From: an uncultured Spirochaetota bacterium
GTDB taxonomy: Bacteria; Spirochaetota; Spirochaetia; Treponematales; Rectinemataceae
Length of the DNA: 45,502 nt
Reading direction: 5' to 3'
Assembly: GCA_903821875.1 (NCBI GenBank)
Contig: CAIJMU010000008.1
Coordinates: 1 to 45,502, forward strand
In this document: positions 1 to 45,502 of the stretch, piece by piece
Layout: every line of letters begins with the position of its first letter
How positions within the stretch are numbered: position 1 is the first letter of the stretch
Made by a program: the position numbers and the translations under genes
Notes under the pieces: generated by a model
What the model was told of the DNA's origin: nothing
Databases searched by the model: none
The model's input: the letters and a program-made list of their open reading frames with translations, nothing else

Positions 1-575
1 AGGCTGTCATAGACCAGACGAATGTCCTCGTTGTCAACGCTTAGCAAGCCCGTATTGATGTCGAGCATGTCGATTTCTTCAATCGCAGCGCCCACCTTGA
101 GCGCATCGATCAGCGAAGTCGCACCACTTGCCACTAACTGCGTGTAAAGATCTTGCAGCGTGGTGTTCTGAAACAGTCCTGCAGCCAATGTTCCGGCCGG
201 GTCAACCAGGCTGTAGCGCAGCAGCAGTTGACGCACCGCCTCGGTATGGGTGGCCTCGCTGTTGGCAATGTTGCCAAACACCTGTGTGCTCGCGCCCCAT
301 CGCGTGTCCATTTGGGCGTAGACATCGTGGGCGAGCTTTTCTTCTTCACGCATTAAGGCCAGGGACGCCTGTTCGGCCACGCTGATGGTTTCGATGGGCA
401 GGGCTACCAGTGTCAATCCCAGCGCAGTGCTGTTGAAGCTTGAGTAGCCGCTGGCGTCTACGACGAGCGCCGGCTCCCTGTAGCTTGCAGTGGTGGAGTT
501 GTAGCCACCACCACAAGCGCTCATAACAAGCGTCGCCAGTAAGGCGACCGTGAGTTTAGTAAAATGCGTTTTCAT
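1..575 (-). CDS. DUF2202 domain lipoprotein, partial (3' end beyond window start)
   Basis: The first 191 residues of a secreted lipoprotein are visible; the C-terminus lies outside the window. It begins with a lipoprotein signal peptide whose acceptor is Cys21 in the context V-M-S-A-C, so it should be exported and lipid-anchored. The mature part (about residues 60-190) resembles the ferritin-like DUF2202 family: the helix with EEEKLAHDVY, then FGNIANSEATH, supplies the Glu and His pattern expected of a four-helix bundle. A strong AGGAGA ribosome site lies just upstream of the ATG at 575. A second DUF2202 gene is present at 11879-12391, but the two are clearly diverged. Codon choice and the upstream sequence look more proteobacterial than the rest of the window (impression only). 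The biochemical function of DUF2202 is not established. Confidence 0.8.
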   Translation of the reverse strand, partial: MKTHFTKLTVALLATLVMSACGGGYNSTTASYREPALVVDASGYSSFNSTALGLTLVALPIETISVAEQASLALMREEEKLAHDVYAQMDTRWGASTQVFGNIANSEATHTEAVRQLLLRYSLVDPAGTLAAGLFQNTTLQDLYTQLVASGATSLIDALKVGAAIEEIDMLDINTGLLSVDNEDIRLVYDS

Positions 576-788
576 GGTGATCTCCTGAATAACAGTGACT
601 TAATAGATCCAATTGTAAACATACTATGACGCTGCATTGCCAGCCGTCTGTACGCTGGCACACACAAAATGACGAACCAGAGCCGCGCTCTCCTGCGGCA
701 GGGGGATGGTGAACTGCACTTCGCCTATCGATGGAAGAGCGAAGCGTTAATGCGCTTGCACAAGGAGTAGCACATGGTTGTTCCAGCC
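576..788. other. Intergenic stretch with a possible gene remnant
   Basis: These 213 bases carry no clear gene. On the minus strand, 624-746 is open for about 40 codons and reads like the C-terminal tail of a protein (it contains FTIPLPQESAALVRHF), bounded upstream by an in-frame TAA at 747-749. It may be the remnant of a gene that once preceded the DUF2202 lipoprotein, or a join between two sources. No terminator is obvious after the ArsR gene. Confidence 0.3.
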
Positions 789-1160
789 TTAAGTCGTCTC
801 CAGTTTGCCCTGGTCTTCGTTCGGATGGCTCTGTCCCTTGGCGCAGAAGGCCTGGATGACTTCCAGAATCCTGGCGGCGTCGGGACCCTTCAGGCTGTAA
901 TAGACGTTGCGGCCGTCTCTTCGGCGTTCGATCAGGCCGCCGAGTGTCAGGATCTTGAGCTGCTGGGAGACGGCTGAAAACGATCCGCCCGAGCCTTTGA
1001 CCAGCTCTCCGGCGCTTCGGTCCTTGCCCATGAGCATGTGGAGGATTCCGAGTCGCCTTCCATTCGCGAACAAGGAGATCATCTGCGCCGATTGCTCGAA
1101 CACCGGCTCGGTACAGGGGCCTGGGGGAGTCGTGGACCTTGGCGCATATTCGTTCATCAT
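789..1160 (-). CDS. ArsR/SmtB-family winged-helix repressor with two cysteines
   Basis: A 123-residue ArsR-family regulator, last gene of the sulfur/Hdr operon. The winged helix spans about residues 25-95, with a recognition helix around SFSAVSQQLKIL and a wing at ERRRDGRNVYYSL. The start at 1160 (ATG ATG) is preferred over longer forms because GGAGG-GAAGGA lies directly before it. There is no metal-binding CxC motif in the recognition region. The only cysteines are Cys16 and Cys106, the latter in the C-terminal helix (VIQAFCAKG), about where persulfide sensors of the SqrR/BigR type carry one of theirs. Given the neighbouring DsrE2, TusA and Hdr genes, it probably senses reactive sulfur or redox state and controls this operon. 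That role is inferred; the family and fold are clear. Confidence 0.85.
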   Translation of the reverse strand: MMNEYAPRSTTPPGPCTEPVFEQSAQMISLFANGRRLGILHMLMGKDRSAGELVKGSGGSFSAVSQQLKILTLGGLIERRRDGRNVYYSLKGPDAARILEVIQAFCAKGQSHPNEDQGKLETT

Positions 1161-1198
1161 TGGGTCCTTCCCTCCACCGCGACACGGCGTTTCCCCTC

Positions 1199-1237
1199 GT
1201 GGCCGCTGTTGTCCGACTCTGTATGGGCCGCGGCCAC
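1199..1237 (-). promoter_or_regulatory. Hairpin between the QmoC-like gene and arsR
   Basis: GTGGCCGC (1199-1206) and GCGGCCAC (1230-1237) form a perfect 8-bp stem in the 82-base gap between the QmoC-like stop codon and the ArsR start. There is no T tract on either strand, so it is more likely an mRNA stabiliser, processing site or attenuator than a full terminator. A smaller TCAGG/CCTGA hairpin overlaps the stop codon of the QmoC-like gene. Confidence 0.4.
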
Positions 1238-1242
1238 CATTT

Positions 1243-2358
1243 TCAGGCCTTCCTGAAAAAGTGCGTAAAAAGCGCGACCGGCCTATAAAAGGCATGGGCG
1301 AATTTCGAGAAGGCGAAGAGCAATACTAACTCCATCGATACAACCGTATGGAGGAGGAACACGATGCGGTTGAGGCTGCTAGCCCAGTCGGCGGTGACGG
1401 CTATCTCCATCCAGAAGCCTGAGACTCCGGCAAACCACAGGGAGCCGAGGAAGAGCCAGTCTGAAAGGCTGCTCTTCTTGTACGAGGAGGTGATCTTCGC
1501 AAGCCGGTAGTAAATCGCCAGGCTCGATCCGTAGACCAAGGCGATGCCGGAAATCGTACCCAGCAGGCGGGTCGGAAGCCAGACCTGGGTGCCCGGGTCC
1601 TTCAGGATGAAGTTGACCGCAGTGGCTACGAGAAGTCCGATGAAGCCCCACATGATCGAAAGATGCACGAACCAGGGCTTGGTCACGAGGGGCCGGGTTC
1701 TCCAGAAGGATTCTTCGTCATTGTCGCAGCTCCGGTAGCGTTTCATGGAAATGAGTTCGACGATGGTTTTCTTCACTGCATCCACAAGGGCGGCCCAGGG
1801 TCTTTCGGGGAGTTTGAAGCCCTTGAACAGTCGGCGGAACATCATCACCACGCCGAAGAGCATGGAAATAACCGTCAGGATCATGACGATGAGGCCGACA
1901 TTGTGGATGATTTCGTAGGGCAGGGCTTCGAAGATCCAGCGCGATACCACGTGATCGGGTTTCAGGGTGAGCATGAAGAATCCTAATACCAGGGCGAGCA
2001 CGAGCGAGAAGACGATCGAGAGGGGATTGCTTGTAAAGAGGAGGCCGGTCAAGCCGGTGGGTTCGCTGCGGGCAACCGCGTAGCGCCGGAGTGCCGCCAT
2101 GTAGGCTTTGGGATCGGCGTCGCGCGGGCAGGTATCGCTGCAGGATCCACAGGCGTAGCAGAGCCAGAGGGCCGGATCGGCGAGGGCTTCTTCCTTCATG
2201 CCGAGCATGCCGTAGCGGAGGAGCTTCCGCGGGAACTCGGCGTTCTTTTCCGAGAGATTGCAGACTGCAGTGCAGGTCCCGCAGTTGTAGCAGGCGCTGA
2301 AATCGCCGGCACCATAGCGCTTGAGTGTTCGCTTGAAAGAAGGATCTAATACTGCCAT
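1243..2358 (-). CDS. QmoC-like (HdrC-HdrE fusion) membrane Fe-S/heme b subunit
   Basis: A 371-residue protein with an N-terminal cytoplasmic HdrC-like domain and a C-terminal membrane domain. Two CxxCxxCxxxC motifs (Cys23/26/29/33 and Cys67/70/73/77) bind two 4Fe-4S clusters. From about residue 105 onward there are five to six hydrophobic segments of the nitrate-reductase-gamma/HdrE cytochrome b type, with histidines suited to heme. This architecture matches QmoC, which passes electrons between the menaquinone pool and the QmoAB flavoproteins. The start at 2358 is 4 bases after the stop of the upstream HdrA gene; a longer reading from 2403 would overlap that gene. Here it probably anchors the two HdrA-type proteins to the membrane. 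Direction of electron flow cannot be read from the sequence. Confidence 0.85.
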   Translation of the reverse strand: MAVLDPSFKRTLKRYGAGDFSACYNCGTCTAVCNLSEKNAEFPRKLLRYGMLGMKEEALADPALWLCYACGSCSDTCPRDADPKAYMAALRRYAVARSEPTGLTGLLFTSNPLSIVFSLVLALVLGFFMLTLKPDHVVSRWIFEALPYEIIHNVGLIVMILTVISMLFGVVMMFRRLFKGFKLPERPWAALVDAVKKTIVELISMKRYRSCDNDEESFWRTRPLVTKPWFVHLSIMWGFIGLLVATAVNFILKDPGTQVWLPTRLLGTISGIALVYGSSLAIYYRLAKITSSYKKSSLSDWLFLGSLWFAGVSGFWMEIAVTADWASSLNRIVFLLHTVVSMELVLLFAFSKFAHAFYRPVALFTHFFRKA

Positions 2359-2362
2359 AGGT

Positions 2363-4342
2363 TCACCACTTCCGCTGATAGGAATAGTATTCGTCGTCGT
2401 CATCGATGCCCTTCGGAACGAGGACCCGGTACTTGACCATCGTCATCACCTCGAAGGTGACGTCCTGGGCATCGAAGCCCGTCGCCCCTGCGATGGCCGG
2501 GATGCTCATCGCTTCGTCGCCGATAGCCGCCAGCATGGTGTTCCACCGCGCGGGGAACTCCTTCATCTGGATGCTTTCCTTCCCTGAAGCATCGCCCTCC
2601 CCGCTCGCCGAGGGGACGATGCCCGAGGCTGCGGCGAAGGCGTCGATCATCGACTCGATTTCGGCATTCGTATAACGTGCCAGATCGATGGCGTCGCTCG
2701 GGCAGACCGGAGCGCAGATGCCGCAGCCGACGCAGGCGGAGCTGTTCACTATCGCGACCCGCCTGTCCCCATGCTCCGCCTCGGTGATCGCACTGTATTC
2801 GCAGACCTTGGCGCATTTTCCGCAGTAGCTGCAATCGGCCTCGTGGACGCGCGCGACGATGGGCTCGAGCTCTATGGTGCCCTTTCCGATGACCCCAAAG
2901 ATCTTGGAAGCGGCAGCCAATGAGGACTGCACGGACTCTGAAATGGTCTTCGGTCCCTGGCAGGAGCCGCCGAGGTAGATGCCGTTGATGACGGTCTCGA
3001 CGGGACGGAGCTTGGGATGAATCTCGTTGAAGAACTTGTCGCTGCCCCTGGGGATCTTGAAAAGGGAGGCGATATTTCCGCTGTCGCTCCTTGGAACCAT
3101 CCCGGTTACGAGCACCAGGAGATCCACCTCGAGCTCGATGTCCGTCTTGGCCGTGAGCGAGTCCTTGACCGTGATTCCCAGGCTCGCGCCCTTTTGCTCC
3201 ACCTTCGGCGGACTCTTCTCGCTGTACATGAGGTAGCTGTCTCCGGCCTTCGAGGAGCGCTCGTAGAAGCTTTCCTGTTTTCCGTAGGTCCTGATGTCGC
3301 GGTAGAGGTGAAAGATGTCCAGGCCGCCCGCGCGCTCGTGGGCAGCCAGCGCGGAACTTATCGCCGCCGTGCAGCAGGCGCGCGAGCAGTACGCATTGGG
3401 TCCTTTTACCTGCCTCATGCCGACGCAGTAGATATAGGCGATGCGTTTGACCGCTCGGCCACCGACCCTGATGTCACCGGAGCCTGATTCGAGGAGGGCG
3501 TTGAACTCGGGCAGGGTCATCACGTTGGGACCGCTTCCGTAGCCGAATTCGTCCGTGAGCGGCTTGTAATCGTCGTAGCCCGTGGCGATGAGGATGGCGC
3601 CGGCGTTCAGGCTCAGGGTCTCTCCACCCCCGACTGAAACCTTCACCGTGAAGTTGCCCAGGCTGCCGGAAACGTTCTGGATGGTTGCCTTCGTGAAGAG
3701 CTTTATGCCTGGGCGTTTCCTGATCTCGCCCTGCATGCGTTCGACGAGGGCCGCCCCGCTGGAATTGTCGGGAAAGAGCTTCGCGCGAGAGCCCACCTGC
3801 CCTCCGGCCTTCTCAGCGGACTCGATGAGGAAGACTTCCTCCCCCATGTCGGCGAGGGCTGTCGCCGCGCGCATGCCTGAGACGCCGGCGCCGATGACCG
3901 CAACCGCCTGCCGCGATTCCACCCGGATCGGGATGAGGGCTTCGGCATTGAGGACCCGCTCCTTGCCCGCGCGGACCAGCCCCGAAGCCTTGAGTGTCGC
4001 CTCGGCCGAGTGGTCGGAGTGGGCCCACGAGCACTGCTCGCGGATGTTGACTTGCACATATTTGTAGGGATTCAGGCCAGAGCGTGCCGCGACGTTCCTG
4101 AAGGTGTGGGTGTGGAGCTTAGGGGAGCAGGAGCAGACGATCATCGCGTCGAGATGCTGGTCGCGGATGTCCTTTTCCATTTCCTTCTGGCTCGCGTCGG
4201 AGCAGGCGAACTGGAGGTGCTTCGACACCAGCACATCGGGATCCTTGGCCAGCTCGTCACGGAGCGCCACTACATCGACATAGTCGGAAATGTTTCCGCC
4301 ACAGTGGCAGATATACACGCCGACGCGCTTTTGTTCCGCCAT
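2363..4342 (-). CDS. HdrA/QmoB-like flavoprotein with ferredoxin domains and C-terminal helix-turn-helix-like tail
   Basis: A 659-residue HdrA-family flavoprotein. Residues 5-130 hold the N-terminal HdrA domain with Cys12/Cys14, Cys47, Cys70/Cys72 and Cys104. A FAD Rossmann motif GAGVSG is at 151-156. The C-terminal HdrA cysteines are Cys306, Cys319 and Cys323/324. Two ferredoxin clusters follow (Cys504/507/510/514 and Cys537/540/543/547). The last ~65 residues (about 593-645) resemble a small winged helix (AMSIPAIAGATGF). The gene starts one base after the stop of the HdrA-GltD fusion gene and ends 4 bases before the QmoC-like gene, so translation is probably coupled. HdrA-type proteins are electron hubs and often bifurcate electrons at FAD. 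A redox role with its two neighbours is strongly supported; the exact substrate is not known. Confidence 0.88.
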   Translation of the reverse strand: MAEQKRVGVYICHCGGNISDYVDVVALRDELAKDPDVLVSKHLQFACSDASQKEMEKDIRDQHLDAMIVCSCSPKLHTHTFRNVAARSGLNPYKYVQVNIREQCSWAHSDHSAEATLKASGLVRAGKERVLNAEALIPIRVESRQAVAVIGAGVSGMRAATALADMGEEVFLIESAEKAGGQVGSRAKLFPDNSSGAALVERMQGEIRKRPGIKLFTKATIQNVSGSLGNFTVKVSVGGGETLSLNAGAILIATGYDDYKPLTDEFGYGSGPNVMTLPEFNALLESGSGDIRVGGRAVKRIAYIYCVGMRQVKGPNAYCSRACCTAAISSALAAHERAGGLDIFHLYRDIRTYGKQESFYERSSKAGDSYLMYSEKSPPKVEQKGASLGITVKDSLTAKTDIELEVDLLVLVTGMVPRSDSGNIASLFKIPRGSDKFFNEIHPKLRPVETVINGIYLGGSCQGPKTISESVQSSLAAASKIFGVIGKGTIELEPIVARVHEADCSYCGKCAKVCEYSAITEAEHGDRRVAIVNSSACVGCGICAPVCPSDAIDLARYTNAEIESMIDAFAAASGIVPSASGEGDASGKESIQMKEFPARWNTMLAAIGDEAMSIPAIAGATGFDAQDVTFEVMTMVKYRVLVPKGIDDDDEYYSYQRKW

Positions 4343-4343
4343 G

Positions 4344-7115
4344 TCAGAATCCTCGCTTTCGCTGTGCGATGTAAGCGGCGGCACCTGCCGCCGCCGCGCC
4401 GGCCGACAGGATCGAGTCCGGAATGTCCATCGCGGCTGCTGCCGTTCCCGCGACAAAGACGCCTTCAACGCTGGTCTGACCCGGGTTGAACATCGGGTCG
4501 GTGACCTTGATGAAGCTGTACTCGTCGAGGAGGGGCTTTTCCGTCGCAAAGGCATTGACGATCTCGTTGACCGGGCGTATCCCGGTGGAAAGGACCACAA
4601 GGTCGTGGCTTACTTCCTTGAGGATTCCCTTCTCGATGTCCTCGACCCGCAAGACGATATCCTGGGGATTTCCGGAGCTGGCGCTGATCCGTGCGACCTT
4701 GCCCTTCACGAAGTTTACGCCCATGCCGCGGGCTTCCTGGTAGAACTCCTCGTAACCCTTGCCAAAGGCGCGGATGTCGATGTAATAGATCGTGATGTCG
4801 GCCATCGGCAGGGAGCCCATCAAAAGCTGGGCCTGCTTGATCGAGTACATGCAGCAGATCTGGGAGCAGGCGGGACTGTCCGACGGCCTGAGCCCGCAGG
4901 CAGTAAAGTTCGACAGGCTCGAATCGCGCGAACCCGCGCAGAGCACATAGGCGATGTTGCCGGGTGTCTTTCCGTCGCCTGGGCGTACCAGGCCGTTGAA
5001 GGGCCTCGTCGGGGCGATCAGGCGGTCCATCTGGATGGAGGTAATCACGTTCGGATGCCCGAAGAGGTACTGGGGCTTCTCCGCCGGATTGAAAAGTTCG
5101 AAGCCTGTAGCTATGACGATCGCCTCAGCCCGTATTTCGCGCCTTTCCTCCTTCATGGAAAAGTCGATGGCGTTGGCAGGGCAGATGTTCACGCATTGGT
5201 GGCATTCGCGGCAATTGCTACAATCGAGGCAGCGACCCGCGGCGCGCCTGGCCTCGTCATCGGTAAAGGTCCGCTCGACTTCCTTGAAGTCCTTGCATCG
5301 TTCGGCACCTTCGCGGAACTTGTCGGGTATTACGGGGGCCGGGAAGGCTTTGTCGCGAAGGATGGCGGCGGAATCGGAGGTCGGAAGCTTGTCGCCGAAC
5401 TCGGCAGCGCCGACCACCTCTCCTGAAAGGAAGCGGTCAAGGTAGAAGGCTGCGCGCTTGCCCTGGCCGGCCGCCGCGATGATGGTCGAGCTGCCGGAGG
5501 CAGCGTCTCCTGCGGCGAAGAGCCAGGGTGAGGCGGTCTGCAAGGTCACAGGATCGACCTGGATGGTACCGTCCTTGTTGAGGGGTAGGGCCTTGGCGAG
5601 GACGGTGGTAGTCGGCTTGAGGCCGATGGCCTCGATGACAAAGTCAACCGGCTCCTCGTATTCGGAGCCTGCGACAGCTGTCGAAGCTCGGCGCCCACCC
5701 GCGTCAGGCAGCCCCAGCGCCATCTTCACGAGGCGCATCGATTTCACGCTACCAGCATCCCCTGCAAAAGAAACGGGGTTGCGGAGGAACTCAAGCTTGA
5801 CGCCCTCCTCCTCGGCTTCGCGGACCTCCAGGGGCCAGGCGGGCATCTCGTCGCGGCTCCTCCGGTAGATGATGGTCACCGAGGCAGCTTCCAGGCGGAG
5901 CGCCGTCCGCGATGCGTCCATGGCAGTGTTGCCGCCACCTACGACGACCACCTTTTTGCCTTTGAGGGAGACCTTGCTGCCGATCTTCGACTCGCGGAGA
6001 AAGTCCAGGCAATTGACAATTCCCCCGAGCGTGCTTCCCTTGATGCCCAGGCGGGTGGACTCGTGGGTGCCGACCGCGACGAGCACGGCGTTGTATCCGC
6101 CTTCCTTGAGGGTGGCCGGGTCGGTGATCCCTTGGCCCGTCTCGATCTTCACCCCGAGGGAGGTGACGTTGAGGATGTCGCGGTCAACGATGGCGTTCGG
6201 GAGGCGGTACTGAGGCAGGGTCATCCTGAGCATGCCCCCCGCTTCCCTCTGCGCCTCGAAGATCGTGACATCGTGGCCTTTCAGGGCAAGGAAGTAGGCG
6301 GCGGTCAGGCCGGCGGGGCCGGAACCGATGATGGCAACTTTCTTTCCGCTTGGGTCTTTCTTTTTCTTGTCGAGCGGCGCCTGGTGCTTCGCGTAGTAGT
6401 ACTCCGAGAAGTGACGTTTGATACGCCGCATATCCACGGGGCCCTCCGCGAGCGAGCGGCTGCACTGGCCCTCGCAGGGCGCGTAGCAGGCGCGACCCAG
6501 GGAACCCGGGAGGGGGTTGTCCTCGAGGTGGAGTTCCATGGCCTCGTCGAATTGTCCGTTCCTCGCCAGCGACACGTAGCCGTAGGCTTTCACGCCACCG
6601 GGGCAGGCTGCGATGCAGGGAGCCGAGGTTCCACCCCGGTCGATGGTAGCGATGCGCGGGTTGGCCAGGGTGAAGGGGATGTAAGCGACCTTGCGGCCAA
6701 CCAGCTTTTCATTGTAGCCGTCGATGCGGACTTCGGGGCAAACCGCCTCGCATTCCTGGCAACCGGTACAATCAGCCCTTTTGACAAAGCGCGGCGCCGT
6801 AGTGACAGTGGCCGAAAACGACCCCTTCCGGGCGATGTTCGAGATCGTGCTGGAGAGCATCACCTTGATGTTGGGATGCCGACTGGTTTCCGACATCTTG
6901 GGCGTCGTGATGCAGGCTGCGCAGTCGAGCGTCGGGAAAACCTTGCTCAACTGGATCATCTTGCCGCCCACGGAAAGCCCGCGCTCTATCAGGAGGACCT
7001 TCCTGTCCATGGCTGCTAGGCTCAGGGCCGCTTCCTGCCCGGCTATTCCGCCGCCGACAACGACGACGTCATACTGTCCATCCATCGGCGTTGCGTCTGG
7101 TTTTTCAGTGCTCAT
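4344..7115 (-). CDS. HdrA-type flavoprotein with inserted GltD/NfnB-like NAD(P)H:FAD module
   Basis: A 923-residue fusion. The HdrA N-terminal half has GGGIAG at 21-26, Cys65/Cys68 before PKM, and a 4Fe-4S motif at Cys116/119/122/126. A complete GltD/NfnB-like module is then inserted (about 160-570): Fe-S cysteines 167, 171, 210, 214 and 218, FAD motif GSGPAG at 264-269, NAD(P)H motif GGGNTA at 393-398 and AAGDAASG at 534-541. The HdrA second half resumes with six cysteines (629-645) forming a ferredoxin-like cluster, and the HdrA motif around Cys726 and Cys750/754/755. The start at 7115 is in an ATGA overlap with the mvhD-like gene. It should accept or donate electrons at NAD(P)H and relay them to HdrA and the QmoC-like subunit. 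Two flavins in one chain suggest electron bifurcation, which is an inference. Confidence 0.9.
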   Translation of the reverse strand: MSTEKPDATPMDGQYDVVVVGGGIAGQEAALSLAAMDRKVLLIERGLSVGGKMIQLSKVFPTLDCAACITTPKMSETSRHPNIKVMLSSTISNIARKGSFSATVTTAPRFVKRADCTGCQECEAVCPEVRIDGYNEKLVGRKVAYIPFTLANPRIATIDRGGTSAPCIAACPGGVKAYGYVSLARNGQFDEAMELHLEDNPLPGSLGRACYAPCEGQCSRSLAEGPVDMRRIKRHFSEYYYAKHQAPLDKKKKDPSGKKVAIIGSGPAGLTAAYFLALKGHDVTIFEAQREAGGMLRMTLPQYRLPNAIVDRDILNVTSLGVKIETGQGITDPATLKEGGYNAVLVAVGTHESTRLGIKGSTLGGIVNCLDFLRESKIGSKVSLKGKKVVVVGGGNTAMDASRTALRLEAASVTIIYRRSRDEMPAWPLEVREAEEEGVKLEFLRNPVSFAGDAGSVKSMRLVKMALGLPDAGGRRASTAVAGSEYEEPVDFVIEAIGLKPTTTVLAKALPLNKDGTIQVDPVTLQTASPWLFAAGDAASGSSTIIAAAGQGKRAAFYLDRFLSGEVVGAAEFGDKLPTSDSAAILRDKAFPAPVIPDKFREGAERCKDFKEVERTFTDDEARRAAGRCLDCSNCRECHQCVNICPANAIDFSMKEERREIRAEAIVIATGFELFNPAEKPQYLFGHPNVITSIQMDRLIAPTRPFNGLVRPGDGKTPGNIAYVLCAGSRDSSLSNFTACGLRPSDSPACSQICCMYSIKQAQLLMGSLPMADITIYYIDIRAFGKGYEEFYQEARGMGVNFVKGKVARISASSGNPQDIVLRVEDIEKGILKEVSHDLVVLSTGIRPVNEIVNAFATEKPLLDEYSFIKVTDPMFNPGQTSVEGVFVAGTAAAAMDIPDSILSAGAAAAGAAAYIAQRKRGF

Positions 7116-7510
7116 GCGAGCTCCGTAAGTATCTTGGTAAAGTTGGCCATGTGGTTCGCGAAGGGTTCGGCGCATACCGAACAGATCGCGGCCATCCGGA
7201 TGCGTTTAGGGCTGATGTTCCGCTCCTTCATCTGGCGCTGTGCTTCCTCGATCAGCGCATTGGTCTGATCGGAGCAGTGCGGGCTATAGGAACACTCGAT
7301 GCCATCGGCGGCGATGAAGACCCCATCGAAGCCGCGTTCGAAGGCATGGAGTATCCAGCGTGGCTTGACGCAGGAAGAGCAGGGAACACTGATGGTATAG
7401 ACCGCGGGCGAATAGTGGATCTTGCGGAGCCCTGCCTGGTCGATGCCTGGGTCAGATATTTTCTCCGTGGAAAAGACAAGTATCCTGGGTGTGCTGATCG
7501 TGTCGTGCAT
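7112..7510 (-). CDS. MvhD/FlpD-family hydrogenase iron-sulfur (delta) subunit
   Basis: A 132-residue member of the MvhD/FlpD family (methyl-viologen-reducing hydrogenase delta subunit). It has the family's cysteine set for an iron-sulfur cluster: Cys44/Cys47 (PCSSC), Cys73, Cys79 and Cys110/Cys113 (ICSVC). In methanogens and related anaerobes this protein links HdrA to a hydrogenase or formate dehydrogenase; in organisms without those partners it often sits beside HdrA genes, as here. No hydrogenase gene is in the window. Its TGA stop overlaps the ATG of the HdrA-GltD gene, indicating translational coupling. A TAGGAG ribosome site precedes the start at 7510. It is probably an electron-transfer adaptor between the HdrA-GltD protein and a soluble donor. 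Confidence 0.85.
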   Translation of the reverse strand: MHDTISTPRILVFSTEKISDPGIDQAGLRKIHYSPAVYTISVPCSSCVKPRWILHAFERGFDGVFIAADGIECSYSPHCSDQTNALIEEAQRQMKERNISPKRIRMAAICSVCAEPFANHMANFTKILTELA

Positions 7511-7586
7511 GACGGAGTCGCTCCTAGCTGCTTGGAAACGCGGCCCCCACCCGCAGCGGGAAGGGTGCCGGAATGGCCATGAAGCC

Positions 7587-7838
7587 TTAGGCCTTCGTCA
7601 GGAATACGCTGAAGTAGCTGTCTGATTCGGCAAAGCCCAGATACTCGTGCCCCATCTTGCCGCACCACTTCGGAATGTCGACCTTGGTTCCCTCGTCGGA
7701 GGAATAGACTTCCATGAGTTCACCTGATTCGAGGTCACCCATGGCTTTTTTAGCGGCCAGAAGCGGGCCGGGACAGGCTACTGCCCGTGCGTCGACAATC
7801 TTGACTGCCTTTAATTTCTTGAGTTCGTCTGAGGTCAT
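7587..7838 (-). CDS. tusA: TusA/SirA-family sulfur carrier protein
   Basis: An 83-residue TusA-family protein. The catalytic Cys22 is in the canonical CPGP motif (ARAVACPGPLL), which accepts sulfane sulfur as a persulfide and passes it on to a partner. The length is normal for the family. It lies 18 bases after the dsrE2-like gene and before the mvhD-like gene, so it is in the sulfur operon. In sulfur-oxidising bacteria TusA works with DsrE-type proteins and Hdr-like complexes; here the same three parts occur together. A tRNA-thiolation role is less likely because no tusBCDE or mnmA gene is nearby. The symbol is used at family level only. Confidence 0.88.
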   Translation of the reverse strand: MTSDELKKLKAVKIVDARAVACPGPLLAAKKAMGDLESGELMEVYSSDEGTKVDIPKWCGKMGHEYLGFAESDSYFSVFLTKA

Positions 7839-7856
7839 TCGTATCCCCTTGTCGGT

Positions 7857-8363
7857 TCAGATGAAGAGCTGGATCTTGCTGTCTGCCGCGTCGGCGAGGA
7901 AGGTCGCCACGCCACAGACCTGCATGTTCGGATAGTCGATCATTTCTTCGCGCTTGAAGCCCATGAGCTTCATGGACATTTCGCAGATGTTAATCTGGAT
8001 GCCGAGCTCTGCCGCAGTGGCAAACATCTCGGGCAGGGAAGCAACATGCTGTTTTTTCATGATGCCTTTGATCATGGCGGCGCCCATGCCGCCCATCTGC
8101 ATCTTGGAGAGGGCGAGCTTGTCCATGCCCTTGGGGAGCATGAAGCCGAACATCTTTTCGATGAGCTTCTTGCCCTTTGACTTTTTCTTTGGGGCACGGA
8201 GGGCAGCTGTCGCCCAGAAAGTAAAGAAGAGATTCACCTTCATATCGAAGGCGGAGGCACCGATCGCGATGATCATGGCAGCGAGGATCTTGTCGAGGTC
8301 GCCGGAGAATACCACCAGGGAGAGCTGGTCTTCTGCTTTGGCAGGGCTTGGTGTTGCTTGCAT
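7857..8363 (-). CDS. DsrE2-family sulfur-trafficking protein
   Basis: A 168-residue DsrE/DsrF/DrsH-like protein of the DsrE2 type. It shows the DsrE beginning (LSLVVFSGDLDKILAAMIIA), a hydrophobic stretch near residues 28-55, a lysine-rich segment (58-70) and two conserved cysteines, Cys127 (INICEMS) and Cys150 (MQVCGVA). These can carry persulfide sulfur, and DsrE2 proteins typically pair with TusA, which follows 18 bases downstream. It is the first gene of the operon. The ATG at 8363 is the first start after an in-frame TAA and has no SD sequence; a -10 box ends only 6 bases upstream, so its mRNA is likely leaderless. Whether the cell reduces or oxidises sulfur with this set cannot be told from the sequence. 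Confidence 0.88.
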   Translation of the reverse strand: MQATPSPAKAEDQLSLVVFSGDLDKILAAMIIAIGASAFDMKVNLFFTFWATAALRAPKKKSKGKKLIEKMFGFMLPKGMDKLALSKMQMGGMGAAMIKGIMKKQHVASLPEMFATAAELGIQINICEMSMKLMGFKREEMIDYPNMQVCGVATFLADAADSKIQLFI

Positions 8364-8369
8364 GCGGGC

Positions 8370-8397
8370 ATTTTATATTGATTTAGGAAATTGTCAA
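8370..8397 (-). promoter_or_regulatory. Promoter of the dsrE2-tusA-hdr operon (leaderless type)
   Basis: On the minus strand TTGACA (8392-8397) and TAAAAT (8370-8375) are spaced by 16 bases, close to the housekeeping sigma-factor consensus. The -10 box ends 6 bases before the ATG at 8363, so transcription should start at or next to the A of the start codon. Confidence 0.65.
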
Positions 8398-8574
8398 ATG
8401 CCAATAATGATATTTCGATATATTTTGCTTCCTAAATGACCGCAGTTAGCCAATATGAGCTACTAAAATATTATAAGATATACATATAGAGCATTATTTC
8501 AATACCTTTACTGGGCAAATGACTACAACAGAAGGAAATAAACTAGCTATATTATGGTCATTTACCCTTTTTAT

Positions 8575-8594
8575 AACCAGGCATTAGCCTGGTT
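8575..8594. repeat. Perfect 8-bp inverted repeat (possible operator)
   Basis: AACCAGGC-ATTA-GCCTGGTT is a perfect 8-bp palindrome with a 4-base centre. Neither strand has a T tract after it, so an operator or a recombination/structural site is more likely than an intrinsic terminator. It is about 260 bases upstream of the DUF134-NifX start. Confidence 0.5.
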
Positions 8595-8852
8595 TCATCA
8601 TGCGCCTTGAGAAAAGACCCTCTGGATACTCAGACTGGGCACTCCTGGAATGTCTGGAGAATTTGGCGGCAAAAGCATATAGTCTTCCTGCGGATCGCCT
8701 CATTCGTGGTCTGGCAATGGGCTGATCTCTCGCTTTTTACCGCTCATGCAGGGGACAAGGAGCATTTCGATGCAAGGACAGCTTGATAACGTCAGGATCG
8801 AAACTAGGGCCTACGATAGAGAGCCTGCTGCAATCCTGGCTGGTGGCTGATC

Positions 8853-9524
8853 GTGCCACGACCCATCAGCGAGCGCCGGATTGGTGCGCCCATCCCGCCA
8901 CGAATCATGAAACCCGAGGGTGTCTCCCCCCGGGACCTCGAACAGATAGTCATTGGTTTCGACGAGGCCGAGGCCCTCAGGCTCGCCGACTTCGAGGGCC
9001 TCTACCAGGAAGCCGCGGCCCGCTCGATGGGAGTCTCGCGGCAGACCTTCGGAAGGATCATCGAGGCTGCGCGGCACAAGGTTGCGAATGCCTTGCTGAA
9101 TGGAAAGGCCCTCCGCATCGAGGGCGGCGAGATCACGATCCGTGAGGAAGGGGACACTGTCATGAGGATAGCCGTGCCAGTGAAGGACGGAATGGTCGAC
9201 GAGCATTTCGGCCGCGCCCGCGAGTTCCTGGTCTTCAGGGTCGAGGGGAAGGATATTGTCGCCGAACCCGCGGTTTCCTCTACCGAGGGCGGCTGCAAAT
9301 CAGGGATCGCCTCCGAACTCGCGCGCCTGGGAGTGACTCACCTTGTGGTCGGCAACATGGGTGCGGGGGCGGTCGGAGTGCTGGGTTCCAATGGCATCGC
9401 CGTAATCAGGGGCGCTTCGGGAAACGCAGAAGCAGCGGCCCGGGCCTTTGCCCGGGGTGAGATCGCCGATTCCGGCCTTCCCTGCGCGGGCCACAGCGAG
9501 GCGGGGAAGGGCTGTTCGGGCTGA
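8853..9524 (+). CDS. DUF134 - NifX/NifB-like domain fusion protein
   Basis: A 223-residue two-domain protein. Residues 1-95 are a DUF134 domain: MPRPISERRIG at the start, EALRLADFEGLYQEAAA, and a helix-turn-helix-like part with SMGVSRQTFGRIIEAAR. Residues about 103-210 are a dinitrogenase iron-molybdenum cofactor-binding (NifX/NifB C-terminal) domain with MRIAVPVKDGMVDEHFGRA and GNMGAGAVGVL. The C-terminal tail has two cysteines. The start is GTG at 8853; it fits the family N-terminus although its ribosome site is weak. No nitrogenase genes are nearby, so the second domain more likely binds an Fe-S or metal-sulfur ligand that controls DNA binding by the first. This regulatory role is an inference. 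Confidence 0.85.
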   Translation: MPRPISERRIGAPIPPRIMKPEGVSPRDLEQIVIGFDEAEALRLADFEGLYQEAAARSMGVSRQTFGRIIEAARHKVANALLNGKALRIEGGEITIREEGDTVMRIAVPVKDGMVDEHFGRAREFLVFRVEGKDIVAEPAVSSTEGGCKSGIASELARLGVTHLVVGNMGAGAVGVLGSNGIAVIRGASGNAEAAARAFARGEIADSGLPCAGHSEAGKGCSG

Positions 9525-9529
9525 AGCTT

Positions 9530-9694
9530 TCAGAAGTGCCCACCCACCACTATCCGCATGATCTTGATGGTGGGCACGAGGAAACGCCAGAGCTGCCCGA
9601 TGAGGTTCTTGCGCCACTACGAAGTGGCCTTGGTCGGGAGGGGAGGAAAGGCTTCTTCGGAATAGCGGGGGAATATCCTGTCCGCATCGTTCAT
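9530..9694 (-). pseudogene. Small gene in toxin position, interrupted by in-frame TAG
   Basis: From the ATG at 9694, behind a clear AAGGAG ribosome site, 25 codons (MNDADRIFPRYSEEAFPP at the start) run to a TAG at 9617-9619. The same frame then continues for 28 sensible codons (starting WRKNLIGQLWRFLVPTIK) to a TGA at 9530-9532. The second half is basic and hydrophobic, like a small membrane-associated segment. The gene starts 10 bases after the stop of the upstream antitoxin gene, where a toxin would be expected. I do not recognise the family. It may be a nonsense-inactivated pseudogene, a 25-residue peptide gene, or a readthrough gene. Confidence 0.45.
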
Positions 9695-9704
9695 GGTTCG
9701 CTCC

Positions 9705-9932
9705 TTACGAAGCCGGGAGCCACTCATCCTCTGTCGGCTTTACTGGATCGTAGTTGATCTGTATTCCGGCCAAGAGGGGATCCACGAGCAGCCTCGATTT
9801 CCGGCTGACTGGCCCACGTTCAGCCACCCGATGGCCATGCTTCGTGATGAGTATCCGCTCATTGGATTGTTCTACGAGCTTGATCAGGCTCGAGAGTTTT
9901 GTCTTCGTCTCATAGATGGTGGCTGTCTTCAT
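9705..9932 (-). CDS. Phd/YefM-type antitoxin
   Basis: A 75-residue antitoxin of the prevent-host-death (Phd/YefM) family: MKTATIYETKTKLSSLIKLV forms the N-terminal DNA-binding dimer part and ERILITKHGHRVAE the typical beta-hairpin. The C-terminal tail (about residues 48-75) would wrap a toxin. The expected toxin gene downstream is missing; instead there is a small gene broken by TAG. A GAGAGG ribosome site lies 5 bases before the ATG, and a strong promoter precedes it. It may be an orphan left after toxin loss. Confidence 0.8.
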   Translation of the reverse strand: MKTATIYETKTKLSSLIKLVEQSNERILITKHGHRVAERGPVSRKSRLLVDPLLAGIQINYDPVKPTEDEWLPAS

Positions 9933-9948
9933 ATCAACCTCTCAGGAA

Positions 9949-9977
9949 ATTATAGTCAAACTCGTCAATAATTACAA
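9949..9977 (-). promoter_or_regulatory. Antitoxin promoter
   Basis: On the minus strand TTGTAA (9972-9977) and a perfect TATAAT (9949-9954) are separated by 17 bases. The promoter overlaps the stop codon of the upstream methyltransferase gene and gives a short leader to the antitoxin ATG at 9932. Confidence 0.65.
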
Positions 9978-10613
9978 ATCGTTGTTCCTGGTCCCCTTCA
10001 GGAACTCCATCACCCGTGCCCCCTTGATTTCCCTCTCGATGAAGCTCGTGCCGAGCCGCTGCGCCATCGCGGGAAAATCGATTCGCTTGTAGGACTCGTA
10101 CCAGCTTCCCTCCGCAGCTTCGACGAGCGAAAGGAAGGGCGAGAAGGAAGTCGTGTGCTCGATGACAAAGGCTCCCTTTCGAGCTGCTTTCAGGAAGGAG
10201 CCAAGGATCCCCTCCTCATCCGCTGGCGGGAAAAGGTGCAATGCAAAGGAAATCGCCACCCAGTCGACGGAGCCTGATGGGTCAGCGAAATCGAGGACGC
10301 TCTCGGATTTGAATGGGGCTGAAGTACCAGCCCCGAATCGCGCGTTCCAACGCTGGCGGGCGCGACCCAGCATCCCCTCTGATTGGTCCCGGCCTGCGTA
10401 GGAGGCGCAGCGTGGCGCTATCTCCAGTGCGAGGCTTCCCGTTCCGCAACAGTGCTCGAGGATGCTGTCCTGGGCAAATCGGCTGCCATCGGGATCAAGG
10501 ACCGAAAGCGCAGCCGCGTTACTCCTCCCCGTATTTCCCTCGACGAAGCGGTACCAGGGGTGGAAGCCGTCGTAGAAGCGCTTCATCGACTCAGGGTCTC
10601 GGTGGAAGGCCAT
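9972..10613 (-). CDS. Class I SAM-dependent methyltransferase
   Basis: A 213-residue methyltransferase. After an N-terminal cap (YDGFHPWYRFVEG), the SAM-binding motif I is ILEHCCGTGSLALEIA, followed by motif II around YAGRDQSEGML and the motif IV region VDWVAISFALHLFPP. The substrate is not evident; overall it resembles the ubiE/small-molecule Methyltransf_11/25 group. The ATG at 10613 is chosen because GGAGG lies five bases before it; a longer in-frame reading from 10781 would run into the regulator gene. It follows the Crp/Fnr gene after 49 bases and is probably the last gene of the DUF2202 - rhodanese - regulator operon. Confidence 0.8.
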   Translation of the reverse strand: MAFHRDPESMKRFYDGFHPWYRFVEGNTGRSNAAALSVLDPDGSRFAQDSILEHCCGTGSLALEIAPRCASYAGRDQSEGMLGRARQRWNARFGAGTSAPFKSESVLDFADPSGSVDWVAISFALHLFPPADEEGILGSFLKAARKGAFVIEHTTSFSPFLSLVEAAEGSWYESYKRIDFPAMAQRLGTSFIEREIKGARVMEFLKGTRNNDL

Positions 10614-10662
10614 TGAACCTCCAAGAAATAATAGTACTGAGCAACTCGGTTTGCGGGGTGAA

Positions 10663-11346
10663 CTACCTGAGCTTGTCAAAGGCGGCGAGCAACTTGACCG
10701 ATCCCCGGGAGATCTCGAGGACTCCGCGCTGCTCGAGGTCCTTGAGGATGCGGCTGACAACCTCGCGGGAGCTGCCCACATGATCGGCCAGCTCCTGGTG
10801 GGTCGTGATGACGAGGCCTGTGGAGGAGCTCATTTCGGCCAGGGCCTGGATAAGGCGTTCGTCCACCTTCCTGAAGGCTATCTCCTCGACGAGCTCGATG
10901 ACTTCCGCGATCCGCTTCGTGTACTGCGAGCTTACAAAGTCTCGGAAGGAGGGACCCTCATTGAGGAGCCGCCTGATAGTGGTACTCGGGATGAAGGCAG
11001 CCAGTGTTTTTTGCTCAGCAACCACCGCTGCGGGAAAGTAATCGATGCCCTTGCCGCAGCCGAGGCTCAGGATGCAGCTCTGTCCAGGCTCAATGCGGTA
11101 CAGGGTAATCTCCCGGCCACTCTCCGAAGTCTTGTACACCCGGATAGAGCCGTCGAGCACAAAGGGTACGGCCGAACAGACCTGTCCCTCTCGCAGGATC
11201 ATGGTTCCTTCATCCAGAGTCTTGTAACTCAGGGATTCAAGGATCGCTTCGAGTTTTATTGAAGGCCACTCATCCTTGGGAAGGAAGGCGCCAAAGATAG
11301 ACAAGAAAGTCTCTCGGGATCCTTCTCGAACTGCCAGGGTCATCAT
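10663..11346 (-). CDS. Crp/Fnr-family transcriptional regulator
   Basis: A Crp/Fnr-type regulator of 227 residues from the MM start at 11346; an alternative start at 11418 would overlap the rhodanese gene and gives a non-family N-terminus. The cyclic-nucleotide-binding-like sensor domain (about residues 20-130) has LDEGTMILREGQ and LDGSIRVYK. Several cysteines (GQVC, GQSCILSLGC) could make it a redox or metal-cluster sensor. A long helix is followed by the winged helix with HQELADHVGSSREVVSRIL as recognition element. FNR-like N-terminal cluster cysteines are absent. It lies 44 bases after the rhodanese gene and probably controls this redox/sulfur module. Confidence 0.85.
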   Translation of the reverse strand: MMTLAVREGSRETFLSIFGAFLPKDEWPSIKLEAILESLSYKTLDEGTMILREGQVCSAVPFVLDGSIRVYKTSESGREITLYRIEPGQSCILSLGCGKGIDYFPAAVVAEQKTLAAFIPSTTIRRLLNEGPSFRDFVSSQYTKRIAEVIELVEEIAFRKVDERLIQALAEMSSSTGLVITTHQELADHVGSSREVVSRILKDLEQRGVLEISRGSVKLLAAFDKLR

Positions 11347-11390
11347 GTTCACATCATAGCCTTTGTACCCGACCCTGCGAAGGCTGGCGG

Positions 11391-11777
11391 CTACTTGGTC
11401 GCCAGGGTTCCCCTCCACTTCGTGAAGGCACCAAAGTCGGAGACATTCGTGAATCCCAGCCCCATAAGAGTAGTCCTGGCTATGCCCGAGCGGCGCCCGG
11501 AACGGCAGTAGACGACGATGGGACGGCCCTTGTCGGCTTCCTTGAACCTGGTGGCGATCTCGTCGTAGGGCAGGAGGAGCGCGCCGGGAATGTAACCTTC
11601 GGCAAATTCTTCCTGCGTCCGGACATCGAGGAGGAGGGGCTTGGCTTCCTTGTTGGCGAGGAGGGTGATCAAGCCCTTTTCATCCAGGAGGGGGGGCAGG
11701 GCTGGAACCTTGGGGCCTGCGCCAATCGAGAAGAGGCCGAGCAGCAAGAAAACAGTGGTATAAAGTGACTTTCGCAT
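11391..11777 (-). CDS. Exported single-domain rhodanese
   Basis: From the ATG at 11777 this is a 128-residue protein with a Sec signal peptide (MRKSLYTTVFLLLGLFSIGA) and one rhodanese domain: LLLDVRTQEEFAEGYIPGALLLPY, then the active-site loop VVYCRSGRRSGIA. The catalytic cysteine is in CRSGRRS, so it can bind sulfane sulfur or cyanide-type acceptors in the periplasm. The start lacks a good ribosome site; a longer in-frame start (to 11882) would add a non-signal N-terminus and is less likely. It is 101 bases downstream of the DUF2202 gene and probably in the same sigma-54-type operon. Confidence 0.8.
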   Translation of the reverse strand: MRKSLYTTVFLLLGLFSIGAGPKVPALPPLLDEKGLITLLANKEAKPLLLDVRTQEEFAEGYIPGALLLPYDEIATRFKEADKGRPIVVYCRSGRRSGIARTTLMGLGFTNVSDFGAFTKWRGTLATK

Positions 11778-11791
11778 ATTAGGAAATATGC
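11774..11791. promoter_or_regulatory. Perfect 7-4-7 palindrome at the rhodanese start
   Basis: GCATATT-AGGA-AATATGC is a perfect palindrome with a 4-base spacer, the spacing used by Crp/Fnr-family dimers, although the half-site differs from the FNR consensus. It overlaps the chosen rhodanese start codon (11775-11777). The adjacent Crp/Fnr gene makes autoregulation a reasonable guess. Confidence 0.4.
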
Positions 11792-11878
11792 ATATTACAG
11801 CCTGGCCTGACAAGGCCCCTTCAGTCGAATTCATTAGCATGGCATGTCGCAGCCTGTCGCCCTTGAAGCTGGTCCAGC

Positions 11879-12391
11879 TCATGGCGAAAGGCCTTTCCGG
11901 AAGGCTGCAAGGTGGTTCTTCGAGGCATCCCGAAGCTTGGTAAAGAGGCCACGGAGGCTCGCGTTGGAGGGCTGGAGGAGGAGGGGGTTGGAGAGAAAGC
12001 TGTCGTACATGGCAATATTGTCCAGCTCAGCCCCGACGCCCGCCTCCAGGGAAGCCCTGAGCCCGACTGGAACAGTAACAAAGGACGCTGCCCTGTCCGC
12101 TGGCAGCGGGAGGCTTGCCGCCGCAAAGGCATCGATAAGCCATGAAATGTGGTTGCGTTCCGTGAGAATGATGTTTGAAAAGGGTCGCACAGAACCGAGG
12201 CTAGCGAGAATCGCCGCGTACTCAGCCTGGGCCAGATACTCATCCTCGATGGCATAGCGCAGCATCTCGTCGAGGGTCTGGTCCTTGTCAGCCTTCGCGG
12301 CCTGGGCGCCCCAGGCTGCGGGGCTGTTGGCAGCGAAGAGTATGGTCGCTGAGAGGAGGAGGGCGGCGAAAATGGAAAAAAGGCGATTCAT
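11879..12391 (-). CDS. Exported DUF2202 ferritin-like protein
   Basis: A 170-residue exported protein with a Sec signal peptide (cleavage near AWGAQA, residue ~29) and a DUF2202/ferritin-like helical domain. Helices contain EDEYLAQAEYAAIL, RPFSNIILTERNHISWL and GAELDNIAMYD, giving a Glu/His pattern suitable for a di-metal site. No lipobox is present, unlike the relative at the left edge of the window. CCAGGAGGAAC directly before the ATG at 12391 is a strong ribosome site. It is the first gene of an operon with a rhodanese, a Crp/Fnr regulator and a methyltransferase, and is preceded by a sigma-54-type promoter. The biochemical role is unknown; metal or peroxide handling is possible. Confidence 0.82.
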   Translation of the reverse strand: MNRLFSIFAALLLSATILFAANSPAAWGAQAAKADKDQTLDEMLRYAIEDEYLAQAEYAAILASLGSVRPFSNIILTERNHISWLIDAFAAASLPLPADRAASFVTVPVGLRASLEAGVGAELDNIAMYDSFLSNPLLLQPSNASLRGLFTKLRDASKNHLAAFRKGLSP

Positions 12392-12445
12392 GATGTTCCT
12401 CCTGGAACGCGGCCGACTATTGATATCAGGCAGCAGCTAGGTAAA

Positions 12446-12461
12446 TGCAGCTATCGTGCCA
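12446..12461 (-). promoter_or_regulatory. Sigma-54-type -24/-12 promoter for DUF2202-rhodanese operon
   Basis: On the minus strand TTGGCACG-N4-CTGCA matches the RpoN consensus (yTGGCACG-N4-TTGCw) with one mismatch, and the GG-N10-GC spacing is exact. It lies about 55 bases upstream of the DUF2202 ATG, giving a leader of roughly 45 bases. Confidence 0.6.
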
Positions 12462-12602
12462 AGCGCAGGATTGGTCCCCTATGACGATATTTTTATCTCC
12501 AATGGGAATATATTTCTCGTTCTGGGTCTTCATCCTTGCTCTATACTACTCAATACCCTGGCGATTGGGTAATTATTTCTCCAAACAGGCGCTCGGTTAG
12601 GT

Positions 12603-12618
12603 TGGCATGCAAACTGCT
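12603..12618 (+). promoter_or_regulatory. Sigma-54-type -24/-12 promoter for NapH-like gene
   Basis: TTGGCATG-N4-CTGCT on the plus strand has the exact GG-N10-GC spacing of an RpoN promoter and resembles the facing element at 12446-12461, including the CTGC -12 box. It is about 53 bases upstream of the ATG at 12671. The ~140 bases between the two elements would hold activator sites; TACCC-N8-GGGTA (12554-12571) is one candidate. Confidence 0.55.
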
Positions 12619-12670
12619 ATATATTTTCGGAATTGCCTTCTATTTCGCATACCTATAGAGGAGAACTGAC

Positions 12671-14212
12671 ATGGCGGCTGCAATGAAACCCCTCCAGATC
12701 ACAAGGAGGGTCGTACTCGGAGTGATCCTGCTCGGGCTCACGGTACTCACCTTCCTTCACCAGCGAATCCAGGGAGTCCCCACGATCGACGCGCTCTGCC
12801 CCTTCGGAGGCTTTGAAAGTCTCCTCAAGTTCGTAGCCAGCGGAGTGGTCATCAAGAAGCTCGAAGCAGGGACCATGGTCCTCTCTGTGGGGATCGTCGC
12901 CCTCGGAATCGTGCTCTCGCGCTTTTTCTGCGGCTGGTTCTGCGCCTTCGGCGCCCTCCAGGGCATCTTTGGATGGATCGGCAAGAAGCTTTTCGGAAAA
13001 AAAAAGCGCCCCCTTGTTCCGGCGAAGCTCGACAAGTACCTGCGCTGGATCAAGTATCCAGTATTAGTTGTGATCATCTACCTGAGCTGGAAGACCGGCG
13101 AGCTGGTGATCCGTCCCTACGATCCCTGGGCCGCTTACGGACATCTTTCGGCCGGGCTTGCCGCCGTCTGGGGCGAATTCGCAATTGGGCTTATCCTACT
13201 TGTGGTAAGTCTCCTTCTCTCCGTCGTCTATGACCGGGCATTCTGCAAGTACGTCTGCCCCCTCGGAGCAGTCAACGCCATCCTCGGGCGCATTCCGCTT
13301 TTCCGCATCAAGCGCGTGGCTTCGACCTGCATTTCCTGCCATAAGTGCGACAAGGTCTGCCCGATGAACGTCGATGTCTCCAAGCCGGACGCCGTCAACG
13401 ATCCGGAATGCATCGGCTGCATGGAATGCGTGACGAGCTGCCCGACCAAGACCAACAGCCTCCAGACCACCCTCGGCGGAAGGGCCCTGAAACTCGGCGC
13501 CATCGTGGGCATCGGATTCGCGATCTACTTCGCAACAGTCGTAATTGGTCAGGCTGTCGGTTATTCGGCCAAGCCCCTGAGCGCACTCGCTGCTGCGGGC
13601 AAGCTCAATGTCGCCGATATAAAGGGTTCCTCAACCTGGGACATGGTGGCCGAGTCCTTCGGCGTGGAACTCGAGAAGCTCTACCGCGAAGCCGGAGTGG
13701 ACATGAAGAAAGTGCCACGCATGACCATGCTCAAGGACACTGGCAAGGTTGGCGGATACAAGGACTTCGAGGCCGATGCCGTGCGTGTTGCCGTCGCGAA
13801 GATCCTGGGAGTTCCCTACGTTTCCGAAAAGGACAAGGCTGCAGCCAAGCCAGCTGAATCAACCGCTGCACAGGCCGCGGCGAGCCCTGAGGCTTCCGCC
13901 GCGCCAGCTGCAGCGCCGACCGCTGCGGCCCCGGCAGCTGTCGCTCCCGCAGCGAGCGCTGCCCCTGTGGCGCCCAAGACAGCGGCTCCCGCAGCTCCCG
14001 CATCAGGCAAGACCCTCGTCGTACCCGCAGACTTCGCCCTCGAAGGGACCATGAGCATCGACCAGGTCGCCGCCGCACTCAATGCAAGCCCCGAGGCTGT
14101 TGTCGCCAAGCTGGGCCTGCCCGCAGACATCGCCCGCGACAAGCCGCTCCGCGACATGAAGGACCAGTACGGCTACAGCATGCCGGATCTCAAGGAGAGG
14201 ATAAAGAAGTAG
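12671..14212 (+). CDS. NapH/CcoG-like polyferredoxin membrane protein with Ala/Pro linker and duplicated C-terminal domain
   Basis: A 513-residue membrane electron carrier. Four to five transmembrane segments (about residues 12-30, 68-86, 128-140, 168-186 and 275-295) surround two cytoplasmic CxxxC motifs (Cys87/91 in FFCGWFCAFG and Cys192/196 in FCKYVCPLG). Two 4Fe-4S clusters follow (Cys220/223/226/230 and Cys247/250/253/257). This core matches NapH/NosR/CcoG-type proteins, which pass quinol electrons to periplasmic reductases. The C-terminal third is unusual: two similar ~45-residue helical segments (around STWDMVAESFGVELEKLYRE and SIDQVAAALNASPEAVVAKL) are joined by an Ala/Pro-rich linker of about 55 residues. 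GAGGAGAAC precedes the ATG. It is divergent from the DUF2202-rhodanese operon. Confidence 0.85.
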   Translation: MAAAMKPLQITRRVVLGVILLGLTVLTFLHQRIQGVPTIDALCPFGGFESLLKFVASGVVIKKLEAGTMVLSVGIVALGIVLSRFFCGWFCAFGALQGIFGWIGKKLFGKKKRPLVPAKLDKYLRWIKYPVLVVIIYLSWKTGELVIRPYDPWAAYGHLSAGLAAVWGEFAIGLILLVVSLLLSVVYDRAFCKYVCPLGAVNAILGRIPLFRIKRVASTCISCHKCDKVCPMNVDVSKPDAVNDPECIGCMECVTSCPTKTNSLQTTLGGRALKLGAIVGIGFAIYFATVVIGQAVGYSAKPLSALAAAGKLNVADIKGSSTWDMVAESFGVELEKLYREAGVDMKKVPRMTMLKDTGKVGGYKDFEADAVRVAVAKILGVPYVSEKDKAAAKPAESTAAQAAASPEASAAPAAAPTAAAPAAVAPAASAAPVAPKTAAPAAPASGKTLVVPADFALEGTMSIDQVAAALNASPEAVVAKLGLPADIARDKPLRDMKDQYGYSMPDLKERIKK

Positions 14213-14306
14213 TTAATATGATCGGGGGCGACTCATCCGCTGTGACGGGCGCCCTTGGTCCCCTTGCGCATGCTGTGCTACAATCAGGACGGAGAGGGGG
14301 CAAGCC

Positions 14307-14909
14307 ATGCCACGAACCAGGACCAATGGCACTTCAGCTATCAAGCCAGATCAACATTACACCTATGCCGACTACAAGACCTGGCCGGATGGAGAGCACT
14401 GGGAACTCATCGACGGGAAGGCCTATCCACTTTTCGGCATGTCCCCTGCCCCGCGGCGGAGACACCAGGCCTTCAGCGGAAGGCTTTTCAGCCAACTGGA
14501 TCGCTTTTTCGAAGGGAAGCCCTGCTCCCTTTACGATTCCCCCATCGATGTCTTCCTGCCCGAAGGCGATGAGGCCTTGGGCGACATCGACAAGGTCGTC
14601 CAGCCCGACCTTCTGGTGGTCTGTGACCGGTCCAAACTCATCGATGAGGGCATACGAGGCGCGCCGGACTTCATCATCGAGATCCTGTCTCCCGGCACGG
14701 CGATGGTGGATCAAACGGAAAAACGTCAGTTGTATGAGAAACACGGAGTTCGGGAATACTGGATCGTCAACCCCGAGACCTTTGAGGTGCTTCAGTACCG
14801 CATCAAGTCCCGGATATATGGGCTACCCTCGGTGGCCGATCTCCGGCAACTCTGTCCCGTGGCCATTTTTGAAGGGCTGACGCTCAAGGTGAGGGCGGAG
14901 GATTTCTGA
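14307..14909 (+). CDS. Uma2-family (DUF820) PD-(D/E)xK nuclease-like protein
   Basis: A 200-residue member of the Uma2/DUF820 family, which has a restriction-endonuclease-like fold. Recognisable parts are HWELIDGKAYPLFGMSPAPR near the N-terminus, VVQPDLLVVCD (core Asp) and PDFIIEILSPGT (core Glu), followed by KRQLYEKHGVREYWIVNP. The length is normal for the family. These genes are abundant and mobile in cyanobacteria and some other bacteria, and their role is unproven; they may act in mobile-element biology. A ribosome site (GGAGAGGGGG) is about 7 bases upstream of the ATG. It is a stand-alone gene, convergent with the PfkB gene 10 bases away. Confidence 0.8.
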   Translation: MPRTRTNGTSAIKPDQHYTYADYKTWPDGEHWELIDGKAYPLFGMSPAPRRRHQAFSGRLFSQLDRFFEGKPCSLYDSPIDVFLPEGDEALGDIDKVVQPDLLVVCDRSKLIDEGIRGAPDFIIEILSPGTAMVDQTEKRQLYEKHGVREYWIVNPETFEVLQYRIKSRIYGLPSVADLRQLCPVAIFEGLTLKVRAEDF

Positions 14910-14918
14910 GCACAATCC

Positions 14919-15866
14919 TCAGCTTGGCTTCCCCTCTCCCCCTATCGATCCCGGTTTGAGCAGTTCGGCATTGAGCCCACCCAGGCGGTTGCCCTCGGCC
15001 ACTGCCTCGGCCAGGCTGCCCCCCTCGGTGAGGATCATGGCGAGGCCTGCCATGAAGGCGTCGCCCGATCCGATGGGGTTCAAGGCCTCGACAGGGTTTG
15101 TCGGCTGTTCCTGAAGTCGCCCACCCTCCCAGAAGAGGGTCGGCCGGGCTCCCCGAGTGACGACAAGCCTTGTTCCGTGGCGCTCCACGTACTCGAAGCA
15201 AGCCTCGGCAACAAAGCGCCTAAGCTCGCCCTCGTCCCCACTGGAACGGAGGGCTTCCGCCTTTTCAGGCGCCCGCGTCTGAAGGAGTTCTTCGAGGTTG
15301 GGCTTGATAGCGTAGGGTCGATGGGGCAGGCAACCCAGGAGGTCAGCTCCCTTGATGTCGAGGAAGAGGGGCTTGCCAGCCTGGGCTGCGAGGCGGGCCA
15401 TCTGGGGAATGGTGGAAGGAGAAAAACCGGCTGCCTTGGTTCCCGAAATCAGGACAGCCCTGGCACCTCGGAGGAGCTCGGCAAAGCGCGCGAGGATTCG
15501 ACCCTCGGTGCCCGCCTCCACAGTCTGGCCCTCCTGTACGAGTTCGGTGGCAGTTCCCGCGCTACGGTCGATCGCGGTTGTGCATATGCGGATGGGAGAG
15601 GCAGACTCCACCCAGGATACCTCGAGCCCGTCCGCCTGGCACATCGCGAGGAACCAGTCACGCGTCGGGCCGCCAAGCTGGGTGAGGTGGACAACGGGAC
15701 GCCTGGATTCAACGAGGGTTCGCGCAACATTGACACCCTTGCCGGATGCGTCGACGCGACACTCAGCGCTGCGGTTGACCTCACCGGGGGCGAGTTTCGG
15801 GAAGACCATTGTATTCTGGATGGTCGGGTTCAGGCAGACGACGAGGTAGAAGGAATCTTGCAGCAT
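14919..15866 (-). CDS. PfkB-family sugar (ketose-phosphate) kinase
   Basis: A 315-residue PfkB/ribokinase-family kinase closest in style to 1-phosphofructokinase and tagatose-6-phosphate kinase. It has the N-terminal substrate part CLNPTIQNTM, the first PfkB signature region DASGKGVNVARTL, and the C-terminal ATP/catalytic motif NPIGSGDAFMAGLA with the catalytic Asp. It would phosphorylate a sugar phosphate in the cytoplasm, perhaps fuculose- or tagatose-type intermediates from the neighbouring isomerase pathway; the substrate is a guess. It is divergent from the iron alcohol dehydrogenase, with 102 bases between the two starts. Confidence 0.85.
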   Translation of the reverse strand: MLQDSFYLVVCLNPTIQNTMVFPKLAPGEVNRSAECRVDASGKGVNVARTLVESRRPVVHLTQLGGPTRDWFLAMCQADGLEVSWVESASPIRICTTAIDRSAGTATELVQEGQTVEAGTEGRILARFAELLRGARAVLISGTKAAGFSPSTIPQMARLAAQAGKPLFLDIKGADLLGCLPHRPYAIKPNLEELLQTRAPEKAEALRSSGDEGELRRFVAEACFEYVERHGTRLVVTRGARPTLFWEGGRLQEQPTNPVEALNPIGSGDAFMAGLAMILTEGGSLAEAVAEGNRLGGLNAELLKPGSIGGEGKPS

Positions 15867-15968
15867 GGCCCATCATACGACCCGCTTGCACGCCTCGTCC
15901 ACGCTGGAAGATTATGAGGGGCGGTTTCGCCGCCGCATTGCATGTTGAGCGACGAAAAGGAGAACCAC

Positions 15969-17135
15969 ATGGATGATTTTATTTTCAGGAACCCGACAAA
16001 GATCGTTTTCGGAAGGGGCACTGAATCGAAGGTGGGTGCTGAGGCTGCCGTCTATGCGAAGAAGCTGCTCCTGCACTTTGGAGGAGGCAGCATCAGGAAG
16101 AGTGGTCTCCACGCTCGAGTAACCGCCTCGCTCAAGGCCGCTGGGGTCGAATGGGTTGAACTCGGGGGCGTAAAGCCGAACCCGCGGCTTTCCCTCGTCC
16201 GCGAGGGCATTGAAACCTGTCGGCGCGAGAAGATCGGGCTGATCCTCGCGGTGGGAGGGGGTTCGGCCATCGATTCTGCCAAAGCCATCGCCGTCGGGGT
16301 TCCCTACGCAGGCGACGTCTGGGATTTCTACACGGGCAAGGCCGAGCCCAGGGAAGCCCTGCCCGTCGGCACTGTCCTCACGATTCCCGCTGCGGGCTCA
16401 GAAGCGAGCTCAGGATCCGTGGTTACCAAGGAAGAGGGTCTCCTCAAGCGTGCCTTCAACTCCGAACATGCGTATCCGCGTTTTTCGATCCTCAACCCGG
16501 AACTCTGCTTTACGCTGCCTAAGGAGCAGGTAGCCAACGGGATTACTGACATAATGGCCCACCTCCTGGAGCGATACTTCACCAATTCGCGGCCTGTCGA
16601 ATTTACTGACCGCCTCATCGAGGCCACCCTCAGAACGGTGATCGATGTCGCGCCTCGGGTCCTTGCACAGATGAAGGACTACGAAGCCTGGTCCGAGCTC
16701 ATGTGGGCGGGAACGGTCGCCCATAACAACCTCCTCAACACCGGGCGCGAGGGCGACTGGGCCAGCCACGACATCGAGCACGAGCTTTCTGGAATCTACG
16801 ACGTGGCTCATGGGGCTGGCCTGGCCGTGGTCATCCCTGCATGGATGAAGTACGTGCTGAAGCATGATCTCACACGCTTTGTGCAGCTCGCAGTGCGGGT
16901 CTGGGGCGTGGACCAGGCCTTCTACTCACCGGAGCGCACTGCCCGCGAGGGCATAGCCCGCCTTGAGGGCTTCTGGGCTTCCATAGGCCAGGCCCTGCGG
17001 CTTCCTGGCATCGGCATCGGGCCCGATCGCATCGAGGAGATGGCCGGAAAGGGATGCGAGGGAGGCAGGAAGCTGGGGCACTTCGTCCCCCTCGCCAGGG
17101 CCGACATGGTGGCCGTGCTGAAGCTCGCCTTATAA
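15969..17135 (+). CDS. Iron-dependent alcohol dehydrogenase (BDH/YqhD type)
   Basis: A 388-residue group III alcohol dehydrogenase. The N-terminus FIFRNPTKIVFGRGT is typical of the butanol dehydrogenase/YqhD branch. NAD(P)-binding GGGSAIDSAKAIA is near residue 95, and the metal-binding region includes NGITDIMAHLLERYF and DIEHELSGIYDVAHGAGLAV with the conserved His ligands. It reduces aldehydes to alcohols with NAD(P)H, for example lactaldehyde from deoxysugar breakdown, which would fit the fucose isomerase nearby. The ATG at 15969 has an AAAGGAGAAC ribosome site; the longer reading from 15942 does not. FucO proper is a related but distinct branch, so the symbol is left empty. Confidence 0.9.
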   Translation: MDDFIFRNPTKIVFGRGTESKVGAEAAVYAKKLLLHFGGGSIRKSGLHARVTASLKAAGVEWVELGGVKPNPRLSLVREGIETCRREKIGLILAVGGGSAIDSAKAIAVGVPYAGDVWDFYTGKAEPREALPVGTVLTIPAAGSEASSGSVVTKEEGLLKRAFNSEHAYPRFSILNPELCFTLPKEQVANGITDIMAHLLERYFTNSRPVEFTDRLIEATLRTVIDVAPRVLAQMKDYEAWSELMWAGTVAHNNLLNTGREGDWASHDIEHELSGIYDVAHGAGLAVVIPAWMKYVLKHDLTRFVQLAVRVWGVDQAFYSPERTAREGIARLEGFWASIGQALRLPGIGIGPDRIEEMAGKGCEGGRKLGHFVPLARADMVAVLKLAL

Positions 17136-17159
17136 GTACCAATTGATTGCATATTCCTG

Positions 17160-17196
17160 TCGGGCCTCCCGTCGTTGTCACGGCGCAGGAGGCCGA
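17160..17196 (+). terminator. Possible terminator hairpin after the alcohol dehydrogenase
   Basis: GGCCTCC (17163-17169) pairs with GGAGGCC (17188-17194) and the flanking TC/GA can extend the stem past one bulged G. It sits 28 bases after the stop codon. No T tract follows, so termination strength is uncertain. Confidence 0.35.
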
Positions 17197-17213
17197 CTGC
17201 TTCAGGGCCATCC

Positions 17214-17229
17214 ATGTAATCGTTTACAT
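17214..17229. promoter_or_regulatory. LacI-type operator copy 1
   Basis: ATGTAATCGTTTACAT is a near-perfect 16-base palindrome with a central CG, the classic form of LacI/GalR-family operators. Its inner 14 bases are the exact reverse complement of the site at 22960-22973. It lies 8 bases upstream of a TTGACA (17237-17242), but no clear -10 or gene follows on that strand; the LacI gene starts 650 bases further on. Confidence 0.6.
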
Positions 17230-17361
17230 TCCCCGATTGACAGGAAGCGTCTCCGGGGGCAGGATGGGAGACGGAGGTAGCCCATCCTGAGCGGAATCAT
17301 CCCCTATGCGCCTGTGGACCTGCCCCCGGTTTCATGCCGGAAGGGACGGGACAGAGGATTG
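17230..17361. other. Non-coding stretch with a strong hairpin
   Basis: CAGGATGGG (17260-17268) and CCCATCCTG (17281-17289) form a perfect 9-bp stem with a 12-base loop, downstream of the operator at 17214-17229. There is no T tract and no coding frame. It could be the 3' end of transcripts from either side or part of a small RNA. Confidence 0.35.
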
Positions 17362-17811
17362 TCAGAGCGCGGATTTGTCTGCAAAGGCGCCCTGCAGGGC
17401 CTTGAGGACATCTCCCTTGCGCTCGAAGCCGAAGCGTCGCGTACTAGCCTCCCCGCTGCCGCTTGTGGCATCGCGGCTGCGGATGGAGACATCCTCGAAG
17501 GGCGGGGCGAGGATGCGATCCCAGAGGTTTCGTGTCGGAAGAATGACTTCGAGGATGTCCTCGCGGGCGATCCTGATTTCCAGGGTCTTTTGCGGCTTGG
17601 TGCTGGCACTGCGGGACAGGAGCCCCGAGATCCAGTTGGCGCTCGGGACGGACCTGAAATGGAAGGCCCTGTCGGTCAGGATGAGGAGGCCCCAGCGTTC
17701 GTTGGCCCTTCCCTCGTTCCCCTCGCGGAGGGAGCCCATGCCCCTCGCCTCGACCTTCTCTCCGGTTTCGCTCTCAAAGGCATCCCAGAATTCCTGCACT
17801 TCGTCACTCAT
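17362..17811 (-). CDS. Conserved-looking hypothetical protein, possible bacterial PH-like fold
   Basis: A 149-residue soluble protein without signal peptide or membrane segment. I do not recognise the family with certainty. The middle part (WGLLILTDRAFHFRSVP, then LEIRIAREDILEVILP) alternates in the manner of a seven-stranded bacterial pleckstrin-homology-like or GRAM-like barrel, and the C-terminus ends in a helix (RKGDVLKALQGAFADKS), as PH-like folds do. A good ribosome site (AAGGAG) precedes the ATG. It is divergent from the LacI gene and convergent with the alcohol dehydrogenase. No link to sugar metabolism is visible. Confidence 0.65.
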   Translation of the reverse strand: MSDEVQEFWDAFESETGEKVEARGMGSLREGNEGRANERWGLLILTDRAFHFRSVPSANWISGLLSRSASTKPQKTLEIRIAREDILEVILPTRNLWDRILAPPFEDVSIRSRDATSGSGEASTRRFGFERKGDVLKALQGAFADKSAL

Positions 17812-17882
17812 CGTCCTGGCTCCTTGCAGTCAAGGACTATACCCGCATCTGGCCCGCGCCGACAGCCGGTGGGGACCTGCCT

Positions 17883-18983
17883 GTGATCCAAAAAAAGCAG
17901 GAGGCGCGGCGCATCGCTGTGCCTCCGAGGAAGGTCGCGACGATCAGGGAGGTTGCGGCCAAGGCGGGGGTCTCCACCGCGACCGCCTCGAGGGCGCTGA
18001 ACGATGATCCGAAAGTGCTTTCCAGCACGGCCCAGCGGGTCAGGAAGGCGGCAGCCCGCCTGGGCTATTCAGCCAACCACGCTGCGCGCAGCCTGAAGAC
18101 GAGGGCGACCCGGACAATCGGTGTCATTGCGCCAGATCTGGCGACGGACTTCTTCATGCTCCTGGCCGATCGCATCGAGGGCGAGCTGGCTGCCCGGGGC
18201 TACGGTCTCCTCCTCTGCTCCTCGCGGGAGAGCCTCGCGGAGGAAAAGCGCCTCCTGGGTTTTTTCGCCGAGCGTCTTGTCGATGGTGTCATAGCGATAC
18301 CGGCAACTGCCTCGGGCTCTCACTTCAAGGCGGCTGCCGCGAGGGGCATGCCCCTCGTGCTGGCGGACAGGTCCCCCCGCGGAGCTGGAACCGATGCCGT
18401 GCTCGTCGACAACGAGGGCGGGGCCTGCGCCGCGACGCGGGCCCTCGCTGGACTCGGGCACCGGCGCATCGGACTCGTGGGAGGCGACCCACGGCTATCC
18501 ACCGCGCGGGAGCGCCACGCCGGCTACCTCCGCGCCCTGGCGGAACTCGGCCTTCCCCGCGAGGAGGCCTTCGAACGCTACGGGAACATGCACATCGATT
18601 CGGGCTACCGCATGCTCGGCCAGATGCTCTCCCTGCCCGGTGCTCCCGGGGCCTTCTTCGTCGTTAACGCCGACACGCACATAGGCTGTACCAATTGGTT
18701 GATGACGGCGGGCCGCTCGGCTGACTCACCGGCGGCCGAAGGTGTCAGCACGGGCAGGGCCATGGCGGTTGCGCCTGCTGCCACGGTCGGCCGCGTCGAG
18801 CTGGCGGCCTTCGACGAGATGCCCTACTCACCCCTTTTGTGCTTTTGCCGCTTCGCCGTCGAGCAACCGGTCGCGATGATGGGCCAGGAGGCGGTGCGGC
18901 TCATCCTCGAGCGGATTGCCGGTGATGGCGGCGACAGGCCCAGGATCCTGCGCCTGCCCACGCGTCTGGTTTCGCATGGTTAG
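17883..18983 (+). CDS. LacI/GalR-family transcriptional regulator
   Basis: A 366-residue LacI-family repressor with a GTG start. The N-terminal helix-turn-helix (about residues 20-45, ATIREVAAKAGVSTATASRA) and hinge helix (YSANHAARSLKTR) are canonical. The periplasmic-binding-protein-like sensor domain follows (TIGVIAPDLATDFF onward) and ends with EQPVAMMGQEAVRLIL. It should bind a sugar or sugar phosphate and control the local sugar genes. The two matching palindromes at 17214-17229 and 22960-22973 are the best candidate operators. FucI starts 69 bases downstream, so the two are likely co-transcribed. An L-fucose-type inducer is inferred from context only. Confidence 0.88.
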   Translation: MIQKKQEARRIAVPPRKVATIREVAAKAGVSTATASRALNDDPKVLSSTAQRVRKAAARLGYSANHAARSLKTRATRTIGVIAPDLATDFFMLLADRIEGELAARGYGLLLCSSRESLAEEKRLLGFFAERLVDGVIAIPATASGSHFKAAAARGMPLVLADRSPRGAGTDAVLVDNEGGACAATRALAGLGHRRIGLVGGDPRLSTARERHAGYLRALAELGLPREEAFERYGNMHIDSGYRMLGQMLSLPGAPGAFFVVNADTHIGCTNWLMTAGRSADSPAAEGVSTGRAMAVAPAATVGRVELAAFDEMPYSPLLCFCRFAVEQPVAMMGQEAVRLILERIAGDGGDRPRILRLPTRLVSHG

Positions 18984-19052
18984 GAAGACAGAGTACTGAT
19001 ATTCGGTATCGATATCGCAAGTGGCCGTCCCCGGGCGGCGAAGGAGAGGAAG

Positions 19053-20873
19053 ATGGCAAACCTGGAGTCGCTCAGGATGCAGGGGCCCGCAAACAGGCTG
19101 AGGGGCCAGGCCCCGAGAATCGGGATCAGGCCCACGATCGACGGACGCCTCGGTGGCGTGCGCGAGTCCCTCGAGGCTGTGACAATGGGCATGGCCCATG
19201 CTGCGGCCCGCCTGATCTACGATAAGCTGCGGCATCCCAACGGTCAGCCGGTCGAGTGCGTCATCGCGGATTCGACCATCGGAGGCGTGGCCGAGGCAGC
19301 TGCCTGTGCCGAGAAATTCGCACGCGAGGGCGTGCAGGTGACGCTGACCGTCACGCCCTGCTGGTGCTACGGCTCCGAGACCATGGACATGGATCCCCTT
19401 ACAATTAAAGCTGTCTGGGGCTTCAACGGGACCGACCGTCCCGGTGCGGTCTACCTGGCGGCTGTCCTCGCGGCCCACAACCAGAAGGGTCTGCCGGCCT
19501 TTGGCATCTACGGCCATGACGTCATGGACCTCAAGGACACCGACAAGATCCCTGCGGACGTCGAGGACAAGATCCTCCGCTTCGCCCGCGCAGGCATAGC
19601 CGCCGCCTGGATGCGCGGCAAGTCCTATCTCTCCGTCGGCGCAGTCTCCATGGGCATTGCCGGTTCCATTGTCGATCCGGATTTCTTCCAGCAGTGGCTC
19701 GGGATGCGCAACGAGACCGTGGACATGAGCGAGCTCGTGCGCCGCCTCGAGGAGAAGCTCTATTCCGAGGCGGAGTTCAAGCGCGCCATGGAATGGGTGC
19801 GCGAGAACTGCAAGGAAGGCACGGACGTCAATGCTCCAGAGGTCCAGCACAGTCGTGCCCGCAAGGACAAGGCCTGGGAAACAAGCGTCAAGATGGCGAT
19901 GATCGTACGTGATATGATGGTCGGCAATGGCGAGCTCAAGAGGAAGGGCCTCAACGAGGAGGCCCTCGGCCACAATGCGATTCTCGCAGGCTTCCAGGGC
20001 CAGCGCGCATGGACCGACCACTTCCCCAACGGGGATTTCCTCGAGACCATCCTGAACTCGAGCTTCGACTGGTCTGGAATCCGCCAACCCTATGTCGTCG
20101 CTACCGAGAACGACTCCCTGAACGGCGTCGCCATGCTTTTCGGGAATCTATTGACTGGTACTTCCCAGATTTTCTCGGACGTGCGTACCTACTGGAGCCC
20201 CGAGGCTGTCGAGCGCGTCACTGGCTGGAAACCCACGGGAGACGCTGCCAAGGGTTTCATCCATCTCATCAACTCCGGCGCTACCACCATGGACGGGACA
20301 GGCAAGCAGAAAAAGAACGGCAAGCCCGTCATGAAGCCCTGGTGGGAAATCAGCGCAAAGGAGGCGGGTGACTGCCTCGATGCAACCAGCTGGCGCTATG
20401 GCGACCTTGGATACTTCCGGGGCGGCGGCTGGTCCTCCGCCTTCCTTACCGAGGGCGGCATGCCTGTGACGATGACGAGGATCAACCTCGTGCGCGGTGT
20501 CGGTCCCGTGCTCCAGCTCGCCGAGGGCGTCACCGCGACCCTCCCGGAAAACGTGCACGAGAAGCTGGACAAACGCACCAATGAAACCTGGCCCACGACC
20601 TGGTTTGTTCCCCGCACGACAGGCACAGGTCCCTTCAAGGACGTCTATTCCGTAATGGCCGCCTGGGGGGCCAACCACGGGGCGATATCCTACGGCCACA
20701 TAGGCGCAGACCTCATCAGCCTCTGCTCGATGCTGCGCATCCCGGTCTGCATGCACAACGTCGACGAGAACACGATCTTCAGGCCGAGCTACTGGAGCGC
20801 CATGGGCATGGATTCCGAAGGCTCCGACTACCGCGCCTGCGCTGCCCTGGGACCTCTATACGGAAAAAGGTAA
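19053..20873 (+). CDS. fucI: L-fucose isomerase
   Basis: A 606-residue protein matching L-fucose isomerase along its whole length (Escherichia coli FucI has 591 residues). It interconverts L-fucose and L-fuculose (and D-arabinose/D-ribulose) with Mn2+. Diagnostic parts are [19 protein letters not shown] near the N-terminus, the metal ligands in [10 protein letters not shown] (Glu) and [12 protein letters not shown] (Asp), and the His in [17 protein letters not shown], which precedes RIPVCMHNV. Length and motifs are complete, so the enzyme should be active. A strong GAAGGAGAGG ribosome site precedes the ATG. It lies behind the LacI gene and in front of a convergent isomerase/desaturase operon; no fuculokinase or fuculose-phosphate aldolase is in the window. 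Confidence 0.93.
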
Positions 20874-20886
20874 CAACTAAACCAAA

Positions 20887-20947
20887 GCGCCCCCCGGCGC
20901 GCAAGGGGTTCAGGCCAACGGGCCTGACCCCCCTCCCGCGGGGGCGC
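20887..20947. terminator. Large nested hairpin between convergent fucI and TIM-barrel isomerase genes
   Basis: An inner stem GGGGTTCAGGCC (20905-20916) and GGCCTGACCCC (20921-20931), with one bulged T and an AACG loop, is nested in an outer perfect stem GCGCCCCC (20887-20894) and GGGGGCGC (20940-20947). It probably stops transcription from both sides, although T tracts are missing. Confidence 0.6.
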
Positions 20948-20958
20948 CGACGCTTGCC

Positions 20959-21774
20959 TTATGACCAGCGCTTCCTGAGTAGCTCCATCATGTACACGTT
21001 GATGCCCCATTGGTCGGAAACGGGTTGCGCGGTCCAGGGGAGGAGGGGCATGTAGGGTGCGGGGCCGAACTCAGGGGTAATTGTGAGGGCTTCTTTTCCC
21101 TGCGCGCGATGGAGCTCCACTATCCGGTCCCACCATCCGAGGTGGGCTTCGAGGGCGCGCGCAGCTTCGGGCGCGCGGGGATCGGCTACCTGGGGGCCCT
21201 CCTCGAAGCCGACCCTGGCGTGGATGTGCTCGGCGCGGCTGATGGCCAGCGCAAGGCTCTCCTCCTGGTCGGCGAGAAGGGACTCCGAGACGACACACCA
21301 ATGCGAGAGATCGACGCTGAGCCGCAGTTCCGGATCACGTTCGAGGAAACCGCGCGTGACAGCGGCCGAGTAGGCGAACTTGCCGCGGTGGGTCTCATGC
21401 ACGATGCGGAGGCCTCGCCTTTTCGAGACCTCGCCTGCGATGGCGATGAGGCGTTCGCTCCATCCGGCAGGGAACCAGTCCTTGCCGGTCTGCGAGTTGA
21501 TGAAGAGGGGCTTCGCGTCCGCCAGCCACTCGAGCTGTCGCCTGAACTCCTCGGCATGGGCTTCGATGTCCCTCTGGCTCGTAGCCCAGTGCTGGCCTAT
21601 GAACTCGAGGGAATTGTCATGGATCGCGGCCAGGATGGCTTCGGTGCCGCCCTGGTCGCCGAAGGGGAGGGCCAGCTCGACCCCGTCGTAGCCAGCAGCC
21701 TTTGCCTTGGCGCAGAAATCGGCAATGCCGAGGCTTTCCGAGCCCCAGCGCGGACAGAAGAAAAGCAGTGTCAT
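20959..21774 (-). CDS. Sugar (phosphate) isomerase/epimerase, xylose-isomerase-like TIM barrel
   Basis: A 271-residue member of the AP-endonuclease-2/xylose isomerase-like TIM-barrel superfamily. Visible features are GYDGVELALPFGD near the start, HETHRGKFAYSA, and LRLSVDLSHWCVVSESL, where His/Glu/Asp residues would form a divalent metal site. Such proteins interconvert ketoses at C3 or act on inositol and related polyols. GAAGGAGGAATC before the ATG at 21774 decides the start. It follows the desaturase-like gene by 37 bases, so the two are likely one operon, divergent from the ABC transporter. The substrate is unknown; a sugar delivered by the adjacent importer is likely. Confidence 0.8.
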   Translation of the reverse strand: MTLLFFCPRWGSESLGIADFCAKAKAAGYDGVELALPFGDQGGTEAILAAIHDNSLEFIGQHWATSQRDIEAHAEEFRRQLEWLADAKPLFINSQTGKDWFPAGWSERLIAIAGEVSKRRGLRIVHETHRGKFAYSAAVTRGFLERDPELRLSVDLSHWCVVSESLLADQEESLALAISRAEHIHARVGFEEGPQVADPRAPEAARALEAHLGWWDRIVELHRAQGKEALTITPEFGPAPYMPLLPWTAQPVSDQWGINVYMMELLRKRWS

Positions 21775-21811
21775 GATTCCTCCTTCGGGCATGGAGAGCA
21801 AGACAGTATTG

Positions 21812-22852
21812 TCATGATCCTTCCCTGAAACGCGGTGGAGTGGCTGTCTCAGGGAAGGGCGGAACGTAGGCATAGGATGGATCCTTCATCTGGGCGCGCC
21901 TGATCTCGTAGAGTTTCCTGAGGCCTGCGACGAGGCCCTTCTGGGGCAACGGGTAGTCCGGCGCGACGAGGGCGTGGAGTTTTGGCAAATTATGGAAGGG
22001 CACGGCTGCATACATGTGGTGCTCGATGTGGTAGTTCATGTTCCAGTAAAGGAAGCGGTTGACCGGTCCGAACTCGACCGTGTGACAGGAGAGGCGCCAG
22101 TCGGGGACGCTCTCGGAGAGTCCGGAGTGCTGCAGCGAACCATAGAACTTGCCGAGCCAGCTCGCGAAGAAACTGCCGAGGCTCACGAGGTATATGAGGA
22201 TCCAGAGCTGGAAAAAGGCAAAGACCGCGGTGAGGATGAGATGTCCGAGAATCATCAGCCGTGCCCATCGGAACATAGCCTTCCTGCGCGGGTCATCTCT
22301 GTCGAAGAGGGGCTTCCAGCCGAAGTAGTCGGCGCGGTCATCGGCAAAGGCATGGCGGAAGGCAGTGCGCACGAGGAGCCAGCACCATGGTGCGTCGAAG
22401 GTAAACCACAGGAAAAGGTTCCGGGCATTCAGTTTCTCGGCCACCGGAATCTGGCTCACCTCGAGGTCTATGCCGCGATGCAGGGTGTCCTGATGATGAT
22501 AGGCATGGCTTGCACGGAAATGCACGGGATTGTTCCAGGTCAGGAAGCAGAAGAGATTGTAGAAGGCTTCGTTGAGCCATTTGCTCTTGAATGCAGTTCC
22601 GTGGCTGAGCTCATGAACTCCCGCCGCCATGCTGGCCAGGAAGAGGAAGGTCGAGTACAGCCAGCAGGCAGGGACGAGGAGGATCCAGAGCTTCAGGGTC
22701 CAGAGCCAGAAGCAGAGGCTGCCCAGCACCATGAGGATCAGGACGAAGGACAGACATTGGGCGAGCCCGGGGCTATCGCGACGTTCAGTGAGTTCCCTCA
22801 GCCGGGCTGGCTCGAGCCTGGTGCGGTACCAGTCGATCCTGCGGTTCGCCAT
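21812..22852 (-). CDS. Membrane fatty-acid desaturase-family di-iron protein
   Basis: A 346-residue integral membrane protein with the three histidine boxes of the desaturase/hydroxylase superfamily: HELSH at 80-84, HAYHH at 116-120 and HIEHH near the C-terminus (NYHIEHHMY). About four transmembrane segments (near residues 35-50, 53-74, 138-158 and 190-225) flank the boxes. GGGAGGAATC before the ATG at 22852 decides the start; the longer reading from 22912 has no ribosome site. The family uses O2 and two irons to desaturate or hydroxylate lipids, alkanes or related substrates. Its place between a sugar isomerase gene and a sugar importer is odd for a lipid enzyme. Either lipid desaturation or oxidation of a sugar-linked group is possible. 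Confidence 0.85.
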   Translation of the reverse strand: MANRRIDWYRTRLEPARLRELTERRDSPGLAQCLSFVLILMVLGSLCFWLWTLKLWILLVPACWLYSTFLFLASMAAGVHELSHGTAFKSKWLNEAFYNLFCFLTWNNPVHFRASHAYHHQDTLHRGIDLEVSQIPVAEKLNARNLFLWFTFDAPWCWLLVRTAFRHAFADDRADYFGWKPLFDRDDPRRKAMFRWARLMILGHLILTAVFAFFQLWILIYLVSLGSFFASWLGKFYGSLQHSGLSESVPDWRLSCHTVEFGPVNRFLYWNMNYHIEHHMYAAVPFHNLPKLHALVAPDYPLPQKGLVAGLRKLYEIRRAQMKDPSYAYVPPFPETATPPRFREGS

Positions 22853-22883
22853 GATTCCTCCCTGTCCGATAGGATTAATAAGG

Positions 22884-22912
22884 ACTATCACTGCGATGAG
22901 GCCCACGGTCAA
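22884..22912 (-). promoter_or_regulatory. Promoter of the desaturase-isomerase operon
   Basis: On the minus strand TTGACC (22907-22912) and GATAGT (22884-22889) are separated by 17 bases, giving a leader of about 25 bases before the ATG at 22852. The LacI-type operator lies about 48 bases upstream of the -35 box. Confidence 0.5.
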
Positions 22913-22959
22913 GCCGGGAGCAAGGGCGTCTGCGGCAAAGCCTAGCCGCGAAGGCGTGG

Positions 22960-22973
22960 TGTAAACGATTACA
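22960..22973. promoter_or_regulatory. LacI-type operator copy 2
   Basis: TGTAAACGATTACA is the exact reverse complement of the core of the site at 17214-17229. It sits between two divergent promoters (desaturase operon and sugar importer), so one bound repressor could affect both. Confidence 0.65.
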
Positions 22974-23005
22974 GCAGTGTGATTGAGCTATTTTTCCGAT
23001 AAAAA

Positions 23006-23034
23006 TTGACATCCTGGCATCCATGGTCCACAAT
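23006..23034 (+). promoter_or_regulatory. Promoter of the sugar ABC transporter operon
   Basis: A perfect TTGACA (23006-23011) and CACAAT (23029-23034) are spaced by 17 bases, about 59 bases upstream of the binding-protein start. The LacI-type operator is 32 bases upstream of the -35 box. Confidence 0.6.
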
Positions 23035-23092
23035 CCCTGCAGCTTGTATCGGAACGCCCTTTGGGGGCGGTCAACATTCCTTTTGGAGGGTG

Positions 23093-24079
23093 ATGGTGAA
23101 GAAACGAATTCTCGTCGCTATGGTGCTGCTTTTGGCAATTATCGCAGCACCTGCAATGGCCCAGGCCAAGTGGGCATCCAATGTACGTGTCGTCTTTTTC
23201 CCCGGCGGACCCCAGGGTGGTGTCTTCGCTGTCAACGTCTACAACGGCGCAGTGCAGGCCGCTGCCGACATAGGCTGCAAGGTCGACTATGTCTGGTCTG
23301 ACTGGGATCCGCAGAAAATGATCCAGCAGTTCCGTGAGGCTGTAGCCATGAAGCCGGACGGCATCTGCATCATGGGTCACCCGGGCGATGAAGCCTTCGA
23401 TGCCCTCATCGATGACGCACGCAGCAAGGGCATCATCGTTACCAGCATGAACACCGAGCTCCCCAAGGCTGAAGCCAAGTATGCTGGCAATGGTTTCGGC
23501 TATGTTGGTGCCTCGCTCTACTCTGCCGGCCATGCCCTCGGTGCCCAGGCTGTCATGAACTTTGCTCTCAAGAAGGGCGATCGCGCCATGGTTTGGGGAC
23601 TCCTGTCCCAGCCCGCCCGCGGCGAGCGCACCAAGGGAGTCATTGACGCCTTCAAGGAAAACGGACTTGTCGTCGATTACATCGAGATCGACGCAACCAC
23701 CAACAAAGACGCGCCTGCTGGCGCCCCGACCTTTGCCGGCTATGTCTCATCTCACCCGGATGTCAAGGTTGTCGTAACCGATCACGGTGGACTCACCGCG
23801 ACCGCCGCGACCTACCTCAAGGCAGCTGGCAAGAAGCCCGGCGAAATCAAGATCGCCGGCTTTGACCTTTCGCCCGCCACGATCACCGCCATCAAGGGCA
23901 ACTACACCCAGCTCGTCATTGACCAGCAGGAGTGGCTCCAGGGTTACCTCCCCGTCCTCCAGGTCTGCCTCACCAAGGTCTACCAGTTCTCGGGCCTGCA
24001 CATCGACACGGGCGCAGGTTTTGTCGACAAGAACAATGTCGATATCATTGCCCCGCTCGCAGCCAAGAACATTCGCTGA
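23093..24079 (+). CDS. Sugar ABC transporter periplasmic substrate-binding protein
   Basis: A 328-residue exported binding protein of the RbsB/periplasmic-binding-protein-4 class. The signal peptide (MVKKRILVAMVLLLAIIAAP, cleavage after AMA near residue 22) lacks a lipobox, so the protein should be free in the periplasm. The two-lobed sugar-binding fold is recognisable from VRVVFFPGGPQGGVFAVNVYN, the ligand-domain motif PDGICIMGHPGDEAFDALID and the C-terminal lobe with KIAGFDLSPATITAI. The start is ATG at 23093, or GTG at 23096, behind GGAGG. It is followed by a terminator-like hairpin, then the ATPase and permease. The ligand may be L-fucose or a related sugar, from the operator and fucI nearby. 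Confidence 0.9.
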   Translation: MVKKRILVAMVLLLAIIAAPAMAQAKWASNVRVVFFPGGPQGGVFAVNVYNGAVQAAADIGCKVDYVWSDWDPQKMIQQFREAVAMKPDGICIMGHPGDEAFDALIDDARSKGIIVTSMNTELPKAEAKYAGNGFGYVGASLYSAGHALGAQAVMNFALKKGDRAMVWGLLSQPARGERTKGVIDAFKENGLVVDYIEIDATTNKDAPAGAPTFAGYVSSHPDVKVVVTDHGGLTATAATYLKAAGKKPGEIKIAGFDLSPATITAIKGNYTQLVIDQQEWLQGYLPVLQVCLTKVYQFSGLHIDTGAGFVDKNNVDIIAPLAAKNIR

Positions 24080-24121
24080 TCCAGGGATCGCAGGGATAGC
24101 CTGCGGACCATGATTTGACAC

Positions 24122-24160
24122 AACCGGTGCGGCGGTCCTCGGCGCTACACCGGTTTTTTT
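24122..24160 (+). terminator. Intrinsic terminator inside the ABC transporter operon
   Basis: AACCGGTG (24122-24129) and CACCGGTT (24148-24155) form an 8-bp stem, with additional GCG/CGC pairing inside, followed directly by a run of T (to 24160). It separates the binding-protein gene from the ATPase and permease genes and would leave the binding protein more highly expressed than the membrane parts. Confidence 0.75.
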
Positions 24161-24177
24161 ATGCGGAAGGATGACCC

Positions 24178-24981
24178 ATGGAACAATTTCTCCAGATGAA
24201 GAACGTGTCGAAGACCTTCGGAGAGGTCTCAGCCCTCCACGATGTGAACTTCGAGATAGGCACGAACGAAATTGTCGGCCTGCTTGGTGACAACGGCGCA
24301 GGGAAGTCAACCTTCGTCAAGATCATCACGGGATATCACCAACCCGACCCTGGCGGAGAGTTCTATATAAAGGGCAAGAAAATCGACCGTTTCACCGTGC
24401 CCGAGGCCCGAAAGAAGGGCATCGAAATCGTCTACCAGGAACGGGCCCTCGCAGACGAGCAGTCGCTGTGGCGGAACATCTTCCTTGGCCGCGAGACAGT
24501 CAACAAGTGGGGATTCCTCGACGTCAAGGGAATGAGGAACGAAACCAGGAAGCTCATGAGCACTGCGATGGGATTCACCTCCAAGGCCATCACCCCCGAG
24601 TCGACGGTCAGGACCTTCTCGGGTGGGGAGCGCCAGGGCGTAGCCATCACGAGGGCCCTCTACTTCAAGGCTGAACTCATCATCCTCGACGAACCGACCA
24701 TGGGTCTTTCGCTCTCCGAAACCAAGAAGTGCCTCGACTTCGTGGACCAGATCAAAAGCGAGGGCAAGTCCTGCATCTTCATAGATCATAACATCTTCCA
24801 CGTGTACCCCGTCTGTGACAGGATCGTCGTGATGGACCGCGGGACGGTGGCCGGCCAATACCGGAAGAACGAGCTCACCTTGCAGGAGTTGATCGACAAG
24901 CTCTATCTCGTCGCCCACACGGGAAGCCTCGATTCTGGCAAGGAAGGGCAGGATATGCACCCCGAGGGAGGCACCGCATGA
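24178..24981 (+). CDS. Sugar ABC transporter ATP-binding protein (single domain)
   Basis: A 267-residue ATPase with one complete nucleotide-binding domain: Walker A GDNGAGKST (about residue 38), signature FSGGERQGVAI, Walker B LIILDEPTMGL and the switch His in FIDHN. Homologues such as RbsA and XylG have two fused domains of ~500 residues; this protein has only one, like FrcA-type importers, and would work as a homodimer. It lies behind a terminator hairpin and overlaps the permease start by ATGA. It energises import of the sugar bound by the upstream protein. Likely controlled by the LacI-type operator at 22960. Confidence 0.9.
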   Translation: MEQFLQMKNVSKTFGEVSALHDVNFEIGTNEIVGLLGDNGAGKSTFVKIITGYHQPDPGGEFYIKGKKIDRFTVPEARKKGIEIVYQERALADEQSLWRNIFLGRETVNKWGFLDVKGMRNETRKLMSTAMGFTSKAITPESTVRTFSGGERQGVAITRALYFKAELIILDEPTMGLSLSETKKCLDFVDQIKSEGKSCIFIDHNIFHVYPVCDRIVVMDRGTVAGQYRKNELTLQELIDKLYLVAHTGSLDSGKEGQDMHPEGGTA

Positions 24982-25994
24982 AATCAGGAGAAACCGCGAC
25001 AGCGAAGGCCGCCGTGGAAGCCCCGGCTGCCCTGGGCTTCAAACGCTTCTTCCGCCGCTACTCGATGCAGATAGGCATTCTTTTTGTGGGCATCTTCATC
25101 TGGCTCCTCTTCCTTGCCGCCGCCCCGCGGACCTTCCTTTCCAGCTCGATCTACATTTCCTTCATGTCGACGACTCCCTTCTTCGCCCTGATGGCACTCC
25201 CGCTGACCTACATCATCATAGTTGGCGAGATCGACCTTTCCTTCCCCTCGATCATGTCCCTTGGCATGCTGGCCTTCGATGTCACCTACACGATGACTGG
25301 CGATGTCTGGGTCGGCTTTTTCTCCTGCATCCTGGCAGGAGTGATCGCCGGCTACCTCAACGGCGTGCTCGTCGTGAAGATTGGCATACCCTCCCTCGTG
25401 GCGACCATCGGTACTCAGTATCTCTGGCGCGGTGTCATCCTGGTCGTCACCAACGGCCAGGGAATGGGAATGACTCCCATCCAGGATACCATCCTCTATC
25501 CCCTCTTTGTCGGAAGGATCGGCGGCGTCATTCCCGCGCAATTCGCCTGGACGATAGGCATTGCCCTGGTGCTCTGGCTCATCCTCAACAGGACCCGCTT
25601 CGGTGCCCACGTCTACCTCACCGGTGACAACATCGGGAGCGCCCGGCTCATGGGCGTGAACGTGGACAGTACCAAGATCTGGAGCTTTATCATCCTGGGC
25701 GCGGCCGCGGCCTTTGCCGGCTTTGTTGTAAGCGAGGAAGTCCTCTACTATTGGCCGACCCTCGGTGAAGGCTACATGATGAACACGCTGGCCTCGGTTT
25801 TCCTGGGCGGCACCTCACCCTACGGTGGCACCGGTACGATACTGGGAACCTTCATTGCCTGCTTCATAATCGGTGCCATCAACGCAGGGATCGTCGCGGC
25901 AGGCATGACCGCCTTCTGGACGAACGTGATCTATGGCCTGATCGTGCTGATCTCGGTCTCCCTCCAGGCGGTATTGATAAAGCGCCTGAAATAG
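24978..25994 (+). CDS. Sugar ABC transporter permease (RbsC type)
   Basis: A 338-residue inner-membrane permease of the RbsC/BPD_transp_2 family with about eight to ten hydrophobic segments, beginning near residue 30 (MQIGILFVGIFIWLLFLAAA). Family features include EIDLSFPSIMSLG, GYLNGVLVVKIGIPSLVATIGT and GENIGSARLMGVN-like sequence (GDNIGSARLMGVNVDSTK), with FLGGTSPYGGTGTI towards the end. Its ATG overlaps the ATPase stop (ATGA), so the two are translationally coupled. It forms the channel of the sugar importer as a dimer. The first UroD-family gene starts 73 bases downstream and may belong to the same transcript. Confidence 0.92.
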   Translation: MKSGETATAKAAVEAPAALGFKRFFRRYSMQIGILFVGIFIWLLFLAAAPRTFLSSSIYISFMSTTPFFALMALPLTYIIIVGEIDLSFPSIMSLGMLAFDVTYTMTGDVWVGFFSCILAGVIAGYLNGVLVVKIGIPSLVATIGTQYLWRGVILVVTNGQGMGMTPIQDTILYPLFVGRIGGVIPAQFAWTIGIALVLWLILNRTRFGAHVYLTGDNIGSARLMGVNVDSTKIWSFIILGAAAAFAGFVVSEEVLYYWPTLGEGYMMNTLASVFLGGTSPYGGTGTILGTFIACFIIGAINAGIVAAGMTAFWTNVIYGLIVLISVSLQAVLIKRLK

Positions 25995-26067
25995 TGGCAG
26001 AAACAGCAATGGGCCAGTTTAATCGTAGTTGTCATAAACTTGCAGGACAGAAAGGGAGAGGAAAGCC

Positions 26068-27156
26068 ATGAGCATGAAACACCGGGATCGTGTCGCGACG
26101 GCTCTTGCCCACGAGGCGCCCGATCGCTGCCCGATGCAGGTGAGTTTTACCCCGGAGTTTGCCCTGAGGCTCCGCGCCCGGAAGGGGAAGGGATTGGGCA
26201 AGGACCACAACCCCCACGGTGGGGGCAATGCCTACGACCTCGAGATAGGCCTCGACGAGGACATGCTCATTTCATCGGTGGGCTGGGCCAATTCCTATTA
26301 CTCGGGCGACGCCTACACGGACGAATGGGGCGTCGGCTGGAGCTCGACAGAGTACCGGACACCCTTCGGCCCTGGGCGCTACACCGAGATCTGCAAGCAC
26401 CCACTCGCGGACGAGTCCGTACTCGCCTCCTACAGGGCTCCCGATCCAGAAAGGCCCGAACTCTATGTTGACACCGCCAGGCTCCTCGAACATTTCGGGA
26501 AGGAGTACTGGATAGTCGGTGCCACGGTCACGACGATCTTCGAGACGGCATGGGCCCTCCGCGGCCTCGAGCCCATGCTCATGGATATGCTGGCCGACCC
26601 TGATCTCGCCGACGCCATCCTCGATATTCCTTTTAACTATCACCTTGCCGCAGCCAAGCGGCTCGCGAGGATGGGCGTGGACATGATCTGGACTGGCGAC
26701 GACGTCGGGTCGCAGAAGGGCATGCTCATCTCGCCGGAGACCTGGCGCCGTTTCTTCAAGCCGCGCATGGCACGGTTCATCGCGGAGGTGAAGGCCATCA
26801 AGCCAGACATCAAGATCGCGTACCATTCGGATGGGGACATAGAGGATATCATCCCCGAACTCATCGAGATCGGTCTCGATGTCCTCAATCCAATACAGCC
26901 CGCCTGCATGGACCCGGCTGTAATCAAACGGAAATATGGTGACCGACTCTGCTTCTGGGGCTCGATCGACGAGCAATACAGTCTGCCCTTCGGCAGTCCC
27001 GAGGATCTGCGCCGGGAAGTGCGGCTTCGCATCGAGACCCTAGGCGCGAAGGGCGGACTCATCATCGGGCCGACACACCATGTCCAGCTCGACACGCCGC
27101 TGGAGAATTTCGACGCCATGATCGACGAGATCCAGAAAACAAGGTATGCGCCATGA
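26068..27156 (+). CDS. UroD-superfamily protein 1 (uroporphyrinogen decarboxylase/methyltransferase fold)
   Basis: A 362-residue protein of the uroporphyrinogen decarboxylase superfamily (MSMKHRDRVATALAHEAPDR is the usual start; a GDDVGSQKG motif is near residue 210). It is unlikely to be heme HemE, because other heme genes are absent. The superfamily also includes corrinoid-dependent methyltransferases (MtaA, CmuA) that use zinc in an H-x-C-G motif; here the matching position reads H253-S-D255-G. A later Cys is in PIQPACMDP. It sits in the sugar operon and overlaps the next UroD gene by 4 bases. The function is unknown; modification or demethylation of a sugar is one possibility, though no corrinoid protein is encoded nearby. 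Confidence 0.85.
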   Translation: MSMKHRDRVATALAHEAPDRCPMQVSFTPEFALRLRARKGKGLGKDHNPHGGGNAYDLEIGLDEDMLISSVGWANSYYSGDAYTDEWGVGWSSTEYRTPFGPGRYTEICKHPLADESVLASYRAPDPERPELYVDTARLLEHFGKEYWIVGATVTTIFETAWALRGLEPMLMDMLADPDLADAILDIPFNYHLAAAKRLARMGVDMIWTGDDVGSQKGMLISPETWRRFFKPRMARFIAEVKAIKPDIKIAYHSDGDIEDIIPELIEIGLDVLNPIQPACMDPAVIKRKYGDRLCFWGSIDEQYSLPFGSPEDLRREVRLRIETLGAKGGLIIGPTHHVQLDTPLENFDAMIDEIQKTRYAP

Positions 27157-28232
27157 ATATGAACACCGGACTCGAAACCAAGCACGATTTTGGACGCGCG
27201 ATGGAACGGGTGCTGGCCTGGTTTGCGGGAGAGCTGCTGGACAGGCCTCCGGTCCGCTTTACCCGCCACAATGCCGAGTTCGAGGCGCCGGACAGCGGAC
27301 TCGACGAAGGAGCCCTTCGTAGGCGCTGGTTTGATGTCGAATACCAGGTCACGACCTTCCTTGCCTCCATCGAGGGGCGCCACTTCAATGGCGAAACCTT
27401 CCCGGTCTACTGGCCCAACCTCGGTCCCGACGTCTATGCGGCTTTCTACGGTTGTCCCCTCATCTACGGGGAAGCCACTTCCTGGTCGGTCCACTGCGTC
27501 AAGGAGAAGGTGGATATCGAGGCGCTCCGTCTCGATACCGGTGGCGACTTCATGAAGACCATCGAAGCCCTCACCCAGGCTGCACTCAAGGAGGCCCCGG
27601 GGCGTTTCCTGGTCGGCTATACCGACCTCCATCCTGGCATCGATACTGCCGTAGCCTTCCGAGGCCAGACGGAATTCTGTCTCGACCTCTACGACGACCC
27701 CGATTTCGCGAAGAAGCTTCTCGACCTGGCAGCGAAAGACTTTGCGGCGATCTATAGCCGCTTCGACTCGGCCCTCAAGGCTGCCGGCCAGCCCTCCGTC
27801 ACCTGGATGGGAATTCCCGTGCCCGGCACGATGCACATACCCAGCTGCGATTTCGCTTCCATGCTCTCGCCAGAGCATTTCGAGGAGTTCGTCCTGCCCG
27901 AGCTCGAGCGCGAATGCCGAATGATGTCGCACAACGTGTTCCATGTTGACGGAAAGGGCGTCGCGCGCCATCTCGACCGCCTCCTTGAGCTTCCCGGCGT
28001 CCAGGGTTACCAGTGGGTACAGGGTGTCGGCGACGACGAGCCCATAATGCAGTGGGTCCCCCTCATCAGGAAGATCCAGGACAGGAGCAGGGGGATCGTC
28101 GTCGACCTGAAGCCCCAGGAGCTCGACCTCTTCATGCGGGAAGTCCGGCCCAAGGGCATCTACCTCTGTATCGGGACCTCCTCGGAGGAGGAGGAGCTCG
28201 CCATCATACGGAAACTGGAGCGCTGGCGCTGA
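27153..28232 (+). CDS. UroD-superfamily protein 2, paralogue coupled to protein 1
   Basis: A 359-residue UroD-superfamily protein, only distantly similar to its upstream neighbour, with which it overlaps by ATGA. The N-terminal part (ERVLAWFAGELLDRPPVRFT) and the TIM-barrel core (FLVGYTDLHPGIDTAVAFRG, VTWMGIPVPGTMHIPSCDF) are typical of the branch often annotated as uroporphyrinogen decarboxylase in sugar clusters. The metal-motif position reads H264-V-D266-G, as in protein 1, rather than H-x-C-G. Such close coupling suggests the pair forms a heteromer. Its 3' end overlaps the convergent aldose epimerase gene by 29 bases. The reaction is not known. Confidence 0.8.
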   Translation: MNMNTGLETKHDFGRAMERVLAWFAGELLDRPPVRFTRHNAEFEAPDSGLDEGALRRRWFDVEYQVTTFLASIEGRHFNGETFPVYWPNLGPDVYAAFYGCPLIYGEATSWSVHCVKEKVDIEALRLDTGGDFMKTIEALTQAALKEAPGRFLVGYTDLHPGIDTAVAFRGQTEFCLDLYDDPDFAKKLLDLAAKDFAAIYSRFDSALKAAGQPSVTWMGIPVPGTMHIPSCDFASMLSPEHFEEFVLPELERECRMMSHNVFHVDGKGVARHLDRLLELPGVQGYQWVQGVGDDEPIMQWVPLIRKIQDRSRGIVVDLKPQELDLFMREVRPKGIYLCIGTSSEEEELAIIRKLERWR

Positions 28233-29295
28233 AACGGTACTGCGTCACGCTCCGCCGGATCTGCCCGGGTTCGAGGATGACGGAAGGGAAGGAAGGCTGG
28301 TTCGGAGAATCGGGGTAATGCTGCGTTTCAAGGCAGAATCCGCCGCGCCTCTGGTAGGGCTTCCCGGATTTCCCGATCATTGCAGGCTTGTCCTCGGCAC
28401 GGGGCAGGAAGTTCCCGCTGTAGAACTGGACGCCAGGCTCTGTGGTCAGCACCTCGAGCACGCGGCCGCTGCCGGCTTCGGTAACCCTCGCCGCCAGCGA
28501 TAGCTGTCCGTCCTGGCCATCAAGCACCCAATTGTGATCGTAGCCTGATCCCAGGACCAGCTGTTCGTGTCTGGCATCGATGCGCTCGCCGATCCTGTGT
28601 GGCGTGCTGAAGTCGAAGGGCGTTCCGGCCACTGGCTCGATAGTCCCGACAGGGATCAGTCCCTTGTCTACGGGAGTGAAATGTGCGGCCCTGATCTCGA
28701 TCTGGTGATCGAGGATATCTCCTTCACCCTCGCCCTTGAGGTTGAAGTAGCAGTGATTGGTAAGATTGACCGCTGTGGGCTTGTCGGTGCTGGCCTCGTA
28801 TTCGATGGAGAGCGCTCCATCCTTGCCAAGGCTGTAGGTCACGGTGACCTCGAGCCTGCCTGGATAGCCTTCCTCTCCGTCTGCGCTTGTGTAGCTGAGC
28901 CGCAGCGATTCGGCGCCTTCCCGCATAAAGGCTTCCGCCTTCCAGACTACCTTGTCAAAACCCTTGAGTCCTCCATGGAGGTGGCAGGGAAGGCCGCCGG
29001 GCTCGTTGTTGGTGGCCAGGCGATAGTCCCGGCTACCCAAGGTGAAGCTGCCACGGGCGATGCGGTTGCCGAAGCGCCCGATGAGGGCACCGAAATAAGG
29101 CGCATATGCGGAAACGGTATATTCGTCGAGGGACCCATAGCCCAGCGCAACGTCGCCTATCTTCCCCCATCGGTCCGGCACTCGCAGGCTCACGATCGTG
29201 CCGCCGTAATCGCTGATGTCCACCTCCATGCCATTCGCATTGGCGAGGGTGAAAAGTTTCACAGCCTGCCCGTTGATGCTGCCCCAGGATTTCAT
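28204..29295 (-). CDS. galM: Aldose 1-epimerase
   Basis: A 363-residue galactose mutarotase-family enzyme (E. coli GalM has 346). It converts alpha and beta anomers of aldoses. The N-terminal DISDYGGTIVSLRVPDRWG, the catalytic histidines in CHLHGGLKGFDK and LTNHCYFNLKGEG, and the catalytic Glu in TTEPGVQFYSGNF are all present. GAAGGAGGAACC before the ATG at 29295 decides the start. It is on the opposite strand to the importer and converges on the second UroD gene, with a 29-base overlap. It would supply the right anomer to the isomerase pathway. An exported form is unlikely because no signal peptide is seen. Confidence 0.9.
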   Translation of the reverse strand: MKSWGSINGQAVKLFTLANANGMEVDISDYGGTIVSLRVPDRWGKIGDVALGYGSLDEYTVSAYAPYFGALIGRFGNRIARGSFTLGSRDYRLATNNEPGGLPCHLHGGLKGFDKVVWKAEAFMREGAESLRLSYTSADGEEGYPGRLEVTVTYSLGKDGALSIEYEASTDKPTAVNLTNHCYFNLKGEGEGDILDHQIEIRAAHFTPVDKGLIPVGTIEPVAGTPFDFSTPHRIGERIDARHEQLVLGSGYDHNWVLDGQDGQLSLAARVTEAGSGRVLEVLTTEPGVQFYSGNFLPRAEDKPAMIGKSGKPYQRRGGFCLETQHYPDSPNQPSFPSVILEPGQIRRSVTQYRFSASAPVSV

Positions 29296-29434
29296 GGTTC
29301 CTCCTTCACTGATCATCGCTTATCAAGCCTGACATTGTCCGCGTCCCTCCTCAATACCTGCAATGATAGTGGGCCTTTTTCACCCTTGGCTGCAAAGTAC
29401 CCTCCGGATGCGAGTTCCCTGCCTGAATGCATCA

Positions 29435-29463
29435 TTGACAGCGTGTATGCTCGGTATTACAAT
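29435..29463 (+). promoter_or_regulatory. Consensus promoter of the PIN/UPF0175 module (leaderless type)
   Basis: A perfect TTGACA (29435-29440) and TACAAT (29458-29463), one base off the -10 consensus, are spaced by 17 bases. The -10 box ends 7 bases before the ATG at 29471, so transcription should start at or next to the start codon. Confidence 0.7.
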
Positions 29464-29470
29464 TTATTAC

Positions 29471-29941
29471 ATGAGGATCGTCATGGATGCGGACTGCCTT
29501 ATCAAGCTAACAAAGGCTGGGCTCAAGGAGGAGGTATGCGCTGCATGGAACATCACCATACCCGCACTCGTCGCCTCCGAGACGGTTGATCGGGCGCCGC
29601 AGCTTCCCGATGCTGTTCGCATTGGCCAGAACATAGCAGCGGGTAGGGTGACAGTGGAGTCCCTTGGTAGCGATCCTGCAAAGGGCGAAGACGCCGTGCT
29701 TCTGCTCTTCCAAGGTGGTGGATTTGACGCAGTCGCAAGCGATGATGCGCGGTTCATCAGGCGCCTGCGCGGGTTGGGTCTGCCCTATGCGCTGCCTGCA
29801 ATCATAATCGTGCGCCTTTTTCTGGATGGTATGATGAGCGGGAAACGGGCGGAAAGCGCGCTTATGGCTCTACGCCCCCATATCAGCGCGGATCAGCATG
29901 CGGCTGCGATATTGATGCTTTCGGGGGGTATCGAGAGATGA
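29471..29941 (+). CDS. PIN-like ribonuclease domain protein (putative toxin)
   Basis: From the ATG at 29471 this is a 156-residue PIN-fold protein of the DUF3368-like type. Acidic residues expected for the Mg2+ site are in MRIVMDADCLIKL (Asp6/Asp8), KGEDAVLLL and VASDDARF. PIN toxins cleave RNA. A second start at 29483 has a GAGGA ribosome site but would cut the first beta strand; the 29471 start has no ribosome site and would be leaderless. The downstream UPF0175-type gene overlaps by ATGA, and the toxin-first order is unusual for TA pairs. No known substrate. Confidence 0.75.
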   Translation: MRIVMDADCLIKLTKAGLKEEVCAAWNITIPALVASETVDRAPQLPDAVRIGQNIAAGRVTVESLGSDPAKGEDAVLLLFQGGGFDAVASDDARFIRRLRGLGLPYALPAIIIVRLFLDGMMSGKRAESALMALRPHISADQHAAAILMLSGGIER

Positions 29942-30222
29942 CGACCAAGACTTTAAGGCTTCCCGACAATCTAGCCGAGGCTGTGCGCGAACTCGGAGCA
30001 GAGGAGCATATCGAGGAATCCACCGCTATGCGGAAGCTACTTGGCATGGGCTATGAAGTCTATGTGGCCGAGCGTTACCGCGCAGGCAGACTGACACTGC
30101 GGGAGGTTGCATCACGCATGGACCTCCCCTTGAGCGATGCTCTCGAAGCGCTTCAGCGACTTGGGATAACAGGGAACACAAGTGCCGACGATTGCCTTAG
30201 CTCGCTGCGATCGCTTCGCTGA
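29938..30222 (+). CDS. UPF0175-family putative antitoxin
   Basis: A 94-residue protein. The N-terminal part (TTKTLRLPDNLAEAVRELG) resembles a ribbon-helix-helix DNA-binding strand and helix; the rest matches UPF0175 (RYRAGRLTLREVASRMDLPLSDALEALQRLGI), a helix-turn-helix-like family often paired with DUF3368/PIN proteins. It is translated from an ATG that overlaps the PIN gene stop. It should neutralise the PIN protein and may repress the promoter at 29435-29463. The assignment is by family and context. Confidence 0.72.
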   Translation: MTTKTLRLPDNLAEAVRELGAEEHIEESTAMRKLLGMGYEVYVAERYRAGRLTLREVASRMDLPLSDALEALQRLGITGNTSADDCLSSLRSLR

Positions 30223-30265
30223 TCAAGCACAGGTAGTTTTCCCCCTGCCCCTCCCCAGGTTATGA

Positions 30266-31480
30266 TCACAACCAGCGGTCAAAGCAGGTAAAGGCCTCTT
30301 CCTGCATCGTGGCATCGAAGCAATGCAGACCCTCGTACCAACTCATCCTGAAATTATCTGGTTTCCCGGCTTTCAGCCAGACAGCCCCGAGTTTCGTGGC
30401 CGCGGCTTCGACTTCGGCCGGATCGAAAAGCCGGTCTTCCCTCGTCGCCTGCACGAGGGCAGGCAGTCCTGCCCTCATGGCCAGGATGTCGGGGTAGTCC
30501 ATGAGGGCGGAGAGGCCGGGGATGTAGAGCATCCAGGTGTGGGTAAAGGCAGAGCGGCGGGCAAAATCAGCCCAGGTGCTCATGAAGCCCGTCGTTACCG
30601 AGCAGCGGATACGCGAGTCGCTTCCGGCCAGGACGTTGGTCCTCATCCCCCCGCCCGAGAGGCCTCCACATCCGATGCGCCCTGGATCGACGTCGGGCCG
30701 TGAGGCAAGGTAGTCGAGGGCAGCCCTGTCTTCGGAAAGAGTGACGCCCGGCCAGGTAAGCCCGGCCGAGAACAGGCTCTTGGCTACAATTGCTTCATGC
30801 TGTCCGGCGAAGGCGTTGTAGCGGTCGATCTGGACTCCGGTTCCTCCCTCCATAACATCATAGTCAGTACATGAATATCCTGAAACGGTGTCGGAAGATG
30901 AAAGCTCGCGCAGGTCCTCGGGGGCCCGCATCATGCGCTCGACCACAAGGCCTGGCAGGTCGGAGGCAAGGATCCTCCTGCTCTCGAAGGGGAAGACGTC
31001 GTGCACGAGGACTGCGTAGCCCCGCTTCGCCAGCTCGTTCGCCCAGGCCCGTCCGCCATAGTAGAGCTCACGGTAGGCCTTCAGGTGGGGGTGGCTGTTC
31101 CCGTCGACATCGGCGATCTTGCGTTTGCCGAAGTACTTGTTTCCTCCGTGATCGTGAAGGGCGAGGACTGCGGGAAGCCTTCCGCCGGCCCCTGCGGGTT
31201 TGAGGAAAAAAGCATGGGTGGGCGGTCCGTAGGGCAGCTGCCAACGGAGTTCCTCGACGACAAGGTCATCGACGATCCTGCTGTCGAGGAGCTCTGCCCG
31301 GGGCAGTTCCAGATCCTCGGCCAGAACAAGGGAGGCAAAGCGTTTCCTGGCTTCCTGTCTCCAGGTCTCAACATCCTTCCATCGCCGGTCGAGGAAGGAG
31401 TATTCGTACCTGCGCTGCGAAGTCAGGCCGTCGATCCATCCACCATAGGCACCCAGCAAGGGAGCGTCTGAATCCGTCAT
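30266..31480 (-). CDS. Alpha/beta-hydrolase (carbohydrate esterase-like)
   Basis: A 404-residue cytoplasmic alpha/beta-hydrolase without a signal peptide. The nucleophile elbow is GLSGGG (GxSxG form), the oxyanion region precedes it in LPAVLALHDHGGNK, and the catalytic His is probably in WYEGLHCFDA near the C-terminus. The size and layout suit the acetyl-xylan-esterase/dienelactone-hydrolase-like group with a long N-terminal extension. Such enzymes remove ester groups from sugars or hydrolyse lactones. It lies between the TA module and ilvD and may belong to the sugar region; no operon partner is close. Confidence 0.7.
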   Translation of the reverse strand: MTDSDAPLLGAYGGWIDGLTSQRRYEYSFLDRRWKDVETWRQEARKRFASLVLAEDLELPRAELLDSRIVDDLVVEELRWQLPYGPPTHAFFLKPAGAGGRLPAVLALHDHGGNKYFGKRKIADVDGNSHPHLKAYRELYYGGRAWANELAKRGYAVLVHDVFPFESRRILASDLPGLVVERMMRAPEDLRELSSSDTVSGYSCTDYDVMEGGTGVQIDRYNAFAGQHEAIVAKSLFSAGLTWPGVTLSEDRAALDYLASRPDVDPGRIGCGGLSGGGMRTNVLAGSDSRIRCSVTTGFMSTWADFARRSAFTHTWMLYIPGLSALMDYPDILAMRAGLPALVQATREDRLFDPAEVEAAATKLGAVWLKAGKPDNFRMSWYEGLHCFDATMQEEAFTCFDRWL

Positions 31481-31545
31481 ATCTATGTCCTTTCCGGCAA
31501 TCCCGCCAGACGGAGATTGGCATAAGCGGACACCCTCATGTCCGA

Positions 31546-33417
31546 TCAGGCCCGCCCGATGAGTCCGAGGTCCCGTACCGCGCCCTTGTCCGCGCTCGTG
31601 ACCATGGCCGCGTAGGCACGGAGCGCGGTGGAGACTGAGCGTTCGCGCTGAGTCGGCTTCCAGGCACGGTCACCGAGCTTCGTCATGGCCTCGCGGCGGC
31701 TGCTGAGCTCTTCATCTGAAACAGCGATCCTGATGGAGCGCTTCGGGATGTCGATTTCGATCGTGTCGCCGTTACGGACCAATGCGATGGCACCACCGCT
31801 TGCAGCCTCGGGGCTGACGTGGCCGATCGAGAGACCCGAGGTACCGCCGGAAAAGCGCCCGTCGGTGAGGAGGGCACAGGCCTTCCCGAGGCCCTTCGAT
31901 TTCAAATAACTGGTTGGATAGAGCATTTCCTGCATGCCAGGGCCCCCACGGGGGCCCTCGTAGCGGATGACAACCACGTCGCCTGCCTTTACCCTGTCGC
32001 CGAGAATTCCCTCAGAGGCTTCTTCCTGGCTTTCGAAAACCACTGCCTTGCCGCGGAAGCTCAGGTTGGAATCATCCACGCCGGCTGTCTTGACGACGCA
32101 GCCATCGACTGCGAGGTTGCCGTAGAGGATGGCCAGGCCCCCGTCCCTGCTGTAAGCCTTCCCAATTGTGCGGATACAGCCTTTCTCGCGGTCGAGGTCG
32201 AGTTCGGCGGCACGGGCGTCCTGGCTGAAGGCAAGGAGATTGGCCACGTTGCCAGGGGCGGCTTTGTAGAAATTGGAAAGTTCCATCGCCCCTGCTCCCC
32301 GGCCGCCGCTTCCCAGCAGGTCCCAGCGCTCGAGGGCCTCCCCCATGGTCGAAGCGTGGACGGTGGGCACGTCGCGGTTGATAAGGCCGCCGCGGTCGAG
32401 TTCGCCCAGGATGCCCATGATGCCTCCGGCGCGGTGTACGTCTTCGACGTGGTAGTAGCTCACGGCGGGCGCGACCTTGCAGATGCAGGGAGTAGAGCGG
32501 CTTAGCCTGTCCATGTCCTTCATGGTGAAGGGTACACCGGCCTCCTGGGCTACGGCGAGAAGATGAAGCACAGTGTTGGTTGAACCTCCCATCGCGATGT
32601 CGAGGCGCATTGCATTCTCGAAGGCCTTGAAGCTGGCAATGGCACGGGGCGTGATCGAGGCATCGTTTTCGAGGTAGCGGCGCTTCGTGATCTCGACGAT
32701 GCGACGGGCGGCAGTGAGGAAGAGTTCCTTCCGGTCGGCGTGGGTGGCCACGAGGGTGCCGTTGCCGGGCAGGCTCAGGCCGAGGGCTTCGGTGAGGCAG
32801 TTCATCGAGTTGGCGGTAAACATGCCCGAGCAGGAGCCACAGGTGGGACAGGCGCTCCTCTCAGTGGCCTCGACATCGGCGTCGGAGACTGCGGGGTCGG
32901 CGGCCATCACCATGGCGTCCACGAGGTCCATCGCGCGGATCTTGCCATCGGAGAGCCTGGTCTTGCCTGCTTCCATGGGGCCGCCGGAGACGAAGATGGA
33001 TGGTATGTCCAGTCGCATGGCTGCCATGAGCATGCCGGGCGTGATCTTGTCGCAATTGGAGATGCAGACCATGGCGTCGGCACAGTGGGCGTTGACCATG
33101 TATTCCACCGAGTCGGCGATGAGGTCGCGGCTCGGCAGGGAATAGAGCATCCCTCCGTGGCCCATCGCTATGCCGTCGTCGATCGCGATGGTATTGAACT
33201 CCTTGGCGATGCCCCCTGCGCGCTCGATTTCCCGGCAAACCATCTGGCCGATCTCATGAAGGTGGACATGGCCCGGCACAAACTGGGTAAAGGAGTTCAC
33301 CACGGCGATTATGGGCTTGCCGAAGTCTCCGTCCTTTACACCGGTCGCCCTCCAAAGGGCACGGGCACCGGCCATGTTGCGGCCGAAGGTGCTGGTTTTA
33401 GAGCGGAACTCGGGCAT
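31546..33417 (-). CDS. ilvD: Dihydroxy-acid dehydratase
   Basis: A 623-residue IlvD of normal length. It dehydrates 2,3-dihydroxy acids in valine, leucine and isoleucine synthesis and needs an Fe-S cluster. Diagnostic regions are [48 protein letters not shown] and [20 protein letters not shown], which carry the cluster cysteines, plus [26 protein letters not shown] before the ATG at 33417 decides the start; the in-frame extension to 33462 has no ribosome site. The protein is close to E. coli IlvD rather than to sugar-acid dehydratases, so amino-acid synthesis is more likely than a role in the neighbouring sugar cluster. No other ilv gene is present. Confidence 0.93.
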
Positions 33418-33542
33418 GGTGGACTCCTTCGCGCAGGCTGCGGCCGAGGCCTGATCCGCCACGCGGGAGACAGGCTATGGGGCGAGCATAGGCTTGTCAA
33501 TCTCTCCTGCTCGCGACAGACGGCAATGCTGACTGCCCGCAC

Positions 33543-33600
33543 TTGTACGACCAAAGAAAGGGATTTATAGTAGGAAGCAACACGAAGAAAGTGTATCACT
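33543..33600 (+). promoter_or_regulatory. Promoter and small palindrome of the RHH/PIN module
   Basis: TTGTAC (33543-33548) and TATAGT (33566-33571) are spaced by 17 bases. AGTG-TAT-CACT (33590-33600) forms a short palindrome near the expected transcript start region, 19 bases before the GTG start at 33620, and could bind the ribbon-helix-helix antitoxin. Confidence 0.5.
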
Positions 33601-33619
33601 GAAAAAGTGGAGGGCTGAG

Positions 33620-33844
33620 GTGAGAAATGTAACAGTTTCAATTCCTGAAGAACTTGCCCGCTGGGCGCGAATCTGGGCTGCTGAGCACGACAGCAGCGTT
33701 TCCGGTCTACTAAGCCGCCTCCTTCAAGAAAAAATGGAAAGTGAGTCGCGCTATCAATCCTCTATGGACAGCTTTCTTTCCCGGTCTGCTACCAACCTTA
33801 GCGACGGCGCTTCCTACCCCAGCCGCGACAGCCTCTATGAGTAA
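33620..33844 (+). CDS. Ribbon-helix-helix (CopG/VapB-type) antitoxin
   Basis: A 74-residue antitoxin with a GTG start behind GGAGGG. The N-terminal VRNVTVSIPEELARWARIWA is the beta strand and first helix of a ribbon-helix-helix DNA-binding domain, followed by SVSGLLSRLLQEKM (second helix). The C-terminal half is disordered-looking and would bind the PIN toxin. Its TAA overlaps the start of the toxin gene by 8 bases. It probably represses its own promoter. Confidence 0.8.
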   Translation: MRNVTVSIPEELARWARIWAAEHDSSVSGLLSRLLQEKMESESRYQSSMDSFLSRSATNLSDGASYPSRDSLYE

Positions 33845-34256
33845 TAGATTCTTTGTCGATACGAATATCCTCGTATACGCGCGGGATGCAGCCTTTCCTG
33901 AAAAACAGCTTCGGGCTCACGAAGTCCTCTCGCGGCTCTGGCGAGATCGGAGCGGGCGCCTGAGTGTTCAAGTCTGCAACGAGTACTATGTAAGGGTTAC
34001 TCGGAAGCTCAAACCTGGGCTGATTCCCGAAACTGCATGGAACGATCTGGAAGCCCTCCGAGCCTGGGAGCCAGTGCAGCTTGATTTTGAGATTCTCCGG
34101 AAGGCGCGCGAAACCGAACTCCGATACGGGCTCTCGTGGTGGGACGCACTTATCGTGGCCTCTGCCATCCGAGTTGAGTGTGCACAGATTCTGTCCGAGG
34201 ACCTGGCCGCAGGGCAGGAGTACTTCGGCGTCCGCGTCGTCAATCCACTGACATGA
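33837..34256 (+). CDS. PIN-domain toxin (VapC-like)
   Basis: A 139-residue PIN-domain ribonuclease. The active-site acids are in FFVDTNILVYARD (Asp8), QVCNEYYVRV (Glu), SWWDALIVASA (Asp) and ILSEDLAAGQEY (Asp). Length and order match VapC toxins. The ATG at 33837 overlaps the antitoxin stop, so expression is coupled to the antitoxin. It ends 38 bases from the convergent hypothetical gene. Confidence 0.85.
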   Translation: MSNRFFVDTNILVYARDAAFPEKQLRAHEVLSRLWRDRSGRLSVQVCNEYYVRVTRKLKPGLIPETAWNDLEALRAWEPVQLDFEILRKARETELRYGLSWWDALIVASAIRVECAQILSEDLAAGQEYFGVRVVNPLT

Positions 34257-34293
34257 CTGACACGACCTCGCATAAAAGAATGGGGAAATACCT

Positions 34294-35442
34294 TTACGTA
34301 GCTCTGTCCTGCTGTTTGTCTCCGATCCCCTTCCCCATGAAAAAGTAGCCGTTGCCAATAGTGCTGCTATTATTTGTACCAGGTCCGAGGAAAGTCAGGT
34401 CGATGTCATAGATTTGGACATCGTTGGCCGACAAGGCAGTCTTCGAGTTCGCAATCCTTTCTGCCACTCCCTTTCCATGGGTTCCTAGAATGCCCGTAAG
34501 GACTGTCTGGTCTTCCAGTGACCGTATCAGGTCGTTCTTTATCGACATGTTCAATATGTAGAATGATTCCCTGATGCTGTCGATATTCTTCCTGAACTCT
34601 GCGGAAAGCGCCCGGAAGGTATCATCCAGTTGAGGAACGGTAGCATTGAGGCTTGAAATGAGACTGAGGTAATCCTTCCGGCTACGCGCTTCCATGTTCT
34701 TTCTCGACAGCAGTTTGACCATGGACTCAAAACGTTGCTGCGCGGATCGTATCTCATCCACAAAGGCCTTGGCGTTCCTCATGTTCTCCAGCTCCCGCTT
34801 TTTTATCACCTGAAGATCGCCCCTCTTTTCTTCCAGCGATCGTGCGATGGCATCCTTGTCGATTGGCGAAATGAATTCATCATCTATGAGTTTCCTGAGA
34901 CCGGTTTCTACGAGACCCAGCTCTCCTTGCAGCTTTTCGAGCGCCTTCCTGTGCGGCTCGACATAATTAGTTATAACTACCCTCGTGTGGGCTATCCTTG
35001 CTTCATATTCCTGCTCGAGGATGGCCAGCAGATCAGTGATGAGAAGCTCGGTGTCCTTTACGTAGTTTTCGACATTCGCATATTGCTCTTCGTCAGCCTT
35101 TGCAACGAGAGATTCCATATAGGCAATTCCGTGTTCGACCATCCGGAGGCTTTGATTCTGATCCCTGCTTTCCAGCGGATACATGCTTACTGCAAGCGGG
35201 TTGTTGATGCTACGGTAGAACTGCCTGATATTTTCCCAATGACTATTGCTTTGCCATGGGAGAAATGGCACCGGTTCACAGAGCATGGCTCTCAGTTTCT
35301 TCATGTGCCCGATGGTTTCCCTTTCCTTGTCCGAAACGCTTGACTTGGCCCTTCGCTTACACACCCAATGCGCTACTTCCTTTATGTTGTCATCGGTGAA
35401 CTTAAGCAGGAGATCATAAAGGTCGTCATAATCCTCATCCAT
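34294..35442 (-). CDS. Hypothetical coiled-coil-rich protein
   Basis: A 382-residue soluble protein of unknown family. Residues about 100-300 are almost entirely helical with heptad-like charged patterns (ALEKLQGELGLVETGLRKL, AIARSLEEKRGDLQVIKKRE), suggesting long coiled coils. The N-terminus is acidic (MDEDYDDLYDLLLKF) and the last ~90 residues look like mixed alpha/beta (NDVQIYDIDLTFLGPGTNNS). No signal peptide, membrane segment or catalytic motif is visible. Its base composition is somewhat more AT-rich than the neighbours, in line with an accessory gene. It may be a structural or phage/defence-type protein, but nothing in the sequence decides this. Confidence 0.65.
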   Translation of the reverse strand: MDEDYDDLYDLLLKFTDDNIKEVAHWVCKRRAKSSVSDKERETIGHMKKLRAMLCEPVPFLPWQSNSHWENIRQFYRSINNPLAVSMYPLESRDQNQSLRMVEHGIAYMESLVAKADEEQYANVENYVKDTELLITDLLAILEQEYEARIAHTRVVITNYVEPHRKALEKLQGELGLVETGLRKLIDDEFISPIDKDAIARSLEEKRGDLQVIKKRELENMRNAKAFVDEIRSAQQRFESMVKLLSRKNMEARSRKDYLSLISSLNATVPQLDDTFRALSAEFRKNIDSIRESFYILNMSIKNDLIRSLEDQTVLTGILGTHGKGVAERIANSKTALSANDVQIYDIDLTFLGPGTNNSSTIGNGYFFMGKGIGDKQQDRAT

Positions 35443-35525
35443 TCAGTGCCCCTACTCCCTGGCGACAGGAAGAATCGCAGACATGCCTGCTTGGCGCTGG
35501 CAGCATGGGCAGCTCTTTTTCTGGG

Positions 35526-35852
35526 TCATTTTTCTGCCGCAGGCCCTTCATGCGCAATGTAGTCGTAATTGTTACCAAAGTTGCAGGCCTCCAGTTCGAG
35601 ATAGATGCCGGTGTTTCCTGCGTCGATGGCTTTATAATCGCAGCTCGGGCCTTTTGTCGGATCAAAGCCGGCCTCGGTAGTGGCATCGGTAACGCTCTTC
35701 CCGTGGCCGGTAGCGCCTTCCCGGGTGGGAACGATGGCCATAAAATAGGCCAATACCGTCCAACTGCGATCCTGGGCGCTTGGCGCACCGCCTAAAAGCA
35801 AGAGAGCGCTGAGAAGCACAGTGAGTCTTGGGTAGCTTCTAGAGTTCCGCAT
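35526..35852 (-). CDS. Small exported protein of unknown function
   Basis: A 108-residue protein with a clear Sec signal peptide (MRNSRSYPRLTVLLSALLLL, cleavage near APSAQ). The mature part of about 80 residues has two cysteines (GPSCDYKAID, LEACNFGNN) that could form a disulfide, and a Gly/Asn-rich C-terminus. GGAGGAATGAG before the ATG supports translation. I do not recognise the family. It is an isolated gene between the coiled-coil protein and the ATPase. Confidence 0.6.
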   Translation of the reverse strand: MRNSRSYPRLTVLLSALLLLGGAPSAQDRSWTVLAYFMAIVPTREGATGHGKSVTDATTEAGFDPTKGPSCDYKAIDAGNTGIYLELEACNFGNNYDYIAHEGPAAEK

Positions 35853-35988
35853 CTCATTCCTCCAGCGCCAGATTGCAGTTCATACGAGTGATTATAAACA
35901 GGAATCTGGCGAGTTCCAGTGCTTTCGCAGGGGTCGATCCGTGGATGGCGACGGACCAGGGGCTGCGTAGTTCCGCCTCTCAGGATGC

Positions 35989-37134
35989 TCATCCAGCGGC
36001 AGCCCCTGGTGTAGCAGCCCCGAGCTCCTCCATCCAGTCCAGGGCTCGCCGGAGCTTGAGGGGACCTGCCTCGCTTTCCTGGTGCAGGTCGGCTACTACC
36101 TGGACTCCCGGAAAGCCATAATGCTCATGGAAATACCAAAGGCCCGGGGAAAGACTGCGATCACTGGCTTTGACTTCAACCATAAGCTGTGGCTCGTCCT
36201 CCTCGGTCACGAGGAAATCGACCTCACGGCCTTCCTTGGTGCGAAGGTAGCGCAGATCCCGCCGCCTGCCATCCCGGTCTTCGTCAAGGCTGAGCTGTCT
36301 GAGAAGGGAAAGGGCGACCAGGTTTTCGAGGAGACTGCCCGGATCGCCCGCGACCAGGCCGGTATCAAAGAAGTAGACCTTGGGCTGTTGGATCAAGGCA
36401 CGGGCTATGGACCGATGATGGGGATAGACCCGGAAGACGATGTACAGGGCTTCGAGGATTCCTAGATAATGTTTGACAGTATTGGGAGAGATGCCCAGAT
36501 CCTCGGAAAGCCCCTGGTAGCTCAGGGGCGAAGCCACTCGCTTGCGCAGGAGTTCCACGAGGAGGTTCATGGCGCGGAGTTGACTGATGTTCTCGAAACT
36601 GAGGATGTCCTCGCGGATCAACCCATCCAGGTACTGGCGTCGCCAGCGGCCCGCATCATCGTCGCTTTCGGCGAGCCAGGGCTCGGGGAAGCCGCCACGG
36701 TTTTCGTGGTGCTCGAGGCTCCTACGCTCTCCAAGCCGGGCTGATTCGGCAGGCGTGAGCGGAAAGAGTCGGTGATGGAAGTACCTGCCGGCCAGACTGT
36801 CGCCCGACTGACGGAAGGTTTCCAGTCTGGCGCTGCCCGTTACGAGGACCGCCAGTCCGGCAGCTCGGGTATCCCACAGGCCTTTCAGGTGGTTTTTCCA
36901 TCCGGGCATCTTGTGGATCTCATCAAGGATGAGGAAGTCGGTCGCCGTGCTCCAACCCTGCCTGAGAATCACCTCGCGATCGTCCAGGCTATCCCAGTTG
37001 AGGTAGCGAGGACGCTCGTAAGCCTTCATCATTTCCTTGGCAAGCCAGGATTTGCCGACCTGACGAGGTCCAGAGAGAAAGACCATTTTCCGTTTGAGGT
37101 CCGAGGAGACACGTGATGTCTGTTCGCGAAGCAT
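35989..37134 (-). CDS. AAA-type ATPase with DUF4143 domain
   Basis: A 381-residue protein of the AAA_14/DUF4143 family. The N-terminal ATPase has Walker A SGPRQVGKSWL, Walker B FLILDEIHKM and sensor region VLVTGSARLE. A small winged-helix-like part follows (YQGLSEDLGISPNTVKHYLG), then the DUF4143 C-terminal PD-(D/E)xK-like domain with EVDFLVTEEDEPQLMVEVKA, whose Asp/Glu/Lys residues look intact. The function of the family is unclear; it is widespread, often multicopy and patchily distributed. The ATG at 37134 has no ribosome site; a promoter with its -10 box 6 bases upstream suggests a leaderless mRNA. Confidence 0.85.
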   Translation of the reverse strand: MLREQTSRVSSDLKRKMVFLSGPRQVGKSWLAKEMMKAYERPRYLNWDSLDDREVILRQGWSTATDFLILDEIHKMPGWKNHLKGLWDTRAAGLAVLVTGSARLETFRQSGDSLAGRYFHHRLFPLTPAESARLGERRSLEHHENRGGFPEPWLAESDDDAGRWRRQYLDGLIREDILSFENISQLRAMNLLVELLRKRVASPLSYQGLSEDLGISPNTVKHYLGILEALYIVFRVYPHHRSIARALIQQPKVYFFDTGLVAGDPGSLLENLVALSLLRQLSLDEDRDGRRRDLRYLRTKEGREVDFLVTEEDEPQLMVEVKASDRSLSPGLWYFHEHYGFPGVQVVADLHQESEAGPLKLRRALDWMEELGAATPGAAAG

Positions 37135-37136
37135 GC

Positions 37137-37168
37137 GACTATTCTAAACCCAGTTGCGGAATAGTCAA
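37137..37168 (-). promoter_or_regulatory. Promoter overlapped by a palindrome, DUF4143 ATPase gene
   Basis: On the minus strand TTGACT (37163-37168) and TAGAAT (37141-37146) are spaced by 16 bases, the -10 box ending 6 bases before the ATG at 37134. GACTATTC (37137-37144) and GAATAGTC (37159-37166) form a perfect 8-bp inverted repeat that covers both promoter boxes, as expected for a repressor site. Confidence 0.6.
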
Positions 37169-37302
37169 GACTAATCAGCAACTAGAAGCCAGAAAGTCTA
37201 GCTTATAGCCTTGCTACTCACCCACATTCTGCTGTCGAGGCCAGGAAGTACCGCGACTCTGAACGGGTCCCTGCCCCTTCCCTTTCTGCTTTCGGCTAAA
37301 AC

Positions 37303-37353
37303 TTGAAAAACGTCAGCCGTCCCGCTACGATCTAATCGGGCTAGCCAGGCTAG
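37303..37353 (+). promoter_or_regulatory. Promoter and operator of the Phd/PIN toxin-antitoxin operon
   Basis: TTGAAA (37303-37308) and TACGAT (37326-37331) are spaced by 17 bases. CTAGCC-A-GGCTAG (37341-37353) is a perfect palindrome at the expected transcript start and fits autorepression by the antitoxin encoded at 37370. Confidence 0.6.
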
Positions 37354-37369
37354 CTTGACAGGTGGCGAT

Positions 37370-37615
37370 ATGACCTGGAACCTGCAAGATGCCAAGAATC
37401 GCTTTTCGATGGTCTGCGATCGCGCGATGACCGAAGGTCCCCAGAGGGTTACCCGCCATGGCAAAGACGCTGTGGTCATCGTTTCCGCTGACGATTGGGC
37501 CGAGCAGACAGACCAAGGCAGGAGCCTTGCGGATTTTTTCATGGACTCACCCCTCGTTGGTTCGGAACTCCAACTGAACCGGGATCCAAGCCCGCTTCGC
37601 CCAGTGGACCTTTGA
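37370..37615 (+). CDS. Phd/YefM-type antitoxin
   Basis: An 81-residue antitoxin of the Phd/YefM family: MTWNLQDAKNRFSMVCDRAM is the usual start of the DNA-binding part and QRVTRHGKDAVVIVSADDW the conserved beta-hairpin and following helix. The C-terminal part (RSLADFFMDSPLVGSELQL) would bind the toxin. The ATG at 37370 is chosen over 37355 because of the AGGTGG ribosome site and the family N-terminus. The PIN toxin gene follows with no gap (TGA directly followed by ATG). Confidence 0.85.
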   Translation: MTWNLQDAKNRFSMVCDRAMTEGPQRVTRHGKDAVVIVSADDWAEQTDQGRSLADFFMDSPLVGSELQLNRDPSPLRPVDL

Positions 37616-38029
37616 ATGTACCTTCTCGATATCTGTGTCTTTTCGGAATTCTCGAAGCCGAAGCCATCGGAAAAAGTCCTTGCATGGGCCCGAACGGTAC
37701 GCGAATCGACCCAATACCTTTCAGTGCTTGTCCTGGGCGAGCTTGAACGCGGCATACTGCTCATGCCTTCGGGCGAGCGTCGTTTCAGATTGACAACATG
37801 GCTCGCAGGCCTCTATTCCACTCATCGCGACCGTCTGGTTCCTGTGGATGCCGAGGTTGCGCATTGCTGGGCTTCGATCTGCGCGGATGCTGCTACGGTC
37901 GGAAAGACTCCTCCAGCCATGGATTCTCTTGTCGCAGCCCAGGCCCTTTCCCGAGGCCTGATCCTGGTTACACATAATACTGATGATTTTGAGGGCCTGC
38001 CGGTGAAGCTGCTCAACCCCTGGGAGTGA
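37616..38029 (+). CDS. PIN-domain toxin (VapC/FitB-like)
   Basis: A 137-residue PIN ribonuclease of the FitB/VapC type. The first acid is in MYLLDICVFSEF (Asp5); the usual D-T-N is D-I-C here, an uncommon variant. The other acids are in VLGELERGI (Glu) and PAMDSLVAAQAL (Asp), and the C-terminal THNTDDF region is present. Thus the core acidic site is probably intact. It directly follows the Phd-type antitoxin and shares its promoter. Confidence 0.85.
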   Translation: MYLLDICVFSEFSKPKPSEKVLAWARTVRESTQYLSVLVLGELERGILLMPSGERRFRLTTWLAGLYSTHRDRLVPVDAEVAHCWASICADAATVGKTPPAMDSLVAAQALSRGLILVTHNTDDFEGLPVKLLNPWE

Positions 38030-38102
38030 CGAACCATGATCTCCATCCGGATCGAGGCAGGCCATGCTGACATTTCCCACGATCACAGTGTAGCATGAAG
38101 GC

Positions 38103-38576
38103 ATGGAACCCCTGTCAGATCTCCAGAAACTTCAGTACTTCAAGGAAGAGATAAGGACGGAATTCAACCTCCTTACGATGCGCTCGAACATGTTGGTTAC
38201 CTGCCAATCATTCCTTGTCGTGCCCTTCGCCCTGCTGCAGACAGCGGCCTCCTATCCTGGGGTCGCTGTCTACGCCTACCTGATCGTAGCCCTGGGCATC
38301 TTCAGTTCGGCGATACTCATCAAGCCGCTCCGCGCCGCCCATGTGACCATCGATCGCTGGCTTGTAAAGCTACGGGCTCTGCTGAAAGATTCAGAGGCAT
38401 TGAAGCCCCTTGCGCTCGACAGGGACCTCATTCCCGATGTGGAAACCGATCCCTCAAAGGACAAGCTGCACACGCAGAGCCTTGCCTTTTCGGTCTACGG
38501 TCCCTGGTCCTTCATCGTCTTCTGGATTCTCATGGCTGCATGGTCCACCGTCCGTTTAGTATTGATCCTTTCATAG
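38103..38576 (+). CDS. Hypothetical membrane protein
   Basis: A 157-residue protein with three hydrophobic segments (about residues 30-50, 54-75 and 130-155) separated by a soluble, charged loop (AHVTIDRWLVKLRALLKDSE and on). The amphipathic N-terminal helix (LQKLQYFKEEIRTEFNLL) points to the cytoplasm. The family is not recognised. It starts 73 bases after the TA operon and is followed by the PHP phosphatase gene after 84 bases; no functional link is visible. Confidence 0.6.
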   Translation: MEPLSDLQKLQYFKEEIRTEFNLLTMRSNMLVTCQSFLVVPFALLQTAASYPGVAVYAYLIVALGIFSSAILIKPLRAAHVTIDRWLVKLRALLKDSEALKPLALDRDLIPDVETDPSKDKLHTQSLAFSVYGPWSFIVFWILMAAWSTVRLVLILS

Positions 38577-38660
38577 GCACCGCGCTGCGATGCGGTCCCG
38601 GGATCGAAAAAGGCTGAGGTATACCTTGTGCTTCCCCTTCCAAACCGGGCAGGATCAGAC

Positions 38661-39410
38661 ATGCACATTGTCGTCGATACCCATACCCATTCCGTAGCCT
38701 CGGGTCATGCTTTTTCAACCTTGGGCGAGCTTGCCGAGGCAGCTGCCGCGAAAGGCCTTGCGGGCTTTGTCCTGACCGACCACGGTCCTTCGATGCCCGG
38801 CGGAGCCCATCCCTGGCACTTCGGCAACCTCAGGGTCCTTCCGTCCAGAATTTCCGGCGTCAGGTTCTGGAAGGGCATCGAGGCCAATATCATAGACAAC
38901 AAGGGAGGCATCGACCTCGCCGATAGCGAGCTCGCACGCCTTGATTTCGTGCTCGCGGGCTTCCACGAGGTCTGCTTTGCCTCGGGCTCCCGCGAGGAGA
39001 ACACCCGCGCCCTCATCGCAGCCCTGGCCAACCCCTGGGTCGACGCCATCTCGCATCCGGGCAATCCTGCCTTTCCAGTCGACCTCGCCGCTGTTGTCCG
39101 CGCTGCCTGCCAGGAAGGCAAGGCACTCGAAATAAACAATTCATCATTCACAATTAGGCGTGGTTCGGACGCCAACTGCCTCGGGATGGCACGGCTCCTG
39201 GCAGAGTCCGGTGGCCGCCTTGTCGTAGGGAGCGATGCCCACTTCCATGGCGATGTCGGCAATTTCTCCAAGGCGCTCGCTGTCATCGGGGAGGCGGGCG
39301 TTCCAGCCACGCTCGTCGTGAACTCGGATCTTGCAGGTTTCGAGGCCTTCCTGGCCGAGCGTGCCACTGCGCGGGCCGAGCTCGTGAGGCGGGCTCTGCC
39401 CGCGCAATAA
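38661..39410 (+). CDS. PHP-domain phosphatase, YcdX family
   Basis: A 249-residue PHP-domain hydrolase that aligns by motif over its full length with E. coli YcdX (245 residues), a trinuclear zinc phosphatase. The metal ligands are in HIVVDTHTHSVASGHAFST, LTDHGPSMPGGAHPWHF, GIEANI, AGFHEVCF, ISHPGNP and VVGSDAHF; all expected His, Asp and Glu residues are there. A GCAGGATC ribosome site supports the ATG at 38661 rather than 38628. Physiological substrates of this family are not settled. It stands alone between a membrane protein gene and a decayed kinase. Confidence 0.88.
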   Translation: MHIVVDTHTHSVASGHAFSTLGELAEAAAAKGLAGFVLTDHGPSMPGGAHPWHFGNLRVLPSRISGVRFWKGIEANIIDNKGGIDLADSELARLDFVLAGFHEVCFASGSREENTRALIAALANPWVDAISHPGNPAFPVDLAAVVRAACQEGKALEINNSSFTIRRGSDANCLGMARLLAESGGRLVVGSDAHFHGDVGNFSKALAVIGEAGVPATLVVNSDLAGFEAFLAERATARAELVRRALPAQ

Positions 39411-39453
39411 GCGGAGGCGGGGGAAAAAACGAGGAAGCCTTCATGCAGGTCCA

Positions 39454-40041
39454 GAAGACGGAGGCGGTTGGCGAACCTGCGGGCGGCAAAGCTGACCGAG
39501 TCCATTCTCGCCTTCAGCAGGAAGCGAAGCATCACCCTCCGAAGCCAGGACCTGAATATCATTGTCTCGGGAACCGAGGCGTTGGCCAGGGAAGGGGTCC
39601 GGGCCTGTCTATCCTCTATGGAATAGTCAATCAACACCTGGGTCTTGTCGATGTCGAGAGCGAAATGAATAAGGGAAGTACTATTCGCGTCTACCTGCCG
39701 GGCGCCTAGGCGAAGGAACGTCGCCAAGCCGCCGAAAGTGTCGACCTTGTGAAGGCCTCAGGCGGACGCGAGACCATCCACATTGCCGAGGATGAGGTAT
39801 TTTTCGGGAAATTCCTGCGACTCCTGCAGACGCAAAAGGGTTATGGCGTGATTCTAGCGCGGGATGGTGTGGAAGCAGTGGAACTCTTTCCCGCAAACCC
39901 GGGGTCAGGACTCGCTTCGAAAGTGGCTATGGCCGCAAGCCTGTATCAAGCAAGGCCCGAGGGCAGGTTGTCGATTTCAAGCCCAAGCCGATCCGACCCG
40001 CGCTGCTTCTGGAGAAGATCAGGGAGATGCTGGACCAGTGA
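39454..40041 (+). pseudogene. Decayed hybrid histidine kinase - receiver gene
   Basis: Pieces of one hybrid sensor kinase lie in order but in different frames. First comes part of the dimerisation region (LTESILAFSRKRSITLRSQD, about 39495-39560); then, after loss of most of the ATPase domain, the last G-box and end of the ATPase domain (GPGLSILYGIVNQHLG, about 39600-39709); then the N-terminal half of a receiver domain (ETIHIAEDEVFFGKFLRLLQ, about 39769-39890); and finally, in another frame, the receiver end with the lysine-proline motif (VVDFKPKPIRPALLLEKIRE) to the TGA at 40039. The phospho-accepting His and Asp are both missing. No start codon or ribosome site is left. It is clearly non-functional. 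Confidence 0.75.
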
Positions 40042-40084
40042 TTGAGGAGCGTAACTGCGAAGCGAGGCTGGTCCATGAACCTTC

Positions 40085-40903
40085 CTACCGACTAGAAAGG
40101 TAGTACCTCAGTCCCTGCAGGAAGGTTCTCCCTGCGGGCAGTTCGGTTTCGTCGGCGTCAAGGAGACGCACGGTATGTGCACCCGTAAAGTCGCCGACAA
40201 GCGAATCGAGGAAGGCCAGGTTGACCGTGTACTGTCGGTGTATCTGAAGGAAGCTTGACGGCAAGAGAGTCAGTATCTCACCAAACAGCTTGTTGACCAC
40301 CGTGTCGCCATCGAGGCAGTGGAGGTCTGAGCGTCTGCCGTTGGAGGCAACGTAGATGATATCCCTGATCGGTATGATCTTGTTGTAGCCCCTGCCGCTG
40401 AACCTCAAGAAGTCCTTGTCTGCGCCGAGCCGGTCCTCGCTGCGCGATTCTTCTTCGGAGGTTTCAGCAGCAGCTTTCGCTTCCATTTTTGCGCTTTCAT
40501 CCGAGGCTAATGCCGCAGCAGATGCTGTGGTAGCTTCAGCGGCTCTCACAAGAAAGCGTTCCACCGCATGGTTGAACCGCTTGGCTTTATAGGGCTTTAC
40601 AAGAAAATCGAGCACGTGGTGGTCGAAGGCGCTGACCGCAAAATCTGGATAGGCTGTAGTTACGATGACCTGCGAAGGTGCCCGCTTCCCCGAAAGCCCG
40701 AGGACATCCAAGCCCGAAAAGACGGGCATGTCTACGTCGAGAAAGGCGAGTTCGTAGCTTCGCTTTCTGAGAAGGGCCATGGCCTCGCCCCCATCCGTGG
40801 CGGTGCCGCAAAGTTCGAGATCGGCGCGAGTTGCAATGAGATCGAGGATGGACTCAAGGTCTGCAGGATTGTCTTCTGCGACCATGACGGAGTGGCGCTT
40901 CAT
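40085..40903 (-). CDS. LytTR-family response regulator
   Basis: A 272-residue response regulator. The receiver domain (1-125) has acidic residues EDN near residue 10, phospho-acceptor Asp56 in LAFLDVDMP, Thr in VIVTTAYPDF and Lys in LDFLVKPYKAKR. An Ala/Glu-rich linker (about 128-165) leads to a LytTR DNA-binding domain (about 175-270) with IPIRDIIYVASNGRRSDLHC and FLQIHRQYTVNLAFLDSL. It belongs with the AgrA/AlgR/LytR type that binds direct repeats and activates transcription. Its ATG overlaps the stop of the histidine kinase gene (ATGA), so the two form a coupled two-component system. Targets are unknown. Confidence 0.9.
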   Translation of the reverse strand: MKRHSVMVAEDNPADLESILDLIATRADLELCGTATDGGEAMALLRKRSYELAFLDVDMPVFSGLDVLGLSGKRAPSQVIVTTAYPDFAVSAFDHHVLDFLVKPYKAKRFNHAVERFLVRAAEATTASAAALASDESAKMEAKAAAETSEEESRSEDRLGADKDFLRFSGRGYNKIIPIRDIIYVASNGRRSDLHCLDGDTVVNKLFGEILTLLPSSFLQIHRQYTVNLAFLDSLVGDFTGAHTVRLLDADETELPAGRTFLQGLRYYLSSR

Positions 40904-42267
40904 GGGGATGGTCTGGCTTCTGCGTGGGTGATGGCGATCGGAATAGCGAGCCGTGCCAGAGTTCCCGTGCCTGCTGCCTCGGAACTCAGTATGGGTTCAA
41001 GCGAAAGAGTCCAGGAATTGCGCCTGGCAATGTCAAAGGAGATGCCCAGGCCCAGCCCCGCGCCGCTGTGGCGCTGGCCAACATAGCTTGAGTACCACTC
41101 ATCGATTCTTTCGATCTTTTTCACGACCCGGCGCGAGATGGGTTTCCCCTGGTTGAAGAGCTCAATTGAAATGAGTTCGGCACCGCGCGTCAGGCTCAGT
41201 CGGAGCTCAGAACCGTCAGCGCTAAACTTGCAGGCATTGTGAACAATATTTCTGATGATGACCTGAAAAGAGCGGGCGTCAAGCTTAAGGGTAACGCGTC
41301 GCTCAAGCCTCATCTCGAGATGGAGGCCTTTCTGCTCAAGGAGGGGCCTGAACAGAGCGACCGTGTCGCTGACAAGCTCAACAAGATCGACATGGATCTG
41401 CTTCGCTCGCGCCTGCTTGCTTTCCCTGCCTCCCCATTCGAGGAGGTTCTCGGTCATCAGATAGGACTGCTGGATCATAGCGCCCATCGAGGCTGCCAGG
41501 TCCTGCGACTTTGAGTAATCGCCTGCGTCGAGGCTCTGTTTCAGTAGCCCTGATTGTGAAATCAGGGCACTGAAGGGCGCTCGCACATCGTGGGAGAGGA
41601 CGCGGTACATGAAGTCGATTCGCGCCTTGGCTTTTTTCAGGACGATGAAATCGAGGTAGCTCTTGCGCTTGATGGTGTTGGCTCCGGCGGACCAGAAGGC
41701 CCCGAGGAGGTTGGCGAAGAGGTGGGCGATGACCAGGGTGAATTTCCCCCCGGGCTCGTACTCCTTGAACAGGAGCACAAAGACTATCTCGCCGACCGAA
41801 AGGGTAAGGGCAAAGGCAGCCCGCGTGACCAGACCGAAGGGAAACATGAAATAGAGGATGAAGACGAGGACGATCGATGTGTAGCTTGTATAGGAATAGC
41901 TAAGGGGGCGGGAAACCAGGGTAGCCAGCTGATGGAGGACTATCACAGCAGCGATGGCGTAGAGGGTGGCCGATTCCAAGACCTGGTCGGACCTGCGTCG
42001 CTGTCGCCAGAAAAAAACAGCCGCAATACACATGGTAAACACGCGCATCGCCTGGAGGGGCCAGACAGGAAGGCGGTCAATGCTCATGGTCGCGTCCTTG
42101 TAGATCCATAGAGCGCTCAACGCGCCAAGGGCCAGGAGCAGGACACTGATGCGCCTGACATCAGTACGATACGATGCCTTCCGGAAATCGGCTTCATGCT
42201 TGGGCAGGAGGGGCTCAAGGAACGCGAGGCGGGAGAGGAGGCCCTTCATTGTGTCAAAGTATGTCAT
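40900..42267 (-). CDS. Membrane sensor histidine kinase
   Basis: A 455-residue kinase. The N-terminal half has about six hydrophobic segments (residues 40-205) with no large periplasmic loop, so it may sense a membrane or intramembrane signal. The phospho-accepting His is in YRVLSHDVRAPFSAL (about residue 227). The ATPase domain has the N box IIRNIVHNACKFS and the G box GAGLGLGISFDIARRN; the middle part is normal. GAGAGGATTTC before the ATG at 42267 supports the start. It is translationally coupled to the LytTR regulator. A HisKA-type kinase with a LytTR partner is less common than the usual LytS type. Confidence 0.88.
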   Translation of the reverse strand: MTYFDTMKGLLSRLAFLEPLLPKHEADFRKASYRTDVRRISVLLLALGALSALWIYKDATMSIDRLPVWPLQAMRVFTMCIAAVFFWRQRRRSDQVLESATLYAIAAVIVLHQLATLVSRPLSYSYTSYTSIVLVFILYFMFPFGLVTRAAFALTLSVGEIVFVLLFKEYEPGGKFTLVIAHLFANLLGAFWSAGANTIKRKSYLDFIVLKKAKARIDFMYRVLSHDVRAPFSALISQSGLLKQSLDAGDYSKSQDLAASMGAMIQQSYLMTENLLEWGGRESKQARAKQIHVDLVELVSDTVALFRPLLEQKGLHLEMRLERRVTLKLDARSFQVIIRNIVHNACKFSADGSELRLSLTRGAELISIELFNQGKPISRRVVKKIERIDEWYSSYVGQRHSGAGLGLGISFDIARRNSWTLSLEPILSSEAAGTGTLARLAIPIAITHAEARPSP

Positions 42268-42531
42268 GAAATCCTCTCATGTGGGAACCGTTTCGCCTGA
42301 ACGTGGTGAAACAAGCCCGCATTGGCTCAGAAGCCTCCGTCCCTCGCACGCATGCGCCTCCCCCGGGCAGGCGGCGAGCAGAATCTTGCCGCCCTACCGC
42401 CGTTCGATGCAGCAAGTTCGGTGCTGCCGGTCTCATGATATCCCTGCAGGCTCGCCACGCTCCGTGCTGCCGCAGCAAACTGAAGGTGGGCAAGGCTGAA
42501 GGGATCAGCCCTGCCCGCCGGTATCAGGGGC
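42268..42531. other. Intergenic region with two hairpins
   Basis: No gene is visible in these 264 bases. GGGCAAGGCTGA (42488-42499) and TCAGCCCTGCCC (42505-42516) form a 12-bp stem with one wobble, 16 bases after the stop of the InlB-repeat lipoprotein gene on the minus strand; it is its likely terminator, though without a T tract. Nearer the kinase start, GTTTCGCC (from about 42288) and GGTGAAAC make an 8-bp stem with one wobble that lies in the kinase leader and may be regulatory. Confidence 0.5.
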
Positions 42532-44880
42532 TTACCACTTGACAGATTTGGTAGTCAGCACTTGGTAAAGGGGGTAGCCAGTATTGGAAAAATTCGGGGC
42601 ACTGGAAGAAAGATTCCAATCTGAGTCAATCAGACTATCGGTAGTGTTCCTGTAGTATATTTTAACACTTCCTTCTGGTCCGTATGCGACCGAAAAGCTA
42701 TTGGTGCTTACTGCTAACTTTGCACGGTACGGAATCGCTGTCGATGGCTTCTTTATGGCAAAATACATGATACCATTACCACTGTCTCCATTCACCGAAC
42801 CCACGATACAACTAGTACTTAGACTTGTAACAGTTTTAGTATCATTATTGCCATAAACACCACGAATAGATGGTGAGTAATTAGCCCCATACTTGGTTCC
42901 GGGCACATACTTGAAAGCGATGACATAGCCATTGCCCCAGCCATAGTCTGGAAAAGAGCTTGTAAAGGGCGCTGTATCCCAGTCTGTGGTAAATGTATAC
43001 TTATTGGAGGTACTCCCAATAAGGGCAGCTGAAGTGTTTTCATCGAAAGCCGCTAACCCTGTCCCTCTGGGTATGAGGTAGGAATCAGAGGCGATAAGGG
43101 CATACTCTTCTTTTGTGATCCTTACCAATTGGTCCGTAACCGTTGAATCTGTGTATGCTCCCTTGGATGTACTTAAGTTTTCGGCAATCTGGTCAGGCCC
43201 AGTCCAGGCAAACTTCGCATAGAGGATCTTGTCACCAGAAGTACCCTTGACAATGGAAGTAACCCTGGTGCCAGAGAAGTCATCGAACCCGTACCAGCCC
43301 TCGAAGGCACTCTTGTCCTTCGTAAGGTCCAATAAAGTGATGTTTGATGTAGAGACAGTATACGTTGTGGGATTGGAAGGACTGGAAGGCGAGGTTCCAC
43401 CATCGAGCTCATAGGTGATGGTGTAGGGGATGGCCGTCCATTTGGCGTAGAGGGCCTTGTTTCCTGTTGAACCTTTGGGGATGACGTCCACAGTGCTAGT
43501 AAGCGTCGAATCCGAGCACCAGCTACCTTCATATCCCAGAATTGTGGTTGTAGGTGGAGACAGTCCTTTTCCTGCTGTGACATCATAGTTCGTGGGATTG
43601 TAGCTTGGGTTTGCGCCGCCGTTCAGAGTATAGGTGATGAGGTAGGTAACCAGCGTCCACTTGGCGGCATAGGTTTTGCTGGCTGTCACTGAAGTGCCGG
43701 AAGTTAATTGGGCTGCCCCGTAATACCATCCCGAGAAATCATACCCATCCCTGCTCGGGGGTGTCGGCAACGTGGCGTTGCCACTGGGAGCTACCTCGGC
43801 CGCCGCCGGAGCCGAACCCGCCGGTGTGTAGCCTAGACCGTAGCTGATGAGGAAGGGAGCGGTGCCACTGACTGGGGAGCTCTGGCGGCTAGATGAGCCA
43901 AAACCGTTGACCGCTGTCACATAGTACGAGGAGGTCGTCCCTCCGCGCGTGGTGGAGGCGCTGCTGTTGGTCCACGTGGTGACTCCAGCCAGAACGGAGG
44001 CAGCTGGAGTAGTGGTATTGCTAGAGAGATAGATATTGAAACCCGTTTCGTTGTCAGATTCGTCGGTCCAAGCGACGGTTAAGCCGGTGACCGAGGAGGC
44101 GTTGATGATATTCGGCGCGGTAGTGACCGTGACGCCGGTGGGTTTGCTCGGTACTGTATTGAAGTCCGTTTCGCTGAGGGACGTCGTGATGGAACTCAGG
44201 AGGAGGGGAACGATGGTAGCCCCTTCAGAGTAGACAAGGACTTTTTTGGAATTGGAGTCCAAGAATCGGAAGCTGACGAGGTAGGTCCCCGGGTCGAGGT
44301 CCGTATTGAATTTGATGGAGTAGGGGCCACTGCCGGTGATGGTCAGGGGAGCGGCCTCGTCGATGCCGCCGATGCTGGCGACCACCGAGGCGACTGTTGA
44401 GGGCGAAGTCCAGTTTACAGTCACCTCGACCGACCCCTTCCCGCTGGACAGGGTTGCGAGGGTGAAGTCCACGGAAACCGTTGATTCGGACAGGACAACC
44501 GAGGACTTCGATCCCAGGAGGATGACCGTCGCGGCGTCCTTTCTGGCCTTGAGAGTAAAGTCCCAGGTTCCAGCCTCGAGGGAAATGGTGGCTCCGGTCA
44601 GGCTGGCAAAGGTCTTGAGAAGGGTCTGGGTTCCCCCGGTTTTTGCGCCATAGAGGTCGTAGCCATCGATCGCGCCCGTGCTGGGCATGATACTTCTGCT
44701 CGCTGATTTTACCGAAAGGCTGTCCGTGGCGCCGATCCGCAGTGTCACCATCGTAGCGCTGCCGTCAGCTGGCGCGGCTTTTGGGAAAAAAGCGTCAAAG
44801 AATTGGTTCTTGCAGCCCGAGAGCGCGATCAGGAGCAGAGACAAAGCAACAGCCGTGTTGCGCGTTGTGTGCCCATTCAT
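42532..44880 (-). CDS. InlB B-repeat (Listeria-Bacteroides repeat) surface lipoprotein
   Basis: A 782-residue exported lipoprotein. The signal peptide ends in a lipobox with acceptor Cys23 (IALSGC). The region to ~residue 240 is beta-rich; a fibronectin-III-like domain follows (KPTGVTVTTAPNII, then AWTDESDNETGFNIYLSS, about 245-345). Next are at least three Listeria-Bacteroides repeats (about 375-570), each with a G-Y-x-F/W-x-G-W turn or variant and an ending such as YAAKW, LYAKW or LYAKF. The last ~210 residues form a distinct C-terminal domain, possibly a large beta-sandwich. It is probably an outer-surface adhesin or scaffold; such proteins are common in treponemes. AGGATACC precedes the ATG at 44880. 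A related gene lies immediately upstream. Confidence 0.85.
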   Translation of the reverse strand: MNGHTTRNTAVALSLLLIALSGCKNQFFDAFFPKAAPADGSATMVTLRIGATDSLSVKSASRSIMPSTGAIDGYDLYGAKTGGTQTLLKTFASLTGATISLEAGTWDFTLKARKDAATVILLGSKSSVVLSESTVSVDFTLATLSSGKGSVEVTVNWTSPSTVASVVASIGGIDEAAPLTITGSGPYSIKFNTDLDPGTYLVSFRFLDSNSKKVLVYSEGATIVPLLLSSITTSLSETDFNTVPSKPTGVTVTTAPNIINASSVTGLTVAWTDESDNETGFNIYLSSNTTTPAASVLAGVTTWTNSSASTTRGGTTSSYYVTAVNGFGSSSRQSSPVSGTAPFLISYGLGYTPAGSAPAAAEVAPSGNATLPTPPSRDGYDFSGWYYGAAQLTSGTSVTASKTYAAKWTLVTYLITYTLNGGANPSYNPTNYDVTAGKGLSPPTTTILGYEGSWCSDSTLTSTVDVIPKGSTGNKALYAKWTAIPYTITYELDGGTSPSSPSNPTTYTVSTSNITLLDLTKDKSAFEGWYGFDDFSGTRVTSIVKGTSGDKILYAKFAWTGPDQIAENLSTSKGAYTDSTVTDQLVRITKEEYALIASDSYLIPRGTGLAAFDENTSAALIGSTSNKYTFTTDWDTAPFTSSFPDYGWGNGYVIAFKYVPGTKYGANYSPSIRGVYGNNDTKTVTSLSTSCIVGSVNGDSGNGIMYFAIKKPSTAIPYRAKLAVSTNSFSVAYGPEGSVKIYYRNTTDSLIDSDWNLSSSAPNFSNTGYPLYQVLTTKSVKW

Positions 44881-44900
44881 AGGTATCCTGCCTTCTTTCA

Positions 44901-45502
44901 TTAGTTCGTCACCTTGACGGTGCAACGGTTCGAATAGACGCTTCCGCTCTTTGTCACCTCGACCATGAGCTCGTGGCGTCCCACGGAGAGGTAGCCTGCG
45001 GCCGTAGTCAAACCAGTCGTTGGAAGGGTTGCAGTCTTAGTACTTATTCCCGTAATGACGTTGCCATCGAGGTACCAGGAATAAGTCGCCCCGACAGTCT
45101 CGCTGACAGCTACCGTGAGGCTGCTCCCCTTGGCTACAGTGAGGTTCGCTGCCACTGTCGGAAGGGTCACTGTCCCATCGGTGGGAATGGATATGCTTGC
45201 CGTAACAGTGCCACCGACCAGCCACTTGGCGTAGAGAACCTTGTTCCCGCTAGATCCTGCGGCGATGGAGGTGATCTTTGTTCCAAAGCTTGAATCAGAA
45301 TACCAGCCGCCGAAGCTGTAGCCGCTTTTCGATGGGTCGGCGAGGGTGATCGCGTCGCTTGCGATGGTATAGCTCGCGGGATTGGAACCTGAGTTTGTGC
45401 CACTGTCAAGGTTGTAGGTGATGGCGTAGGAGATGCCGGTCCACTTGGAATATACAGTAAGACTTGCTCTGACCGTAGTGGTAGCCAGGAACTGGCTGCC
45501 GC
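44901..45502 (-). CDS. InlB B-repeat surface protein, partial (5' end beyond window)
   Basis: The last 200 residues of a protein whose start lies outside the window. A partial repeat precedes one full Listeria-Bacteroides repeat (SYAITYNLDSGTNSGSNP to GNKVLYAKW, about 45240-45450) with the motif GYSFGGWY. A C-terminal Ig-like or PKD-like domain follows (LTVAKGSSLTVAVSETVGAT, then SWYLDGNVITG) and ends in CTVKVTN. The stop codon is 20 bases upstream of the next lipoprotein gene, so both are probably co-transcribed. It is an exported, repeat-bearing paralogue of that neighbour by repeat type. Confidence 0.8.
   Translation of the reverse strand, partial: GSQFLATTTVRASLTVYSKWTGISYAITYNLDSGTNSGSNPASYTIASDAITLADPSKSGYSFGGWYSDSSFGTKITSIAAGSSGNKVLYAKWLVGGTVTASISIPTDGTVTLPTVAANLTVAKGSSLTVAVSETVGATYSWYLDGNVITGISTKTATLPTTGLTTAAGYLSVGRHELMVEVTKSGSVYSNRCTVKVTN

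Follow-up and report, generated by a model that had tools for sequence, protein, structure and literature searches.

Results

Two divergent sigma-54 boxes

How is a pair of divergent genes of obscure role controlled from the short gap between them? The window analysed here, a 45,502-nucleotide contig of an uncultured Spirochaetota bacterium, contains such a pair, coding for a DUF2202-type ferritin-like protein and a NapH-like membrane ferredoxin and separated by the gap at 12392–12670 (Table 1). A first-pass annotation had proposed that mirrored sigma-54 promoters in this gap place both genes, together with a rhodanese and a Crp/Fnr regulator gene, under joint RpoN control as a redox/sulfur module.

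Table 1. Features of the divergent locus and the candidate activator.
Feature	Position	Strand	Remarks
Crp/Fnr-family regulator	10663..11418	-	PF00027 and PF13545
Rhodanese	11391..11882	-	PF00581; ORF start 11882, more likely start 11777
DUF2202-type ferritin-like protein, 170 aa	11879..12391	-	N-terminal signal-like segment; weak Rubrerythrin match
Sigma-54 -24/-12 box, DUF2202 gene	12446..12462	-	TTGGCACGATAGCTGCA = TTGGCACG-ATAG-CTGCA; expected start ~12435
Candidate shared enhancer 1	12504..12518		GGGAATATATTTCTC; palindrome search and regulon-wide conservation
Candidate shared enhancer 2	12567..12581		GGGTAATTATTTCTC; 63 bp (~six helical turns) from enhancer 1
Sigma-54 -24/-12 box, NapH-like gene	12602..12618	+	TTGGCATGCAAACTGCT = TTGGCATG-CAAA-CTGCT; expected start ~12629
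NapH-like membrane ferredoxin, 513 aa	12671..14212	+	Fer4_5 and Fer4 domains; extra C-terminal region
Candidate activator, receiver-AAA-Fis (NtrC-type) response regulator	G000:C153:9974-11464		Palindrome and box at own operon

Sigma-54 promoters, whose transcription depends on RpoN and an AAA+ activator, carry GG at -24 and GC at -12, 10 bp apart, near the consensus TGGCAC-N5-TTGCW. The gap contains two 17-bp boxes, one on each strand, with exact GG-N10-GC spacing. One has a single mismatch and the other two mismatches to TGGCACN5TTGCW; the -12 element of both reads CTGC instead of TTGC, which counts against them. As annotated earlier, they lie about 55 bases from the start codons: 54 nt on the minus strand (ATG 12391) and 52 nt on the plus strand (ATG 12671), each ATG being preceded by a Shine-Dalgarno-like sequence. 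The promoters had been described as facing each other. The boxes actually point away from each other, and the arrangement is divergent, back to back.

Each box taken alone is only moderately significant, and the sequence by itself is insufficient for the claim. With up to two mismatches, TGGCACNNNNNTTGCW gives 21 matches in the window against 20.6 expected, so that the relaxed matches stand at background; across the 4.68 Mb of the genome, the strict pattern YTGGCAYRNNNNYTGCW is matched 18 times and its reversed-pattern control 10 times. Two of these 18 strict matches form a divergent pair within one gap; from the strict genome count, the number of divergent pairs no more than 200 bp apart that chance would produce is estimated at about 0.003. 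The pair is well beyond chance because the boxes are conserved upstream of orthologues and palindromes lie between them.

The first-pass annotation had named a lack of rpoN as evidence against its reading. That objection falls away: the genome carries one copy of rpoN, along with genes for about 15 full sigma-54 activators. Since rpoN is present in 30 of the 30 genomes of the family, its absence cannot be used as a negative control.

Conservation of the boxes

Boxes of this kind also precede orthologues of both genes in relatives. The NapH-like orthologues are 51–66% identical, and strong boxes lie directly upstream of three of them (L042 at -58, L051 at -40, L014 at -78). For others (L040, L044–L048, L050, L057, G011, G012) the box precedes a short operon ending in napH, and in most such operons the first gene is a small SHOCT gene. 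DUF2202 orthologues are preceded by perfect or near-perfect boxes in G006, G012, G026, G027 and G028, and by a weaker one in G009. No comparable box was found upstream of the orthologues in genus g11, G004 and G013, which indicates that sigma-54 control of these orthologues is not universal.

For the ferritin-like protein, the DUF2202 name is probable and comes from its orthologues: no Pfam family scores above the cut-off with the protein itself, but orthologues 42–47% identical to it reach 31 and 28 bits with PF09968 against a cut-off of 22. The plus-strand protein shares with NapH and CcoG membrane ferredoxins the Fer4_5 membrane domain and the 4Fe-4S motifs, yet it lies below every equivalog cut-off, including those for NapH proper (TIGR02163, 85 of 213 bits; NF007013, 77 of 234 bits), and has the additional C-terminal region. 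Its gene is followed on the plus strand by a Uma2-family gene (putative restriction endonuclease, PF05685; 14307–14909).

A palindrome as candidate shared enhancer

The stretch between the two boxes carries a 15-bp palindrome twice; its consensus, GRGNAAWWWTTNCYC, was set by eye from seven relatives. Upstream enhancers of sigma-54 promoters are located at about 80–150 bp. The window palindromes agree with a conserved enhancer in this range, the far copy lying 93 bp (plus promoter) or 113 bp (minus promoter) from the GG element, measured from the centre; each promoter also has a near copy, at 30 or 50 bp. A relaxed form of the motif occurs at only seven sites in the 4.68 Mb genome, two of them here. 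Simple NtrC, NifA, NorR, CRP and FNR motifs are absent from the gap.

In relatives, the palindrome recurs upstream of the regulon boxes, often paired about 20 bp apart. A score of at least 13/15 is reached at 21 of 26 further regulon promoters, and all 11 unrelated sigma-54 promoters in the window's own genome fall short of it (Fisher 5e-6), the set of 26 being nearly, not wholly, independent, as its member L237 was found via a palindrome search; dinucleotide shuffles reach this score in 1% of cases. In the reverse direction, the family has 42 strict palindromes, of which 10 are accompanied by a strong box that points outward and lies no more than about 230 bp away; for random positions the figure is 1.4% (P 3e-10). 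A good palindrome is missing despite the box at the G012 DUF2202 promoter and at L048. GGGG/CCCC-flanked palindromes in several genomes have no nearby sigma-54 box and are probably unrelated. Weak palindromes near a GAF-type activator on C85 were rejected, as they lie inside the open frame of that activator.

Box and palindrome together mark further genes. In the window's own genome these are a SHOCT membrane protein gene, alone on contig C127, and a paralogue coding for a second NapH-like protein (C63), both of which are likely members of the regulon. In relatives, they mark genes for NapH-like, SHOCT and DUF2202 proteins, for small secreted proteins (in G007, G011 and G012) and, in G001, for a secreted protein of 254 aa. 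Two exporter operons are marked as well, one for an ABC exporter in G028 and one of MacAB-TolC-like type in G011, the exporter names being taken from reading of the sequences.

The window's own genome has other sigma-54 boxes. Five without the palindrome (L104, L096, L099, L100, L103) precede genes for an Hsp20-like protein, three related lipoprotein-like secreted proteins and one further secreted protein, and probably belong to the regulons of other activators. Another box (L092; G000:C52:31541-31557, minus) directly precedes a gene whose product is a sigma factor of the sigma-70 family (regions 1.2 to 4), an arrangement that echoes the Borrelia RpoN-RpoS cascade. A perfect box, TTGGCACGGAAATTGCT (L091/L142; G000:C37:1581-1597, minus), precedes a 16S rRNA gene by about 250 bp; this is unexpected for an rRNA operon and could be due to chance or to a misbinned rRNA contig.

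The candidate activator

The 15 activator loci of this genome (about 155 kb) were read, and a palindrome scoring at least 13 was found only at C153. There, GGGAACAATTTTCCC lies 144 bp upstream of the sigma-54 box TTGGCACAGATCGTGCT, which precedes an operon for a Met/Gly-rich secreted protein, a histidine kinase and the receiver-AAA-Fis regulator. At E 0.1, the 159-aa secreted protein matches no Pfam family. With this palindrome and a sigma-54 box at its own operon, the system is predicted to be autoregulated. In G025 (G025:C103) the genes of the homologous activator and secreted protein diverge from two sigma-54 boxes that flank palindromes, which repeats the mirrored layout of the window. A related activator in G011 (clade support 0.99) is encoded at the end of an exporter operon that carries box and palindrome.

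The activator clade follows the regulon across the genomes compared. Its recognition helix, LGI[ST]RRTLLNK (LGISRRTLFNK in G024), is present in the regulon-bearing genomes examined and in G008, and only distant matches to the clade occur in G004, G005, G013 and genus g11. No clade activator was detected in the regulon genomes G002 and G006, both of which are fragmented assemblies. In many relatives the clade activator has neither a kinase nor a palindrome at its own gene, and for this reason its role there is a presumed one. The kinase-less form repeatedly adjoins MEMO-type- and AMMECR1-type-like genes (G028:C21, G012:C107, G010:C3, G026:C100, G011:C83, G001:C345).

The minus-strand neighbours

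The minus transcript may continue beyond the DUF2202 gene. The likely rhodanese start lies about 100 nt after the DUF2202 stop, and a sigma-70-like site, of a kind no more frequent than chance, is located upstream of it at 11813–11785. In relatives, the Crp/Fnr gene is a neighbour at most, and it is absent from many regulon-bearing genomes. Of the four genes proposed to be under joint RpoN control, such control is well supported by comparison with relatives for the DUF2202 and NapH-like genes; a place on the same minus transcript is only plausible for rhodanese, with its own sigma-70-like site, and for Crp/Fnr. A perfect palindrome, AATATGCATATT, also lies around 11780–11795 upstream of the likely rhodanese start and is a possible Crp/Fnr operator.

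The wider regulon comprises membrane ferredoxin, ferritin-like, SHOCT and Met/Gly-rich secreted proteins and ABC exporters. The label of a sulfur module was abandoned, since the other members have no link to sulfur. About 2 kb beyond the Crp/Fnr gene lies a gene for a DsrE2-like protein (PF13686; 7857–8363, minus), for which no link to the regulon was seen.

Discussion

The gap is best read as a divergent sigma-54 control region. RpoN holoenzyme would wait in closed complex at both -24/-12 boxes, and a phosphorylated NtrC-family activator would bind both palindromes and open both promoters by DNA looping. The NapH-like ferredoxin and the DUF2202 protein would then be induced together, and rhodanese and Crp/Fnr might be induced along with the latter. 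The likeliest activator is the C153 response regulator, and that the two promoters share enhancers and are driven by its autoregulated, ZraPSR-like two-component system is, in our judgement, very probable. The sequences, their spacing, their conservation and the co-occurrence of the elements are direct observations; binding, activation and the extent of the operons are inferred from them, as is the signal.

Other readings of the gap were weighed. The boxes could be accidental, with ordinary sigma-70 promoters driving both genes; the background level of relaxed matches and a genome-wide excess under twofold would fit this, but the conservation across genera and the palindromes would not, and no sigma-70-like site was reported in the gap, which makes chance a very improbable explanation. 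The palindromes could instead be read by the adjacent Crp/Fnr regulator, which would then control the divergent pair. Its gene adjoins the locus in the window and lies near napH or DUF2202 in G012. Nevertheless, a clear orthologue is absent from G001, G003, G006, G007 and G026, and only distant matches (23–28% identity) occur in G027, G028 and G029, all of which have box and palindrome; with so many palindrome-bearing genomes lacking a clear orthologue, this protein is an unlikely reader. The gap also lacks the Crp/Fnr consensus, and the palindromes are positioned as is typical of enhancers. This possibility is largely refuted and retains hardly any weight.

More credence, though still little, is due to real sigma-54 promoters with shared enhancers that are read by some other activator, such as the AtoC-type (C29) or GAF-type (C92) regulator. 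Both have reciprocal best hits in all regulon genomes compared (G003, G006, G007, G010, G012, G026, G028), including G006, in which the C153 clade was not found. However, no box plus palindrome was seen in G021, which has both types, or in G004, which has the C29 type, and neither locus has a palindrome of its own. This alternative is considered unlikely.

The closest analogue of the C153 system is ZraPSR, a system that responds to zinc and envelope stress. In Escherichia coli and Salmonella, divergent sigma-54 promoters serve a small periplasmic protein and the system's own two-component genes, with autoregulation (PMC4987338); the ZraR enhancer is stated there as not known. An NtrC-type regulator with its kinase, a small secreted partner, divergent sigma-54 promoters and, as predicted for the C153 system, autoregulation are common to both systems, and the layout of receiver-AAA-Fis regulator, histidine kinase, small secreted protein and sigma-54 box is seen at C153 and at G025:C103. 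Unlike ZraP, the secreted partner at C153 has no Pfam match, and the system, although it would operate in a similar way, is therefore not filed as ZraPSR. The regulon would also be larger, adding membrane ferredoxin, ferritin-like, SHOCT and exporter genes, whereas the direct ZraR targets in E. coli are only zraP, zraSR and mgtA (PMC7657598).

Among spirochaetes, to our knowledge, sigma-54 regulation has been described chiefly in Borrelia and, of late, in Leptospira. The Borrelia Rrp2-RpoN-RpoS pathway represents sigma-54 control in a spirochaete via an NtrC-type response regulator (PMC3037356, PMC2940757), and this much is shared with the present system. The target genes differ, and the present system has a candidate palindromic enhancer with many target promoters.

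The Met-rich stretches of the kinase and of the secreted protein, the ferritin-like protein, the NapH/CcoG-like ferredoxin and the exporters suggest envelope metal or redox stress as the signal. A more specific proposal is tentative and has less than even chances: a spirochaete-specific response to envelope metal or redox stress, possibly copper, in which an autoregulated NtrC-type system with a Met-rich kinase loop and a Met/Gly-rich secreted partner might direct, via a defined enhancer, a NapH/CcoG-like membrane reductase, a secreted ferritin-like protein, SHOCT proteins and ABC exporters.

A limited literature search brought up no account of this regulon or of its enhancer. The type of promoter and activator is itself known; the sigma-54 regulon is apparently undescribed. 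It comes with a promoter, an enhancer sequence, targets and a named candidate activator, and is conserved across many genera. Proteins of obscure role, namely DUF2202, NapH-like, SHOCT and Met/Gly-rich secreted proteins, thereby become testable as one response.
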